The notes below the pieces were generated by a model. That model saw nothing but the letters and a program-made list of their open reading frames with translations, did not search any database and had not been told where the DNA came from. This document shows positions 1 to 64,000 of a DNA stretch of 64,000 nucleotides, piece by piece. Made by a program: the position numbers and the translations under genes. Every line of letters begins with the position of its first letter. Position 1 is the first letter of the stretch. Source of the stretch: an uncultured beta proteobacterium. Lineage in GTDB: Bacteria; Pseudomonadota; Gammaproteobacteria; Burkholderiales; Burkholderiaceae_C. Location: the NCBI GenBank assembly GCA_903905735.1, contig CAIVHU010000121.1, positions 24,989 to 88,988 on the forward strand, given 5' to 3'.

Positions 1-994
1 ATGGCGTCACCCGCAAGGCATTGCCCAGTGCCACCGCCACGTTGCGCAACCAGCGCTCGTGGCTAATGCGGCGGATCGGGCTGCCCTCAGTGAAGTGCAG
101 GAAATCTACTTCAGTCCAGCCAAACACTTCGGCAAGTGAACGATTCACAAGGCCTGCGCGGGCATCAAAGTCTGGCAGGGTGCTGGTTTGGGCAAACTTG
201 TTCCACGGGCAGATTAACTGACAGTCGTCACAGCCATAAATGCGGTTACCCATCAGCGCACGCAGTTCCAGCGGAATCGGCCCGGCATGCTCGATCGTCA
301 GGTACGAAATGCAGCGCCGCGCATCCAATCGGTACGGCCCGACGATGGCCTGCGTGGGGCAAATGTCGATGCACGCGCGGCAACTGCCGCAATGGCTGGT
401 TGTGGGCTCGGTCGGCGGCAAGGCGACATCGACAAAAATCTCGCCCAAAAAATACATCGACCCGGCGGAGCGGTTGAGCAGCAGCGTGTGCTTGCCGCGC
501 CAGCCCAATCCGCTGCGGGTAGCGAGTTCCACTTCCAGCACCGGGGCGGAGTCGGTAAACACCCGGTAGCCCAGCGGGCCAAATGCTTCGGTCATGCGGT
601 CAGCCAGCTTTTGCAGGCGGTTGCGCAGCACCTTGTGATAGTCCCGCCCCCGGGCATACATCGATACGTTCGCTTCACCAGGGCGCTGCAGGCGCTCAAA
701 CTCCAGAGCCTGCCAGCCGTCGGGCGTGGCGGCTGGCAGGTAGTCCATGCGCGCCATGATCACACTCAGCGTGCCGGGCACCAGCTCTTTGGGGCGCGCG
801 CGTTTCATGCCGTGTGATGCCATGTAAGCCATGTCGCCGTGACACCTGGCTGCCAGCCACGCGGATAATCCGGGCTCTGCCGCAGACAAATCCACCCCGG
901 CCACGCCGATTTGGGAGAATCCCAGCTCACGCCCCCACCCCCCAATCCTGGAGACCCACGCTTGCCCGTCGATATGAGTTCTGAAACTGTTCAC
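1..994 (-). CDS. queG: Epoxyqueuosine reductase QueG (3' part cut by window edge; start approximate, probably GTG at 994)
   Basis: Manual reverse-strand translation gives ...CGSCRACIDICPTQAIVGPYRLDARRCISYLTIEHAGPIPLELRALMGNRIYGCDDCQLICPWNKFAQT..., with the 4Fe-4S cysteine motifs and the QueG signature. Not in the ORF track because it runs off the window. Confidence 0.93.
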   Translation of the reverse strand, partial: MNSFRTHIDGQAWVSRIGGWGRELGFSQIGVAGVDLSAAEPGLSAWLAARCHGDMAYMASHGMKRARPKELVPGTLSVIMARMDYLPAATPDGWQALEFERLQRPGEANVSMYARGRDYHKVLRNRLQKLADRMTEAFGPLGYRVFTDSAPVLEVELATRSGLGWRGKHTLLLNRSAGSMYFLGEIFVDVALPPTEPTTSHCGSCRACIDICPTQAIVGPYRLDARRCISYLTIEHAGPIPLELRALMGNRIYGCDDCQLICPWNKFAQTSTLPDFDARAGLVNRSLAEVFGWTEVDFLHFTEGSPIRRISHERWLRNVAVALGNALRVTP

Positions 995-1555
995 CTGCCC
1001 ATTGTAAAAACCATGGTCTGGCCTGATGAGGCGGCCACGCTCGGCTTTGCTGCGGGGCTGGCGGTTCAGCCGTCGATCAGCAACGCCTTCATCGAGTTGC
1101 GCGGCGATCTGGGCGCGGGCAAAACCACGTTGGTGCGGCACCTGCTGCGCGCTTTGGGCGTGAGCGGCCGTATCAAGAGTCCAACCTACGCGGTTGTCGA
1201 GCCCTATGAGTTACCGGGTTTGAACGTATGGCATTTCGACTTTTATCGCTTCAGCGACCCGCGCGAATGGGAAGAAGCCGGTTTTCGGGACATCTTTGCC
1301 AGCTCGGGCCTGAAACTGGCGGAATGGCCCGAGAAAGTGGCTGGCCACCTGCCGCTGGCCGACCTGGTAGTGCAACTGACGGTCGTCGATGACACCGCGC
1401 GCCAGGTGACGCTGACTGCACAAACGCCATTAGGGGTGACACTGATCGATTTTTTTGATAGCATGCTAGCATTATCGGACAAGGGCCCGAAGGCTAATGA
1501 ACTGGATGGCACCCTCATGACCCAAGTGACAACCCTCAACGGAACCCGCGCATGA
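974..1555 (+). CDS. tsaE: tRNA threonylcarbamoyladenosine biosynthesis ATPase TsaE (start taken at internal ATG 974)
   Basis: ORF 911..1555; P-loop GDLGAGKTTLVRHLLRALG, SPTYAVVEPYE, FDFYR, EWPEK motifs. Confidence 0.93.
   Translation: MSSETVHLPIVKTMVWPDEAATLGFAAGLAVQPSISNAFIELRGDLGAGKTTLVRHLLRALGVSGRIKSPTYAVVEPYELPGLNVWHFDFYRFSDPREWEEAGFRDIFASSGLKLAEWPEKVAGHLPLADLVVQLTVVDDTARQVTLTAQTPLGVTLIDFFDSMLALSDKGPKANELDGTLMTQVTTLNGTRA
1450..1500 (+). repeat. Dispersed ATAGCT/AAGGGC element, copy in tsaE 3' end
   Basis: TTTTTTTGATAGCATGCTAGCATTATCGGACAAGGGCCCGAAGGCTAATG. Confidence 0.6.
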
Positions 1556-2964
1556 AGCGCCGCCACTTTGTGCACGGCGGCACACTGGTGCTGCTGCTGG
1601 GCACGCAGGAGCTGGCGCGCGGTGCCACGATTCTGGCGGTACGGGTGTGGCCCGCGCCAGACTATTCGCGCGTCACCATCGAGTCGGACACGCCTTTGTC
1701 CTTCACGCAGAACTTTGTGCCGAATCCGCCGCGCCTGGCGGTTGACGTGCGCGGCATTGACCTGAACCCGGCGCTCAAAGAGCTGGTGGCCAAGGTGGTG
1801 GCGAGTGACCCCACCATCAAGGGCATCCGTGTCGGCCAGTTTGGCCCGGGCATCGTGCGCCTGGTGCTGGATTTGAAGCAGCCCGTGACACCGCAGGTCT
1901 TCAACCTCAACCCAGTCGCGGCCTACCAGCACCGGCTGGTGTTCGACCTTTACCCCACACAGGTGGCCGACCCGCTTGAGACCCTGATTGCAGAGCGCAT
2001 GCAGGACGCCACGTCCCCAGCGCCCAAGACCGCGTCCGTGGCCGACCCGCTGGGCGAGCTGATCGCGCAAAAAGCCGACAAGACCACCCCCGGCGCAGGC
2101 AGCGCCAGAGCGGGCGACAACAACGCTGACATTACTTCTAGAAAGATAGCTGGTAGCGCTTTACCAGAAAGGGCTGACGGGCAAAAAGGCTTGAAAGATT
2201 CTGATGGCCCCTACATGTCCGTCCCGCGCCCCGAGGCCACCGACCGGCTGATCATCATCGCCCTGGACCCCGGTCATGGCGGTGAGGACCCCGGTGCCAT
2301 CGGCCCCGGTGGCACGCGCGAAAAAGACGTGGTGCTGCGCCTGGCGCACCGCCTGCGCGAGCGCATCAACGCCAGCACCGTCAACGGCAACCCCATGCGC
2401 GTCTTCATGACGCGCGACTCCGACTTTTTTGTGCCGCTGGGGGTGCGTGTGGACAAGGCTCGACGCGTGCACGCCGACCTGTTCATCAGCCTGCACGCCG
2501 ATGCATTTTTCACGCCCAACCCGCAAGGGGCCAGCGTCTTTGCGCTGAGTCAAGGCGGTGCATCGAGCTCGGCGGCGCGCTGGATGGCCGCCAAAGAAAA
2601 CAAGGCCGACCTGATTGGTGGCCTGAACGTCAGGGCCAAGGACGCACAAGTGACACGTGCCCTGCTCGACATGAGCACCACGGCACAGATCAAGGACAGC
2701 CTGGTGTTGGGTAGCGCCATGCTGAGCCAGATCAAGCGGGTGGGCAAGCTGCACAAGGGCCAGGTGGAACAAGCTTCTTTCGCCGTGCTCAAGGCACCTG
2801 ATATCCCGAGCGTGCTGGTCGAAGCCGCCTTCATCAGCAACCCCGAAGAAGAGGCCAAACTCAACAGCGACGACTATCAGGAGCACCTGGCCGACGCGCT
2901 GATGAAGGGCATTGAAGGCTACTTCGCCAAAAACCCGCCGCTGGCGCGCGGCCGCACGGCCTGA
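1552..2964 (+). CDS. amiC: N-acetylmuramoyl-L-alanine amidase with N-terminal AMIN domain
   Basis: AMIN region (RVWPAPDYSRVTIESDTPL) plus Amidase_3 motifs IALDPGHGGEDPGAIGPGGTREKDVVLRLA, FISLHADAF, LVEAAFISNPEEE. Overlaps the tsaE stop. Confidence 0.93.
   Translation: MKRRHFVHGGTLVLLLGTQELARGATILAVRVWPAPDYSRVTIESDTPLSFTQNFVPNPPRLAVDVRGIDLNPALKELVAKVVASDPTIKGIRVGQFGPGIVRLVLDLKQPVTPQVFNLNPVAAYQHRLVFDLYPTQVADPLETLIAERMQDATSPAPKTASVADPLGELIAQKADKTTPGAGSARAGDNNADITSRKIAGSALPERADGQKGLKDSDGPYMSVPRPEATDRLIIIALDPGHGGEDPGAIGPGGTREKDVVLRLAHRLRERINASTVNGNPMRVFMTRDSDFFVPLGVRVDKARRVHADLFISLHADAFFTPNPQGASVFALSQGGASSSAARWMAAKENKADLIGGLNVRAKDAQVTRALLDMSTTAQIKDSLVLGSAMLSQIKRVGKLHKGQVEQASFAVLKAPDIPSVLVEAAFISNPEEEAKLNSDDYQEHLADALMKGIEGYFAKNPPLARGRTA
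2131..2192 (+). repeat. Dispersed element, copy in amiC linker
   Basis: ATTACTTCTAGAAAGATAGCTGGTAGCGCTTTACCAGAAAGGGCTGACGGGCAAAAAGG. Confidence 0.7.
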
Positions 2965-3139
2965 GCAGCGCCAGCGCAATAGAGTCTGAGACCCCCGGTC
3001 ATTTACTGGCTCCTGTGCACCGGAGCTGACCGCCACAAATATCAGCTCACTGGAAGTCCAAATGAGTGTTCTTCGTCAGTCTGCCACCCAAGCCTCTGGC
3101 ATCGTTGACTCGGACTTTGCCATGGACGGAATGAATCAG

Positions 3140-3778
3140 TCAGACCCAGGGCACGCACACATCCGCTCGGGCGCGGCCCTGGGCGATGCGCACCGCGTTG
3201 GGCTCGTCGGTGCTGGCGATCCAGTCGCGGGCCTGCTGCTCGGTGCGGCCAAAGTGCATGTGGCGCGCCAGTAGGCGGCTGTAGCGCAGGTCATCGGGCA
3301 CGTCCAGGTACCAGATGTCATCCAGCACAGCGCGCAGCTGGTTCCAGGGGGCGTCTTCCAGCAGCAGGTAATTGCCTTCGGTGACGATCAGACGGGTTGA
3401 CGGCTGCACGGCAATGGCACCGGCAATGGCCTCTTCCATCTCGCGGCGGAACTCGGGGGCGTAGATCACTTCGTCAGCGCTTTGCGCGTGGATGCGGCGC
3501 ATCAGGTTCACATAGCCTGCCGCGTCAAAGGTGTCGGGCGCGCCTTTGCGGTTGCGCCGACCCAGGCGCTGCAACTCGCTGTTGGCCAGGTGAAATCCAT
3601 CCATCGGCACCACTTGCACCGCATCGCCAAACTGCGTCTGGATGGCCTGCGCCAGAGTGGATTTACCAGCCCCCGGTGTGGCAACAATGCCCAGGATGTT
3701 ACGGCTGGCACCCGCCAGAAGCTGGTGAATGCGCTGTTGGCAGAGCTCCGGCAGAGGCATGGGCGGGTTGGTTTTCAT
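3140..3778 (-). CDS. Nucleoside/nucleotide-kinase-like P-loop kinase (FrcK-like fructose-transport-associated kinase)
   Basis: GIVATPGAGKSTLAQAI P-loop, VPMDGFHLANSEL, GAPDTFDAAGYVNLMRRI, VTEGNYLLLEDAPWNQL; uridine kinase/phosphoribulokinase-like family. Confidence 0.8.
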   Translation of the reverse strand: MKTNPPMPLPELCQQRIHQLLAGASRNILGIVATPGAGKSTLAQAIQTQFGDAVQVVPMDGFHLANSELQRLGRRNRKGAPDTFDAAGYVNLMRRIHAQSADEVIYAPEFRREMEEAIAGAIAVQPSTRLIVTEGNYLLLEDAPWNQLRAVLDDIWYLDVPDDLRYSRLLARHMHFGRTEQQARDWIASTDEPNAVRIAQGRARADVCVPWV

Positions 3779-3787
3779 GGGGACTCA

Positions 3788-3848
3788 CTATATTAAATAT
3801 AGCTGCTTACGCAAGATGTATAAGGGCTGTAGCCTGATTTTAATTACA
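3788..3848 (+). repeat. Dispersed element, intergenic copy
   Basis: ACTATATTAAATATAGCTGCTTACGCAAGATGTATAAGGGCTGTAGCCTGATTTTAATT. Confidence 0.75.
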
Positions 3849-3973
3849 AATGTCATACTTCTGACGGGCGCCTTTGCAAAGCTGACACAAAAAAGCCATC
3901 TGCTTGCAAGAGAATCATCCCTTTTGAACCAGCAACCCCGCTCAGGACGATCGGAATTCGATTCGGTCCAGCC

Positions 3974-5716
3974 ATGAACAGCACCTCACCCCAATTGATC
4001 GTCGACATCAAGCAGCCCGCCTTCAGCTGGATTGACGGCCTTGTGTTGCTGACGCTCTTCGGAATCCTCTGGAGCGTGATGCATTTTGGGCACGGCATGC
4101 TGGTCGCATTCAATCCGGCAGCCCAACCACCGCTGGATGTGTCCACCAGCCAGATTCCCTACTATGCCGGGCGCACCCTGCTGCGCATGTGGATCGCGTT
4201 CTGTTTTTCACTCACCTTCGCCATTTCGCTGGGCTACATGGCGGCCAAAAACTCGGCGGCGCGCGCGGTGATCTTGCCCGCGCTGGACGTGTTGCAGTCG
4301 GTGCCGGTGCTGGGCTTTTTGTCGGCCACCGTGGCTGGTTTCATGGCGCTGTTTCCGGGCAACCTGCTGGGCGTGGAATGTGCCGCCATTTTTGCGATTT
4401 TTACCGGCCAGGTGTGGAACATGGCGTTTGGTTTTTACCATTCCATGGTGACCATCCCCACCGACATGCAAGAGGCCGCCGCCACCTATGGCCTGACGCG
4501 CTGGCAGCGTTTTCGCACGGTTGAATTGCCCGCTTCGGCGCACAGCCTGATCTGGAACTCGATGATGTCGTTTGGCGGCGGCTGGTTCTTTGTGGCGCAA
4601 AGCGAAGCCATCAGCGTCATGAACAAAGACATCAAATTGCCCGGCCTGGGCTCATACATGGCCAGCGCGATCGAGCGTGGCGACAATCATGCTGCGGTGC
4701 TGGCCATTGTCGCCATGCTGTTCCTGATTTTGATGAGTGACCAGCTCATCTGGCGGCCCCTGCTGGTCTGGGCAGACAAATTCAAGATTGAACTCACCGA
4801 GTCGGGCATGACACCCACCTCGTGGGTCTACAACCTGCTACGCGGTGCCTATGTTTTCACTTGGCTGGGGCTGAAGGTCTGGCAGCCTCTGGAAGATGCC
4901 CTGGGACAAGCCATTCGGCGTCTCAAGCCAAGCAGCAAACGCACTCAACCCGGGGCCATCAACTGGCCGCTGCGTCTGGCCGGGCTGGCACTCAGTGCCT
5001 GGCTGGGTTATGAGGCCATCATTGGTGTTTTCGCCGCGATTGCTGCGCTGCACGGCGCGCTCAGCCTGCCTTTGGTCGGCCACATCGTCTGGCTCGGGTT
5101 TTTGACCCTGCTGCGTGTGCTGGCGATGACGGTACTGGCCACGCTCATCTGGACACCGGTTGGGGTGTGGATCGGTTTTCATCCCAAGGCAGCGCGTTTT
5201 GCCCAGCCGCTGGCACAGATTGGTGCCTCGTTTCCGGTGAACATGACCTTTCCGGTGGTGGTGGGCTGGTTTGTGGCCACCCATACCTCTATGAACTGGG
5301 GCAGCATCCTGCTGATTGCCATGGGCACGCAGTGGTACATCCTGTTCAACGTGATCGCCGGCGCCATGGCCATCCCCAACGAAATGAAGGAAGTCGCCAG
5401 CATCTATGGCCTGCGCCGCTGGCAACAGTGGCGCACCTTGATTTTGCCGGCGATCTTTCCGTTCTGGGTCACCGGTGCCTGCACCGCCGCCGGGGGTGCC
5501 TGGAACGTCAGCATCGTGGCAGAGTACGCGACCTGGGGTAACACCACGCTCACCGCCGATGGCTTGGGCGCGTATATCGCCGAAGTGACCAAAAGCGGCG
5601 ACACCGCGCTCATCATTGTCAGCATCGGCGTGATGTCGCTGTTTGTCGTAGCCCTGAACAAACTGGTCTGGCGCCGCCTGTATGGTTTTGCCGAACGCCG
5701 CTTCCGGCTCGATTGA
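3974..5716 (+). CDS. ABC transporter permease, NitT/TauT-type, two fused permease domains
   Basis: 580 aa with two BPD_transp_1-like halves, each with an EAA-type loop (EAAATYGLTRWQRFRTVELP and EVASIYGLRRWQQWRTLILP). Confidence 0.88.
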   Translation: MNSTSPQLIVDIKQPAFSWIDGLVLLTLFGILWSVMHFGHGMLVAFNPAAQPPLDVSTSQIPYYAGRTLLRMWIAFCFSLTFAISLGYMAAKNSAARAVILPALDVLQSVPVLGFLSATVAGFMALFPGNLLGVECAAIFAIFTGQVWNMAFGFYHSMVTIPTDMQEAAATYGLTRWQRFRTVELPASAHSLIWNSMMSFGGGWFFVAQSEAISVMNKDIKLPGLGSYMASAIERGDNHAAVLAIVAMLFLILMSDQLIWRPLLVWADKFKIELTESGMTPTSWVYNLLRGAYVFTWLGLKVWQPLEDALGQAIRRLKPSSKRTQPGAINWPLRLAGLALSAWLGYEAIIGVFAAIAALHGALSLPLVGHIVWLGFLTLLRVLAMTVLATLIWTPVGVWIGFHPKAARFAQPLAQIGASFPVNMTFPVVVGWFVATHTSMNWGSILLIAMGTQWYILFNVIAGAMAIPNEMKEVASIYGLRRWQQWRTLILPAIFPFWVTGACTAAGGAWNVSIVAEYATWGNTTLTADGLGAYIAEVTKSGDTALIIVSIGVMSLFVVALNKLVWRRLYGFAERRFRLD

Positions 5717-5728
5717 CATCTGACCCAC

Positions 5729-7081
5729 TTGAACCTCAGCATGACCCAGCTTTTCAACACCGCCGCCACGCCGATTGCCGAACTGCGCTCGGTCTTCAAA
5801 TCGTTCAGCACCGCCGGTGGCCACGAACTCAAAGTGCTCGAGCAGATTGACCTCGCCGTGCATGAGGGCGAATTGCTGGCGCTGCTCGGCCAATCAGGAT
5901 CGGGAAAATCCACCATTTTGCGATGCCTCACCGGGCTGATCGAGCCTAGCTCGGGGCGGGTGTTGCACAAGGGCGAAACCCTGCGCGGCATCAACGAGGA
6001 TGCATCCGTGGTGTTTCAAACCTTTGCGCTGTACCCGTGGCTGACGGTTGAACAGAATGTGGCCGTCGGCTTGATGGCGCACCAGGTCAGCCGCGCCGAG
6101 CGCGACGCAGCGGTGGACCGGGTCATCGAGCTGATTGGCTTGGGTAACTACCATGCGGCTTATCCACGCGAACTCTCGGGCGGTATGCGCCAGCGCGTTG
6201 GCATTGCCCGGGCGCTGGTGTCGCAGCCCCGGCTTTTGTGTCTAGACGAAGCATTCAGCGCGCTGGACGTGCTCACCGCCGAAAATCTGCGCCAGGAGCT
6301 GATAAGCCTGTGGCGCTCGCCCGACACCGGCCTGAGCTCGATCTTCATGGTGACCCACAGCATCGCCGAAGCGGTCGAAATGGCCACCCGCATCGTGGTG
6401 CTGTTTCCACGCCCGGGTCGGCTTGGCCTGGTGCTGGAGAACGCGCTGCCCTATCCGCGTGACGAAAAAAGCCCCGAGTTCCAGCGCCTGGTGAGCCTGA
6501 TCCACGAATGCATCACCACCACCACGCTGCCCGACATCCCGGCAGATGTACCAGTGGCCGGTCAACCCATTTCAAGGGCGCGCAACCGGATGGAGTCGAT
6601 TCCATTGGTGCCAGTGGGCCAGATTCTGGGCTTGCTGAGCATTCTGAACGACGCGCCCGAGTTGTCCAACATCTACGACATTTCCGACGAAGTGGGAAAG
6701 GAGTTTGGCGAGACCATTGCCCTGGTCAAGGCGGCCGAGATTCTGGAACTGGTGGAAACACCCAAGCAGGAGGTGCGCTTCACCGAGCTGGGCCGACGCT
6801 TTGTGGCCGCAGACCGTGAAACCAGGCAAGCCATATTTGCCAAGCAGGTGTTCAAGCTGCGCCTGTTTCACATCATCATCGCGCTGCTTGAAGAATACGA
6901 AGAAGTGGAGGCCGAACGCATCATCAAGGACATTGGTAGCGCGTTGCCTTACGACAATCCGGAAAAGACCTTCCAGACCATGATTGCCTGGGGTCGCTAC
7001 GCCGGACTGATGGATTTCAATGCCCAGACCGGGATGGTGTTTGTTCCCAAAAGCGACACGGTGGCCGAAGAATCAGCCTGA
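5729..7081 (+). CDS. NitT/TauT-type ABC transporter ATP-binding protein with C-terminal AAA-associated domain
   Basis: Walker A GQSGSGKSTILR, signature LSGGMRQRVGIARAL, Walker B LLCLDEAFSALD; about 170 aa C-terminal extension beyond the ATPase. Confidence 0.88.
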   Translation: MNLSMTQLFNTAATPIAELRSVFKSFSTAGGHELKVLEQIDLAVHEGELLALLGQSGSGKSTILRCLTGLIEPSSGRVLHKGETLRGINEDASVVFQTFALYPWLTVEQNVAVGLMAHQVSRAERDAAVDRVIELIGLGNYHAAYPRELSGGMRQRVGIARALVSQPRLLCLDEAFSALDVLTAENLRQELISLWRSPDTGLSSIFMVTHSIAEAVEMATRIVVLFPRPGRLGLVLENALPYPRDEKSPEFQRLVSLIHECITTTTLPDIPADVPVAGQPISRARNRMESIPLVPVGQILGLLSILNDAPELSNIYDISDEVGKEFGETIALVKAAEILELVETPKQEVRFTELGRRFVAADRETRQAIFAKQVFKLRLFHIIIALLEEYEEVEAERIIKDIGSALPYDNPEKTFQTMIAWGRYAGLMDFNAQTGMVFVPKSDTVAEESA

Positions 7082-7132
7082 GACTATCGGGCTATTTTTA
7101 TCTCAATCGGATGATCGGAATGTCGGGGAAAC

Positions 7133-8143
7133 TCAACCCTCAAACGACATTGCCACCGTCTCCAGCCGGTCCATCACGTCAGACCGCGTCGGCGGCACGC
7201 AACCGCGCTCCATCACACACAAACTCGCGCTCGCAATCGCGCTGCACAGCAGGTCGCGGGCCACGGCCGCCGAGACGGGCGCAGAGCCCCAATCGGCAAG
7301 CAACCGGTGCTGCAGCATCGCCACCACCAGCCCGGCCAGAAAACAGTCGCCTGCCCCCACCGTATCAACCACGGTGATGAGTTCGATTTCGCTCGCCTGA
7401 AACACTTGGCCGTGGCGCGTCAGCAGCGCGGCCCCCTTGCTGCCCAGTGTGAGCGCCATGAGGCTGGCGCGGCTGTGTTCAAGCAGCTGATGTGCCTGGC
7501 CCAATGCGGTGTCACCGGGCAAGTCCAGCGTGGCCAGGTCTTCGTCACTGGCCTTGATGACATCGGCGTATTGCAGGGCGGTCAGCACGTGGCGGCGGTA
7601 CAGGTCGAGGTTGGGCATGACCGAAGGGCGCAAATTGGCATCGATCACCACCGTGCGCCCGGCCTGGCGCTGAGACGCCAGCCAGGGCAGATAAGTGTCG
7701 GCATCGTCGGGCGACAGGGCCAGCGCGCCGGTGCACACCAGCGACAGGTCTTCCGTCTCCTCGCAGGCCTGCGTCATCGCGGCAGCGCTGGTGGCGCGAT
7801 CTGCCACGCCTTCCCGGTAGAAGGCGTAGGCGGGGTGGCCGTTGGCATCGACATTCACCACCGCCAGAGAGGTGACGGGCAACACGGGCTCAGGCACGGC
7901 CAGGTGCACGCCGTCTTGCGCCAGAGCCGCTGCCAGTTGGCGGCCAAAGCGGTCGCGTGACAGCGGGTTGAGATACAGCGTCTCAATGCCCTGGCGCGCC
8001 AGCGCGCGTGTCAGGTTGTACACCGCACCGCCCAGACAGGGCTCAAAACGGCCATCTGAACCGGCAATCAAGTCAATCAGCGCCTCGCCCGCCGTCGCCA
8101 CCTGAACCTGCGAATTTATTTTGGACATATTAGGGTTTTCCAT
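7133..8143 (-). CDS. PfkB-family carbohydrate kinase (fructokinase-like); start probably ATG 8128
   Basis: GEALIDLIAG, GGAVYNLTRALARQG, VDTVGAGDCFLAGLV PfkB signatures; divergent from the frc-type operon. Confidence 0.9.
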   Translation of the reverse strand: MENPNMSKINSQVQVATAGEALIDLIAGSDGRFEPCLGGAVYNLTRALARQGIETLYLNPLSRDRFGRQLAAALAQDGVHLAVPEPVLPVTSLAVVNVDANGHPAYAFYREGVADRATSAAAMTQACEETEDLSLVCTGALALSPDDADTYLPWLASQRQAGRTVVIDANLRPSVMPNLDLYRRHVLTALQYADVIKASDEDLATLDLPGDTALGQAHQLLEHSRASLMALTLGSKGAALLTRHGQVFQASEIELITVVDTVGAGDCFLAGLVVAMLQHRLLADWGSAPVSAAVARDLLCSAIASASLCVMERGCVPPTRSDVMDRLETVAMSFEG

Positions 8144-8187
8144 AACTAAAACAACTTGATTTAATAACTAAAGCAGGACTATAGTCC
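8143..8187. promoter_or_regulatory. Candidate frc-operon promoter/operator: TAACTAAA x2 (22 bp apart), TTGATT-N18-TATAGT, palindrome GGACTATAGTCC
   Basis: TAACTAAA at 8143-8150 and 8165-8172 flanking TTGATT (8156-8161); TATAGT (8180-8185) inside GGACTATAGTCC (8176-8187); lies between divergent pfkB-type and frcB-type genes. Confidence 0.5.
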
Positions 8188-8288
8188 AGCCACGCTGATC
8201 CATCAAGCGTAATTTCCCGGGGGTTAACCCGGGGACAAATGCGATGACATAACAACCCGACCGCAAGGTCACTCTTCAAAGGAACAAC

Positions 8289-9275
8289 ATGAAATTCTCT
8301 ACTCCCCTGATCCTGAGCGTCCTGGCCCTGGCCGTCGGTACCGCTTTTGCCGCGGACAAACCCATCATCGGCCTGATCACCAAAACCGACACCAACCCCT
8401 TCTTCGTGAAGATGAAGGAAGGCGCCAAGGCCGAAGCTGAAAAAGGCGGCGCCAAGCTGATGTCTGCCGCTGGCAAGATCGACGGTGACACCGCCGGCCA
8501 GATCACCGCGCTGGAAAACATGACCTCGGCCGGTGCCAAGACCATCCTGATCACCTCGGCTGGTGATGCCATCATCCCGACCGTGAAGAAGATCCAGGCC
8601 AAGGGCGTGCAGGTGATTGCACTGGACAGCCCGTTTGACGGTGCTGATGCCCTGTTTGCCACCGACAACTACAAGGCCGGTATCCTGATTGGTGAATACG
8701 CCAAGGCTGCCCTGGGCGGCAAACCCGCCAAGATCGCCATGCTCGACCTGTTCCCCGGCCACCCGGTGGGCGCACAGCGTCACAACGGCTTCATGAAGGG
8801 TTTCGGATTGCCCGCCAATGATGCCAAGTCCAATGAGCTCTCCACCGCACCCGAAATCGTTTGCGCCAACGACACCAATGGCGACCGCGCCAAGGGTCAG
8901 ACCGCCATGGAAAACTGCCTACAGAAGGACCCCAACATCAACGTCGTGTACACCATCAATGAACCTGCCGCTGCTGGCGCTTACAACGCGCTGAAAAAAG
9001 TCGGCAAGGAAAAAGGCGTGCTGATCCTGTCGGTGGACGGTGGTTGCGAAGGCGTCAAGAACGTGGCTGCTGGTGTGATCACCGCGACCTCGCAGCAATA
9101 TCCGCTGAAGATGGCTGAGATGGGTGTCGCCGCTGGTCTGGACTACGCCAAGACCGGCAAGAAGGCTACAGGTTATGTCGATACCGGCGTGACGCTGATC
9201 GCCAAGAACGCCATCGCCGGTGTTGACAGCAAAGGCACCAAGGTCGGTCTGGACCTGTGCTGGGGCAAGAAGTAA
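8289..9275 (+). CDS. frcB: Sugar (fructose-type) ABC transporter periplasmic substrate-binding protein
   Basis: Signal peptide plus Peripla_BP_4 fold: PIIGLITKTDTNPFFVKMKEGAKAEAEKGGAKL, ALDSPFDGADALFATDNYKAG. Confidence 0.87.
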   Translation: MKFSTPLILSVLALAVGTAFAADKPIIGLITKTDTNPFFVKMKEGAKAEAEKGGAKLMSAAGKIDGDTAGQITALENMTSAGAKTILITSAGDAIIPTVKKIQAKGVQVIALDSPFDGADALFATDNYKAGILIGEYAKAALGGKPAKIAMLDLFPGHPVGAQRHNGFMKGFGLPANDAKSNELSTAPEIVCANDTNGDRAKGQTAMENCLQKDPNINVVYTINEPAAAGAYNALKKVGKEKGVLILSVDGGCEGVKNVAAGVITATSQQYPLKMAEMGVAAGLDYAKTGKKATGYVDTGVTLIAKNAIAGVDSKGTKVGLDLCWGKK

Positions 9276-9286
9276 TTTCACGCCTG

Positions 9287-9315
9287 CTTCAGCGCAAAGT
9301 GTCTTTGCGCTGAAG
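9287..9315. other. Perfect 13 bp hairpin CTTCAGCGCAAAG-TGT-CTTTGCGCTGAAG after frcB
   Basis: Exact inverted repeat with 3 nt loop, 12 nt after the frcB stop, no T-tract; candidate mRNA 3'-stabilizer. Confidence 0.7.
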
Positions 9316-9398
9316 TGAGGGTGAGTTAATCAACCTGCAATTCGGACACTGGCCAGTCCAGCGTCCGAATTCTTTCAACCTTTTGCACGGAGTCCGCG

Positions 9399-10358
9399 AT
9401 GTCGACGACCAACAAGCGCAATATTCCCTGGGGTGCCCTGGGACCCTGGATCGCCCTGGCAGTCACCTGCCTGTTTTTCACCACGCAGTCGAGCCGATTC
9501 CTCAGCGGCGGGAACCTGTCGCTGGTATTGCAGCAGGTGATGGTGGTGGGCGTGATTGCCATCGGCCAGTCGCTGATCATTCTAACCGCAGGTATTGACC
9601 TGTCGTGCGGCATGTTGATGGCCCTGGGCGGCATCGTCATGACCAAATTCGCCGTGGACTACGGCATGAACCCGTATCTGGCCATCATGTGCGGCCTGCT
9701 GGTGACCACCGCAGCCGGTTTTGTCAACGGCATGCTGGTGACACGCATGAAACTGCCACCCTTCATCGTGACGTTGGGCACACTGAACATTGCCTTCGCC
9801 ATCACACAGATTTATTCCGAGGCGCAAACCATCACCGACCTGCCCCCGGCAATGACTTTCCTGGGCAACACATTCAATATTGGCAGCACCGAAGTTAGTC
9901 TGGGCACGGTCGCCATGCTGATCTTGTATTTTGTGGCCTGGTTTGTACTGCGCGAAACTGCGCCGGGCCGCCACCTCTACGCGGTGGGCAACAACCCCGA
10001 AGCGGCACGCCTGACCGGTATCAGCGTCGACAGAGTGCTGGTCGTTGTCTATTCTCTGGCCGGCCTGTTCTACGGCATCGCCGCCCTGCTCTCGGTGGCG
10101 CGCACTGGCGTGGGTGACCCCAACGCCGGCACCACCGAAAACCTGGACGCCATCACCGCCGTGGTGTTGGGCGGCACCAGCCTGTTTGGTGGCCGCGGCA
10201 TCATTTTGGGCTCGCTGGTGGGTGCGGTGATTGTGGGCGTGTTCCGCAATGGCCTGACCCTGATGGGCGTGGCCTCGGTGTACCAAACCCTGATCACCGG
10301 TATTTTGGTCATCCTCGCGGTGGCAGCCGACCAGATGTCTCGCAAAGGAGCAAGGTAG
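9399..10358 (+). CDS. frcC: Sugar ABC transporter permease (FrcC-type)
   Basis: RbsC-like: GQSLIILTAGIDLSCGMLMALGG, AVVLGGTSLFGGRGIILGSLVGAVIVGVFRNGLTL. Confidence 0.87.
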   Translation: MSTTNKRNIPWGALGPWIALAVTCLFFTTQSSRFLSGGNLSLVLQQVMVVGVIAIGQSLIILTAGIDLSCGMLMALGGIVMTKFAVDYGMNPYLAIMCGLLVTTAAGFVNGMLVTRMKLPPFIVTLGTLNIAFAITQIYSEAQTITDLPPAMTFLGNTFNIGSTEVSLGTVAMLILYFVAWFVLRETAPGRHLYAVGNNPEAARLTGISVDRVLVVVYSLAGLFYGIAALLSVARTGVGDPNAGTTENLDAITAVVLGGTSLFGGRGIILGSLVGAVIVGVFRNGLTLMGVASVYQTLITGILVILAVAADQMSRKGAR

Positions 10359-10360
10359 TG

Positions 10361-10445
10361 AAGCACCCCCTGAGCCGCTTCGCGTCTTCCCCCTCAAGGG
10401 GGACAACACCGACGGCCTGGCAAAGCCAGTTCCGTGGTGTGTACT
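10361..10445. repeat. GC-rich palindromic intergenic repeat (REP-like) between frcC and frcA
   Basis: Contains TCCCCCTCAAGGGGGA (10388-10403) and ACACCGACGGC-CTGGCAAAGCCAG-TTCCGTGGTGT nested stem. Confidence 0.55.
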
Positions 10446-10493
10446 GGCTTGGTGCCGTGGTGCGCCAAATGCCCAACTTTTTGGAGAACTGAT

Positions 10494-11291
10494 ATGGGTA
10501 ACAACACATCCCAACCGTTGGTCATGCAAGCCAAGGGCATCGTGCAGCGTTACGGACAAGTCACAGCGCTGGACGGCACAGATTTTGAACTGCGGGCCGG
10601 TGAAATTCTGGCTGTGATTGGCGACAACGGTGCGGGCAAGTCCTCACTGATCAAGGCGCTCTCCGGGGCGGCCATTCCCACCGAAGGCGAGATATTTCTG
10701 GACGGCAAACCCGTGCACTTCAAATCACCCATCGACGCCCGTCGCGCCGGCATCGAGACGGTTTACCAGGACCTGGCTGTGGCTCCCGCCATGAGCATTG
10801 CCGAGAACCTGTTCCTCGGCCGCGAAATCCTCAGACCCGGTTTTCTTGGCCAACTGCTGAAGTTGCTCGACAAGAAAGAGATGCTGAACCAGGCGATTGC
10901 CCGCATGAACGACCTCAAGGTCGGTATCCGCTCCATGACGCAGGCGGTGGAAACACTCTCCGGTGGCCAGCGCCAATGCGTGGCGGTGGCCCGCGCTGCA
11001 GCGTTTGCCCAACACGTAGTGATCATGGACGAACCGACCGCCGCGCTCGGTGTCAAAGAAGGCAATATGGTGCTGGAGCTGATCCGCCGGGTGCGCGACA
11101 AGGGCCTGCCGGTGATCCTGATCAGCCACAACATGCCGCACGTGTTTGAGGTGGCCGATCGCATCCACATCCAGCGGCTGGGCAAACGCGCCGGCGTGGT
11201 CAACCCCAAGGTGATCAGCATGAGCGACACCGTGGCGGTGATGACCGGTGCCAAAACCGTCGATGAACTGCCGCTCGAAGCCCTGGCCTGA
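10494..11291 (+). CDS. frcA: Sugar ABC transporter ATP-binding protein (FrcA-type)
   Basis: Walker A GDNGAGKSSLIKALSG, signature LSGGQRQCVAVARA, Walker B VVIMDEPTAALG; ATG 10494 chosen. Confidence 0.87.
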   Translation: MGNNTSQPLVMQAKGIVQRYGQVTALDGTDFELRAGEILAVIGDNGAGKSSLIKALSGAAIPTEGEIFLDGKPVHFKSPIDARRAGIETVYQDLAVAPAMSIAENLFLGREILRPGFLGQLLKLLDKKEMLNQAIARMNDLKVGIRSMTQAVETLSGGQRQCVAVARAAAFAQHVVIMDEPTAALGVKEGNMVLELIRRVRDKGLPVILISHNMPHVFEVADRIHIQRLGKRAGVVNPKVISMSDTVAVMTGAKTVDELPLEALA

Positions 11292-11300
11292 AAGTGCCCC

Positions 11301-11753
11301 ATGCTCAAAGGAATCCCGCCCCTGCTCACCCCCGAGCTGCTGAAAATCTTGATGGAAATGGGCCATGACGAAGCGCTGGTGCTGGTCGATGCCAACTTCA
11401 CCGCCATGAGCATCGCCGCTGGCAAGCCGGTGATTCGGCTGCCGGGTACGTCGATGCTGCAAGTGGTACAGGCCGTCACCACGTTGTTGCCACTGGCCGC
11501 CGACGTGACCCACCCGGTGGGTTTCATGGGGGTCAGCGACCAGCCGGTGGGGTATCGCTCGGCCATGCAGCGCGAGGTGATCGAGGTGATCACCCCCGAA
11601 TTGCTGCCACACCAAAGCGCAGAGAGCATTGAGCGCTATGCTTTTTATGAGCGCGCCCGGGCCGCTTACGCCATCGTGATCACCGGCGAGTTGCAGCCTT
11701 TTGGCAACTTCATCTTGCGCAAAGGGGTCATCGGCGAAAATCTGCGGCCATGA
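11301..11753 (+). CDS. RbsD/FucU-family sugar mutarotase
   Basis: MLKGIPPLLTPELLKILMEMGHDEALVLVDANF..., ERYAFYERARAAYAIVITGELQPFGNFILRKGV; RbsD/FucU signature. Confidence 0.88.
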   Translation: MLKGIPPLLTPELLKILMEMGHDEALVLVDANFTAMSIAAGKPVIRLPGTSMLQVVQAVTTLLPLAADVTHPVGFMGVSDQPVGYRSAMQREVIEVITPELLPHQSAESIERYAFYERARAAYAIVITGELQPFGNFILRKGVIGENLRP

Positions 11754-12979
11754 CACCCGCCAAGGCCCACGCCACGACTCCGACCCCTGTACTGCTGCGC
11801 CCACGTGGTTCCAACCATGTGGGCATGCGCCAATTCAACGAGCGGGTGGTCTTGCAGGCCATTCGCCTCAACGGCAGCCTGCCCAAGGCCGACATTGCGC
11901 GCCTGACCGGCCTGACCGCGCAAACCATCGGCCTGATCACCACCCGGCTGGAAGACGACAACCTGATCCTCAAGCAAAGCCGCGTGCGCGGGCGCATCGG
12001 CCAGCCGTCGATCCCGCTGGCGCTGAACCCGGACGGCGCGTTTTCCATGGGCGTCAAGATCGGCCGGCGCAGCGCCGACTGGCTGCTGGTCGATTTCACG
12101 GGCCAGGTACGCCGGCGCCATCGGCTGGACTATGCGTTTCCGGACATTGCCACGCTCTTGCCCACTGTGGCCGAACACATGCAGTCCATGCATGCGTCGT
12201 TGGGGCCGCTCAAGGACCGGCTGGTGGGCATTGGCCTGGCGGCACCGTTTCAGATGGGTGGTTGGCACCGCATGCTGGGGCTGTCCGAGGCGCAATCCGA
12301 AGCCTGGAACCAGATTGATCTGCCCGCCCAGGTGCAGGCCATGACCGAGGTGCCGGTCAGTTTTGCCAAAGACACCTCGGCTGCCTGCGTGGCCGAGCTG
12401 GTAGCGGGGCGCGGGCGCGACCTGAAAAACTTTTTGTACCTGTTTGTCGATACCTTTGTGGGCGGCGGGCTGGTGATCAACTCGCACTTGCATGGCGGTG
12501 TGCACGGCAACTCAGGGGCGGTGGCCTCCTTGCCCCTGCGGCTGGCCTCTGGCAGCAAAGCGCCCGACCAGCTGATCAGCCACGCCTCCTTGTGGGAGCT
12601 GGAGCACCGCCTGTCCACACATCATCTTGACCCGCATGCCGCTTATGACGAGCGGGCGCTGACACCTCCTTATGAGGTCGAGACCCGTGGCTGGACCCTT
12701 CGCGCCGCCAATGCGTTGGCGCTCACGGTGGTCAGCGGCACGGCCTTTCTGGACATTGACGCGGTGGTGATTGACGGCTCTTTCAGCCGTGAACTGCTGT
12801 CGCAATTGATAGCGGCCACCCAGGCCTGTTTGCAGGCCTACAACTGGGAAGGTCTGTGGAACGCGAATGTCATCGCGGGGGAGGTCGGCCCCGACGCCCG
12901 TGCCCTGGGCGGCGCACTATTGCCGCTGCACGCCAACTTTGCGCCGGACCGGGAGCTGTTTTTGAAGGTGGGTGCCTGA
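11750..12979 (+). CDS. ROK-family transcriptional regulator
   Basis: N-terminal winged HTH (LNGSLPKADIARLTGLTAQTIGLITTRLEDDNLI) plus ROK domain; 4 nt overlap with the upstream gene. Confidence 0.87.
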   Translation: MTPAKAHATTPTPVLLRPRGSNHVGMRQFNERVVLQAIRLNGSLPKADIARLTGLTAQTIGLITTRLEDDNLILKQSRVRGRIGQPSIPLALNPDGAFSMGVKIGRRSADWLLVDFTGQVRRRHRLDYAFPDIATLLPTVAEHMQSMHASLGPLKDRLVGIGLAAPFQMGGWHRMLGLSEAQSEAWNQIDLPAQVQAMTEVPVSFAKDTSAACVAELVAGRGRDLKNFLYLFVDTFVGGGLVINSHLHGGVHGNSGAVASLPLRLASGSKAPDQLISHASLWELEHRLSTHHLDPHAAYDERALTPPYEVETRGWTLRAANALALTVVSGTAFLDIDAVVIDGSFSRELLSQLIAATQACLQAYNWEGLWNANVIAGEVGPDARALGGALLPLHANFAPDRELFLKVGA

Positions 12980-12982
12980 TCC

Positions 12983-13504
12983 TTGTCTGCCATGACTGAA
13001 CCCTTGCGACTGACTGGCCTGGCGCCTCTCATCTCTGATCACACCCGGATGCTGGTGCTGGGCAGCTTTCCTGGGGCCAGCTCACTGGCGCGCCAGCAGT
13101 ATTACGCCCACCCACAAAATGGGTTCTGGAAAATTCTTCAAGCTATTTGGCCCTCTAGCCCTTTCGATATAAGGGCTGACAGCTATGAAAAACGTATTAA
13201 CGCGCTGCTGGACCATGGCATTGGTCTGTGGGATGTGTACGCCTCCTGCGAGCGCGAAGGCAGCCTCGACAGCGCGATTCGCCAGCCACAGGTCAACGAC
13301 CTCGCCGCACTGCACCGCCGCTGCCCGGAACTGCGGCTGATCGCCCACAACGGCGGCGAAAGCTATCGCCACGCCCGGCACAGCCGCACGTTGGGGTTAC
13401 CAGTGGTTCACCTTCCGTCCACCAGCCCGGCCAATGCCAGCTGGTCTTTCGATCGCAAGCTGCAAGCCTGGCGCGAGGTGATGTGGCTGGCCGGATTGCT
13501 GTGA
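12983..13504 (+). CDS. DNA-deoxyinosine glycosylase (uracil-DNA-glycosylase superfamily); TTG 12983 or ATG 12992 start
   Basis: MLVLGSFPGASSLARQQYYAHPQNGFWKIL, GIGLWDVYASCEREGSLDSAI, LPSTSPANASWSFDRKLQAWREV. Confidence 0.87.
   Translation: MSAMTEPLRLTGLAPLISDHTRMLVLGSFPGASSLARQQYYAHPQNGFWKILQAIWPSSPFDIRADSYEKRINALLDHGIGLWDVYASCEREGSLDSAIRQPQVNDLAALHRRCPELRLIAHNGGESYRHARHSRTLGLPVVHLPSTSPANASWSFDRKLQAWREVMWLAGLL
13139..13192 (-). repeat. Dispersed element, copy in the DNA glycosylase gene (antisense to gene)
   Basis: Reverse complement: TTTTTCATAGCTGTCAGCCCTTATATCGAAAGGGCTAGAGGGCCAAATAGC. Confidence 0.78.
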
Positions 13505-13513
13505 CCCGTGGCG

Positions 13514-14101
13514 CTAGTGTGGTTTTTTCTGCAGGCGCAAGGCCATGAGGGGCAACAGGCTCAGTGCCGCCAACGCCGCCAGCAAATTCCTGGACCACAG
13601 TTGCTCAACCGAACGCACCGTAGCCAGCTGCGTACCCGCATAGACATACACCACGGTGCCGGGCAGCATGCCAACGGCACTGGCCCAGAAAAAGGTCCAG
13701 ACCGGCAGCCGGGTCAGCCCGCTGATCAGGTTCAGCGGCACAAACGGAATCACCGGCAACAGGCGCAGCGACAGCAGATACATCGCACCTTGTGCCTGCA
13801 AACCCTGGTTGACCTGGTGCAGACGCGCAGCCCAGCGCGACTCCACACGGTGGCGCAACAGGTAACGTGCGCCCAACATGGTCAGACAAGCCCCTGCAGT
13901 AGACGCCAGCGTGGCCAGCAGGCTGCCCCAGGTCAAGCCAAAACCGGCACCGGCCAGCAGCATCAACGCCGCCGCACCCGGCAGGCACAGCGCCGTCAGA
14001 AGTGCGAAGACGACAAAGTAAGCCAGTACCACAGTCACCGGGTAGGCCGCGCAAGACAGCAGAAAGCTGTCATGCGCCCATTGGAGAACTTCAAACGTCA
14101 T
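13514..14101 (-). CDS. TVP38/TMEM64 (VTT-domain) family membrane protein
   Basis: LTALCLPGAAALMLLAGAGFGLTWGSLLATLASTAGACLTMLGARYLLR...RLLPVIPFVPLNLISGLTRLPVWTFFWASAVGMLPGTVVYVYAGTQL. Confidence 0.88.
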   Translation of the reverse strand: MTFEVLQWAHDSFLLSCAAYPVTVVLAYFVVFALLTALCLPGAAALMLLAGAGFGLTWGSLLATLASTAGACLTMLGARYLLRHRVESRWAARLHQVNQGLQAQGAMYLLSLRLLPVIPFVPLNLISGLTRLPVWTFFWASAVGMLPGTVVYVYAGTQLATVRSVEQLWSRNLLAALAALSLLPLMALRLQKKPH

Positions 14102-14985
14102 GACAGCCCGTGCAATGCCCGCAGCGCCTGCGCCTGCTGCAAGGTTTGCCGGTAACCGGCCTCGATGGTGCGCTGGCGGTATTCCTGGCTGGCACCGGTG
14201 TAGTAGCCAAATTCGGGGTGCAGAACCAGGTCAGCGTGCGCGGCATCGGCTTGGGTGAGTGCGCGCTTGCGCAGGTCAGAGGCGCGGTAACTCTCAGCTC
14301 CCGGCGGGGCCTGGTCCTCATAAGCGGATGCGTCCACCGCCAGCACCTTGATCGCCCCCAGACTTTTGGCCAGGCGCACCGGCATCGGGCTGACCAGATC
14401 AGCATCCACATAAGCGGTGCCACCAATGCGCACAGGTGCAATCCGTCCCTCAATGCTGCAGGCGGCCTGCACAGCCAGCCCGGCGTTGCCCCAATTGAAA
14501 GCCACCAGTGCGCCACTGGCCTGCGCCTTGGCAACGGCCGCAAACGGAATGGCAAACTGTTGCAGGCGCTGGCTATGCACATCATCGTTGACCAGGTCAG
14601 CCAGCCCGGCGATGCTGATCCAGCCCTCACCCCGCAAGTGGAGCCGAAACAGGCTGCTCAGGCTGACCTGCATCGCCATGGACTCGAGTTGCCCCGCGTA
14701 CACGCCACCGGCGTAGAGCCCACCCACCAGCGCGCCCACCGAACTGCCCATCACCAGATCGGGTTTGAGGCCCAGCTCATGCAGCGCCTTGAGCACGCCC
14801 ACATGCACAAAGCCGCGCGGCCCACCCGAGCTAAAGCACCAGGCCACCGGGTAGCGGCGCGCGCTGGCCACCTGACGCGGCGTGTCGGCATCCATAGCCG
14901 TACCCGGTCCCGGCCCCACCGAGCAGCCGCCCAGCAGGCCAGCCGCACTCCAGCCCAGTGCGCTGATGGTTTGACGGCGGTTCAT
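14098..14985 (-). CDS. Patatin-like phospholipase (RssA-type), secreted/lipoprotein-like N-terminus
   Basis: GGPRGFVHVGVLKALHELGLKPDLVMGSSVGALVGGLYAGG (oxyanion and GxSxG); DADL/SP motif. 4 nt overlap with the VTT gene downstream. Confidence 0.9.
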   Translation of the reverse strand: MNRRQTISALGWSAAGLLGGCSVGPGPGTAMDADTPRQVASARRYPVAWCFSSGGPRGFVHVGVLKALHELGLKPDLVMGSSVGALVGGLYAGGVYAGQLESMAMQVSLSSLFRLHLRGEGWISIAGLADLVNDDVHSQRLQQFAIPFAAVAKAQASGALVAFNWGNAGLAVQAACSIEGRIAPVRIGGTAYVDADLVSPMPVRLAKSLGAIKVLAVDASAYEDQAPPGAESYRASDLRKRALTQADAAHADLVLHPEFGYYTGASQEYRQRTIEAGYRQTLQQAQALRALHGLS

Positions 14986-15046
14986 GAATTTGATAGCTGT
15001 CAGCCCTTGTTGCATGAGGGCTGGAGGCCACTTTTCTATATAAAAA
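14986..15046 (+). repeat. Dispersed element, intergenic copy next to the patatin start codon
   Basis: GAATTTGATAGCTGTCAGCCCTTGTTGCATGAGGGCTGGAGGCCACTTTTC; near-identical core to the 13139 copy. Confidence 0.8.
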
Positions 15047-15055
15047 AGCCCTGCC

Positions 15056-15652
15056 TCAGGATTTTGCCTTGGCAGCTGCGACCATTTTGGCCAGCTCCTC
15101 GCCACTCTTGTAATGCGGCACCCGGAAAATCATGCGTTTGGTGCGCTGCCAGAAGCTGTTGTGGCCCCTGACCTCTTCGGCCCAGTATGTGTCTGCCAAT
15201 GCCAGATTGGTTTTTTCGTCCAGCTCAAACGCGTCTTTGGAGCCCTGGCCGCCAAAGATGTAGAGCTTGCCATCGATGATCTTCCAGGTGTTGGCGTCGC
15301 CGCCCCACGGAATGGCATAGACCATGCCGTTGGCACAGTAGCCACCGTACTGCGGCAGGTATTTGGTGGGTGCCTGGTCAAACAAAGCCTTGCTCTGTGC
15401 CGAGGCAAAACGCAGGTCCACGCCTTCATAGGCGCTGTGGAACTGCGGGCTGCCCTGCACATATTTGCCGTCGGTGAAATAGGCGGTGACATCCGCACCC
15501 TTGAGCAGCAGATTGGCTTCAGGCTTGTCTGCCACGGCGTTGACCGGGCGATAAGCGCCTGAAGGGTTTTGCGCCAGCATGGCACCACAGCCAGCCAGTG
15601 AGGCCACCATCAGCAAGGCGGCCAGGCGGCGCAACCAGGTCATTGACATCAT
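15056..15652 (-). CDS. YHS-domain-containing (lipo)protein
   Basis: MTWLRRLAALLMVASLAGCGAML lipobox; KGADVTAYFTDGKYVQGSPQFHSAYEGVDLRFASAQSKALFDQAPTKYLPQYGGYCANGM. ORF upstream part (15653..15898) is non-native. Confidence 0.85.
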   Translation of the reverse strand: MMSMTWLRRLAALLMVASLAGCGAMLAQNPSGAYRPVNAVADKPEANLLLKGADVTAYFTDGKYVQGSPQFHSAYEGVDLRFASAQSKALFDQAPTKYLPQYGGYCANGMVYAIPWGGDANTWKIIDGKLYIFGGQGSKDAFELDEKTNLALADTYWAEEVRGHNSFWQRTKRMIFRVPHYKSGEELAKMVAAAKAKS

Positions 15653-15707
15653 GACATTTCTCCTGAAGAAAGTGTGAACGTTGAGTCCAAGGTTAGCAAA
15701 AAGTGCA

Positions 15708-17069
15708 TCAAGTACGGGCAGGCAGGGCCAAAAGCCCATCGACGGGTGCTGGCACAGATGCACCCGGCGAGGGGTGCGCCGGGGTGTCGCAGGCCACATC
15801 GTCAGCATACGGAGCGGGCCAGCCCAGCAAGCCGCTGGCGCGTTCGCAGTCCAGCTTGAGCGCCTGCGCATCGGCGGCTGCCAGATGCACGATGCCATAG
15901 CGGTAGCTGCTCAGCCATTTGAAGTCACGCTCTATCTGCGAAGGCGTTTTGGGAAACTCAAACAGCAAGGCGTCCGGAAAGGTACTGAACAGCGCTTTTT
16001 TCTGCGCCGCGTTGGGCTGGGGCACCACCGCCTGCTGCGAAAAACTGCGATACACAAAACTCGCCGCCGCACCCGCACTGGGCACCGCACGGGGCAGCGT
16101 GGCCGGATCCTGCCCATGCGCCAGCGTCAGCGCCCACTGGTGCAGGTCCAGACCCTCCACCCGCAGGTAGAGGTCAGAAAACTGTGACGCCATGCGCGGG
16201 TTGAATTCGATCACTGTCAGCCGGTCGCTAGCTGCATCGTAAAAGAACTCCATGTTGAACAGGCCGTGCTCAAAACCCACCGCCGCCAGAAAGCGCCGCG
16301 CCACGTCAAAGGCCCGCATTTGAATCGCCTCACCCAGTTGGCTCGGGTATTCAAAGCGCATGAAAGCCTGCGTACCTGGGTAGTGGATGGCATCGACCAC
16401 GCCGATGAAGTCGGCCTCGCCGCCAAACACATAGCCGTCCAGGTTGTACTGCGCGCCAGTGACCGGCTCCTCCAGCAGCAGCCGGTGCGCCGTGCCTGCC
16501 TGCGGCAGGTGCTGGCGCGAGATGCGCTCAAACGGCTCGACCAGGTGGCGGATCACCCACAGCTCCCAGTAGCCAAAGCGGGTGTGCGCCTGCAACTCGG
16601 AGCGATTCGCCACGGTGCGCGCCAGCACCGAAAACGCGGCCTTCACCGGCTTGACAAAGGCCGGGTAGTGCAGCCCCTCGGGCACCGGATCTCCATAGGC
16701 GGCATCGAGCAATTCAAAGCCGCAGTTGGCCTCGGGGCACACCTGCTGCAAGACCTGGCGCGCATACAGCTTGTGCTGGCAAGCCAGTACGGCCACCACC
16801 GAGGTGCCCGGCCAGCCCATGCGCTCGGCCAGCAGGGCGGCGGCCAGCGCGCCGAACTGTTCGTGGTTGGATACCACCGCTGTCCAGCCCGGCCGCTGCG
16901 CCTGGCGCGCCAGCTTGTCGACAAAGCGTTGCATGTCAAACCACAGCAGGTGGGCGTTGCTGGGAAAGCTGAACAGGTCAAAGCCTGCCGTGTCATGGGG
17001 GTAGCCGGTGGCGTTGCGGTCAAAACCTTCCTTGTCCCAGTCGTAATTGAATAAAACCAGTGTTCTCAT
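15708..17069 (-). CDS. ATP-grasp domain protein (biotin-carboxylase-like), substrate unknown
   Basis: YPAFVKPVKAAFSVLARTV, LLLEEPVTGAQYNLDGYVFGGEADFIGVVD, FNMEFFYDAASDRLTVIEFNPRMASQFSDLY. Confidence 0.8.
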   Translation of the reverse strand: MRTLVLFNYDWDKEGFDRNATGYPHDTAGFDLFSFPSNAHLLWFDMQRFVDKLARQAQRPGWTAVVSNHEQFGALAAALLAERMGWPGTSVVAVLACQHKLYARQVLQQVCPEANCGFELLDAAYGDPVPEGLHYPAFVKPVKAAFSVLARTVANRSELQAHTRFGYWELWVIRHLVEPFERISRQHLPQAGTAHRLLLEEPVTGAQYNLDGYVFGGEADFIGVVDAIHYPGTQAFMRFEYPSQLGEAIQMRAFDVARRFLAAVGFEHGLFNMEFFYDAASDRLTVIEFNPRMASQFSDLYLRVEGLDLHQWALTLAHGQDPATLPRAVPSAGAAASFVYRSFSQQAVVPQPNAAQKKALFSTFPDALLFEFPKTPSQIERDFKWLSSYRYGIVHLAAADAQALKLDCERASGLLGWPAPYADDVACDTPAHPSPGASVPAPVDGLLALPART

Positions 17070-17210
17070 GGTGCTTGATAGAACTGCAGCCCGAGGCGCA
17101 GGCGCTTTGAAAAAATTAACCGTTGAGTGTCGCAGCCTGACAAGGCCAGGTCGGTGACTTTGGGCACCCTGTTCACACCAACAGACCGCTGGCAAAACCT
17201 GACATGAAGC

Positions 17211-19448
17211 TCAGCCGCGCTTCCAGTCGTGGTACTTCGCCACCCACGCCAGCAGGCGCTTGGGCTGGTGGGCGCGCTTCCATTCACCGGCGGCGTATTT
17301 GTTGGCCTCGGAGAGCGTCGGGTAGGTGTGGATGGTGCCCAGAATCTTGTTCAGGCCCAGGCCGTGTTTCATCGCCAGCACAAACTCGGCCAGCAGATTA
17401 GCGGCTTGGGTGCCGACGATGGTGGCACCCAGAATACGGTCCTTGCCGGGCACGGTCAACACCTTGACAAAGCCGCGCGCCTCGCTGTCGGCAATGGCGC
17501 GGTCCAGGTCGTCGATACCGTAGCGCGTGACTTCAAATGCCACGCCCTGCGCCAGTGCGTCCTGCTCATTGAGGCCTACGCGGGCCACTTCGGGATCGGT
17601 GAACGTGGCCCAGGGGATCACCGAGTAATCGGCCTTGAAGCGCTTCAGGTCGCCAAAAAGTGCATTCACAGCCGCATACCAGGCCTGATGCGCAGCCGTG
17701 TGGGTGAACTGGAACGGCCCGGCCACGTCGCCCACGGCGTAGATGTTGGGGTAGATGGTTTGCAGGTAGTCGTTGATGTCCACCGTTTTGCCGACTGGGA
17801 TGCCGATGTCTTCGAGGCCGTAACCGGTGAGCCGCGCCACCCGCCCCACGGCGCACAGCAACTCGTCAAATTCGATGCGCCGTTCGCGGCCTTCGTGCTC
17901 AACCACCAGCACACCGCCGCGACGGTGAGCGACCATCGGTGCGCCATCTTCGCCCTGCCCTGGCGCGGGCTCGCCCGGGAAGGCTTCACAACGCAGCGCC
18001 TTGTGCCCGGTCAAGACCGTCACGCCATCGTCGCGCAGCGCATCCATCACCAGGCCGGAGACTTCCAGGTCTTCACGCATCATCAGGCGCGGGGCCATTT
18101 CCACCTGTGTGACCTGCGAGCCCAGGCGGGCAAAGCTCTGCGCCAGCTCACAACCAATCGGCCCGCCGCCCAGCACCACCAGCCGACGCGGCACCTCGTC
18201 AAGCTGGGCAAAGCTGTCCCACAAGGTGTCGCTGGTGACATAACCCACCTCGGCCAGGCCGGGCAGCGGCGGCACAAACGGCCGGGCACCCGCTGCAATG
18301 ACGATGTTGCGGGTGGTCAGGCGCTGCTTGCCGCCATCGTTCAGGGCGATTTCCACCGTCCAGGGGTTGATGATTTTCGCGTGGCCCTTGCGCACCTCCA
18401 CGCCCAAGTTGGTGTAGCGTTCAATGCTGTCATGCGGCGCAATGGCGGCAATGACCGCGTGCACTCGTGCCATCACTTTCTTGAAAGAAATTGCCCCTCG
18501 GCCCTTATCTGAAATGGGCAAGCAGCTATCGAGTCCATAGCAATCGGCGTGCTGCATCTGGTGCGCCAGGCGGGCACTTTTGATCAGTGCCTTGCTGGGC
18601 ACACAGCCATAATTCAGGCAATCGCCGCCCATTTTGTGGGCTTCAACCAACGTGACCTTGGCCTTGACGGCGGCTGCAATATAGGCCGACACCAGCCCAC
18701 CGGCACCCGCACCAATCACCACCAGATTGCGGTCAAACGTTTTGGGCAGCACCGCCGACCAGCGGGCATAGACCTGGCGCTTTTTGATGGCATCCACCCC
18801 CTTGCGCGCCAGCAGCGGAAACACGCCGAGCAACACGAATGAGCCAATCAGCCCCGGGCTCAGAATGCCTTGCAGCGAGCTGATCTGCGACAACTGCGTG
18901 CCCGCATTCACATACACCGCCGTGCCCGCCAGCATGCCAATCTGGCTGACCAGATAGAACACACCGACGCGCATGTTGGTGAGCCCCATGGCCAGATTGA
19001 TGACAAAAAACGGTACCAGCGGAACCAGCCGCAGGGTGAACAGGTAAAACGCGCCGTCTTTTTCCAGCCCCCGGTTGATGTCCTTGAGCCGCTGGCCAAA
19101 GCGCGACTCAACGCTGTCACGCAACACAAAACGCGCGGTCAAAAACGCCAACGTGGCACCCAGGCTGGACGCAAACGACACCAGCAGCAGCCCCCAGCCC
19201 AAGCCGAAAATGGCCCCACCCGCCAGCGTGAGGATGGTGGCCCCCGGGAAGGACAGCGCCGTGGTCAGCACATACAGCACAAAGTAGGCAGCAGCCACCG
19301 TGAACGGCTGGCGTTCATACAGGGCCACAAAGCTGGCGTGGCTTTGCTGGAGGTAATTCAGACTCAGAAAACGGCTCAAGTCCAGCGCAAAAAATGCTGC
19401 GATGGCTGCAACAACGAAGGCAAGCAGGACAAGTTTGGAGGTTTTCAT
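17211..19448 (-). CDS. Fusion of N-terminal VTT/TVP38 membrane domain with FAD-dependent pyridine nucleotide-disulfide oxidoreductase (mercuric-reductase/Lpd-like)
   Basis: N-terminus: FPGATILTLAGGAIFGLGWGLLLVSFASSLGATLAF...; C-terminus: GAGAGGLVSAYIAAAVKAKVTLVEAHKMGGDCLNYGCVPSKALIKSA redox-active CxxxxC, then a dimerization domain. Confidence 0.9.
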   Translation of the reverse strand: MKTSKLVLLAFVVAAIAAFFALDLSRFLSLNYLQQSHASFVALYERQPFTVAAAYFVLYVLTTALSFPGATILTLAGGAIFGLGWGLLLVSFASSLGATLAFLTARFVLRDSVESRFGQRLKDINRGLEKDGAFYLFTLRLVPLVPFFVINLAMGLTNMRVGVFYLVSQIGMLAGTAVYVNAGTQLSQISSLQGILSPGLIGSFVLLGVFPLLARKGVDAIKKRQVYARWSAVLPKTFDRNLVVIGAGAGGLVSAYIAAAVKAKVTLVEAHKMGGDCLNYGCVPSKALIKSARLAHQMQHADCYGLDSCLPISDKGRGAISFKKVMARVHAVIAAIAPHDSIERYTNLGVEVRKGHAKIINPWTVEIALNDGGKQRLTTRNIVIAAGARPFVPPLPGLAEVGYVTSDTLWDSFAQLDEVPRRLVVLGGGPIGCELAQSFARLGSQVTQVEMAPRLMMREDLEVSGLVMDALRDDGVTVLTGHKALRCEAFPGEPAPGQGEDGAPMVAHRRGGVLVVEHEGRERRIEFDELLCAVGRVARLTGYGLEDIGIPVGKTVDINDYLQTIYPNIYAVGDVAGPFQFTHTAAHQAWYAAVNALFGDLKRFKADYSVIPWATFTDPEVARVGLNEQDALAQGVAFEVTRYGIDDLDRAIADSEARGFVKVLTVPGKDRILGATIVGTQAANLLAEFVLAMKHGLGLNKILGTIHTYPTLSEANKYAAGEWKRAHQPKRLLAWVAKYHDWKRG
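18486..18535 (-). repeat. Dispersed element, copy in the VTT-flavoprotein gene
   Basis: Reverse complement: GACTCGATAGCTGCTTGCCCATTTCAGATAAGGGCCGAGGGGCAATTTC. Confidence 0.7.
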
Positions 19449-19524
19449 GGCGTTCAGTGATTAGCTGTCTGTCGCGCCCGACGCCACTTTCTTACAGCGA
19501 CACTGAAAAAAGACGCCAAACCCA

Positions 19525-20184
19525 TCAGTCCAGCGTTTTGGCAATAGCCTGCGCCAGCTGCCACAAGACCAGGCGGTGTGCGCTGACCAGGCTGTCGGTA
19601 TCGCTAGTCGCACTCGGCACGGTGATCGTTGTGAGGTGCGCGCGCGGTGTATCTGATGCATTCGCGCCTGCGGTGGTCCAGCGCGCCTTCAGCGTGACCG
19701 CTGCACCATGAGGATCAACGTCAAAGGCCAGCACCTCCACCCGCAGTTGCCCCTTGAGCACCAGGCTGTCTGGCACCGGCGAGGTCCACACGCTGCCCAG
19801 TCCGCGCAGTGTGTTGAGGTCTTGCGCCAGCACGCGCGGGACGCTGCTGGAGAGCAATTCGGCCCAGCGCTTGCTATACGTTGGCTGCAGACCATTGGCC
19901 CCCTGCGGCAGCAGCATGGCCGTGCGCTCCAGGTACTCAGGCACGCGCACCGGCAGCACCAGCTGCCAGTGGCTGACGTGGGTTGTTGGAGCCGCTTCTG
20001 CTGGCACCGAAACGCCTGGCGGCGGATCGCTGCGCAACAGATACAGCGTGGGGTCCGGCGCGCGACTGGCACAGCCAACCAACGCCGACATCAACAGCAC
20101 GGCCAGCCACCAACCAGTTCGCCTGGACCTGACGACGCTGGAAAAGCTGGCTGCTTGATCGCGGCTAAAAGTCAGAACATTCAT
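19525..20184 (-). CDS. ABC-type transport auxiliary lipoprotein (PqiC-like)
   Basis: Lipobox LMSALVGCASRAPDPTLYLLRSDPP; LPVRVPEYLERTAMLLP, WAELLSSSVPRVLAQDL; last gene of the MCE operon. Confidence 0.75.
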   Translation of the reverse strand: MNVLTFSRDQAASFSSVVRSRRTGWWLAVLLMSALVGCASRAPDPTLYLLRSDPPPGVSVPAEAAPTTHVSHWQLVLPVRVPEYLERTAMLLPQGANGLQPTYSKRWAELLSSSVPRVLAQDLNTLRGLGSVWTSPVPDSLVLKGQLRVEVLAFDVDPHGAAVTLKARWTTAGANASDTPRAHLTTITVPSATSDTDSLVSAHRLVLWQLAQAIAKTLD

Positions 20185-20227
20185 CATGAGCATCCATTGG
20201 AGGTCAACTGGTGTCGCTGGCACGACA

Positions 20228-21235
20228 TCAGGGTTCAACCGTGCGGCCACGCAGCAGCGCATCAGGCTGGCGCTGCAGCAGATCAGCCAGCTCGCCGATC
20301 TGATGGGCGGCCCGCGCCACATCGCTGGCGGCGCGGTTGAGGTTTTGCATCAGTTCGCCATCGTTACCTGTCGTATTGCGCAGGTTTTTCGCGGTAAGGG
20401 CCAATTCACCCGCCGTGCGCTGAAAGCTCTGCAGCAAGGGTGCATCGGGGGCCAGGGTGGCATCCAGCCGCTGCGCCACCTGCGCAATGCGCTCGCCCGC
20501 CTGGGCCAGTGCGCTTGCTGCGCTGCTGGTCTGCGCCAGCGTGGCTTGCGCCGCCCCAGAAAATGGCTTGACCTCGCGCTGCACGCTTTGCGCCAAGGTG
20601 CGCAGTTCGGCACTGAGCCCGGCCAAGTTGGTCAGGGTAGCTTTGAGCTGCGGGTCCTGCAGGATTTGCCGCGCGGCTTTGGCGATGGCCGTCAGGTCCT
20701 GCAGCGCTGCCTTCAGATCCACCCCTTCGAGCTGCGCCTGCAAGGCCTGCACGGTGCTGGGAAGGGTGGGAATGTCAGGCACGGCTGTCGCCGGGTTCGT
20801 CGGCCCGGGTTTGACCAGCGTGGGACGCAAGTCCAGATCCACATACAACTGGCCCGTCAGCAAACTCTGGCTGGCCAGTCGGGCACTCAAACCCTGATCA
20901 AGCAGATGCGCCAAGGCTTGCGCAACGCTGTTTTGTGGTGGACCCAGCAACATGACCTTCTCGCGATCAAGCATCGCGGTCACCGGAATTTCGATGCGCT
21001 CCGCCTGCCTGTTGAGCGCCAGACCGATGCCGGTCACCGAACCGATCGTGACACCACGAAACACCACCGGCGAGCCAACCTGCAGGCCATACACCGAACC
21101 GCTAAAACGCATCACCACCTGCTCACGGCTGGTGAAAATCTGGCCGCCCAGCACAAAGGCGATGCTGGTCACCAGCAGGGCGATGCCCAGCAGCACAAAC
21201 AAGCCGACCCGAAAGGCAAGCGCGCTGGGCTTCAT
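20228..21235 (-). CDS. MlaD/MCE-domain protein
   Basis: N-terminal TM plus MCE domain (VVMRFSGSVYGLQVGSPVVFRGVTIGSVTGIGL); 4 nt overlap with the ATPase gene. Confidence 0.88.
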   Translation of the reverse strand: MKPSALAFRVGLFVLLGIALLVTSIAFVLGGQIFTSREQVVMRFSGSVYGLQVGSPVVFRGVTIGSVTGIGLALNRQAERIEIPVTAMLDREKVMLLGPPQNSVAQALAHLLDQGLSARLASQSLLTGQLYVDLDLRPTLVKPGPTNPATAVPDIPTLPSTVQALQAQLEGVDLKAALQDLTAIAKAARQILQDPQLKATLTNLAGLSAELRTLAQSVQREVKPFSGAAQATLAQTSSAASALAQAGERIAQVAQRLDATLAPDAPLLQSFQRTAGELALTAKNLRNTTGNDGELMQNLNRAASDVARAAHQIGELADLLQRQPDALLRGRTVEP

Positions 21236-21981
21236 GCGCATTGCCTCGCATACTGCAAAAAATCGCGCACCCGCTGCGGGCCATGGGCCAGCAAGGCGTT
21301 CGGGGTGTCGATGGCGGTCATGGTTTTCAGTTGATCATCCAAAAATAAGGCCCGGTCTGCGACGGCAAAAATGCTCTGCACCGAATGCGTGACCAGAATC
21401 ACCGTGGTGCCCAGGTGCTCGCGCAGCGCCATGATCAGTTCATCCAGCCGCGCGGCGTTCACCGGGTCCAGCCCCGAGGCGGGCTCATCCAGACACACCA
21501 CATCCGGGTTGAGCATCAGTGACCTGGCAATCGCCACACGCTTGATCATGCCACCACTCAGCGTGGAAGGCATGGCGTGAAAACTGCCCTGCAGGCCGAC
21601 CAGCGCCAGCCGGAACTCTGCCATCTGCACCATGGCCCGTTCCGACCGCGGCGAAAACAGGCGCAACGGCAGCAGCAAATTCTCACCCACCGTCATCGAA
21701 CTCCACAGGGCACCGGCCTGGAACATCACACCAAAATGCCTGCGCAAGACGGCGAGAGCCATCGGGTCTCCATGGTGCAGATCGGCACCTTCAAACCAGA
21801 CATGCCCCTGCATAGGTTGCTCCAGCCCCACCAGATGCCGCATCAGCGTGCTTTTGCCACAGCCGCTTCCCCCCATGAGGACCAGAATCTCACCGCGCTG
21901 GACGTCGAAAGTCAGATCCCGCGAGATCACCCGCCCACCCCAGCCCATGGCCAGCCCTTCAACGCGCAGCAGCGTCGTCAT
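21232..21981 (-). CDS. ABC transporter ATP-binding protein (MlaF-like)
   Basis: GGSGCGKSTLMRHLVGLEQP, LSGGMIKRVAIARSL, DVVCLDEPASGLDP. Confidence 0.9.
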   Translation of the reverse strand: MTTLLRVEGLAMGWGGRVISRDLTFDVQRGEILVLMGGSGCGKSTLMRHLVGLEQPMQGHVWFEGADLHHGDPMALAVLRRHFGVMFQAGALWSSMTVGENLLLPLRLFSPRSERAMVQMAEFRLALVGLQGSFHAMPSTLSGGMIKRVAIARSLMLNPDVVCLDEPASGLDPVNAARLDELIMALREHLGTTVILVTHSVQSIFAVADRALFLDDQLKTMTAIDTPNALLAHGPQRVRDFLQYARQCA

Positions 21982-23109
21982 TCAATACCCCAGGCTTTGA
22001 AAAACCACGGTGCTGGCGCAGGCCGCAGTCACCATCCACACCAGCGCCTTGACCACCGCGCGCGTGGTGGCCAGGCCAATCGCCTGCGCATTGTGCTGGG
22101 CATAAAAGCCCTCGCGGCAGCCCGCAATCACCACCAGCAGGGTGTACATGGTGCCTTTGAACAGGCCAATCCACAGATGCGTCCAGTTCAGCGCCAGCAT
22201 GCTCTTGTGCAGGTAATCGGGGGTCGACACACCATACACCAGCGTCACTGCAGGCAAGCCCGCCAGCACACCCACCACCATGGCGAAAGCGATCAGGAAC
22301 GGCGCGGTCAGCAGCATGCCAAACAGCCTTGGCAGCGCCAGATGCACCATCGGGTCAATGCCCAGGGCGCGCAAGGCATCCACCTCCTCGTTCACCGTCA
22401 TGGTGCCCAACTCGGCGGCGATGGCACCACCAATGCGACCGGCCAGAATCACCCCGGTCATCAGGGCGGCAAGCTCACGCACCATCCCGACGGTGACCAC
22501 ATCGGCAATCAGGTTGGGCGCGCCAATGCGGTCGAGTTGCGCGCCGCTCATATAGGCCAGCATCAGGCCCACCAGAAACGTGGTCAGACCCACAATGGGC
22601 AGACTGCGCGGGCCCATTTCATCCATCTGGTGCAACAGGTCTGCCAGGCGAAACACGCGGGGCCGCTGGCGCAGCCGCCCGATCGACAACAGCAACTCAC
22701 CGACAAAGGCCACGGTGGTGCGAAGCTCGTTCCAGCTCAGGCTCTCGCGAATCACACCCAGCACGCTGACGTCAGCCTCGGCACGCGCAGGCTCCAGTGG
22801 CTGGCTTTGCGCCTGCAGCGCCAGGCGCAGCGGTGCACGCACTGCAGCGGGCAGCGCGCTGATGTCCAGCGCCAGACCGCGCTGCGCCAGCGGGCCGAGC
22901 AAGGCCCATAGCGAGGACGGGAGGTTGGCATCCCACGCGGCCAACCGAGCCACATCGACAGTGATCAGACCCTGCGTGAGCCTGTCGGGAGCCGCCTGCG
23001 TTTTGTCAGGGGCGTAGCCGCGCCAATCGTGATGCAGTTGCAGCACCCAGCCACCGTCTGAAGGCAGCCATTGGACATGGCCGTCATTGTTGGAGCCGCG
23101 TGCGGACAT
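21982..23109 (-). CDS. ABC transporter permease (MlaE-like) with N-terminal STAS-like extension
   Basis: MlaE motifs MVRELAALMTGVILAGRIGGAIAAELGTMTVNEEVDALRALGIDPM. Confidence 0.9.
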   Translation of the reverse strand: MSARGSNNDGHVQWLPSDGGWVLQLHHDWRGYAPDKTQAAPDRLTQGLITVDVARLAAWDANLPSSLWALLGPLAQRGLALDISALPAAVRAPLRLALQAQSQPLEPARAEADVSVLGVIRESLSWNELRTTVAFVGELLLSIGRLRQRPRVFRLADLLHQMDEMGPRSLPIVGLTTFLVGLMLAYMSGAQLDRIGAPNLIADVVTVGMVRELAALMTGVILAGRIGGAIAAELGTMTVNEEVDALRALGIDPMVHLALPRLFGMLLTAPFLIAFAMVVGVLAGLPAVTLVYGVSTPDYLHKSMLALNWTHLWIGLFKGTMYTLLVVIAGCREGFYAQHNAQAIGLATTRAVVKALVWMVTAACASTVVFQSLGY

Positions 23110-23130
23110 GGTGCGCGGTCCCAATGGGCA

Positions 23131-23760
23131 TCAGGCGGGCTTGCCCCGGGCGCGCCAGGCACCCGCCAGCACAAACATCCCCGGCACCAGAATGATCGCC
23201 CAGATGATTTTGTCCAGATTGAGCTTGACCCAGGGAATGTTGCCAAAAAAGTAGCCGACGGTGATCACCCCGACCACCCACAGCGTGCCACCGAGCACGT
23301 CAAACGAGGTAAACCGACGCCGCGTCATCTGCGCTACGCCCGCCACAAACGGCGCGAACGTGCGCAAAAACGGCATGAACCGCGCGGCCACAATGGTGAT
23401 GCCGCCATACTTTTCATAGAACGCATGGGCCTGGTCGAAGGCTTTTTTGTTGAACCATCGTGAATCCTCCCAGCCAAACACCTTGGGCCCAAAGTAGCGA
23501 CCAATGGTGTAGTTGGACTGGTTGCCCAGAATCGCCGCCGCCAGCAGCAAGCCCACCGACAGCGGGTAACTCATAACCCCCACACCGCACATGGCACCCA
23601 CCACAAACAGCAAGGAGTCGCCCGGCAGAAACGGCATGACCACCACGCCGGTCTCCACAAAGATGATCAGAAAAAGAAGTGCATACACCCAGGCTCCGTA
23701 GTTCTGCACAAACACTTCAAGGTGCTTGTCCACGTGCAGAATGAAATCCAGAAGAGTCAT
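23131..23760 (-). CDS. DedA-family membrane protein
   Basis: LIIFVETGVVVMPFLPGDSLLFVVGAM, ARFMPFLRTFAPFVAGVAQMTRRRFTSFDVLGGTLWV. Confidence 0.92.
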   Translation of the reverse strand: MTLLDFILHVDKHLEVFVQNYGAWVYALLFLIIFVETGVVVMPFLPGDSLLFVVGAMCGVGVMSYPLSVGLLLAAAILGNQSNYTIGRYFGPKVFGWEDSRWFNKKAFDQAHAFYEKYGGITIVAARFMPFLRTFAPFVAGVAQMTRRRFTSFDVLGGTLWVVGVITVGYFFGNIPWVKLNLDKIIWAIILVPGMFVLAGAWRARGKPA

Positions 23761-23935
23761 GATGATGTCCATAGCCCGCGATTATCCTCAGCAACGCGGT
23801 GCCCGGTTTCAAGCTGCGGGGTGTGCTGGCCCCGTCAGACGATCAGGCAGCGGCAGCCAATGACAGCCTTTATCCTGCCATCGTTGACAGTGCCGCCATT
23901 TTTGGCAGAATTTCAAAGTTATTTGATGATCAGAA

Positions 23936-23983
23936 TTGACCTACATCATATTGAGAACAAAGGCATTTTTTGATTTCCATGAA
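23936..23983 (+). promoter_or_regulatory. Candidate FNR/Anr-type boxes upstream of the cyd operon (TTGACCTACATCAT 23936-23949 and TTGATTTCCATGAA 23970-23983)
   Basis: Both fit the FNR/Anr consensus TTGAT-N4-ATCAA with one or two mismatches; about 50-100 bp upstream of cydP. Confidence 0.5.
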
Positions 23984-24033
23984 GCTGGCACAGTTATTGA
24001 TAAGTATGTTCTTATATTGCCGACATCGATGCC

Positions 24034-24228
24034 ATGAAAACCCCTGACAAGTCACTCGTCACCAAGCTGGCCATTGCCGTGATTGTGAAGCTCGTTGTGC
24101 TGACGGGTATTTGGTGGGCGTTTTTTCATGATCAGCGTGTGGCAGTTGATGCAAAACTGGTGTCCGACCAGTTTCTTTCGTCGGGTGCCAGCTCGGACAA
24201 AAAGGAGAACAGCCTTGATTTCAAATGA
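24034..24228 (+). CDS. cydP: Cytochrome oxidase putative small subunit CydP
   Basis: 64 aa single-TM protein (KLAIAVIVKLVVLTGIWWAFFHDQRVAVD) directly before and overlapping cydA. Confidence 0.8.
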   Translation: MKTPDKSLVTKLAIAVIVKLVVLTGIWWAFFHDQRVAVDAKLVSDQFLSSGASSDKKENSLDFK

Positions 24229-25789
24229 ATTGGTGGATTTGTCGCGCTTGCAGTTTGCTGTTACGGCGTTGTATCACTTCCTGTTTGTGCCACTCACCAT
24301 CGGCATGGTCTGGATACTGGTCATCATGGAAAGCGTCTATGTAATGACCGGCAACGTCGTCTGGAAAGACATGACGCGCTTCTGGGGCAAGCTCTTCGGC
24401 ATCAACTTTGCCTTGGGCGTGACCACTGGCATCACGATGGAATTCCAGTTTGGTACCAACTGGGCCTACTACTCGCACTATGTGGGTGACATCTTTGGCG
24501 CACCACTGGCCATTGAGGGGTTGATGGCCTTCTTTCTGGAATCCACCATGATCGGCCTTTTCTTTTTTGGATGGGACAGGCTCTCCAAACGCCAGCATCT
24601 GCTGGTAACTTTGCTGATGGCTGTGGGCACCAACCTGTCAGCGCTGTGGATCCTGATCGCCAACGGCTGGATGCAGAACCCGGTGGGCTCGGAGTTCAGC
24701 TATCTGACCATGCGCATGGAAATGACCGACTTCTGGGCGGTGTTGTTCAACCCGGATGCGCAGGCCAAGTTTGTGCATACCGTCTCGGCCGGATACACCA
24801 CCGGTGCCATGTTTGTGCTGTCGATTTCCAGCTGGTACCTGCTCAAAGGCCGCAACATCGAGTTTGCCAAACGCAGCTTCCGCGTGGCGGCCGCGTTTGG
24901 CCTGGCCAGTGTCTGCTCGGTGATTGTGCTCGGTGACGAGTCCGGCTACACCGTGGGTGAAGCCCAGCAAACCAAGCTGGCCGCCATGGAAGCGATGTGG
25001 GAAACCAAGCCTGCACCGGCCGGACTGACCCTGCTGGCTGGCATCAATGAAAAAGAGCAGAAAAACAATTGGGAAGTGGATATTCCATGGGTCATGGGCG
25101 TCATCGGCACGCGTTCCCTGACCAAGGAGATCCCGGGCATCCATGAGATCAAGGCCAGAAACCGCGAGCGCATTGTGCTCGGCATCCAGGTAGTCAGTGC
25201 GCTGGAAGCCTTGCGCGCCAACCGCGATGATGCCGTCGCCAAAGCGCAATTCGAAAAATACAAGGGTGATCTGGGCTTTGGCCTGCTGCTGCGCAAATAT
25301 GTGGTGGATGTGAATCAGGCCACGCCAGAGATCATCGACCAGGCCGTGAACGACACGGTGCCACGCGTGCTGCCCATGTTCTGGGGCTTTCGCATCATGG
25401 TCGGCCTGGGTTTTGCCATGCTGATGCTATTTGGCCTGTCGTTTTACAGCACCGTCAAAACCAACTGCAAGCAGAAACCCTGGCTGCTCAAATGGGCGCT
25501 GCTGATGTTGCCAGCACCCTGGCTGGCCTGTGAGCTGGGCTGGTTTGTGGCTGAATATGGCCGCCAGCCGTGGACCATCTATGGCGTGCTGCCGACCCAC
25601 ATGTCGGTATCGACCCTGAGCGTGGGCAGCCTGTACGGGTCGCTCACCGGATTCATCAGTTTCTATACCGTGCTGCTGGTGGTGGAAATGTTCCTGATGA
25701 TCAAGTTTGCCCGCATGGGCCCAGGTAGCCTGGGCACGGGCCGCTATCAAAATGAGATCGACATACACGTTGCTCCAGCACACGCCTGA
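24215..25789 (+). CDS. cydA: Cytochrome bd ubiquinol oxidase subunit I (TTG start 24215)
   Basis: LSRLQFAVTALYHFLFVPLTIGM..., WALLMLPAPWLACELGWFVAEYGRQPWTIYGVLPTHMSVS; TTG with AAAGGAG 8 nt upstream. Confidence 0.96.
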   Translation: MISNELVDLSRLQFAVTALYHFLFVPLTIGMVWILVIMESVYVMTGNVVWKDMTRFWGKLFGINFALGVTTGITMEFQFGTNWAYYSHYVGDIFGAPLAIEGLMAFFLESTMIGLFFFGWDRLSKRQHLLVTLLMAVGTNLSALWILIANGWMQNPVGSEFSYLTMRMEMTDFWAVLFNPDAQAKFVHTVSAGYTTGAMFVLSISSWYLLKGRNIEFAKRSFRVAAAFGLASVCSVIVLGDESGYTVGEAQQTKLAAMEAMWETKPAPAGLTLLAGINEKEQKNNWEVDIPWVMGVIGTRSLTKEIPGIHEIKARNRERIVLGIQVVSALEALRANRDDAVAKAQFEKYKGDLGFGLLLRKYVVDVNQATPEIIDQAVNDTVPRVLPMFWGFRIMVGLGFAMLMLFGLSFYSTVKTNCKQKPWLLKWALLMLPAPWLACELGWFVAEYGRQPWTIYGVLPTHMSVSTLSVGSLYGSLTGFISFYTVLLVVEMFLMIKFARMGPGSLGTGRYQNEIDIHVAPAHA

Positions 25790-25803
25790 AGGAAAAATGC
25801 ATC

Positions 25804-26940
25804 ATGTTTGATTATTCAACCTTAAAAATCATCTGGTGGCTGCTGGTCGGCGTGCTGCTGGTCGGCTTTGCCATCATGGACGGCCACGACATGGGCGTGG
25901 GCACGCTGCTGCCCTTTGTCGGCCGCAATGATCTGGAGCGCCGCGTCGTTATCAACACCGTCGGGCCGCACTGGGACGGCAACCAGGTGTGGTTCATCAC
26001 CGGCGGCGGTGCCATTTTTGCGGCCTGGCCGCTGGTCTATGCCACGGCATTCAGCGGCTTTTACTGGGCCATGCTGGTGGTGTTGTGGGCGCTGTTCTTC
26101 AGACCGGTGGGGTTTGACTACCGCAGCAAGATCGACAACCCCACCTGGCGCAGTGTCTGGGACTGGGGGTTGTTCATCGGCGGCGCCGTGCCACCGCTGA
26201 TCTTTGGTGTGGCGTTTGGCAACCTGCTGCTAGGTGTGCCTTTCCAGTTTGACGCCTACTTGACGTCCACCTACACCGGAAGTTTCTGGCAACTGCTGAA
26301 CCCGTTTGCCCTGCTGACCGGCGTGGTCAGCACCGCGATGATCACCATGCAGGGTGGCAGCTATCTGGCACACCGCACTGAAGGCATCATCCAGGCGCGC
26401 ACTGCCAGGGCCACCATCGGTGCCGCGGTGGTGATGATCCTGGCGTTTGTCGCCGCTGGTGTCTGGCTGCAGTCGATTGACGGCTACCGCATCACCTCGG
26501 TGGTCAATGGCTCTGCCATGCCTGACCCGCTGTCCAAAACCGTGGTGCGTGAAGCCGGCGCCTGGATGGCCAATTACGGTCAGCAACCGCTGATCTGGGT
26601 ACTGCCCGCGCTGGGCGTCCTGGGTGCTGCGCTGACCGCCGTGCTGGTCGCCATGCGCCGCACTTTGAGCGCTTTTGTGACCTCGTCACTGGCCATTGTG
26701 GGCGTCATTGGCACCGCAGGCGCGTCGATGTTCCCGTTTGTGATGCCTTCGAGCACCAGCCTGGCCTCGAGCCTGACGGTATGGGACAGCGTGTCAAGCC
26801 AGATGACGCTGGGCATCATGTTCTGGGCCACGATGATCTTCATGCCGCTGATCATCATTTACACCTCTTGGGCCTACAGCGTGATGCGTGGCAAGGTGAC
26901 GGCGGCCTATATCAAGGAAAACGACCATGCGGCTTATTGA
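25804..26940 (+). CDS. cydB: Cytochrome bd ubiquinol oxidase subunit II
   Basis: IIWWLLVGVLLVGFAIMDGHDMGVGTLLPFVGRNDLERRVVINTVGPHWDGNQVW. Confidence 0.96.
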   Translation: MFDYSTLKIIWWLLVGVLLVGFAIMDGHDMGVGTLLPFVGRNDLERRVVINTVGPHWDGNQVWFITGGGAIFAAWPLVYATAFSGFYWAMLVVLWALFFRPVGFDYRSKIDNPTWRSVWDWGLFIGGAVPPLIFGVAFGNLLLGVPFQFDAYLTSTYTGSFWQLLNPFALLTGVVSTAMITMQGGSYLAHRTEGIIQARTARATIGAAVVMILAFVAAGVWLQSIDGYRITSVVNGSAMPDPLSKTVVREAGAWMANYGQQPLIWVLPALGVLGAALTAVLVAMRRTLSAFVTSSLAIVGVIGTAGASMFPFVMPSSTSLASSLTVWDSVSSQMTLGIMFWATMIFMPLIIIYTSWAYSVMRGKVTAAYIKENDHAAY

Positions 26941-27006
26941 GACCCTGCCTGGCGCACCGGTCACCCCCAATTAACGCAGTGCTTGCACTGCAAGGAAGGA
27001 TTTTTT

Positions 27007-27123
27007 ATGTGGTATTTTGCCTGGATATTGGGCGTTGGGTTTGCGGTGTTACTGGCCATCCTGAACGCCATGTGGGGTGAAAACCAGCAGGCCCGCGAAG
27101 ATGCCCGTGACAACAAAGATTGA
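27007..27123 (+). CDS. cydX: Cytochrome bd oxidase small subunit CydX (38 aa; absent from the ORF track)
   Basis: Manual translation MWYFAWILGVGFAVLLAILNAMWGENQQAREDARDNKD; canonical CydX start and position after cydB. Confidence 0.93.
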   Translation: MWYFAWILGVGFAVLLAILNAMWGENQQAREDARDNKD

Positions 27124-27412
27124 GGCCCCCGTGGCCAACGCCGCGCCTGAAATCAGCGCCACCAAAATGCGGCCGCTGAGCCTGCTGGCGGCGCTGATCA
27201 TCATGATCGGCGGCAGCATCTACCCGTTCGTCTTTGCCAGGGCGGACGGCAGCGCCGACCACGGCTTGTCAATGCTGGTTTTCTGGGCCATGAGCGCGGG
27301 TCTGGTCAATGGCGTCGGCTTCGTGCCGCGCTGGCCGCTGTGGCGCTGGCTGTTTTCGGGCTGGGCCTGCCTGGCTGCGCTGCTGCTGGCGGCCTGGCTG
27401 CGCCTGGGCTGA
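27101..27412 (+). CDS. ybgE: Cyd operon protein YbgE-like membrane protein
   Basis: Overlaps the cydX 3' end; two or three TM helices, PLSLLAALIIMIGGSIYPFVFARADGSADH. Confidence 0.7.
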   Translation: MPVTTKIEAPVANAAPEISATKMRPLSLLAALIIMIGGSIYPFVFARADGSADHGLSMLVFWAMSAGLVNGVGFVPRWPLWRWLFSGWACLAALLLAAWLRLG

Positions 27413-27420
27413 GTTACTGC

Positions 27421-28554
27421 ATGAACCATCACATCACCATCATTGGCGCGGGTTTTGGCGCACTCTCGTCCGTGCGCGAGCTGCGAAAGCGGTATGCCAG
27501 CGCCGAGATCACCCTGATCGCCCCGCGTGCCGAGCTGCATTACCTGCCCGGCACCATCTGGATTCCCAGCGGCCTGCGCAACCGGGCGCAACTCACCATT
27601 GACCTGAAGGCTTTTTTTGCACGCATGCGGGTGAAGCACGTTCGGGCCGACGTGACCGGCCTGGCTGAGGGCGGCCGGGTCGTCAAAACCAGCACCGGCG
27701 ACGAAGTGCGCAACGACGCGCTGATCATTGCCTCGGGCGGACGTTTCCTCAAAAAGCTGCCTGGCATCGAGCATGCCATCACGCCCTGCGAGGGCATCAC
27801 GGCAGTTGAGAAATTCAGCGAGCGACTCAAAGCCATGACTGGTGGCACCATCGCCATGGGTTTTGCCGGCAACCCCAACGAGCCCAGTGCAGTGCGCGGT
27901 GGCCCGATGTTCGAGTTTTTGTTCGGCACCGACGAGCAGCTCAAGAGCGAAGGCCGCCGCGACAAGTTCGAACTGGTGTTTTTCAACCCGTCCCAAGAGC
28001 CTGGCAACCGGCTCGGCCCCAAAGCCGTCGGCCATCTGCTGGCCGAGATGAAGAAGCGCAACATCGCAACGCACCTGGGCCACAAGCTCAAGAGTTTTGG
28101 CCCCGACAAGATCGTCACCGAAGGCGGCGAATTCGCCGCTGACCTGATCCTGTTCATGCCCGGCATGACCGGCAACCTGTGGTTCGACCAGACCGACCTG
28201 CCGCGCTCGCCCGGCGGCCTGCTCAAGGCCGATGCGCAGTGCCGCGTTGAAGGCACCGAACGTGTCTATGTGGTGGGCGACTCGGGGAGCTTTCCCGGGC
28301 CGGACTGGATGCCCAAGCAGGCGCACATGGCCGACCTGCAAGCCGAGGCCGCAGCTCAAAACCTGCTGGCCGAACTGCAGGGCCAGCCAGCCAGCGCCAC
28401 CTTCAAGGTCGAGCTGGTCTGCATCATCGATGCCATCGACCACGCCACACTGGTGTTTCGCAACGAAAAACGGCAGCTCATCCTGCCGCCAAGCCGCCTG
28501 TTCCACTGGGCCAAGCGCTGGTTTGAGAACGCTTATCTCAAAAAGTATCGGTAG
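27421..28554 (+). CDS. FAD/NAD(P)-dependent oxidoreductase, sulfide:quinone-oxidoreductase-like
   Basis: ITIIGAGFGALSSVRELRKRY (FAD GxGxxG), APRAELHYLPGTIWIPSGLR, VYVVGDSGSFPGPDWMPKQAHMADLQAEAAAQN. Confidence 0.8.
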   Translation: MNHHITIIGAGFGALSSVRELRKRYASAEITLIAPRAELHYLPGTIWIPSGLRNRAQLTIDLKAFFARMRVKHVRADVTGLAEGGRVVKTSTGDEVRNDALIIASGGRFLKKLPGIEHAITPCEGITAVEKFSERLKAMTGGTIAMGFAGNPNEPSAVRGGPMFEFLFGTDEQLKSEGRRDKFELVFFNPSQEPGNRLGPKAVGHLLAEMKKRNIATHLGHKLKSFGPDKIVTEGGEFAADLILFMPGMTGNLWFDQTDLPRSPGGLLKADAQCRVEGTERVYVVGDSGSFPGPDWMPKQAHMADLQAEAAAQNLLAELQGQPASATFKVELVCIIDAIDHATLVFRNEKRQLILPPSRLFHWAKRWFENAYLKKYR

Positions 28555-28612
28555 GCAGCACAGCGGCGCTTGCATCCGCCGTCGACCAGACCGTTGACCT
28601 AACATCGGCTAA

Positions 28613-28632
28613 ACTAGTCAGATTACTAGTCA
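28613..28632. promoter_or_regulatory. Tandem ACTAGTCA direct repeat, candidate toxin-antitoxin autoregulatory operator
   Basis: ACTAGTCA at 28613-28620 and 28625-28632 (12 bp apart), just upstream of the antitoxin ATG; ACTAGT is itself palindromic. Confidence 0.4.
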
Positions 28633-28645
28633 TTTTGGAGGTCTC

Positions 28646-28900
28646 ATGAGCACATGGCCGGTTCAGGATGCCAAAGCGCGATTCAGCGAATTTTTGCAAG
28701 CTTGCCTCACCAGCGGACCGCAACTGGTGACCAAGCGCGGCATGGAAGCCGCCGTGCTGGTGCCCGTGGGGCAATGGCGGCAGTTGCAAGCCAATAGCCA
28801 ACCGTCACTCAAACAGGTGCTGCTGGACGCGGCCGCACGCGGTGACTTGCCCATCCCGCCCAGAGGTCAATGCCAACGCCGCGACGCACCCGAGTTGTGA
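28646..28900 (+). CDS. Type II antitoxin, Phd/YefM family
   Basis: WPVQDAKARFSEFLQACLTSGPQLVTKRGMEAAVLVPVGQWRQL. Confidence 0.88.
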   Translation: MSTWPVQDAKARFSEFLQACLTSGPQLVTKRGMEAAVLVPVGQWRQLQANSQPSLKQVLLDAAARGDLPIPPRGQCQRRDAPEL

Positions 28901-29310
28901 TGTTTCTGCTCGATACCAACGTGGTGTCGGAGCTGCGCCGCGCCAAACCGCACGGCGGTGTGTTGGCCTGGCTGGGTGCTGCACCCGATGCCGATTTGTA
29001 CATATCTGCCGTGACCTTGGGCGAAATCCAGCGCGGCATTGAGCTCACCAAAGACCAGAACCCGGCCAAAGCGCTGGAAATCTCCCTGTGGGCGGACCGT
29101 CTGGCCGCCACGCACAACATCCTTGCCATGGATGCCCAGACGTTCCGCGTCTGTGCCCGTTTGATGCACCACCAGTCCGATGCGCTGTTGGAAGATGCCA
29201 TGATTGCCGCCACCGCCCAAGTGCACCACCTTACCGTGGTAACCCGCAACACACGCGACTTTGCCGCATTTGACGTGCCGCTGCTGGACCCCTTTACCTA
29301 TCCTGGCTGA
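28900..29310 (+). CDS. Type II toxin VapC/FitB-like PIN-domain protein
   Basis: MFLLDTNVVSELRR, ITLGEIQRGIEL-type motif, HHLTVVTRNTRDFAAFDV; start overlaps the antitoxin stop. Confidence 0.9.
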   Translation: MFLLDTNVVSELRRAKPHGGVLAWLGAAPDADLYISAVTLGEIQRGIELTKDQNPAKALEISLWADRLAATHNILAMDAQTFRVCARLMHHQSDALLEDAMIAATAQVHHLTVVTRNTRDFAAFDVPLLDPFTYPG

Positions 29311-29317
29311 ACTTTTT

Positions 29318-31408
29318 GTGAACGACACCTCAACACCCGGCACACCCCGCCGCCCGATCCGCGAACTGCCCGACGAGCTGATCAGCCAGATTGCCGCTGG
29401 TGAGGTGGTGGAACGTCCGGCCTCGGTGGTGCGTGAGCTGGTCGATAACGCGCTCGATGCCGGTGCAGCCCAGGTCACCGTGCGGCTGCTGGCCGGGGGC
29501 GTGCGGCTCATCAGTGTGGAGGACGACGGCAGCGGCATCCTGCCCGACGAGCTGCCGATTGCGCTGAAGCGCCACGCCACCAGCAAGATCGGCAGCCTGG
29601 CTGATCTGGAGTCGGTGGGTACCATGGGCTTCCGGGGTGAAGCGCTGGCTGCCATTAATTCGATAGCTGACTGCGCAATCCTGTCAAGGGCTAGCGGCCA
29701 AAATCATGCCTATCTTCTGGAAGGCCAGACTGGCGAACTCAAACCCGTGGCGCGGGCTGTGGGCACCACGGTCGAGGTCAAAGAGCTGTTCTTTTCAACC
29801 CCCGCGCGGCGCAAGTTCCTGAAGACCGATGCCACCGAACTGGCGCACTGCGTGGAGGCCGTGCGCCGCCACGCTCTGGCCCGCCCCGATGTCGGTTTTG
29901 CCATCTGGCACGAGGGCAAGCTGGTGGAGCAATGGCGGCGCTGTGGCGAGCTACGCAGCCTGCCCGCCCTGGAACAGCGGCTGGCCGACGTATTGGGCGG
30001 CGACTTTGTGGCGCAGTCGGTGTGGGTGGATTTTTCCAGCCGTGCTGCAACGGGCCAGCCTGACTACGCCCCGTCTATCAAGGTGTGGGGCCGCGCTGGC
30101 ATTCCGGATGCCGCCCGTTCGCGCGCCGACCAGCAGTTTTGCTATGTCAACGGCCGCTTTGTGCGCGACAAGGTGGTGACCCACGCCGCCCGCAGCGCTT
30201 ATGAAGACGTGCTGCACGGCCAGCGCCAGCCGGTGTATGCGCTGTACATCACCATGGACCCGACCCGCGTCGATGTGAACGTGCACCCGACCAAAATCGA
30301 GGTGCGTTTTCGCGACAGCCGCGACGTGCACCAGGCGGTGCGCCGCGCGGTGGACAACGCGCTGGCGGTGCCGCGCGCGGGTCAAGCGGGTGCAGCCGAG
30401 CCCACACCATGGGTCGCCAACGCCGGCCAAGCGCCCGGCCTATCCCCATTCCAGGCCTCGGATGCTCAGCCTGTTTACATGCCAAATCAGCCTCAAGCCT
30501 TTATCCAACAAGGGCAGAATGCTATTAATTTTGATGCTCAGGTCGGGTACCGGGTGAGCGATTTGGGCGCGTTGTGGGGAGTCAACCCAGCCCGCAACCA
30601 GGCCAACGCCGATCAAACTGACACCGCCAGTGGCTGGCAAACCGCCTCCGATTCACCCTTCACTTCTGACCTGCCAGCCGTCTGGTCAGGTCAGAACAAC
30701 GCCTCAGGCCACAGCCCGGCCGACACACCCGTCTGGCCGCTGGGCCGCGCGCTGGCGCAACTCCAGGGCGTTTACATCCTCGCTGAAAATGCTCAGGGCC
30801 TGGTGATTGTGGACATGCACGCCGCGCACGAACGCATCGTGTACGAGCGCCTCAAAGCACAGTGGGCAGCGCCCGCACCGGGTGATGCAGCCACCTCTGC
30901 GGTTCAACCCGACTCTGACCAAACCGAGGATGCTACGACGCACCTGCAGTTCGCCAACCCCCTGGACCGCCTGCGAAGCCAGCCGCTGCTGATCCCCGTC
31001 ACCTTTGCCGCCACACCCACCGAAGTCGCCACCGCCGAAGCGCACAGCGCCACACTGGAAATCCTGGGCCTGGAAATCACCCCGTTTTCTGCACGGACGT
31101 TGGCGGTGCGCGCGGTGCCGACCACGCTGGCGCAGGGCGACGCCGTGGAACTTGCGCGCAGCGTGCTCGCCGAACTCAGCCAGCATGAGGCCAGCGGCGT
31201 GATCCAGCGCGCCCAAAATGAATTGCTCGCCACCATGGCCTGCCACGGTGCGGTGCGCGCCAACCGCCGCCTGACACTGGAAGAAATGAACGCCCTGCTG
31301 CGCCAGATGGAGGCTACCGAACGCAGCGATCAATGCAACCACGGCCGCCCGACCTGGCGGCAAATCAGCATGAAGGAACTGGACGCGCTGTTTTTGCGCG
31401 GGCGCTGA
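29318..31408 (+). CDS. mutL: DNA mismatch repair protein MutL (probable GTG start 29318)
   Basis: [71 protein letters not shown]. Confidence 0.95.
   Translation: [696 protein letters not shown]
29650..29708 (+). repeat. Dispersed element, copy in mutL ATPase region
   Basis: TGCCATTAATTCGATAGCTGACTGCGCAATCCTGTCAAGGGCTAGCGGCCAAAAT. Confidence 0.72.
30482..30531 (-). repeat. Dispersed element, copy in mutL linker (antisense to gene)
   Basis: Reverse complement: ATTAATAGCATTCTGCCCTTGTTGGATAAAGGCTTGAGGCTGATTTGG. Confidence 0.7.
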
Positions 31409-31536
31409 GCCCTTGAGGATGGGTCTGCCCATCGGCACCAACAAAAGCTTTGGGCGGCATCGGTTCGCCATCAAACAGACCAAGTGCTTTGAAGGGCCTA
31501 AATTCCGGCAATTGGCTCGACAAGGAAGGAACGTAG

Positions 31537-32412
31537 ATGACATGGCTTCTATGGTTCGCACTAGGTTTGTGCTTGCTGCTGGGCATGGCTGTCGGGCTCT
31601 CTGCTTACGGCACCCAGCGGTGGGTTGCCACCACGCAAGTGCTGACCAGTCGGCTTGAAGCCAACCGAATCAACCACAAGACGCCGTCACCAGCGCCACA
31701 ACGCTACAGCTCGGACGCACTCACAGGCCTGCCAGCCCCTGTGCAACGCTATTTCCGAGCCGTGCTGCGAGATGGCCAGCCCATCATTGCCGCAGCGCGC
31801 CTTTGCATGGCCGGCACCTTCAACCTGTCCGCAACGGGTGAGCAGTGGAAACCATTCACCTCGCAGCAACGGGTCATCACCCGCCGCCCAGGTTTCCTGT
31901 GGGATGCCAAGATATCGATGATGCCGGGCTTGCCAGTGCGGGTGGTGGACAGCTACATCGCAGGTCAGGGTCTGCTGCACGCGGCCCTTCTGGGCGTGTT
32001 CACCGCAGCAGATGTCAGGGGTGATGGCGAGATTGCCCGTGGCGAATTCATGCGCTACTTTGCCGAAGCGGTGTGGTACCCGACCGCCTTGCTGCCCAGC
32101 CAGGGCGTGCACTGGACGGCCGTGGACGACCATTGCGCCCATGCAACCATCATGGATGGACCGCTCACGCTGACCTTGCTGTTCCGGTTCAATGACGCAG
32201 ACCTGATCACATCGTTTCGCGCCGAGGCGCGCGGTGGCATGGTGGGCAAGGTCGTGGTCATGGCCCCTTGGGAAGGGCGCTTTTCCAACTACAAGAGACA
32301 GGCCGGCATGGCCGTGCCATTCACCGGCGAAGTAGCGTGGATTCGACCCGAAGGACGAAGACCCTACTTCATCGGTACGGTAACTTCACTGAACTACGAG
32401 TTCTCACCATGA
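31537..32412 (+). CDS. Hypothetical membrane-anchored protein (DUF6544/DUF6920-like)
   Basis: LTGLPAPVQRYFRAVLRDGQP, AVWYPTALLPSQGVHWTAVDD, GFRF-like pattern; N-terminal TM. Confidence 0.6.
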   Translation: MTWLLWFALGLCLLLGMAVGLSAYGTQRWVATTQVLTSRLEANRINHKTPSPAPQRYSSDALTGLPAPVQRYFRAVLRDGQPIIAAARLCMAGTFNLSATGEQWKPFTSQQRVITRRPGFLWDAKISMMPGLPVRVVDSYIAGQGLLHAALLGVFTAADVRGDGEIARGEFMRYFAEAVWYPTALLPSQGVHWTAVDDHCAHATIMDGPLTLTLLFRFNDADLITSFRAEARGGMVGKVVVMAPWEGRFSNYKRQAGMAVPFTGEVAWIRPEGRRPYFIGTVTSLNYEFSP

Positions 32413-32969
32413 CACATCTCACCTTCCTGTTGCGCCAGATTCAACAACCCGGGTTCCCTTTCGAATTGGTGAAACCATTGCTCGCCCGCTGGCCAGTCGC
32501 CCTCATGGCCGTGATGCTTGGACTGCTTTCGCCGATGGCCCGCTCAGCGCCCATCTGTCGCTGGGTGGACAAGAATGGACAATCGCACATGTCCGATGCC
32601 GTTCCGGACAAATACAAGCAGGTGGCGACTTGCAGCGACTCACGACAGTACGAACTCTCCCCCCAGCAAACACGCGACGCTGAACAACGTTTAACCGAGC
32701 TGAAAGCCCGGGCGCGCCAGAACACGGCCGCTGCGCCGATACCAGCAGTTTCCAGCGCCACGGGTACCGGGCCTCTGCCGCGAGTCAAACGGCCCACCGA
32801 GGTCATCACTGACACCACGGACTGTCAGACACGGTGGCGCATCTACGACGAGAGCGTTGATTGCTTCGGCCCTTACCGAACAACGCGAGGAGCCACCAAA
32901 CCGGAAGGCTACGACGTGTGCAACGAGATCCCCAGCCCTGAACTCAAGTGTGGTCCACGACGGAACTGA
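32409..32969 (+). CDS. DUF4124-domain protein
   Basis: ICRWVDKNGQSHMSDAVPDKYKQVATC; 4 nt overlap with the upstream gene. Confidence 0.65.
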   Translation: MTHLTFLLRQIQQPGFPFELVKPLLARWPVALMAVMLGLLSPMARSAPICRWVDKNGQSHMSDAVPDKYKQVATCSDSRQYELSPQQTRDAEQRLTELKARARQNTAAAPIPAVSSATGTGPLPRVKRPTEVITDTTDCQTRWRIYDESVDCFGPYRTTRGATKPEGYDVCNEIPSPELKCGPRRN

Positions 32970-33046
32970 GTCGACTAGCTGGCGCTGGCAGCACCATGCA
33001 GCGAATCTGTGGCCAGCGGCCACATCATCGCCTGGAAAATTCAACT

Positions 33047-33091
33047 TAAAATACGGCGTTAGCCCACGTCCAATAAGCGCCAAGCGCTATC
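33047..33091 (-). repeat. Dispersed element (diverged), upstream of MATE gene
   Basis: Reverse complement: AAAAGCGATAGCGCTTGGCGCTTATTGGACGTGGGCTAACGCCGTATTTT. Confidence 0.55.
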
Positions 33092-33095
33092 GCTT

Positions 33096-34517
33096 TTGAT
33101 ATCTCCCCTACGCCACCTTTTCAAACATCCAGCCGCCCGCTCGCGCCTGCAAACCGAGCTGCGCGGCATGTGGCTGTTGGCCTGGCCGATTCTGGTGGGG
33201 CAGCTGGCCAATGTCGGCATGGCAGTCGTCGATGTGGCGATGGCCGGGCATGCCTCCAGGCAGGATCTGGCCGGCGTATCGCTGGGTGTGTCGATCTGGA
33301 ACATGCTGATGATCACGCTGATGGGTGTGGTGATGAGCGTCAACCCGATGGTGGCGCACCAGGTGGGCGCAGGCGACTTGCGCGGGGTGCCACAAGTGGT
33401 GCGTCAGGCACTGTGGAAAGCGCTCGGCGTGGGGCTGATCGCGCTGTTGCTGGCCAACACTTCGGCCCTGCTGTTTGACCACATGCTGCTGGAGCCGTAT
33501 GTGCGCGACCTGGCCAAGGGTTTTGTGCTGACCACCAGCCTGGCGCTGCCGCTGTTTGCCTGCTACCGGGTGCTGTACGGCTATAGCACCAGCATCAACC
33601 AGACCAAACCGCTGATGGTGATTGCGCTGCTGTCTTTGGGGCTGAACGTCATCGTTAACAGCCTGCTGGTGTTTGGCAAACTGGGTTTCCCCCGGCTGGG
33701 CGGCCTGGGCTGCGCCTGGGCCACGCTGGCCACGGTGAGTTTCAACCTGCTGGCGCTGTTGTGGTGGATGCACCGCGCCCCGGCCTACCGCGCCACCTGG
33801 CCGCTGGGCCACTTTGAGCCGCCACACTGGGCGCAAATTAAAGGCCTGCTCAAGCTCGGCCTGCCGATTGGTCTGACTTATTTTGCCGAGAGCAGCGCGT
33901 TCAGCCTGATTGCGCTCTTGATTGCCGAATTTGGCAGCACACAAATGGCGGCGCACCAGATTGCGCTCAATTTCACCTCGCTGGTGTTCATGGTGCCGCT
34001 GAGCCTGGGGCTGGCGCTACTCACCCGCGTGGGCCAGTCGCTGGGCGCGGGCGATGCCACATTGGCGCGTTACCAGGCCTGGGTGGGTGTGGCGGTGGGG
34101 CTGGTGTTTGCCACGTTATCGGCCACGCTGATCGCCTTGTTCGCAACCACCATTGCCAGCGCCTACACCAGCGATACGGCGGTGATTGCGCTCACCGCCC
34201 AGCTGTTGCTGCTGGCAGCCGTTTTTCAGCTGTCGGATGCCACCCAGGTCATCACCAGTTGCGCGATTCGTGGCTACAAGGTCACGCGCTCGCCGATGGT
34301 GATTCACCTGACGGCGTTTTGGGGCTTTGCCCTGCCGCTGGGCTACACGCTGGGCATTGCGCCCCACTGGCTGCCTTTCAAACCAGCTCAGCCAATGGCG
34401 GCCCAAGGCTTCTGGATCGCGCTGATTCTCGGGCTGACGCTGGCCGCGCTGGGGCTGGTGCTGCTGCTGCGCCAGGTCGCTCGGTCACGGCTGGTCATGC
34501 CACCGCATTCAAAATGA
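33096..34517 (+). CDS. MATE-family multidrug efflux transporter (NorM-like)
   Basis: LAWPILVGQLANVGMAVVDVAMAGH, GLPIGLTYFAESSAFSLIALLIAEFGSTQMAAHQIALNF; about 12 TM segments. Confidence 0.9.
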   Translation: MISPLRHLFKHPAARSRLQTELRGMWLLAWPILVGQLANVGMAVVDVAMAGHASRQDLAGVSLGVSIWNMLMITLMGVVMSVNPMVAHQVGAGDLRGVPQVVRQALWKALGVGLIALLLANTSALLFDHMLLEPYVRDLAKGFVLTTSLALPLFACYRVLYGYSTSINQTKPLMVIALLSLGLNVIVNSLLVFGKLGFPRLGGLGCAWATLATVSFNLLALLWWMHRAPAYRATWPLGHFEPPHWAQIKGLLKLGLPIGLTYFAESSAFSLIALLIAEFGSTQMAAHQIALNFTSLVFMVPLSLGLALLTRVGQSLGAGDATLARYQAWVGVAVGLVFATLSATLIALFATTIASAYTSDTAVIALTAQLLLLAAVFQLSDATQVITSCAIRGYKVTRSPMVIHLTAFWGFALPLGYTLGIAPHWLPFKPAQPMAAQGFWIALILGLTLAALGLVLLLRQVARSRLVMPPHSK

Positions 34518-34809
34518 TCACCCCCATCGTGATGAACCCCATGCCCAATATCGCGGCCCAGCTCAGGGTCTGGCCGAACACCAGCCAGCCCACCAGCGAG
34601 ATCAGCACAATACCCACGCCCGACCAGATGGCATACACAATGCCCACCGGGATGCTGCGCAGCGTGAGCGACAGGCAGTAAAAAGCCACCACGTAGCCCA
34701 CCACCACGATCACCGACGGGGTCAGCCGGGTGAAGCCATCAGAGGCCTTGAGTGCCGAGGTGGCGATCACCTCCGAGATGATGGCAATGGCCAGATAAAT
34801 CCACTGCAT
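34495..34809 (-). CDS. Small multidrug resistance (SMR/EmrE-type) transporter
   Basis: WIYLAIAIISEVIATSALKASDGFTRL, GIVYAIWSGVGIVLISLVGWLVFGQ; convergently overlaps the MATE 3' end. Confidence 0.92.
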   Translation of the reverse strand: MQWIYLAIAIISEVIATSALKASDGFTRLTPSVIVVVGYVVAFYCLSLTLRSIPVGIVYAIWSGVGIVLISLVGWLVFGQTLSWAAILGMGFITMGVIILNAVA

Positions 34810-34832
34810 GGGCACGGTCAGGCAGCCAGCCT

Positions 34833-35318
34833 TTAACGCTGCGGCAGATTGCCACCGCGCTGGCGGTCATCCATTTCAGCGATGACGGCCGCCAGCGAGT
34901 TGCCCGATTGATCAATCGCCAGGCGCAGATCGCGCTCCAGTTGGTCGATGCGTGCCACCAGCGCCGCCTTGGCTTCGCTGTCGACGGCGGTTTTGCGCTT
35001 GAACTCGGCATCCAGATAGCTGCGAAGTTCGGTAAATCGCGAAGCCTCGGCCTGATCGGCCAGATTGCGGTTGGCTTGCAGCTCTTTGGCGTGCGCGCGC
35101 GCGTCAAACATCACCGTGGTCTGCAGGTACAGCAGGGAGGCCAGAAACAGCACGGTCAAAGCAGCCATCATGCTCAGCATGATCAGTCCCAGTGGGGCCT
35201 GCACATCGGCCACACCCAGCGACAGCGCGGTGGGTGTGATGATCACCTGCCAGTTCAGCAGCGCAAACGCGGCGACGACCACCAACACCAGCAGGACCAG
35301 GAATGTTCGCAGTTTCAT
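34833..35318 (-). CDS. LapA-like small membrane protein with C-terminal coiled coil
   Basis: MKLRTFLVLLVLVVVAAFALLNWQVIITPTALSLGVADVQAPLGLIMLSMMAALTVLFLASLLY. Confidence 0.6.
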   Translation of the reverse strand: MKLRTFLVLLVLVVVAAFALLNWQVIITPTALSLGVADVQAPLGLIMLSMMAALTVLFLASLLYLQTTVMFDARAHAKELQANRNLADQAEASRFTELRSYLDAEFKRKTAVDSEAKAALVARIDQLERDLRLAIDQSGNSLAAVIAEMDDRQRGGNLPQR

Positions 35319-35356
35319 GGATTCGCACCTTTCAAAGTGAGCCCGCCCGAAAGCAT

Positions 35357-35391
35357 AACGGCCTGCACCTGCATCCGCAGGTCAGGCCGTT
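35357..35391. other. Strong hairpin between scoB and the LapA-like gene
   Basis: AACGGCCTG-C-ACCTGC-ATCC-GCAGGT-CAGGCCGTT; 9+6 bp with a single C bulge. Confidence 0.6.
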
Positions 35392-35410
35392 GGCAGGCGT
35401 CGGCAAGGGT

Positions 35411-36049
35411 TCAGTGTAGCGGCACGCCGGTTTTCTCCTGCAGTTCTTCCATGCTCACGCCCGGCGCACGCTGCACCACCTTGAGGCCGTGCGGCGTGAT
35501 GTCCATCACCGCCAGGTCGGTGATGATGCGGTCCACCACGCCCACGCCAGTCAGCGGCAAAGTGCATTCAGGCAGGATTTTCAGGTCGATCGTTCCGTCT
35601 TTCTTCTTGGCCACATGCTCCATCAGGATCAACACGCTTTTCACACCACCCACCAGGTCCATCGCGCCGCCCATGCCTTTGACCATCTTGCCGGGGATCA
35701 TCCAGTTGGCCAGGTCACCACGCTCGCTGACCTGCATGGCCCCGAGGATGCTCAGATTGATCTTGCCGCCACGGATCATGGCAAAACTGTCGTGGCTGCC
35801 AAAAATGGCCGAACCCGGCAGCGTGGTCACGGTTTGCTTGCCAGCGTTAATCAGGTCAGCATCGACTTGGTCTTCGGTGGGGAACGGGCCGATGCCGAGC
35901 ATGCCGTTTTCGCTTTGTAGCCAGACTTCCACGTCCGGCGGCACATGGTTGGCGACCATGGTCGGCAGGCCAATGCCCAGGTTCACATAAAAACCGTCCT
36001 GCAATTCCTTGGCCGCAATGGCAGCCATTTCGTCGTGTGTCCAAGCCAT
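35411..36049 (-). CDS. scoB: 3-oxoacid CoA-transferase subunit B
   Basis: [48 protein letters not shown]. Confidence 0.92.
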
Positions 36050-36051
36050 GA

Positions 36052-36756
36052 TCAGACTCCTTTTTGGGTGATGGTGCGTTTTTCAATGCGCTTTTCGGGC
36101 GTGGCATTGAGCACGATACGATTCACGTAAATGCCTGGCAGGTGCACCGCATCGGGGTCAAAGGTGCCGGTCTCGACGATTTCCTCGACTTCCACCACGG
36201 TGATCTTGCCCGCCATGGCGACTGCCGGGTTGAAGTTGCGTGCGGTGCGGCGAAAGATCAGGTTGCCGCTTTTGTCGGCTTTCCAGGCTTTAACCAGCGA
36301 CACATCGGGCACCAGCGAGTGCTCCAGAATGTAGGCGTGGCCGTCAAACACGCGGTTTTCCTTACCCTGCGCCACCAGCGTGCCCACGCCAGTGCGCACG
36401 TAAAACGCCGGGATGCCTGCACCGCCAGCGCGCAGTTTCTCCGCCAGCGTGCCTTGCGGGGTGAACTCCAGCTCCAGTTCACCGGCCAGGTACTGGCGTT
36501 CAAACTCCTTGTTTTCACCCACATAGCTGGAGATCATTTTCTTGATCTGGCGCGTGTCGAGCAGTTTGCCCAGGCCAAAGCCGTCCACACCGGCGTTGTT
36601 GGAAATGACCGTCAGGTCTTTTTTACCGCTGTCGCGCAGCGCGTCAATCAGCGCCTCGGGGATGCCGCACAGGCCAAAGCCGCCGACCGCCAGCAATTGG
36701 CCGTCTCTGACGATGCCGCGCAGCGCCGCGTCTGCTGATGGGTAAATTTTGTTCAC
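36052..36756 (-). CDS. scoA: 3-oxoacid CoA-transferase subunit A
   Basis: [46 protein letters not shown] 36756 or ATG 36780 start. Confidence 0.92.
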
Positions 36757-36792
36757 GCCAGGTTCTCCGAAGTTGATCAATGAGCACGAGCA

Positions 36793-36815
36793 TACTACCT
36801 AGCCTACTACGTAGT
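36793..36815. promoter_or_regulatory. Candidate operator: direct repeat TACTACSTAG x2 with perfect palindrome ACTACGTAGT
   Basis: TACTACCTAG 36793-36802 and TACTACGTAG 36805-36814 in the divergent scoA / luxR-type gene intergenic region. Confidence 0.45.
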
Positions 36816-36856
36816 TTTTCGTAAAGTACAAACCCTAACCCAACCAACTGAACCGC

Positions 36857-37411
36857 ATGGAGATTGACTACCGCCTGGCGTTTGACATGGCCCCCGTGGG
36901 CTTGGCCCTGTCACGCAACCGCACCATGGTGGATTGCAACCGCCACCTGTGCGACATGTTTGGTGCACGCCTGGAGCAACTCGTCGGCCAGTCATTTCAG
37001 GTGCTATACCCCAGTGCGCAGGAGTTTGAGCGCACCGGCGCACGCATCGCCCCGCTGCTCAACCGGCACGGCACCTATTCGGATGACCGCATCATGAAGC
37101 GGCTCGACGGGCGCTTCAAGGGAGAGCCCTTCTGGTGCCATGTGACGGGCCGCGCGCTCAATCAGGCTGCCCCGCATGAGGCAGGCATCTGGAGCTTTGA
37201 AGACCTGAGTGAACGCCGCCCGGTCAAAGCCGAGCTGACTCCCCGCGAACGCGAGGTGGCCGCGCATTTGATGGCCGGTCTGACCAGCAAGGAGATTGGC
37301 CGCGCCTTGTCCATCAGTCACCGTACCGTGGAAATCTACCGCGCCAAATTGATGCGAAAATATGCTGCTTCCAACACCGGCGACCTGGTGCACAAGCTGA
37401 CATCGGGCTGA
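36857..37411 (+). CDS. PAS-domain LuxR-family transcriptional regulator
   Basis: PAS-like FDMAPVGLALSRNRTMVDCNRHLCDMFG; HTH LTPREREVAAHLMAGLTSKEIGRALSISHRTVEIYRAKLMRKY. Confidence 0.88.
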   Translation: MEIDYRLAFDMAPVGLALSRNRTMVDCNRHLCDMFGARLEQLVGQSFQVLYPSAQEFERTGARIAPLLNRHGTYSDDRIMKRLDGRFKGEPFWCHVTGRALNQAAPHEAGIWSFEDLSERRPVKAELTPREREVAAHLMAGLTSKEIGRALSISHRTVEIYRAKLMRKYAASNTGDLVHKLTSG

Positions 37412-37514
37412 CCCCGATGGCACGTTTATTGCTGAACTTTTCGTGACTTGTGTCAAGTCATGCCAGAAAAGTTCGTCGCACACTTTCATTGCGTTTCAAC
37501 CCCAAGGAGAAATC

Positions 37515-37907
37515 ATGGCTACAACCACCAAAAAGCCCAGCGCAACCCCCGCTGCCGTCGCACCCGCTGCAGCCAAACCTGCGGTGAAAAAGGCTGTCGC
37601 CACCAAGGCACCAGCGGCAAAAAAAGTGGCTGCTACTGTCGCGGCAACTGTGGTCAAGCCGGCGGTGGTCAAAGCCGCTGCCGTGGCTGCCAAGCCTGCG
37701 GCCAAGAAGGTCAGCGCCACCAAAATGAAACCATCCACCGCAGCGGCACCCGTGCTGACCAGCGAACAGCGCACACACTACGTCGCAGTGGCTGCGTTTT
37801 ACATTGCCGAGCGTCGTGGCTTTACGCTGGGCAACCCGGCTGACGACTGGCTGGCCGCAGAAGCCGAGGTGGACCGCCTGATTGCCAGCGGCCATTTCAC
37901 GGGCTGA
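37515..37907 (+). CDS. DUF2934-domain protein with Lys/Ala/Pro-rich histone-H1-like N-terminal region
   Basis: KPAVKKAVATKAPAAKKVAATVAATVVKPAVVKAAAVAAKPAAKK... then RTHYVAVAAFYIAERRGFTLGNPADDWLAAEAEVDRLI (DUF2934). Confidence 0.75.
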   Translation: MATTTKKPSATPAAVAPAAAKPAVKKAVATKAPAAKKVAATVAATVVKPAVVKAAAVAAKPAAKKVSATKMKPSTAAAPVLTSEQRTHYVAVAAFYIAERRGFTLGNPADDWLAAEAEVDRLIASGHFTG

Positions 37908-37924
37908 GATTCAATGCTGTTTTG

Positions 37925-38010
37925 AGTTGCGGCAGGAACCGAGGCTATCGGCCTGTCCCCGGGGAGATCCGTGAGGGCAGAAAGACCGACCGCGGCTCCT
38001 GCCTCAGGTA
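37925..38010 (+). ncRNA. Candidate structured RNA (three-stem arrangement), function unknown
   Basis: Outer pairing GGCAGGA(A)CCG 37931-37941 with CGG(C)TCCTGCC 37994-38003; inner CCGA-GGCTA-TCGG and CTGTCCCCGG-GGAGAT-CCGTGAGGGCAG hairpins. Confidence 0.3.
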
Positions 38011-38115
38011 CGACTTGCGCTGGCGCACTTGCTTATGGCACTTGCAGGCTCTGACTGGGGTGCCATCTGCAATCGGTGAAAATTGCAACCGACCCAATTG
38101 CCACATCCCAAAATA

Positions 38116-40719
38116 ATGCCTACTCCTGCCCGCGCCAAACACCGAGCTTCCGGCAAAAAAACCAAAGCGACCCAACCCGCCGAACCCCGGCTGTCGCGCA
38201 CGCGCAAGCCGCCTGAGTTGACGACGGCAGATTGGCAAACGACGCTGCGCCGCCAGTTCGGCAGGGAACAGAGTTTTGGTCTGAAAAACCAGAGCGCCGA
38301 GCCGGTGTTTTCAGACTTTGTCGTCAGCAATCCCGCCAGCCGCACGCACTACCAGGTGGCGATTCGGGGTGCCGACCTGGGGCAAAACTTTTGCACCTGC
38401 CCGGACTTTGCCACCAACGACCTGGGTACCTGCAAGCACATTGAGTTCACTTTGGGCAAGTTGCAGGCGAAACGCGCTGGCAAGCTGGCGTTGCAGCGCG
38501 GTTTTGCGCCGACGTTCAGTGAAATCTGGCTCGATTACGCCGGTCAGCGCCGGGTGCGTTTTCGCCCAGGCAGCGACTGCCCGCAGGCATTGCTGGCGCT
38601 GGCCCGTGAGGTGTTTGATGAAGAGGCACAATGGGCACTGCGAGGTGATGGACATGTACGTTTGCAGACCTTGTTGCAAGCCGCGCTGGATTGCGGCCAC
38701 GCACTGCGCTGCCAGAATACCGTGTGGCAGTTTGTCGCGCAAAAGCGCGATGCCTTGCAACGCGCCACAGTGCTTACCAAAGCCTACCCCAAGGGCATCC
38801 ATGACAAAGCGCTGGGCAAATTGCTCAAAGCACAGCTCTACCCCTACCAGATCGAAGGCGCGCTGTTTGCTGCGCGTGCCGGACGCTGCCTGATTGGCGA
38901 CGAGATGGGCCTGGGCAAAACCGTGCAGGCCATTGCCGCGGCCGAGCTATTGGCGCGCTACTTTGGCGCACAAAAGGTGCTGGTGGTGTGCCCCACCTCG
39001 CTCAAGCACCAGTGGAAAAACGAATTTGCCCGCTTCACCGGGCGCGAAGCACAAGTCATCCACGGCCTGCGCACCAAACGCCAGCAGCAGTACGCGCAAG
39101 ACGATTTCTGCAAGATCACCCATTACGAAACGCTGGCGCGCGACGCTGACCTGATCGCTGCCTGGGGCCCGGACCTGGTGATTGCTGATGAAGCGCAGCG
39201 CATCAAAAACTGGAACACCATCGCCGCGCGCGCCCTCAAGCGCATTGAGAGCCCGTATGCCGTGGTGCTGACCGGCACGCCGCTGGAAAACCGCCTTGAA
39301 GAGCTGATCTCGATCGTGCAGTTTGTGGACCAGCACCGACTTGGCCCCACTTGGCGCATGCTCGACGAGCACCAGTTGCACGACGAATCAGGCAGGGTGG
39401 TGGGCTACTGCGGGCTTGACCAGATTGGCCAAACCCTCCAACCCGTCATGCTGCGCCGACGCAAAGCCGAGGTGCTGACGCAACTGCCCGAGCGCGTGGA
39501 CCACCGAATTTTTGTCGAGTTGACCGCTGAGCAACGTCTGCACCATGACGAAAACGGCGCGGTTGTGACGCGCATCGTGGCGCGCTGGCGCAAGACCGGC
39601 TATTTGTCTGACACCGACCAACGCCGCCTGCACTGCGCGTTGCAAAACATGCGCATGTCTTGCAACAGCACCTTTTTGCTCGATCACGAGACCGACCACG
39701 GTCACAAGGTCGATGAACTGATGACGCTGCTTGACGAACTGCTGGAAGACCCCAGCGCCAAAGCCGTGGTGTTCAGCCAGTGGCTGGGCACGCACGAACT
39801 GATCAAGCGCCGGCTGGCGCAGCGCAACTGGGGCCATGTGCTGTTTTCGGGCAGTGTGCCTGGCGACAAGCGCGGCGCACTGGTCGAGCAGTTTCACAGC
39901 GATGCCAACTGTCGGCTGTTTTTGTCCACCGATGCCGGTGGCGTAGGTCTGAACCTGCAACACGCCGCCGCCGTGGTGGTCAACATGGACCTGCCTTGGA
40001 ACCCCGCCGTGCTGGAGCAGCGCATTGGCCGGGTGCACCGCATGGGCCAGTCACGCGGTGTGCAAGTGATCAATTTTGTTGGCCAGGGCAGCATTGAAGA
40101 AGGTATTTTGGGTGTGCTGGCGTTCAAAAAGTCGCTGTTTGCCGGTGTGCTCGACGGCGGCGAAAACGAGGTGTTCATGCAGGGCACGCGTCTGTCCAAA
40201 TTCATGGAAAGTGTCGAACAAGTATCAGGCCACATGGGCGAGGCCCATTCGGACGAGGCGGACCTGGATGAGGCGCAGGCCCATGCCCCAGCAACGCCTG
40301 GCGCCGACATTGGCACATTGGCACCAATACCAGCAGATGCAGTAGCAGCGAGCGCCGCAAGCGCCCCAGCCGCCCAGGCGGATCCGTCAATTGCGCTGCC
40401 AGACGATCAGCCAAACGCGAAGATGCCGCCACCAATAAGCAACAGCGCGCCTGCCGACCCACCCGACCAGACCGGCACACCCGTTGCTCCCGCCGGGACA
40501 GCACCGGCAAACGACCCCTGGGCCGCGATTTTGGAGGCTGGTGCAGCCCTGCTGCAGGGCTTGGCCAGCAGCCGCAGCCCGTCCGCAACCGGCCACACCG
40601 CGCCACCGATCCATATCGAACGCGACCCCGCCACGGGTCAAGCGTCGGTGCGGCTGCCACTGCCCGATGCAGCGGTGTTGCAAAAGCTGGCCAAAGCCCT
40701 GGAGCCGTGGCTGCGCTGA
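38116..40719 (+). CDS. SNF2-family DEAD/DEAH helicase with N-terminal SWIM zinc finger
   Basis: SWIM-like CTCPDFATNDLGTCKHIEF; GDEMGLGKTVQAIAAAELL, IADEAQRIKNW, FLSTDAGGVGLNLQHAAAVVVNMDLPWNPAVLEQRIGRVHRMGQ; disordered Ala/Pro C-terminus. Confidence 0.92.
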   Translation: MPTPARAKHRASGKKTKATQPAEPRLSRTRKPPELTTADWQTTLRRQFGREQSFGLKNQSAEPVFSDFVVSNPASRTHYQVAIRGADLGQNFCTCPDFATNDLGTCKHIEFTLGKLQAKRAGKLALQRGFAPTFSEIWLDYAGQRRVRFRPGSDCPQALLALAREVFDEEAQWALRGDGHVRLQTLLQAALDCGHALRCQNTVWQFVAQKRDALQRATVLTKAYPKGIHDKALGKLLKAQLYPYQIEGALFAARAGRCLIGDEMGLGKTVQAIAAAELLARYFGAQKVLVVCPTSLKHQWKNEFARFTGREAQVIHGLRTKRQQQYAQDDFCKITHYETLARDADLIAAWGPDLVIADEAQRIKNWNTIAARALKRIESPYAVVLTGTPLENRLEELISIVQFVDQHRLGPTWRMLDEHQLHDESGRVVGYCGLDQIGQTLQPVMLRRRKAEVLTQLPERVDHRIFVELTAEQRLHHDENGAVVTRIVARWRKTGYLSDTDQRRLHCALQNMRMSCNSTFLLDHETDHGHKVDELMTLLDELLEDPSAKAVVFSQWLGTHELIKRRLAQRNWGHVLFSGSVPGDKRGALVEQFHSDANCRLFLSTDAGGVGLNLQHAAAVVVNMDLPWNPAVLEQRIGRVHRMGQSRGVQVINFVGQGSIEEGILGVLAFKKSLFAGVLDGGENEVFMQGTRLSKFMESVEQVSGHMGEAHSDEADLDEAQAHAPATPGADIGTLAPIPADAVAASAASAPAAQADPSIALPDDQPNAKMPPPISNSAPADPPDQTGTPVAPAGTAPANDPWAAILEAGAALLQGLASSRSPSATGHTAPPIHIERDPATGQASVRLPLPDAAVLQKLAKALEPWLR

Positions 40720-40839
40720 TTTTGATTTTTCAGGCTCAGCGCAACCCTTGGCGTGCGGGGCGCGTGCTGACGTTTCCCTTGGCTACTCCCCCTTCCTTCA
40801 CCGTCTGCGCAGATTTCCCCTTGTTCGACGTTTCATCAA

Positions 40840-41259
40840 TCAACTGACCACAGCGCGTAGCCAGTCCGGCATCGACACGGCCTTTTGCTTCAGCGAATCC
40901 ACCCAGATGGTGGTGGCACCACCCGCAGCACAGATGATGCCAGGCCGGTCAGCGCGCTCCATGGTGGCCCAGGTCTCAAAAGTGGTACGCGCCGGGTCGC
41001 TGGTGTACATGGTGATGAGCACGTCACCGGGGTATTCCAGCTGCTTGTAAAAGTTGCAAAACGCGTTCACGATCACCGGGCCCTCGCCAGCAGGCGTGGG
41101 CATGGCGGCAATGGAGTGCATCCAGTCCACCCGCACGGTTTCCAGGTACCTGAAATACGTCGTGTTGTTGACATGGTTCATCGCGTCCATGTCACCCCAG
41201 CGGATCGGGATGGTCATCTGATAGACCTGTTTTTTCTGTTCAGGAATGTCCAGTTTCAT
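40840..41259 (-). CDS. Acyl-CoA thioesterase (hot-dog fold)
   Basis: MTIPIRWGDMDAMNHVNNTTYFRYLETVRVDWM; start overlaps the upstream stop (ATGA). Confidence 0.88.
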   Translation of the reverse strand: MKLDIPEQKKQVYQMTIPIRWGDMDAMNHVNNTTYFRYLETVRVDWMHSIAAMPTPAGEGPVIVNAFCNFYKQLEYPGDVLITMYTSDPARTTFETWATMERADRPGIICAAGGATTIWVDSLKQKAVSMPDWLRAVVS

Positions 41260-41852
41260 GACGTGGTTCTCTTGTGGATCGGTGATGTCAACTTGCATGG
41301 CGCGAGCCAGGCGGTTCGGGGGGCAATAAAGACTTCCATCACCAGCAAATGCGCCCCCTGGCGGTCAAACACCGATCGGCGGGCAGGCAGGCTTCGAGGC
41401 AGATCGCGCGGCTCACCCGGCTGGGTGTGGGCTGCCTGCCAGTGCTGGACGACCCTGCGGTGTGGCGCGGTGTGCTGGGCGAATTGGCGGTAGTTCAGGG
41501 GCTGACGGGTGATGCCTGATCGTGTGAACAAGACATCAGCCAGTGGCCGCGCACCCAAACCGCGCACGGCGCGCCAGGCCCCCAGCGAATCGGTGTGCCG
41601 CGTCACGCTGCGGGCAAACACCATCGCGACCCCATCGACACGCAGCAGGACTTCGCGGACGTAACCAATGCGTCTGTCAGCCATCCTCAAGGCCTGCGCC
41701 TCGTCTGCCGCGAGCGCCTCGCGCCCTTGGCGCAGCACCTGCACCGAAAAAACCTCGCCAGAGGCGGCCAGGCGCGCACTGAGCGAACCGGTGGCCTGCA
41801 GCCAATGACGCAGCGGCCCACGTTCAAAGTTACGGGGTGTCCAGGTTGTCAT
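41256..41852 (-). CDS. ubiC: Chorismate lyase-like protein (UbiC)
   Basis: GPLRHWLQATGSLSARLAASGEVFSVQVLRQG, RIGYVREVLLRVDGVAMVFARSVT, PLADVLFTRSGITRQPLNYRQF, ARRSVFDRQGAHLLVMEVFI. Confidence 0.85.
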   Translation of the reverse strand: MTTWTPRNFERGPLRHWLQATGSLSARLAASGEVFSVQVLRQGREALAADEAQALRMADRRIGYVREVLLRVDGVAMVFARSVTRHTDSLGAWRAVRGLGARPLADVLFTRSGITRQPLNYRQFAQHTAPHRRVVQHWQAAHTQPGEPRDLPRSLPARRSVFDRQGAHLLVMEVFIAPRTAWLAPCKLTSPIHKRTTS

Positions 41853-41926
41853 AAGTACACGCAAAGCTTGGCAAACCCTCGGCATCCGGGTCAGCCATGT
41901 CAGCTATATCGGTTGGTCAGACAGCA

Positions 41927-42709
41927 CTAAACCCCAAAACCGTCATCGGCAGAGATCACCGCGCCATTGATGAAGTGGCTCTGGTCGGAGCACAACATCA
42001 CCAGCAGTGCGTCCAGGTCCTGCGGCTGGCCGACCCGCTTGCGCGGCAGCATCTGCATCAGCTTCTGTCCGGCCTCGGTCTGCCAGTGGTGGTGATTGAT
42101 CTCGGTATCGATGTAGCCGGGGCAGATGGCATTGACGTTGATGCCAAACCTGCCCCACTCCAGCGCCATCGCCTTGGTCATCTGGATCATGGCGGCCTTG
42201 CTCATGGCGTATACGCCTATTTTTGGCAAGACACGCAAGCCCGCCATGGAGGCCACATTGATGATGCGCCCACCGGTGAACGAGCCCGGTGCCGCACCCT
42301 GTGCGCGTGCCAGCATGCGTTTGCCCACCTCCTGCGCCACGAAAAAAGCACCCTTGGTGTTGGTGTCGAACATGAAGTCGAAGTCGCTCTCGGTCACATC
42401 CTGCAGGCGCTGGGTGGTGCTGACACCCGAGTTGTTGATCAGGATGTCGATCGACCCCACCTCGGTTTCGGCGTGTGCCACGGCCGATTTGATGGAATCC
42501 TGATTCGTCACATCGAGTTCGAAAACGTGCGCATCGCCCCCCTCGCCATCGATGCGGGCGCGCAACTCCTTGAGTTTTTCCACCCGACGGCCCGCCAGGA
42601 TCACGGCCGCCCCCGCCGCTGACAAAGTGCGGGCAAACTGCGCGCCCAGGCCGCTGGAAGCGCCGGTCACCAACGCCACCCGTCCTGATAAATCGATGTT
42701 GTAAGCCAT
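41927..42709 (-). CDS. Short-chain dehydrogenase/reductase
   Basis: GRVALVTGASSGLGAQFARTLSAAGAAVILAGRR, NNSGVS, YAMSKAAMIQMTKAMALEWGRFGINVNAICPGYIDTEIN. Confidence 0.9.
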   Translation of the reverse strand: MAYNIDLSGRVALVTGASSGLGAQFARTLSAAGAAVILAGRRVEKLKELRARIDGEGGDAHVFELDVTNQDSIKSAVAHAETEVGSIDILINNSGVSTTQRLQDVTESDFDFMFDTNTKGAFFVAQEVGKRMLARAQGAAPGSFTGGRIINVASMAGLRVLPKIGVYAMSKAAMIQMTKAMALEWGRFGINVNAICPGYIDTEINHHHWQTEAGQKLMQMLPRKRVGQPQDLDALLVMLCSDQSHFINGAVISADDGFGV

Positions 42710-42727
42710 AACCATTTCTCCAGATGA

Positions 42728-42747
42728 AATAGAACGATCGTTCTATT
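42728..42747. promoter_or_regulatory. 20 bp perfect palindrome AATAGAACGATCGTTCTATT, TetR-type operator candidate
   Basis: Perfect dyad between divergent SDR gene and etfD; GAACGnnCGTTC-type core. Confidence 0.6.
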
Positions 42748-42844
42748 ATGTACATGCCTCATGCGCAACAGTGTTTTTATCTCGGACAATTGAGCCATTG
42801 AAGCGTTTGCGCTTTACTTCACCCATTATCAAGCGAGAACCATC

Positions 42845-44536
42845 ATGACTCCCCAAGACATCCTGGCCCAGTTTGGCCCCCGCGAATCGATGGAATACGA
42901 CGTGGTCATCGTCGGCGCCGGCCCGGCGGGCCTGTCTACCGCCATCCGCCTCAAACAACTCGCCACTGAAAAGGGCAAGGACGTCTCGGTCGTCGTGCTG
43001 GAAAAAGGCTCGGAGCCTGGTGCCCACATCCTCTCCGGCGCGGTGCTTGACCCCAAATCGTTGACCGAACTCTTCCCCGACTGGAAAGCTATGGGCGCGC
43101 CGCTGAACCAGCCGGTGACGGACGAGGCCATGTTGTTCCTGAGCGAAGGCGGTGCCTACCGCACGCCCAACTTCCTGCTGCCCGAATGCAGCCAGAACCA
43201 CGGCAACTACATCATCAGCCTGGGCGCCCTGACCCGCTGGCTGGCCCAGCAGGCTGAAAACCTCGGTGTGGAAATCTTCCCCGGCTTTGCCGCTGCCGAG
43301 GTGTTGTACGACGAGTCCGGTGCCGTCAAAGGTGTAGCCACCGGCAACATGGGCATTGAGAAAAGCGGTGAACCCGGTCCCAATTTCCAGATCGGCATGG
43401 AACTGCTGGGCAAATACACCATCTTTGCCGAAGGCGCCCGTGGCAACCTCGGCAAGCAGTTGATCGAGAAATTCAAGCTTGACGCCGGATGTGACCCGCA
43501 AAGCTACGGCATCGGCATCAAGGAGTTGTGGGAAGTGGACCCGGCGCGCCATGAACCCGGCCTGGTGCTGCACACCGCCGGCTGGCCAATGGACGACAAA
43601 ACCTACGGCGGCTCCTTCCTGTACCACATGGAGGACAACAAGATTGCCCTGGGCTTCATCACTGGCTTGAACTACAGCAACCCCTATTTGAGCCCGTTTG
43701 AGGAATTCCAGCGCTGGAAGACGCATCCCAACATCCGCTGGTATCTGGAAAACTCAAAGGGCGAAATCACTGCAAAAAGAATAGCTTACGGCGCACGTGC
43801 CATAACCGCTGGCGGCCTTTTATCCTTGCCAAAGACGGTGTTCCCCGGTGGCGCGCTGGTGGGTTGTGATGCTGGTTACCTGAACGTGAGTCGCATCAAG
43901 GGCAGTCATGCCGCCATCAAGTCCGGCATGCTGGCAGCCGAAGCCGCGTTTGAAGCCGTAGCTGCGGGTCGCCAGCAGGACGAAATCAGCGCCTACCCGC
44001 AAGCCTTCAAGCAAAGCTGGCTTTACACCGAACTCAACAAGTCGCGCAACTTCAAGAGCTGGTTCAAGTACGGCCTGCGCGTGGGCACACTGATGAACGG
44101 GCTGGAACAGTTTGCCCTCAAAGGCAACATGTCCTGGACCATCCACCGCGACAAGCCGGATTACGCTTACCTGAAACCGGCATCGGAGTGCAAGCCGATT
44201 GAGTATCCGAAGCCAGACGGCAAGCTGACCTTTGACCGCTTGAGCAGCGTGTTCATCAGCAACACCAACCATGAAGAGAACCAGCCTGCGCACCTGACCT
44301 TGAGGGATGCGTCGGTCCCGGTGAACGTCAACCTGGCCAAGTACGCCGGGCCGGAGGCGCGCTACTGCCCGGCCGGGGTGTACGAATTTGTCAAGGACGA
44401 CAGTGGTAAAGACAAACTCCAGATCAATGCGCAGAACTGTGTGCATTGCAAGACCTGCGATATCAAGGACCCCACGCAAAACATCGTCTGGGTCACGCCC
44501 GAGGGCGGCGGCGGACCTAACTACGCGCAAATGTGA
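42845..44536 (+). CDS. etfD: Electron transfer flavoprotein-ubiquinone oxidoreductase
   Basis: MEYDVVIVGAGPAGLSTAIRLKQL, KRIAYGARAITAGGLLSLPKTVFPGGALVGCDAGYLNVSRIKGSHAAIKSG, CVHCKTCDIKDPTQNIVWVTPEGGGGPNY. Confidence 0.96.
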   Translation: MTPQDILAQFGPRESMEYDVVIVGAGPAGLSTAIRLKQLATEKGKDVSVVVLEKGSEPGAHILSGAVLDPKSLTELFPDWKAMGAPLNQPVTDEAMLFLSEGGAYRTPNFLLPECSQNHGNYIISLGALTRWLAQQAENLGVEIFPGFAAAEVLYDESGAVKGVATGNMGIEKSGEPGPNFQIGMELLGKYTIFAEGARGNLGKQLIEKFKLDAGCDPQSYGIGIKELWEVDPARHEPGLVLHTAGWPMDDKTYGGSFLYHMEDNKIALGFITGLNYSNPYLSPFEEFQRWKTHPNIRWYLENSKGEITAKRIAYGARAITAGGLLSLPKTVFPGGALVGCDAGYLNVSRIKGSHAAIKSGMLAAEAAFEAVAAGRQQDEISAYPQAFKQSWLYTELNKSRNFKSWFKYGLRVGTLMNGLEQFALKGNMSWTIHRDKPDYAYLKPASECKPIEYPKPDGKLTFDRLSSVFISNTNHEENQPAHLTLRDASVPVNVNLAKYAGPEARYCPAGVYEFVKDDSGKDKLQINAQNCVHCKTCDIKDPTQNIVWVTPEGGGGPNYAQM

Positions 44537-44868
44537 TGCAACCCACTTTGCCGATCAAGCCACATTGGTCCAATGACCCACAGGGGCCGTGGTACCGCTG
44601 GCGCGGTTACACCGTGCGCTGGCTGCTGTTTGGGCTGATCGTCAGCGTATTTCAGCCAGCCAACGGCGAGAACAACCCGCTCTGGCTGCAAAAGCTGGAT
44701 CAGGCGCTGATGGGTTTGTCGTTTGGTTCAGTCTGTGCGCTGGTTTTTACCTTTTCTGAAAACAGGTTCAACACGCCTCGCGTGGCGTGGAAGTCCTGGC
44801 TGATCGTGCTGGGCACCTGGCTGGTGGTCAAGGTGCTGTTTGTCAGCGCCATCGCGCTGATCGGCTGA
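44536..44868 (+). CDS. Small hypothetical membrane protein (stop/start overlap with etfD)
   Basis: about 110 aa, two or three TM helices; start overlaps the etfD TGA. Confidence 0.6.
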   Translation: MQPTLPIKPHWSNDPQGPWYRWRGYTVRWLLFGLIVSVFQPANGENNPLWLQKLDQALMGLSFGSVCALVFTFSENRFNTPRVAWKSWLIVLGTWLVVKVLFVSAIALIG

Positions 44869-44882
44869 TCATCGCCGACGGG

Positions 44883-45440
44883 TCAGGGGCGGCGAAAAGC
44901 AATTTGCTGGGATGCCCAATATGTGGCGTTCAGGGAGTCCAGCCGAACCTTGCCACCCGTGGAAGGCGCATGAACGAAACGCCCCTCACCCACGTATATG
45001 CCCGCATGCGTCACCGTATCGCGCTGGGCAAACAGCACCAGGTCGCCCGTGCGCACATACTCGTCGGCGACGGGCGTACCCCAGAATTGAAGTCTTGCCA
45101 CCGTGCGCGGCGGCACCAGCCCCGCGCTTGACCGATAAACGTAGCCGATCAGGCCACTGCAGTCAAAACCGCTCTCAGGCGTATTGCCACCAAAGCGGTA
45201 AGGCGTATCGATAAGGCTCATGGCGGACAGGGTGACATCACCCGCCTGCTCTGGCGTCAGGCGTGAGGGAATGTCGGGTGCCGACGACGCAGCCGAGCCA
45301 TATTGGATTGCCGGGTGCGGCTGCCAGCCGCGTTGCGCCGGGGGCGTAGTGCCGCAACCGGCCAGGGTGATCGCCAGCGCGACCCAAACCAGGCCATGCC
45401 GCCTGGACTTGACTAAGCCTTCATCCAGCACCATGTCCAT
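44883..45440 (-). CDS. NlpC/P60-family (C40) peptidase lipoprotein
   Basis: Lipobox ITLAGCGTTPP; TPYRFGGNTPESGFDCSGLIGYVYRSS, DLVLFAQRDTVTHAGIYVGEGRFVHAPSTGGKVRLD. Confidence 0.92.
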   Translation of the reverse strand: MDMVLDEGLVKSRRHGLVWVALAITLAGCGTTPPAQRGWQPHPAIQYGSAASSAPDIPSRLTPEQAGDVTLSAMSLIDTPYRFGGNTPESGFDCSGLIGYVYRSSAGLVPPRTVARLQFWGTPVADEYVRTGDLVLFAQRDTVTHAGIYVGEGRFVHAPSTGGKVRLDSLNATYWASQQIAFRRP

Positions 45441-45455
45441 GTACCCGTGCGTACA

Positions 45456-45701
45456 TCACTTCCACCGCACTGCCAGCAAAACAATCAAGGTCGCGCCAAT
45501 CGACCACAGCAGCCAGGCCTGCGACACCGCGTAGGGGAACACCATCAAAGCCAGGCCGATCCAGGTGAACTCGGCGCGCTTGGTTTGCTTGCCACGGCGA
45601 AAGGCCAGCAAACCGATCACCAAAAACACCACGATGCCGGCGATGAAAGCGGTCTGGTTAGACACCAAGCCCAGAAATAAAGAGTTGTTCGAGTTATTCA
45701 T
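45456..45701 (-). CDS. Small hypothetical membrane protein
   Basis: 81 aa with three predicted TM segments; divergent from the glycine riboswitch. Confidence 0.55.
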   Translation of the reverse strand: MNNSNNSLFLGLVSNQTAFIAGIVVFLVIGLLAFRRGKQTKRAEFTWIGLALMVFPYAVSQAWLLWSIGATLIVLLAVRWK

Positions 45702-45763
45702 GCAGAGTTTGTCAACTTGTTACAACGAGCATGCATTATCGGTCGTGCAGGTAGAATTCATAG

Positions 45764-46075
45764 CGTCAGGAGAGCGCGGCCCCAACCAACTGGTTATGTG
45801 GCAGCCGCCGAAGGCGCAGAACCGCTGATTGCAGTGGTTTGAACGCTCAGGCAAAAGGACTGACAACCGTTTTTCACTCGCCAGAGTTCAAAACGTATCC
45901 CCACTGGAGAGAGGCGCATCACCTAAAACGTGAGTCGCCCACCGAAGGAGCAACCCGCAGTCAGCCCGCCGCTTTGGCAGGCCACGGCCCGGCGAATCTC
46001 TCAGGTAAAGCGGACAGCGGGAGCAGCCTGTGGCCAGACACTCTGTGTCGTCACGGATTTTTTTTGTCTGCCCCT
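45764..46075 (+). ncRNA. Tandem glycine riboswitch (aptamer I about 45768-45864, aptamer II about 45903-46025) plus expression platform
   Basis: GGAGAGCG...CCGCCGAAGGCGCAGAAC...CGCTCAGGCAAAAGGACTGAC and GGAGAGAGG...CCACCGAAGGAGCAACCC...CTCTCAGGTAAAGCGGACAGCGGGAGC; directly before gcvT. Confidence 0.95.
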
Positions 46076-46085
46076 GGAGTGACTG

Positions 46086-47234
46086 ATGTCCGCATCGCCT
46101 GAAGCGCTTTTGAACGTTCCCCTCAATGACCTGCACGTCGCACTCGGCGCGCGCATGGTGCCATTTGCCGGTTACAGCATGCCGGTGCAATACCCCAGCG
46201 GCCTGATGGCAGAGCACAAACACACCCGCACCGCTGCGGGCCTGTTTGACGTGTCGCACATGGGCCAGTTGCGACTGGTCGGCCCCGATGCAGCGGCTGC
46301 GCTGGAAGCCCGGCTGCCGGTCGATGTGATTGACTTGGCGGTGGGCAAACAGCGTTACGGCCTGTTGCTCAATGACGAGGGCGGCATCATCGACGACCTG
46401 ATGTTTTTCCGCCAGGCCGCGAACGAGATTTTTGTCATCGTCAACGGCGCCTGCAAGGTCGGCGACATCGTCCATATCCAGGCCAAGATCGGATCGCGCT
46501 GCGAGGTGATCCCAATGCCCGAATATTCCCTGCTGGCGCTGCAAGGCCCGCAGGCGGTGAACGCGCTATCGCGGCTGGCACCTGGGGTGGAAAAGCTGGT
46601 GTTCATGACCGGCGGCAACTTCACCGTCAGCACCGGCTCGCAAGACATTCACGTGTTCCTGACCCGCAGCGGCTACACCGGCGAGGATGGCTTCGAGATT
46701 TCGGTGCACGAATCCGACGCACTGGCGCTGGCCAAGGCCTTGTTGGCGCAGCCTGAAGTCAAGCCGATCGGCCTGGGCGCGCGCAACTCGCTGCGTTTGG
46801 AAGCCGGGCTGCCGCTGTACGGCAACGACATCGACGCCACCACCACCCCGGTCGAAGCCAGTCTCAACTGGGCCATACAAAAGGTGCGCCGCACGGGTGG
46901 TGCGCGCGCAGGCGGTTTTCCAGGTGCTTCAAAAATACTAGCGCAACTCGCAGATTCAACGGGGGCTAAAAGTCGAAAACGTGTTGGACTCATGGCACTG
47001 GAGCGCATCCCCGTGCGTGAACACACCGAGCTGCAAGACCTTCATGGCACACGCATTGGTGAAGTCACCAGCGGCCTGCTCGGCCCCACCATCGACCACC
47101 CCATTGCCATGGGTTACCTGCCACCCGCCATGGCAACCGTGGGCACCCATGTCAACGCCATTGTGCGTGGCAAGCCCGTCAAAATGGAAGTGGTGGCTAT
47201 GCCTTTTGTGCCGACCAACTATTTCCGTGGCTAA
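46086..47234 (+). CDS. gcvT: Glycine cleavage system T protein (aminomethyltransferase)
   Basis: [70 protein letters not shown]. Confidence 0.96.
46925..46977 (+). repeat. Possible dispersed element (ACGGGGGCTA subtype) in gcvT
   Basis: TGCTTCAAAAATACTAGCGCAACTCGCAGATTCAACGGGGGCTAAAAGTCG. Confidence 0.4.
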
Positions 47235-47302
47235 CGGCAAGAAGCAAATAGCCAAATTGTCAACCAACGCCTTGTTCAATGCAGTTTGCAACACAGCGTC
47301 TA

Positions 47303-47407
47303 GCAGCGTGCGCTGGGTGCGTAACGCAGCGAAGTCAAGGAGGAGGCTTGGGGCAACAGCCCCAAGCCGGGGGACATGAGCGGAGTTACGCACCCAGCGT
47401 GCGCTGC
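47303..47407. repeat. 105 bp nested inverted repeat (REP/BIME-like) in the gcvT-gcvH spacer
   Basis: Arms GCAGCGTGCGCTGGGTGCGTAAC (47303-47325) and GTTACGCACCCAGCGTGCGCTGC (47385-47407), 21/23 complementary; central perfect hairpin GGCTTGGGGC-AACA-GCCCCAAGCC (47345-47368). Confidence 0.85.
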
Positions 47408-47425
47408 GGGTAAAAAGTCAAACAC

Positions 47426-47501
47426 TTCAAGTTCAAGTTCAAGTTCAAGTTCAAGTTCAAGTTCAAGTTCAAGTTCAAGTTCAAGTTCAAGTTCAAGTTC
47501 A
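47426..47501. repeat. Hexanucleotide microsatellite (TTCAAG)12 plus TTCA
   Basis: Uninterrupted tandem TTCAAG from 47426 to 47497, ending 39 bp before the gcvH ATG. Confidence 0.98.
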
Positions 47502-47539
47502 TTTATTCAATCGTTTCAACTCAAATCACGGAGCATCAC

Positions 47540-47914
47540 ATGAGCATCAAATACACCCCCGACCACGAATGGGTCCAGATCGACGGCAACCACGCCACCG
47601 TAGGCATCACCCACCATGCGCAGGACGCGCTGGGCGACGTGGTATTTGTCGATCTGCCCGAAGTCGGCAAAACCTACGCTGCCAAAGACGCGGCCGCCGT
47701 GGTCGAGTCAGTCAAGGCCGCCGCTGACGTATACATGCCCGCCAACGGCGTCGTCACCGAAGTCAATGAAGCCTTGCGTGCTGACCCAGCCCTGGCCAAC
47801 TCCGACCCGCTGGGCGCGGGCTGGTTCTTCAAGATGGCCCTGGCCAACCCGGCCGAGCTCGACGGCCTGATGGACGAAACCAGCTACACCACTTTTGCCG
47901 CTGACGCGCACTAA
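47540..47914 (+). CDS. gcvH: Glycine cleavage system H protein
   Basis: YTPDHEWVQIDGNHATVGITHHAQDALGDVVFVDLPEVGKTYAAKDAAAVVESVKAAADVYMP (lipoyl-Lys motif). Confidence 0.97.
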   Translation: MSIKYTPDHEWVQIDGNHATVGITHHAQDALGDVVFVDLPEVGKTYAAKDAAAVVESVKAAADVYMPANGVVTEVNEALRADPALANSDPLGAGWFFKMALANPAELDGLMDETSYTTFAADAH

Positions 47915-47932
47915 AAAGCCCGAGCCACTGCC

Positions 47933-50848
47933 ATGCCCCAAACCCCCACCCTGTCCGAGTTAGAGAACGCCAGCGAATTCATCGCGCGCCACATTGGCAT
48001 CGATACAGCTGACGAAGTCGTCATGCTGCAAGCCGTCGGGGCCACCTCGCGCGCTGCGCTGATGGACGAGATCGTGCCAAGCGCCATTCGCCGCAGCCAG
48101 CCGATGGCGATACCCCCTGCCATTTCGGAGGCCGCCGCGCTGGCCGAACTCAAAGCCATTGCCGCCAAAAACAAGGTGTTCAAGAGCTACATCGGCCAGG
48201 GCTATTACGACACCTACACGCCGGGCGTGATCCTGCGCAACATCCTGGAAAACCCCGCCTGGTACACCGCCTACACGCCGTACCAGGCTGAAATCAGCCA
48301 GGGCCGCATGGAGGCGCTGATCAACTTCCAGACCATGATCACCGACCTGACCGCCATGCCGATGGCCAACGCGTCGATGCTCGATGAAGCCACCGCTGCG
48401 GCTGAGGCCATGACGCTGGCGCTGCGCGCAGGCAAGTCCAAATCGACCACCTTCCTGGTCGATGACGAGGTGCTGCCGCAAACGCTGGCGGTGATCCAGA
48501 CCCGCGCCGAGCCGCTGGGCATCACGGTCAAAGTGTGCAAAGCCGACGAGGCACTGGCGCAGGACAGCTTTGCCGTGCTGCTGCAGTACCCCGGTGTCAG
48601 CGGCACGGTGCGCGACGACCGCGAGCTGATCGCCGACTACAAGGACAAAGGCGGTGTGGTCATTTTGGCCGCCGACCTGCTGGCGCTCACCTTGCTGACG
48701 CCACCCGGTGAACTGGGTGCGGACATCGCCATCGGCACCACCCAGCGTTTTGGCATGCCCATGGGCAATGGTGGCCCGCACGCTGCTTACATGGCCTGCC
48801 GCGACGCGTTCAAGCGCAGCATGCCTGGCCGACTGGTCGGCGTGAGTGTCGATGTGCACGGCAACCCGGCCTACCGGCTGGCGCTGCAAACCCGCGAGCA
48901 GCACATCCGCCGCGAAAAAGCCACCTCCAACATCTGCACTGCGCAGGTGCTGCCGGCGGTGATCGCCAGCATGTACGCCGTCTATCACGGCCCGGCGGGA
49001 CTCAAGCGCATCGCCCAGCGCGTGGCGGCTTTGACGGCGGTGCTGGCGGCCGGGTTGGAGTCGCTGGGTTACACCGTGGCCAACACCACCGCCTTTGACA
49101 CGCTCACCGTCGAGACCGGTGATGCTACTGCTTCGATAGCTTTCAACGCAGTCAAGACGGGGGCTAACCTGCGATTTGTGTCTGCAGACAGCCTGGGTAT
49201 CTCGCTGGATGAGACCACCACGCGTGCGGATGTGGAATCGGTCTGGTCCTTCTTTGCCGACGCTGTCAGCGGCTGGCCCAACACCGCCAATCGTGGACAA
49301 ACCGGTGGTCGGGGCCGCACGCTGACCTTCTCGCAGGTGGAGTCACTGGCCGACACGCTGTTGCCCGCCGCCCTGCTGCGCACCAGCGCCTACCTGACGC
49401 ATCCGGTGTTCAATACGCACCACAGCGAAACCGGCATGTTGCGCTACATCCGCCGCCTCTCGGACTTTGACCTGGCGCTGGACCGCACCATGATCCCGCT
49501 GGGCAGTTGCACCATGAAGCTCAATGCCACGTCCGAGATGATCCCGATCACCTGGCCGGAGTTCGCAGGCATCCACCCGTTTGCTCCGGATGACCAGCGT
49601 CTGGGCTATGCCGAGCTGGATGCGCAGTTGCGCGACTGGTTGTGCCAGGCCACCGGTTACACGGGCATCAGTCTGCAGCCCAACGCGGGCAGCCAGGGGG
49701 AATACGCCGGCATGCTGGCGATTCGCGGCTACCACGCATCACGCGGTGAAGCGCACCGCAACATCTGCCTGATCCCCAGCAGCGCGCACGGCACCAACCC
49801 CGCCAGCGCCACCATGGTCGGCATGAAGGTCGTGGTGACCGCCTGCGACGCCCAGGGCAATGTGGACATGGCCGATTTGAAGGCCAAATGTGAACAACAC
49901 AGCGCCAACCTAGCCGCGATGATGATCACCTACCCGAGCACTCACGGGGTGTTTGAGACCAACGTCAAAGACCTGTGCGCGCTGGTGCACAGCCACGGCG
50001 GGCGCGTGTATGTCGATGGTGCCAACATGAACGCGCTGGTCGGGCTGGCCGCGCCGGGCGAGTTTGGCGGCGACGTGAGCCATTTGAACCTGCACAAGAC
50101 TTTCTGCATCCCGCACGGCGGTGGCGGCCCCGGTGTCGGCCCGGTGTGTGTGGTGGCCGATCTGGTGCCATTTTTGCCCGGCCATGGGGTCGGGGCGGTA
50201 TCAGCCGCGCCGTTAGGCAATGCTGCCGTGCTGCCGATCAGCTGGATGTACTGCCGCATGATGGGTGCTGCTGGCCTGAAAGCCGCCACCGAGGTCGCCA
50301 TCCTGAGCGCCAACTACATCAGCGCCCGCCTCAAAGACCACTTCCCGACGCTCTACACCAGCGTGCCGGTGGACGGAAAACCCGGTCGCGTGGCGCATGA
50401 ATGTATTCTGGACGTGCGCCAACTCAAAGAAGCGACCGGTGGTGCCAACGGCATCAGCGCCGAAGACGTGACCAAACGCCTGATGGACTTCGGCTTTCAC
50501 GCCCCCACGCTGAGTTTCCCGGTGCCGGGCACGCTGATGGTGGAACCCACCGAAAGCGAAACGTTGGAAGAGCTGGACCGTTTCATCAACGCGATGATAG
50601 CCATCCGCGCCGAGATCGCCAAAGTGCAAAGTGGCGAGTGGCCGCAGGACAACAACCCGCTGAAAAACGCCCCACATACCGCCTCGTCGCTATTGAATTC
50701 AGAGTGGACTCGGCCCTATGCACGGGGGCTAGCAGCATTTCCAGTACCTGAACTCAAGCAGAGCAAATACTGGCCACCGGTGGGCCGCATCGACAACGTT
50801 TATGGCGACCGCCACCTGTTCTGCTCGTGCGTGCCGGTCAGCGCGTAA
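47933..50848 (+). CDS. gcvP: Glycine dehydrogenase (aminomethyl-transferring), P protein
   Basis: [74 protein letters not shown]. Confidence 0.97.
49121..49178 (+). repeat. Dispersed element (ACGGGGGCTA subtype) in gcvP
   Basis: GATGCTACTGCTTCGATAGCTTTCAACGCAGTCAAGACGGGGGCTAACCTGCGATTTG. Confidence 0.62.
50684..50743 (+). repeat. Dispersed element (ACGGGGGCTA subtype) in gcvP 3' region
   Basis: CGTCGCTATTGAATTCAGAGTGGACTCGGCCCTATGCACGGGGGCTAGCAGCATTTCC. Confidence 0.5.
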
Positions 50849-50862
50849 AGTTTGAAACACGC

Positions 50863-50887
50863 CCCGGACTCGCCGTGCGGGTCCGGG
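50863..50887. terminator. Hairpin between convergent gcvP and MCP genes (no clear T-tract)
   Basis: CCCGGAC (50863-50869) pairs with GTCCGGG (50881-50887). Confidence 0.35.
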
Positions 50888-50896
50888 ACGCTGACA

Positions 50897-52030
50897 CTAC
50901 AACTTGAAACCGCCCACCGCTTGCTTCAGCGCGGTGGCCTGCTCTTGCAGGGTGTGTGATGCTGCTTGAGCGCGCTCGGCGGTTTCCTCATTCTGGCGCG
51001 CCATGGATTCCAGCACGTGGATGGCGCTGTTGACCTCGTCCATACCACCAGCTTGCTGCTGCGCCGAGGCACTGATGCCCGTGACCGTGTCACTCACCTG
51101 ATGCACCGAGCTGACGATGTCGTCCATGGTGCTCAAGGCCTGTTGCACCTGGCTGGAGCCTGCCGCTACCTTGCTGACTGAGGTGTCGATCAGCGTCTTG
51201 ATCTCTCGCGCGGCCTCGGCACTGCGCCCGGCGAGGCCGCGCACCTCACTGGCCACCACCGCAAAACCGCGCCCCTGTTCACCGGCGCGGGCGGCTTCCA
51301 CCGCCGCGTTGAGCGCCAGGATATTGGTCTGAAACGCGATGCCGTCAATCACGCTGATGATGTCGGCAATTTTTTGCGAGCTCTGGTTGATCTCCTGCGT
51401 GGTGCTCACCACCTGCCCCACCGCTTGTCCGCCGCGCGTGGCCACCTCGCACGCCTGCAGCGCCATGGCGGTCACGCGGTGCGCCGCCTCGGAGGACTGT
51501 TGAACGTTGTGGGTGACTTCTTCGACCCGCTGGGCTGTGGTGCTGAGCTGGCTCACCGTCTGGTCGGTGCGCTGGCTCAGGTCGAGGTTATCGCGGGCAA
51601 TTTCCATTGACACCGCCGAAACGCGCTCAGAGGCCTGGCCGATGGCCCCCAGCGTGGACTCCAGCGTGGTGGCCACACGCTGCACCGAGTCCAGCAGACT
51701 GCCGGGTGCGGCGGGCGGGATGTGGCAATGCAACTGGCCGCCCGCCATCTGCGCCAGGATGTCGCTGGCCAGCGACGGGTCACCACCCAGCACCTGCAAG
51801 GCAGTGCGGCGAATCCACACCGTGACCCCCAGGCACGCCAGCACACAGATCACGGTCAAAATGCCTGCGCCCCAGCCACCAATCACCAGATAGCCGGCAA
51901 TCTCGCTGGCATGGACGGTCACGGCCTGTTTCTGAATCCACCAGGCACCCAGCGCCACGGCGGAGCCCGCCCCAGCCACCATCACGGTGGGCACCAGCAT
52001 CGAAAACGTCAGCTTCTGGGTGTAATTCAT
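50897..52030 (-). CDS. Methyl-accepting chemotaxis protein
   Basis: ISVIDGIAFQTNILALNAAVEAARAGEQGRGFAVVASEVRGLAGRSAEAAREIKTLI hairpin tip. Confidence 0.95.
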   Translation of the reverse strand: MNYTQKLTFSMLVPTVMVAGAGSAVALGAWWIQKQAVTVHASEIAGYLVIGGWGAGILTVICVLACLGVTVWIRRTALQVLGGDPSLASDILAQMAGGQLHCHIPPAAPGSLLDSVQRVATTLESTLGAIGQASERVSAVSMEIARDNLDLSQRTDQTVSQLSTTAQRVEEVTHNVQQSSEAAHRVTAMALQACEVATRGGQAVGQVVSTTQEINQSSQKIADIISVIDGIAFQTNILALNAAVEAARAGEQGRGFAVVASEVRGLAGRSAEAAREIKTLIDTSVSKVAAGSSQVQQALSTMDDIVSSVHQVSDTVTGISASAQQQAGGMDEVNSAIHVLESMARQNEETAERAQAASHTLQEQATALKQAVGGFKL

Positions 52031-52128
52031 CGCACTACCTCTTGTTTTGTCAGGCTGCATGACCGCTCACCTGAGCATTCTAGAGACAGCGCCTCCCCGG
52101 TCCGTGATCCGGCTGCGTGCCAACTGCC

Positions 52129-52821
52129 TCAGATGGCCGCGCGCTGCTTCAAGGCAGTTTGCACCCGGCGCGCGTCCATGCCCAGCTCAGAGGCAAACTC
52201 GTCCACCGTTTTCCCACTGGCGTCAAAGGCCTTGAGCAGGGCCGTCTGGCGGGCGCGCTGCTGGTCAACCTCGGCAATGACATCTTCAAGCAACGTCGCC
52301 ACTTTCTCGTCCAGCGTGGTCAAGCGTGACAGGTAGTCCTGCCGAGACAGGCCACTGACCTGGTATGCCGTCATCAGCTGGTTGCGCAGTTTGGGCACCA
52401 GGTCTTCTGGCGAACGCGCCTGACGGCGGTGGTACAGCTCGACGATGGACAACAGCACATGCTCGGGCGCTACTGGCTCCACCGGCTGGCCTTGCAGGTC
52501 GTGGCGCGCCAGACCTTGCACCACGCTTTGCAGATAGCGGGTGGAGCGGGTGTGCACGCCCAGCGCCAGCTTGAGTTCATCTTTGGCAAACACCTCGGGG
52601 TGCGCCGCCAGCAGGTCCTGAAACACGCCGAGTTTCAAGGGCACAAAACGCTGACCAAACAGCTGCGGGTACAACTCAAAGAGTTTCTCCAGCACCGGCT
52701 GGGCACTGGCAAAGCGGTTTTTGGACTTGGTAGGTGCCGGGCTCATGGCGGAGGTTGGCGTGTCGGCAGGTGTTGCCTCTGAGGTCATGGGCGCGGGAGA
52801 TTCTGGCAAGGTGTCGGTCAT
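52129..52821 (-). CDS. ProQ/FinO-domain RNA-binding protein
   Basis: AQPVLEKLFELYPQLFGQRFVPLKLGVFQDLLAAHPEVFAKDELKLALGVHTRSTRYLQSVVQGLARHDLQGQPVEPV. Confidence 0.88.
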   Translation of the reverse strand: MTDTLPESPAPMTSEATPADTPTSAMSPAPTKSKNRFASAQPVLEKLFELYPQLFGQRFVPLKLGVFQDLLAAHPEVFAKDELKLALGVHTRSTRYLQSVVQGLARHDLQGQPVEPVAPEHVLLSIVELYHRRQARSPEDLVPKLRNQLMTAYQVSGLSRQDYLSRLTTLDEKVATLLEDVIAEVDQQRARQTALLKAFDASGKTVDEFASELGMDARRVQTALKQRAAI

Positions 52822-52898
52822 GGCGAGGATCGGTTAGATCAGTTTGTTTAACCGTCGATTGTCATTCAAAGCGCGACTTCGCTGGCATACTCACAACC

Positions 52899-55589
52899 AT
52901 GAAGTCAGCCCCATCGTCATTACCCCCAGAAGAGAGCCCTGAAAACCCGGGTTTGGCGGAACTGGCGGCGAGCTACAAAGCCACTAAAGGGCACTTTGAC
53001 GAGTTGCGCGGCAGGGTCTCCGACGGCAACCCTCCCACCACCGCAAATGCTTCACTAAATGTAGCTACCAGTCATTTTATGACAAGGGCTTGGGCCGGTT
53101 TTTATGGTCCATTGGGCGACGATACTGCGGCGGACATGAACCAGCGCAGCATCCAGCTCGCGCGCCAGATCCGCGACAACGGCATCACCTACAACGTCTA
53201 TGCCGACGAAAACGGCCCGCAGCGGCCCTGGTCGCTGGACCTGCTCCCGCTGATTGTCGATACCGCCAGTTGGAAGCACATCGAGGAAGGTGTGCTGCAA
53301 CGCGTGCGGCTGCTGGAACACCTGATGGCCGATGTCTACGGCCCGCAAGAGCTGCTGGCCTCGGGCTTTTTGCCCCCAGCGCTGGTGCACGGTCACCCCG
53401 GCTACCTGCGCGCCATGCACGGCATCCAACCCGTGGGCGGGCGCTATTTGCACATCGCAGCGTTTGACATGGCTCGCGGGCCTGACGGCAACTGGTGGGT
53501 GGTGGGGCAACGCACTCAGGCGCCCTCCGGCCTGGGCTACCTGCTGGAAAACCGGCTGGCGATTTCGGCGCAATTCGGCACCGCCTTTGAAAGCCTGAAG
53601 GTGCAGCGGCTGGCCGCCACCTACCGCGCACTGATGGACAGTCTGCGCGCCATGAGCCCGATGGGGATGGATGCCCACCTGGCGCTGTTGACCCCCGGCC
53701 CCTACAACGAAACCTATTTCGAGCACGCCTACCTGGCGCGCTACCTGGGCCTGACCCTGGTGGAAGGCAGCGACCTGCTGGTGCGCGACGAGCACCTTTA
53801 CCTCAAAACCCTCAAGGGCCTGGTGCCAGTGCATGGCCTGCTCAAGCGCGTCGATGACGAGTACATGGACCCGCTGGAGCTGCGCGCCGACTCCACCCTG
53901 GGTGTGCCCGGCCTGCTGCAAGCCATTCGCGCGGGCCATGTGCTGGTGGCCAACACGCCGGGCTCGGCGTTTCTGGAGTCGCCCGCGCTGCTGGGCTTTT
54001 TGCCCGCCTTGTCGCGCCATCTGTTCAATGAGGCGCTGTGCCTGCCCGCACTGCCCACCTGGTGGTGCGGCGAGAGTGGTGCCATGTTTGACGCGCTGGC
54101 GCGCCTGCAAGAGTGCACCATCAAACCCACCTACCCGGGCAGCAGCAGCCACGCCAGTTTTGATGCCGTGCTGGGTGCCAAGCAAACGCCCCAGGCGCTC
54201 AACGAATGGGCCGGGCGCATCGTGCGCCACCCCGAGGAGCACACGGTCCAGGCCTACACCCCGCTGTCGCAAATGCCCACCTGGCAGATCAGCCAGGAAG
54301 ACCGCCGACACGCCAGCGGTAGCCTGGTGCCGCGCTCGGTCACGTTACGGGTGTTTGCCGTGTCCGATGGCGCACAGGGCTGGCGCGTGCTGCCCGGCGG
54401 GCTGGCCCGCGTGGCCGGCAGCTCACAAGAGATCACCTCGATGCAGCGCGGTGGCAGCAGCGCCGACGTGTGGGCCCAGACCACCGGCGAGATCGATCAC
54501 GCCACCCTGCTGCACCCGCACCTCACGCCCGAGAGCCTGATGCAGCGCAAGCGCCTGGTGACCAGCCGCGCTGCTGAAAACCTGTTCTGGCTGGGTCGTT
54601 ACACCGAACGTACCGAAAACGCCCTGCGCCTGGCACGCCTCACCCTGGATTGCCTGCACGGCGAAGACCCGTCCAGCGTGCCACTGATGAGCTGGCTGGG
54701 CCAGATGGCGGTGGCCAACACCCTGGTGCTGGCAGATGTGCCGACGCCGCTGCAGGCACCGCGCGTCTTCGAGCGCGCCCTGATCGACAGCCTGGGCACC
54801 ACCCGCCACGCCACCAGCGTCGGGTTTTATCTGCGCGCCCTCAAAATGGCTGCATCCAGCGTGCGAGAGCGCCTGTCGCAGGAGCACTGGCGCATCATCA
54901 CCCGCGCCGAAGAAATGCTGTTTGCCCGCTTTGCCGAGCACCGCCAGCGTGGCGACTTCCCGGTGCAGCAGGCCTTGAACATCCTCAAAGACACCAGCGA
55001 CCACATGGCCGCCATCACCGGCGCGCAGACGGATCGCATGTCGCGCGATGACGGCTGGCGGCTGCTGAGCATTGGCCGACACATCGAGCGGCTGGGCTTT
55101 TTGTCCACAGCATTGAACCTGGCGCTGACCTGCAAAACGCTGGAAACCGACAGCGGTTTTGATGCCATGCTGGAGCTGTTTGACAACGCCATCACCTTTC
55201 ACGCCGAGTTCCAGCAAAGCCGCGACATGGCCGCGCTGGTCGATTTGCTGGTGATTGACCGCGACAACCCACGCTCGGTGTCCTGGGTGGCGCACACCCT
55301 GCGCGGCCGTCTGGCCAAATTGGCGGGCAGCAACCCGAACGAACTGTGCGCCCTGTCGCTCAAAGTGCCCAACCCCAACGCCTGGGGGCTGGCGCAGTTG
55401 TGTGAGCGGGCCCCCGATCTGGTCACCCCCGCCGCGTCGGGTGCAGCGGAAGGGGTCGTGCCGCAATACGAGTTGCTACGCTCCGTGCTACAACAGTGCA
55501 GCAACGCGGCCTACGAAGTCTCGGAAGAAATCAGCGCCACCTACTTCACCCATGCGGGCCTGAGCAACCACAGCGTCGGTGCCTTATGA
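52899..55589 (+). CDS. Circularly permuted type-2 ATP-grasp protein fused to alpha-E domain
   Basis: YNVYADENGPQRPWSLDLLPLIVDTASWKHIEEGVLQR, LTPGPYNETYFEHAYLARYLGLTLVEGSDL; C-terminal alpha-E: ENLFWLGRYTERTENALRLARLTLD. Confidence 0.92.
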   Translation: MKSAPSSLPPEESPENPGLAELAASYKATKGHFDELRGRVSDGNPPTTANASLNVATSHFMTRAWAGFYGPLGDDTAADMNQRSIQLARQIRDNGITYNVYADENGPQRPWSLDLLPLIVDTASWKHIEEGVLQRVRLLEHLMADVYGPQELLASGFLPPALVHGHPGYLRAMHGIQPVGGRYLHIAAFDMARGPDGNWWVVGQRTQAPSGLGYLLENRLAISAQFGTAFESLKVQRLAATYRALMDSLRAMSPMGMDAHLALLTPGPYNETYFEHAYLARYLGLTLVEGSDLLVRDEHLYLKTLKGLVPVHGLLKRVDDEYMDPLELRADSTLGVPGLLQAIRAGHVLVANTPGSAFLESPALLGFLPALSRHLFNEALCLPALPTWWCGESGAMFDALARLQECTIKPTYPGSSSHASFDAVLGAKQTPQALNEWAGRIVRHPEEHTVQAYTPLSQMPTWQISQEDRRHASGSLVPRSVTLRVFAVSDGAQGWRVLPGGLARVAGSSQEITSMQRGGSSADVWAQTTGEIDHATLLHPHLTPESLMQRKRLVTSRAAENLFWLGRYTERTENALRLARLTLDCLHGEDPSSVPLMSWLGQMAVANTLVLADVPTPLQAPRVFERALIDSLGTTRHATSVGFYLRALKMAASSVRERLSQEHWRIITRAEEMLFARFAEHRQRGDFPVQQALNILKDTSDHMAAITGAQTDRMSRDDGWRLLSIGRHIERLGFLSTALNLALTCKTLETDSGFDAMLELFDNAITFHAEFQQSRDMAALVDLLVIDRDNPRSVSWVAHTLRGRLAKLAGSNPNELCALSLKVPNPNAWGLAQLCERAPDLVTPAASGAAEGVVPQYELLRSVLQQCSNAAYEVSEEISATYFTHAGLSNHSVGAL
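53046..53103 (+). repeat. Dispersed element in the CP-ATP-grasp gene, N-terminal coding region
   Basis: AATGCTTCACTAAATGTAGCTACCAGTCATTTTATGACAAGGGCTTGGGCCGGTTTTT. Confidence 0.62.
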
Positions 55590-56716
55590 AGCTGGCCATC
55601 ACCCATGAGACGGTGTACGACTACCGCCCGGCGGTGGAAACGGCGCAGCACATGGCGTACCTGACACCGCTGAACACGTCCAACCAGCAGTTGCTGAGCC
55701 ACCACCTTGAGATCGCACCGCAGCCAACCCAGACCAGCGACACGGTCGATGTTTTTGGCAACACCCGGCATTTTTTCTCATTGCAGGTGCCGCACCGGCG
55801 CTTGCGCGTGTTGGCCAGCAGCGAGGTCCTGACCCAGCCCGGCGCCCTACCGCACAACATGATCGCCTGGGAGCTGGTGCGCGAGCGGTTTCGCTACCAC
55901 GCGGGCGCGGTGTTTGACGCCGCCAACGAGTTCGTTTTTGCCTCCAGCATGGCCCCGCACCACAACGACTTTGCCAGCTATGCCCGGCCCAGTTTTCCAC
56001 CCGGCCAAAGCCTGCTGCTGAGTTCGCTGGATTTGATGCACCGCATCTACCGCGACTTCACCTACGAGAGCCTGAGCACTGAGGTCAACACCCCGGCGCT
56101 GCAGGCGCTGGCGCAGCGCAAGGGCGTGTGCCAGGACTTTGCCCACATCTTCGTCGCCTGCCTGCGCTCCATGGGGCTGGCGGCGCGTTATGTCAGTGGC
56201 TACCTGCTGACCGCGCCTGCACCGGGCACGGTCAAGTTGCGTGGCAGCGACGCGTCGCACGCCTGGGCCTCGGTTTATTTGCCAGGGCAGCTGGCATCTG
56301 ACGAGTCTGCCGCCACGGAGCCCTGCTGGGTTGATCTGGACCCGACCAATGACCGCGCGGGTTGGCCGTCGCCGGGCGAGGACTATGTGACGCTGGCGAT
56401 CGGGCGGGACTTCTCGGATGTGTCGCCCATGCGTGGCGTGATCCACGGCGGTGCCAGCCATGTGCTGACGGTGGGGGTGACCGTGGAGCCGGTGGAATCC
56501 GTCAAACCTGACCTGGATGCCGAGCGCGGGGCAAGACAAAGCCAGACGCAGATGCAAACTCAGAATCAAAGCCAGACGCAAGGCCAAAACCAAGGTCAAC
56601 CGACAGATGCGTCACGTCCTGGACAGCCTTGGGCTCCCTTTGAAGCGCGCGGGCTGAGCCCGAACGCGCCGCTTGGCGACTGGCGTTTCAACCGGGATGA
56701 GGCCAACGAGCGTTAA
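55586..56716 (+). CDS. Transglutaminase-family protein (bacterial transglutaminase-like N-terminal region) with Gln-rich tail
   Basis: MKLAITHETVYDYRPAVETAQHMAYLTPL, GVCQDFAHIFVACLRSMGLAARYVSGYLLT, SDASHAWASVYLPG; ATGA overlap with the upstream gene. Confidence 0.93.
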   Translation: MKLAITHETVYDYRPAVETAQHMAYLTPLNTSNQQLLSHHLEIAPQPTQTSDTVDVFGNTRHFFSLQVPHRRLRVLASSEVLTQPGALPHNMIAWELVRERFRYHAGAVFDAANEFVFASSMAPHHNDFASYARPSFPPGQSLLLSSLDLMHRIYRDFTYESLSTEVNTPALQALAQRKGVCQDFAHIFVACLRSMGLAARYVSGYLLTAPAPGTVKLRGSDASHAWASVYLPGQLASDESAATEPCWVDLDPTNDRAGWPSPGEDYVTLAIGRDFSDVSPMRGVIHGGASHVLTVGVTVEPVESVKPDLDAERGARQSQTQMQTQNQSQTQGQNQGQPTDASRPGQPWAPFEARGLSPNAPLGDWRFNRDEANER

Positions 56717-56957
56717 CCGCGCGGCCGAGCGCAGCGTTAATGGTCTCAGCCTTCTTCTGATCAACGCCAGACCGGGGTGCTTACTGCGGATTGCTCGGTG
56801 TTATTCGGTGAGTGCCTGAAGGCGGGAGAGGTTCTACAAGAGCCGATTCCGGCAGGGCGACTGGGCCATGCGCATGCGGTTTGATGTGACCGATGTTGCC
56901 CCGTAGCAAACTGGGGGGCATCCTGAATTCGTTGCAGAAGATATGCTTCTTTTTCCT

Positions 56958-57020
56958 TGCTATTTATTAAATTAATAGCTAATCGCCCTTATTTTATAAG
57001 AGCTAGAGGCAGATTTTTCA
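56958..57020 (+). repeat. Dispersed element, long intergenic copy including the 5' palindrome
   Basis: TTGCTATTTATTAAATTAATAGCTAATCGCCCTTATTTTATAAGAGCTAGAGGCAGATTTTTC. Confidence 0.8.
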
Positions 57021-57026
57021 CATAAC

Positions 57027-58217
57027 TCAATCCATCACGGCCGCGTACACCATGTCCCGGAACAGCATGCGGTAATACTCGCGCTGGTTCGGGGCCTGCA
57101 GCATCAGGCAGGCAAACATGTCCAACGCCGGGTCCACAAAAAACGAGGTGCCCGCCAGACCACCCCAGAAATAGGTGCCGACCGACCCTGGCACCGGGGC
57201 CACGCCCAGGTGCTTGCGCACCGCAAAACCCAGCCCGAAACCATGCCCCGCAGGCAGCAGCGCGCGTGAGCCGCCAGGGGCAATGGGGATGTCGCCCAAG
57301 TGGTCGGTGGTCATGAAATCGATCGTTTGCGGGCCCAGCAGACGCACGCCGTCGAGCTCACCACGATTCAACATGAACTGTAAAAAGCGCGCGTAATCCT
57401 GCGCGGTCGAGATCAGCCCGCCGCCGCCCGAGGCCAGCGCCGCGTCGGTGCGCACGTCGATCACCTTCATCTGCAGACCGCCGTCCGGGTCGCGTGCGAA
57501 GGGCTCGGCAATGTGGCCGTGAAATTCGGGCGGCACGGTGAACGCGGTGTTCGGCATACGCAGCGCATCAAAAATCTGCTCCTGCATGAATTGCTGCAAG
57601 GGCTGCCCGGCAATGACTTCAACCACGCGGCCCAGCACATCGGTGGCGCGGCTGTATTCAAACACCTGACCTGGCTGGTACATCAGCGGCAGGGCCGCTA
57701 GCTGTTGGGTGAAGTCGGCCAGGCTGCGCTCGCGCGAGCCCAGGCGCAATTGCGCGTATTGGCGCTGCACCGGACCACTGCCCAGAAACTCGTAGGTCAT
57801 GCCGGCGGTGTGGCGCAGCAGGTCGTGCACGGTGGCATCGCGTTGCACCGGGTGCAGCTCCAGCGTGCCACCCTCGTTGACCGCCACTTTTTGCCCGGCA
57901 AATTCGGGGAGATGTTTGGCCAACGGGTCGGCCAGCAGCAGGCGGCCCTGTTCCACCAGCATCATGGCCGCCACCGACATGATCGGCTTGGTCATGGAAT
58001 AGATGCGAAAACGCGCATCGCTGTGCATGGCTTCACCGGTGGCCGGGTTGAGCTGGCCGACACTTTCCAGCAGCGCCATCTTGCCGTGGCGAGCCACCAC
58101 GGCGACTGCGCCTGGCAGGCGTCTGTCGTCCACCTCACGTTGCAACACGGCCATCAACCGCTGCAGGCGCTCGGTGCTCAGACCGGCCTTTTCAGGAATC
58201 ACAGCTTGTAAGGTCAT
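57027..58217 (-). CDS. Serine hydrolase, beta-lactamase/penicillin-binding-like
   Basis: FRIYSMTKPIMSVAAMMLVEQG (SxxK), YEYSRATD-like YSRATDVLG, HGFGLGF. Confidence 0.9.
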   Translation of the reverse strand: MTLQAVIPEKAGLSTERLQRLMAVLQREVDDRRLPGAVAVVARHGKMALLESVGQLNPATGEAMHSDARFRIYSMTKPIMSVAAMMLVEQGRLLLADPLAKHLPEFAGQKVAVNEGGTLELHPVQRDATVHDLLRHTAGMTYEFLGSGPVQRQYAQLRLGSRERSLADFTQQLAALPLMYQPGQVFEYSRATDVLGRVVEVIAGQPLQQFMQEQIFDALRMPNTAFTVPPEFHGHIAEPFARDPDGGLQMKVIDVRTDAALASGGGGLISTAQDYARFLQFMLNRGELDGVRLLGPQTIDFMTTDHLGDIPIAPGGSRALLPAGHGFGLGFAVRKHLGVAPVPGSVGTYFWGGLAGTSFFVDPALDMFACLMLQAPNQREYYRMLFRDMVYAAVMD

Positions 58218-58270
58218 ATTAAATTCATAGCCGGTGGCGCTTTATTTATAAGGGCTTGAGGCCCAAAAGG
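58214..58270 (+). repeat. Dispersed element, intergenic copy
   Basis: CATATTAAATTCATAGCCGGTGGCGCTTTATTTATAAGGGCTTGAGGCCCAAAAGG. Confidence 0.75.
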
Positions 58271-58273
58271 CAT

Positions 58274-59293
58274 TTAAAGATACCGCTGGCGGGCCAACGC
58301 CGCACCGGCTGCCAGCGCCTGCAATTTGGCCAGCGCCACGTCGCGGTTCATCGGGGCCATGCCGCAGTTGGTGCAGGGAAACAGGCGCGCTTTGGACACA
58401 TACTGCAGCGCCTGACCAATGGTGTCAGCCACCTGTTCGGGGGTTTCGACCACGTCGCTGGCGACGTCGATCACGCCCACCATCACGTCCTTGCCATCCA
58501 GCAGCGCCATGAGTTGCGGCGGCACGTGCGAGTGGTAACACTCCAGGCTCACCTGCTGGATACTGCTTTTGGCCAGCGCCGGAAAAATCGCTTCGTATTG
58601 CCGCCACTCCTGGCCCAGGGTTTCCTTCCAGTCCAGGTTCGCCTTGATGCCGTAGCCGTAGCAGATGTGCACTGCGGTGGTGCAGGTCAGGCCGCGCGCG
58701 GCACGCTCCAGGGCTTGTACGCCCCAAGTTGCAGCGTCTTTCAGATAGACGTTGAAGGCGGGTTCGTCAAACTGGATGATGTCCACGCCATCGGCCTGCA
58801 GCGCCAGCGCTTCCTGATTGAGCAGGTCGGCAAAGGCCATCGCCATCTCGACCTTGCTGCCGTAGAAGCGGTCAGCCACGGTATCGACGATGGTCATCGG
58901 GCCGGGCAAGGTGAATTTCATCTTTTTTTTGGTGTGAGCGCGCACCAGTTGTGCCTCAGCCGCATGCACCCGGCCCTTGAGTTTGAGCGGTGCCACCACC
59001 TGGGGCACCTGAGCCTCATAGCGGCCATCGCGGATGCCCATGGTGACCTTGTGCTCGAAGTCGATGCCTTCCACCTGCTCCAGAAAACCGTGCACAAAGT
59101 GCTGGCGCGCCTGCTCGCCGTCGCCAATGATGTCCAGGCCTGCGTCTTCCTGCAGTTTGACCCACAGCAGGGTCGCGTCCATCTTGGCTTGCTGCAACTC
59201 GGGCCCGGCGCTGTGCCACTGCGGCCAGAGCTTTTGCGTCTCGGCCAGCCAGGCGGGTTTGGGCAGGCTGCCTGCGATCAACGATTCAAACAT
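58274..59293 (-). CDS. Cobalamin-independent methionine synthase-like protein (short MetE C-terminal type)
   Basis: LKGRVHAAEAQLVRAHTKKKMKFTLPGPMTIVDTVADRFY, QFDEPAFN, CTTAVHICYGYG, QVSLECYHSHVP, LFPCTNCGMAPMNRDVALAKL. Confidence 0.85.
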   Translation of the reverse strand: MFESLIAGSLPKPAWLAETQKLWPQWHSAGPELQQAKMDATLLWVKLQEDAGLDIIGDGEQARQHFVHGFLEQVEGIDFEHKVTMGIRDGRYEAQVPQVVAPLKLKGRVHAAEAQLVRAHTKKKMKFTLPGPMTIVDTVADRFYGSKVEMAMAFADLLNQEALALQADGVDIIQFDEPAFNVYLKDAATWGVQALERAARGLTCTTAVHICYGYGIKANLDWKETLGQEWRQYEAIFPALAKSSIQQVSLECYHSHVPPQLMALLDGKDVMVGVIDVASDVVETPEQVADTIGQALQYVSKARLFPCTNCGMAPMNRDVALAKLQALAAGAALARQRYL

Positions 59294-59555
59294 GGGCGCT
59301 TCCTCTTTTTGGACAGGTTGCCATGCTATCGCAGCGGCGCCTGGCGCATACTGACGGGGTCATGGCACGCTTACTGCTAGCTTTCTTGCGTCAATGGCTT
59401 GTATTAGCCAAAACTGATGAAGCGGAAAGTGTCTTATGCCCAAGCGTAAACCCCGATGTCACCCGTGCTACGCACTGCTACAGTGCATCGCTTGGTGATT
59501 TGTCCATTCGCCCTGTCATCTTTCAACTGTTTTTTTAACTTGGAGTCGAAAAATT

Positions 59556-60590
59556 ATGCGTATACGCTCAATCAAGTCACTGGCTGTCGTTGCAGCCGCT
59601 CTCAGCACCCTGGCCGCCCTGCCCGCTCATGCCGGCAAGACCCTGGATGCCATCAAAGCCCGCGGCCAGGTGGTGTGCGGCGTGAACACCGGTCTGGCCG
59701 GTTTTGGTGCAGCAGACTCAACCGGCAAATGGACCGGCCTGGATGTGGATGTTTGCCGCGCCATTGCCGCAGCCACACTGGGTGACCCAGAGAAAGTCAA
59801 ATATGTGCCGCTAAATGCCCAGCAACGCTTCACCGCACTGCAGTCTGGCGAAATCGACGTGCTGTCGCGCAACACCACCTTCACCCTGACGCGAGACGCG
59901 TCACTCGGCCTGGAGCAAACCGTCGTGACCTACTATGACGGTCAAGGCTTCATGGTTCCCCTCAAGAGCAAAATCAAGAGCGCCAAACAACTCAAGGGCC
60001 AGACGGTCTGCGTGCAATCGGGCACCACCACCGAGAAGAACCTGAATGACTTCTCCAAGGCCAACGGCCTGAACATCAAACCCGTGGTGTTTGAACAGCT
60101 CGATGCGACCGAAAACGCTTATTTCACTGGCCGCTGCATCGCCTATACCACCGACGCGTCCGGTCTGGCCTCCACCCGCAACAAAGTTGCCAAGAACCCT
60201 GCTGACCACGTCATCTTGCCTGAGCTGATTTCCAAAGAACCGCTCGGACCCATGGTGCGCCGCGGTGACGACGAATGGTTCTCCATCGTCAAGTGGGTCA
60301 TTTACGGTTTGATCGAATCCGAAGAGTACGGCATCACCCAGGCCAACGTTGACTCGCTCAAGACCACCAGCACCGACCCGGTCGTCAAACGCATTCTGGG
60401 CTCCTCTGAAGACTCCGGCAAACTGCTGGGTCTGGACAAGGAATGGATGGCCCGCGCCATCAAGGCCACCGGCAATTACGGTGAAATTTTTGAGCGCAAT
60501 GTGGGTCCCAAATCGCCACTGGGCCTGCCCCGTGGCGTGAATAATCAGTGGAACAAAGGCGGCCTGATGTACGCCATGCCCATCCGTTAA
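59556..60590 (+). CDS. aapJ: General L-amino acid ABC transporter substrate-binding protein (AapJ-like)
   Basis: Signal peptide; KTLDAIKARGQVVCGVNTGLAGFGAADSTGKWTGLDVDVCRAIAAATLGD. Confidence 0.92.
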   Translation: MRIRSIKSLAVVAAALSTLAALPAHAGKTLDAIKARGQVVCGVNTGLAGFGAADSTGKWTGLDVDVCRAIAAATLGDPEKVKYVPLNAQQRFTALQSGEIDVLSRNTTFTLTRDASLGLEQTVVTYYDGQGFMVPLKSKIKSAKQLKGQTVCVQSGTTTEKNLNDFSKANGLNIKPVVFEQLDATENAYFTGRCIAYTTDASGLASTRNKVAKNPADHVILPELISKEPLGPMVRRGDDEWFSIVKWVIYGLIESEEYGITQANVDSLKTTSTDPVVKRILGSSEDSGKLLGLDKEWMARAIKATGNYGEIFERNVGPKSPLGLPRGVNNQWNKGGLMYAMPIR

Positions 60591-60609
60591 ACGGATTCAT
60601 GCATCCGGT

Positions 60610-60656
60610 AGCGCCGCCTGCTGTCGCTCATGCGATACCAGCGGCGCTTCTTTTTT
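60610..60656 (+). terminator. Intrinsic terminator-like hairpin with T-tract between aapJ and aapQ
   Basis: AGCGCCGC (60610-60617) pairs with GCGGCGCT (60641-60648), followed by TCTTTTTT. Confidence 0.75.
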
Positions 60657-60714
60657 AGCATTGCAGAATGCTAAGCGTGTTTCCCCATAAACCGCCTTCA
60701 GGGCGAGAAGCACA

Positions 60715-61893
60715 ATGACCGCAGATACACCCCCACCGAAGAAGAACAAATGGTCCTGGCGCAGCCAGGCGTTTCGTGGTCTGATCTACCAGGTTCTGGC
60801 CATTGGCATCATCGCCGCAGCGGTCTGGTTTCTGGCGCACAACACACTCGTCAATATGCGGGTGCGCGGCATTCAGAGCGGCTTTGACTTCTTGAAGCAG
60901 CCTGCCGGATTTGCCATTGGCGAGAGCCTCTACCCATTTGACTCGGAGCAGCCTTACTGGCAAGCGTTTCTCGTTGGCATCAGCAACACCTTGCGCGTCG
61001 CCATTGTGGGCATCGTTTTATCGACCATTCTGGGTACCTTGCTGGGTATTGGCCGTTTTTCGCGCAATGCGTTGGTGCGAGGGCTGTGTTTGACCTATGT
61101 TGAAGCCTTCCGCAATATTCCAGTGCTGCTGCAGTTGTTGCTCTGGTACGTGGTGCTGACCGAGGTGCTGCCGGACTCGGCAAATGCCTGGCAGGTGGGC
61201 TCGTTCTTTCTGAGCAAAGGCGGATTGAACTTCCCCATCCCCGTGTGGGCCGCCGGGCAGTTTTGGGCCGCCATCGGGGTACTGATCGGTGTCTTGGGTG
61301 CCTGGGTGTACCGGCGCTGGGCGATCAGGCAATTTGAAGCCACCGGCAAACCGCGCAGCATGTTCTGGGTACCCGTGGTCATCGTCGTCGCCTGCAGCCT
61401 GCTGGGCTGGGCACTGGGCGGTGCGCCGACGGCACTGAACCGGCCCGTCAAAGGCGATTTTTCCATTGAAAACGGTGGCGCACTGACGCCCGAGTTTCTG
61501 GCGGTGCTCATTGGACTGACGCTGTACACATCGTCATTCATTGCCGAGGTGGTGCGCGGTGGCATCGCTTCTGTGCCGGGTGGACAAGGTGAGGCAGCAT
61601 CCGCGCTGGGCCTGAACCGGCAGCAGGAGATGAGCCTGGTGATGCTGCCGCAGGCGCTGCGGGTGATCATTCCGCCGTTGACCAACCAGTACCTGAACCT
61701 GACGAAGAATTCATCTTTAGCCGTGGCCATTGGCTACCCGGACGTGGTCTCCATCGCCAATACAACGTTGAACCAGACCGGGCGCGCGGTGGAGTGCATC
61801 TCGCTCGTGATGCTGGTTTACCTGACCACCTCGCTGGGAACCTCGCTGCTGATGGGCTGGTACAACAAGCGTTCCGCCATCAAAGAGCGTTGA
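60715..61893 (+). CDS. aapQ: General L-amino acid ABC transporter permease (AapQ-like)
   Basis: YVEAFRNIPVLLQLLLWYVVL, LYTSSFIAEVVRGGIASVPGGQGEAASALGLNRQQEMSLVMLPQALRVIIPPLTNQYLNLTKNSSLAVAIGY. Confidence 0.93.
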   Translation: MTADTPPPKKNKWSWRSQAFRGLIYQVLAIGIIAAAVWFLAHNTLVNMRVRGIQSGFDFLKQPAGFAIGESLYPFDSEQPYWQAFLVGISNTLRVAIVGIVLSTILGTLLGIGRFSRNALVRGLCLTYVEAFRNIPVLLQLLLWYVVLTEVLPDSANAWQVGSFFLSKGGLNFPIPVWAAGQFWAAIGVLIGVLGAWVYRRWAIRQFEATGKPRSMFWVPVVIVVACSLLGWALGGAPTALNRPVKGDFSIENGGALTPEFLAVLIGLTLYTSSFIAEVVRGGIASVPGGQGEAASALGLNRQQEMSLVMLPQALRVIIPPLTNQYLNLTKNSSLAVAIGYPDVVSIANTTLNQTGRAVECISLVMLVYLTTSLGTSLLMGWYNKRSAIKER

Positions 61894-61908
61894 GCAGGAA
61901 CACACGCC

Positions 61909-63015
61909 ATGACTTCAACCACCCTGTTCCAGCCGATTGCCGCCCGTCCGGCACCCATCAACACCGAAGGCCCGGTAGCCTGGGTCAAGACCAACCTGCT
62001 TTCCGACTGGAAAACCAGCCTGTCCACCGTGATCATCGGCGGCTTGCTGCTTTGGTTTATTCCCCAGATATTGAGTTGGGCGGTATTCAAGGCCACCTGG
62101 ATTCCAAATTACAACGCCTGCCACGTTAATCCAGCGGGAGCTTGCTGGGGCCTGATTGCCGAAAAATACCGCATCATCATTTTTGGCCGCTACCCGTATG
62201 AAGAGCAATGGCGACCGCTGATCGCCACCATCTTGCTGACCGGCCTGCTGGTGCTGAGTTGCATGCGTGCTTTCTGGAAAGCCTGGTTGCCGATACTGTG
62301 GGTGGTGGTGTTCTCGCTCTTCTTCATGCTGATGTATGGCAACGTTTTGGGCATGGAAAAGGTCGAGACAGACCGCTGGGGCGGTTTGCCACTGACGATT
62401 TTGTTGTCGTCCGTTTCACTGGTGTTGTGCTTCCCGATTGCCCTGGTCGTGGCCCTGGGGCGGCGATCCAACCTGCCAGCCATTCGCACGTTTTGCACCA
62501 TTTATGTGGAGCTGATCCGGGGTGTGCCCCTGATCTCGGTGCTGTTCATGGCCTCGTTCATGTTCCCGCTGTTCATGCCGCCGGGCACCAACATCGACGT
62601 GCTGATACGCGTTCTCGTCGGCATCACACTGTTTGCTGCGGCCTACATGGCCGAGGTGATACGCGGTGGCTTGCAAGCCATTCCCAAAGGTCAGGTTGAA
62701 GCGGCGGCCACGCTGGGCCTGTCATATTGGCAGACGCAGCGGATGATTGTGCTGCCACAGGCACTGGCCATGGTGGTGCCTGGCATCATGAACAACTTCA
62801 TCTCCACCTTCAAGGACACCTCTCTGGTGACCATCGTGAGTCTGTATGAGCTGACCGGCGCGCTGAAGCTGGGCGTGAACTCGGATGCCAACTGGCGACC
62901 TTTCATCATTGAGGGCTACCTCTTCATCGCGATGATCTACTTTATCTTCTGCTTTTCGATGTCACGCTATAGCCACTGGATCGAGAAGCAGGTCAACAAG
63001 AGCAAGCTTCGCTAA
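61909..63015 (+). CDS. aapM: General L-amino acid ABC transporter permease (AapM-like)
   Basis: AAYMAEVIRGGLQAIPKGQVEAAATLGLSYWQTQRMIVLPQALAMVVPGIMNNFISTFKDTSLVTIV. Confidence 0.93.
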   Translation: MTSTTLFQPIAARPAPINTEGPVAWVKTNLLSDWKTSLSTVIIGGLLLWFIPQILSWAVFKATWIPNYNACHVNPAGACWGLIAEKYRIIIFGRYPYEEQWRPLIATILLTGLLVLSCMRAFWKAWLPILWVVVFSLFFMLMYGNVLGMEKVETDRWGGLPLTILLSSVSLVLCFPIALVVALGRRSNLPAIRTFCTIYVELIRGVPLISVLFMASFMFPLFMPPGTNIDVLIRVLVGITLFAAAYMAEVIRGGLQAIPKGQVEAAATLGLSYWQTQRMIVLPQALAMVVPGIMNNFISTFKDTSLVTIVSLYELTGALKLGVNSDANWRPFIIEGYLFIAMIYFIFCFSMSRYSHWIEKQVNKSKLR

Positions 63016-63043
63016 TCGCACCCACATCACGTAGAGCATCATC

Positions 63044-63799
63044 ATGGCTGACACAAAAAGCACTCCCATCATCACCTTCGACAAAGTCAACAAGTGGTAC
63101 GGCAACAATTTTCATGTGCTGCGGGACATTGATCTCACAGTGGCCAAGGGCGAGCGCATCGTCATCTGCGGGCCATCGGGTTCGGGCAAATCAACGCTGA
63201 TCCGCTGCATCAACCGCCTCGAAGAGCACCAGCAAGGCCACCTGATCGTGGACGGCGTGGAACTGACTGACGACGTGAAAGCCATCGATCAGGTGCGCAA
63301 AGAGGTGGGCATGGTGTTCCAGCAGTTCAACCTGTTCCCGCACCTGACCGTGCTGGAAAACCTGACGCTCTCACCCATGTGGGTCGGCAAGATGCCCAAG
63401 AAAGAGGCCGAAGAAAAGGCCATGATCCAGCTCAAGCGGGTGCGCATTGCCGAGCAGGCGGGCAAATACCCGCTGCAACTTTCGGGCGGCCAGCAGCAAC
63501 GCGTGGCGATTGCGCGCGCCTTGTGCCTCAAACCCAAGATCATGCTGTTTGACGAGCCCACCAGCGCACTCGACCCCGAGATGATCAAGGAAGTGCTGGA
63601 CGTGATGATCGCCATGGCCAGCGAAGGCATCACCATGCTGTGCGTCACGCATGAAATGGGTTTTGCCAAGGCCGTGGCTGACCGGGTGATCTTCATGGAT
63701 CAGGGCCAGATCGTCGAGCAGAACAACCCGCATGACTTCTTCAACAACCCGCAAAGCGAGCGCAGCAAAGACTTCTTGTCGAAGATTCTGGGGCACTGA
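63044..63799 (+). CDS. aapP: Amino acid ABC transporter ATP-binding protein (AapP-like)
   Basis: [59 protein letters not shown]. Confidence 0.95.
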
Positions 63800-63830
63800 G
63801 CGAGCGGTCGCGGCTTCCAACATCGGACCG

Positions 63831-63871
63831 ATTGCTATATAAGAAATAGCTTCTTGTCCCTTCAAATTTCC
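63831..63871 (+). repeat. Dispersed element, 3'-truncated intergenic copy after aapP
   Basis: TTGCTATATAAGAAATAGCTTCTTGTCCCTTCAAATTTC. Confidence 0.6.
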
Positions 63872-64000
63872 TGATCCGCAAGGAACCGTCAACGGCACAT
63901 CAGACCAAGCGAAAGATCATTTTGGCTCCGGTTTCCGGGTGACAGAACGTTTGGTCAGTCAAGTCGGCTAGCAAGAGGCCCAGGGCCTTGTCATGCGCCG

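Follow-up and report, generated by a model that had tools for sequence, protein, structure and literature searches.

The gcvT-gcvH spacer of an uncultured beta proteobacterium contains a 105-nt inverted repeat (positions 47303 to 47407, forward strand), and this locus raises the question of whether the structure serves the gcv genes or is one copy of something dispersed through the genome. All positions refer to the window, the 64,000-nucleotide stretch of DNA that was analyzed, and all features given below by position lie on its forward strand. The gcv operon starts with an ordinary tandem glycine riboswitch (45757 to 46027) ahead of gcvT (46086 to 47234; named from its open reading frame and in the preliminary description), which ends 68 bp before the element. 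The downstream gene, gcvH (47540 to 47914), starts 132 bp after it.

The whole element is one long hairpin. Its 23-nt outer arms (47303 to 47325 and 47385 to 47407) form 21 Watson-Crick and two G-U pairs, so that 23 of 23 positions are paired in RNA. The arms enclose a middle helix (GCGAA at 47329 to 47333, opposite 47377 to 47381), which is partly mismatched in this copy and fully paired and covarying in other copies. Within the purine-rich, asymmetric internal loop, the two parts of the core, TCAAGGAGGAG (47335 to 47345) and CGGGGGA (47368 to 47374), border an inner hairpin (47345 to 47368) of 10 perfect base pairs (47345 to 47354 with 47359 to 47368) and the loop AACA. The folding energy is -75.4 kcal/mol, compared with -40.8 ± 3.1 kcal/mol for dinucleotide shuffles (z = -11.2; none of the 200 shuffles folded as well), and the window has a single occurrence of the core TCAAGGAGGAG...GGGGGA, with zero expected. 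The hairpin is real and far beyond chance. The preliminary description had reported a 105-bp nested inverted repeat with arms matching at 21 of 23 positions and a perfect 10-bp central hairpin; its coordinates were exact, the hairpin was borne out, and the other two arm positions are the G-U pairs. It had also reported two purine-rich single-stranded tracts, the letters of which were quoted correctly, but short covarying paired stretches lie inside them.

No Rfam match was found at the element when the window was searched at the gathering threshold, and four element-bearing loci compared with Rfam up to E = 5 gave nothing above chance. No promoter-like or terminator-like signal was detected at the site, and an intrinsic terminator, taken as a GC-rich stem followed by a T run, was rejected, the stem here being followed by GGGTAAAAAGTC. 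The suggestion that the purine tracts resemble Shine-Dalgarno sequences did not hold up, as AGGAGGAG does not vary among copies, whichever way they face relative to the genes. A leader peptide with such a site was likewise rejected: the ATG is lost in orthologues (GACATT in genomes G004, G069, and G010; handles beginning with G, C, and L are ours for genomes, contigs, and loci), and antisense copies retain the core.

Two further repeats were noticed close by. A perfect hexanucleotide array, (TTCAAG)12.7, lies between the element and gcvH (47426 to 47501); the orthologous spacer has about five copies in G069 and about one in G004, so the array expands and contracts independently of the hairpin. 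Inside gcvT (46930 to 46990), AAATACTAGCGCAACTCGCAG...AAAACGTGTTGGACT recurs in the gcvT genes of many relatives. It looks foreign to its surroundings, and it may be another repeat of the Comamonadaceae, one that has turned into coding sequence.

The preliminary description had proposed a blastn or covariance search and had named the absence of other copies as the outcome that would speak against it; other copies were found, and that objection falls. With the element as the blastn query, the whole genome of the window (5.26 Mb in 353 contigs) gave 47 matches, nine of which, including the element itself, were strong (E < 1e-10) and near full length, with a weak tail. Seeded with TCAAGGAGGAG, a search for the exact core (TCAAGGAGGAG, a small hairpin, and CGGGGGA) found 22 sites in this genome versus 0 for a reversed-pattern control, and a covariance model gave 34 matches.

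In an alignment of the 22 exact-core copies (A1, no manual editing), neither TCAAGGAGGAG nor CGGGGGA varies, the arms are almost free to differ, and the inner hairpin keeps its pairing while its length and sequence differ. Two-sided changes occur at 31 of 35 structure pairs, including all 23 outer pairs; the covariation score is 0.77, versus 0.24 in shuffles and ≤0.15 with one side slid, and 89.7% of paired cells are paired, versus 61% in shuffles and 28 to 43% with one side slid, figures that are counts and not probabilities because the structure was partly derived from the same sequences and the copies are related. The effect size and the slide control leave little doubt that pairing is conserved. 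The middle helix, GCGNN/NNCGC, covaries through GCGAA/TTCGC, GCGGA/TCCGC, GCGAC/GTCGC, and GCGGC/GCCGC (the last in L014 and L040). Copies are 92 to 107 nt long, with 23-bp outer arms.

We also observed a fixed hairpin insert of about 18 nt, GCG|TGGACTTGGGGTTTTGCC|AA, at an identical position within the core in 21 of 29 examined sites (L344, G000:C130:73166-73188, minus strand; L155; L211; and L334 to L361), the arms of which are quite different. This combination suggests either shuffling of modules or site-specific insertion. The TGGACTTGGGGTTTTGCC sequence is also found outside the family, after ...AGGCC in another repeat (L351, L354, and L362). In addition, a repeat of about 470 bp, with 79 to 85% identity and at least five copies in the genome (L041, L042, L050, L055, and L056), contains, besides one element of a different subfamily, a second long hairpin that is unrelated and lies about 200 nt upstream.

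The copies are often arranged in pairs, and the pairs have a strongly preferred orientation. Among 74 close pairs (<300 bp), 70 were "-+", 2 were "+-", 2 were "++", and none was "--". Core-to-core distances cluster at 107 to 140 bp, with 110 and 112 bp being the commonest, and four pairs in one genome (G291) have 48 bp from arm to arm. Divergent pairing with constrained spacing is a REPIN-like architecture. In several genera, a pair joins a type 1 hairpin, with the foot CGTCTAG...GCTGCGGGTTAA, to a partner with the foot GGATCAGG...CCTGATCC or to another type. The gcvT-gcvH copy is a type 1 hairpin that has no partner; its flanks, ACAGCGTCTA (47293 to 47302) and GGGTAAAAAG (47408 to 47417), are common to other type 1 copies, in which the consensus is CGTCTAG on the 5' side and GCTGCGGGTTAA on the 3' side. 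An autonomous version, in which a gene would lie between divergent hairpins, was looked for and rejected: the only wide pair (L220, 1.6 kb) holds an ordinary metabolic open reading frame.

Covariance model R1 matched 31 of 37 genomes of the window's genus, with up to 37 copies per genome, and 1 of 24 genomes of other families in the same sample. Matches were found in at least 10 of 250 genomes across the order, representing three families, and in at least 4 of 276 genomes across the class, representing one further family outside the order. Among named genomes, the core pattern was found in at least Rhodoferax, Hydrogenophaga, Acidovorax, Curvibacter, Rubrivivax, and Rhizobacter, and the matches listed in the pattern scan also included Ideonella, Roseateles, Ramlibacter, Methylibium, and Luteimonas, the last belonging to a different order from the Burkholderiales carriers. 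Going by these names, the genus of the window is probably Rhodoferax. The occurrence of the family is therefore patchy: most of one genus carries it, as do Luteimonas and a few more families of the Burkholderiales. Annotated plasmid records yielded only weak Variovorax matches, without annotation, and a literature search of open-license papers found no paper describing the core.

Gene context was taken from a simple codon-usage gene caller made for the purpose, as distinct from curated annotation, and by this caller 122 of 132 classified sites were intergenic and 10 lay in predicted genes. The intergenic sites comprised 85 between co-directional (tandem) genes, 31 between convergent genes, and 6 between divergent genes; copies avoid divergent promoters. 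Of the single copies between co-directional genes, 31 faced along the direction of transcription and 26 opposed it.

The mismatches in the stems are biased toward one strand. G-U and A-C mismatches are expected to be equally common in a neutrally decaying palindrome. Read on the AAGGAGGAG strand, 258 elements had 642 G-U and 222 A-C mismatches, about 3:1, counts that are inflated, as is the covariation, by kinship among copies; after clustering by similarity, 19 clusters favored G-U and 4 favored A-C. The ratio was 223:59 in copies co-directional with their flanking genes and 174:60 in opposed copies. Since the excess is found on the AAGGAGGAG strand in either gene direction, it points to a single strand that folds in its own right. 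The AAGGAGGAG strand appears to be selected to fold single stranded, largely independently of the direction of neighboring transcription, and folded single-stranded DNA would be the simplest reading of the bias.

Orthologous spacers provide a view of how individual copies change. The gcvT-gcvH element is present, in the sense orientation, in five species (G000, G024, G004, G069, and G010) and absent from G079 and the other relatives inspected; because most relatives lack it, gcv regulation does not require the hairpin. Among these orthologues, 5 of 29 pairs changed from one Watson-Crick pair to another on both sides, and there were 15 G-U and 0 A-C mismatches. At a second site, L010, the genomes G000, G069, G009, G004, G024, and G002 share a divergent pair that G079, G070, and G025 lack. 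The left hairpin of this pair, to which the statistics apply because two orthologues of the right hairpin were out of register, had changed on both sides at seven of 24 pairs, and 23 G-U mismatches and one A-C mismatch were counted in it. At the same site in G010 (L299, G010:C203), the left hairpin is orthologous and the right one has been replaced by another type with different arms. The L010 region was seen three times in G002, on different contigs (L297, L303, and C148), possibly reflecting a duplicated gene neighborhood or a mixture of strains.

In Luteimonas terricola, units of about 290 to 400 bp that are about 90 to 97% identical lie at different places. Judged from the sequences compared, these site histories would fit a repeat that once spread and was then kept or homogenized, which does not imply present movement. 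Copies held at one site across several species are as compatible with old or domesticated elements as with active ones. At the compared spacers, no target duplication or exact junction was definable, as the empty spacers are too diverged, and no movement was observed.

A family that is multicopy, extragenic, patchy, and divergently paired, with arms that evolve together, reads as a REP/REPIN-like repeat. We propose, with a probability of roughly 0.55, that the gcvT-gcvH element is a copy of a non-autonomous REP/REPIN-like hairpin repeat family that acts as folded single-stranded DNA. In this view, the unit would be one long hairpin whose purine-rich internal loop does not vary; often two of them stand back to back, separated by a short spacer, and the gcvT-gcvH copy would be the remnant of such a unit, reduced to one hairpin. 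We speculate that the AAGGAGGAG strand folds while single stranded, for example, during replication, that its internal loop is recognized by a recombinase or transposase encoded elsewhere, and that this enzyme could spread and homogenize the copies. Where it is transcribed, the gcvT-gcvH hairpin would be expected to protect the upstream mRNA or to hinder read-through.

No mobilizing gene was found for the family. Nearly every genome of the genus (G001 to G036; e.g., L100, L103, and L111) has one gene for a Y1 (RAYT-like) transposase of about 240 amino acids, and the three Y1 genes examined had no matching REP alongside. The core was absent from the flanks retrieved for 29 PF01797 (Y1/RAYT-type) loci, and blastn detected no flanking element at RAYT-type genes. 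All six genomes of the genus that lack the element carry PF01797 genes, and no such gene was found in G034, which has 24 copies of the element. RAYT is a poor candidate for the mover, given that Y1 genes are found in element-free genomes, are missing in G034, and have no core near any of them.

An alternative hypothesis is that the AAGGAGGAG strand acts as RNA, either as a free small RNA or as a cis-acting element for mRNA stability or processing, the family then being dispersed RNA genes. Strong covariation, an excess of G-U over A-C on one strand, and an invariant internal loop would all be at home in a structured RNA, as would the uniformly sense gcvT-gcvH copies, which lack A-C mismatches. 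We nevertheless consider this rather unlikely, as single copies between co-directional genes lie in either orientation without preference, copies opposed to their genes retain the G-U excess, divergent pairing places one copy antisense in any read-through transcript, and the gcvT-gcvH site has neither a promoter or terminator nor an Rfam match. The same strand bias bears on the idea that arm complementarity arises from template-switch repair of quasi-palindromes, with a folded strand that has no function. Such repair makes coordinated arm changes without selection, and orthologous arms do change together; however, it is strand symmetric and predicts neither a 3:1 excess of G-U over A-C nor an invariant unpaired core, so that we regard this as very improbable.

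The site histories raise another possibility, namely, that the element is a binding site for a host function or a DNA landmark of the nucleoid, gyrase, or termination type and is not a mobile repeat. Several copies hold their positions across species though the surrounding spacer is not alignable, and the core stays invariant while the arms drift in coordination. The absence of the family from 6 of 37 genomes of the genus and from most of the order, however, indicates that it is dispensable, its positions are not conserved genus-wide, and Luteimonas, in a different order, is also a carrier; a landmark role therefore seems quite unlikely to us.

If the REP/REPIN-like reading is true, paired-hairpin repeats with clear architecture and covariation are widespread in freshwater and soil Burkholderiales and offer a clean case for studying how noncoding hairpin DNA spreads without a linked transposase. 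They would also allow selection on a folded single strand to be tested, with the invariant internal loop as a candidate protein-binding site. The covariance model could be used to annotate intergenic repeats in Comamonadaceae that are easily mistaken for regulatory RNAs or leader sequences. It is conceivable, if doubtful, that the family represents a previously undescribed class of single-strand-folding mobile repeats, with free arms, a fixed purine loop, back-to-back arrangement, and a mover other than a linked RAYT, shared by Burkholderiales and Luteimonas.

Known REP families have a GTAG tag, a palindrome of 20 to 40 bp, and usually a RAYT gene. The present family is not a classical REP: it lacks both a GTAG tag and a linked RAYT gene, and its arms are very long. 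A REP/BIME-type mobile repeat was the best of the three guesses in the preliminary description, correct in that the element is multicopy and extragenic and forms inverted doublets, but the known REP families do not include it, the GTAG tag, short palindrome, and RAYT gene all being missing. Integron attC sites, which have an R''/R' pair, RYYYAAC ... GTTRRRY, also fold from a single strand into imperfectly paired hairpins whose terminal part varies. The element shares these general properties of folding, and attC was rejected because the inspected copies showed no convincing R''/R' pair around the stem, no cassette array, and no linked integrase.

REPINs, described in Pseudomonas fluorescens SBW25, are made up of two REPs in inverted orientation, with a spacer of constrained length and with compensatory changes (PMC3116915). 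Our family resembles them in being noncoding and dispersed as extragenic inverted doublets with a constrained, less-conserved spacer, compensatory changes, and a strand that appears to fold. It differs in that TCAAGGAGGAG, and no GTAG/GTGG tag, precedes the inner hairpin in 22 of 22 aligned copies; in being a hairpin of about 100 nt with variable arms around an invariant internal loop, unlike a palindrome of 20 to 40 bp; in numbering tens and not hundreds of copies; and in the lack of a RAYT gene next to the copies tested.

TnpA-REP (RAYT) of E. coli, Stenotrophomonas, and Marinomonas recognizes one strand, REP and not iREP, as folded single-stranded DNA (PMC8266576), which parallels the one-strand G-U bias reported here; GTAG is required or favored in that system, and REPtrons join the gene to REPs, neither of which was seen in our family. 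The REPs tagged with an unpaired GTAG or CGTC at their end (PMC3733652) also lie mostly between co-directional or convergent genes, often as close pairs in opposite orientation, but our element lacks their end tag and exceeds their length of 20 to 40 bp. The main text of that study does not mention Rhodoferax, Acidovorax, Polaromonas, Delftia, or Burkholderia.

The only published candidate for identity is BRE, a GC-rich, mostly intergenic repeat of about 90 bp (75 to 91 bp) in Bordetella, Polaromonas, and Delftia that extends to Comamonadaceae, with 4 copies in Rhodoferax ferrireducens (PMC3110155). Similar size, GC richness, intergenic location, and occurrence in Betaproteobacteria, including Comamonadaceae, would allow our family to be BRE, in which case only its structure and architecture would be new. 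We consider this identity unlikely, as BRE is described as forming head-to-tail tandem arrays of variable copy number (PMC3110155), whereas our 92- to 107-nt units form divergent pairs and are essentially never tandem (2 "++" and 0 "--" of 74), a comparison made between descriptions. We postulate that the family, set apart from BRE by description only, is a variant of the REP/REPIN kind and probably works as REPs and REPINs do.
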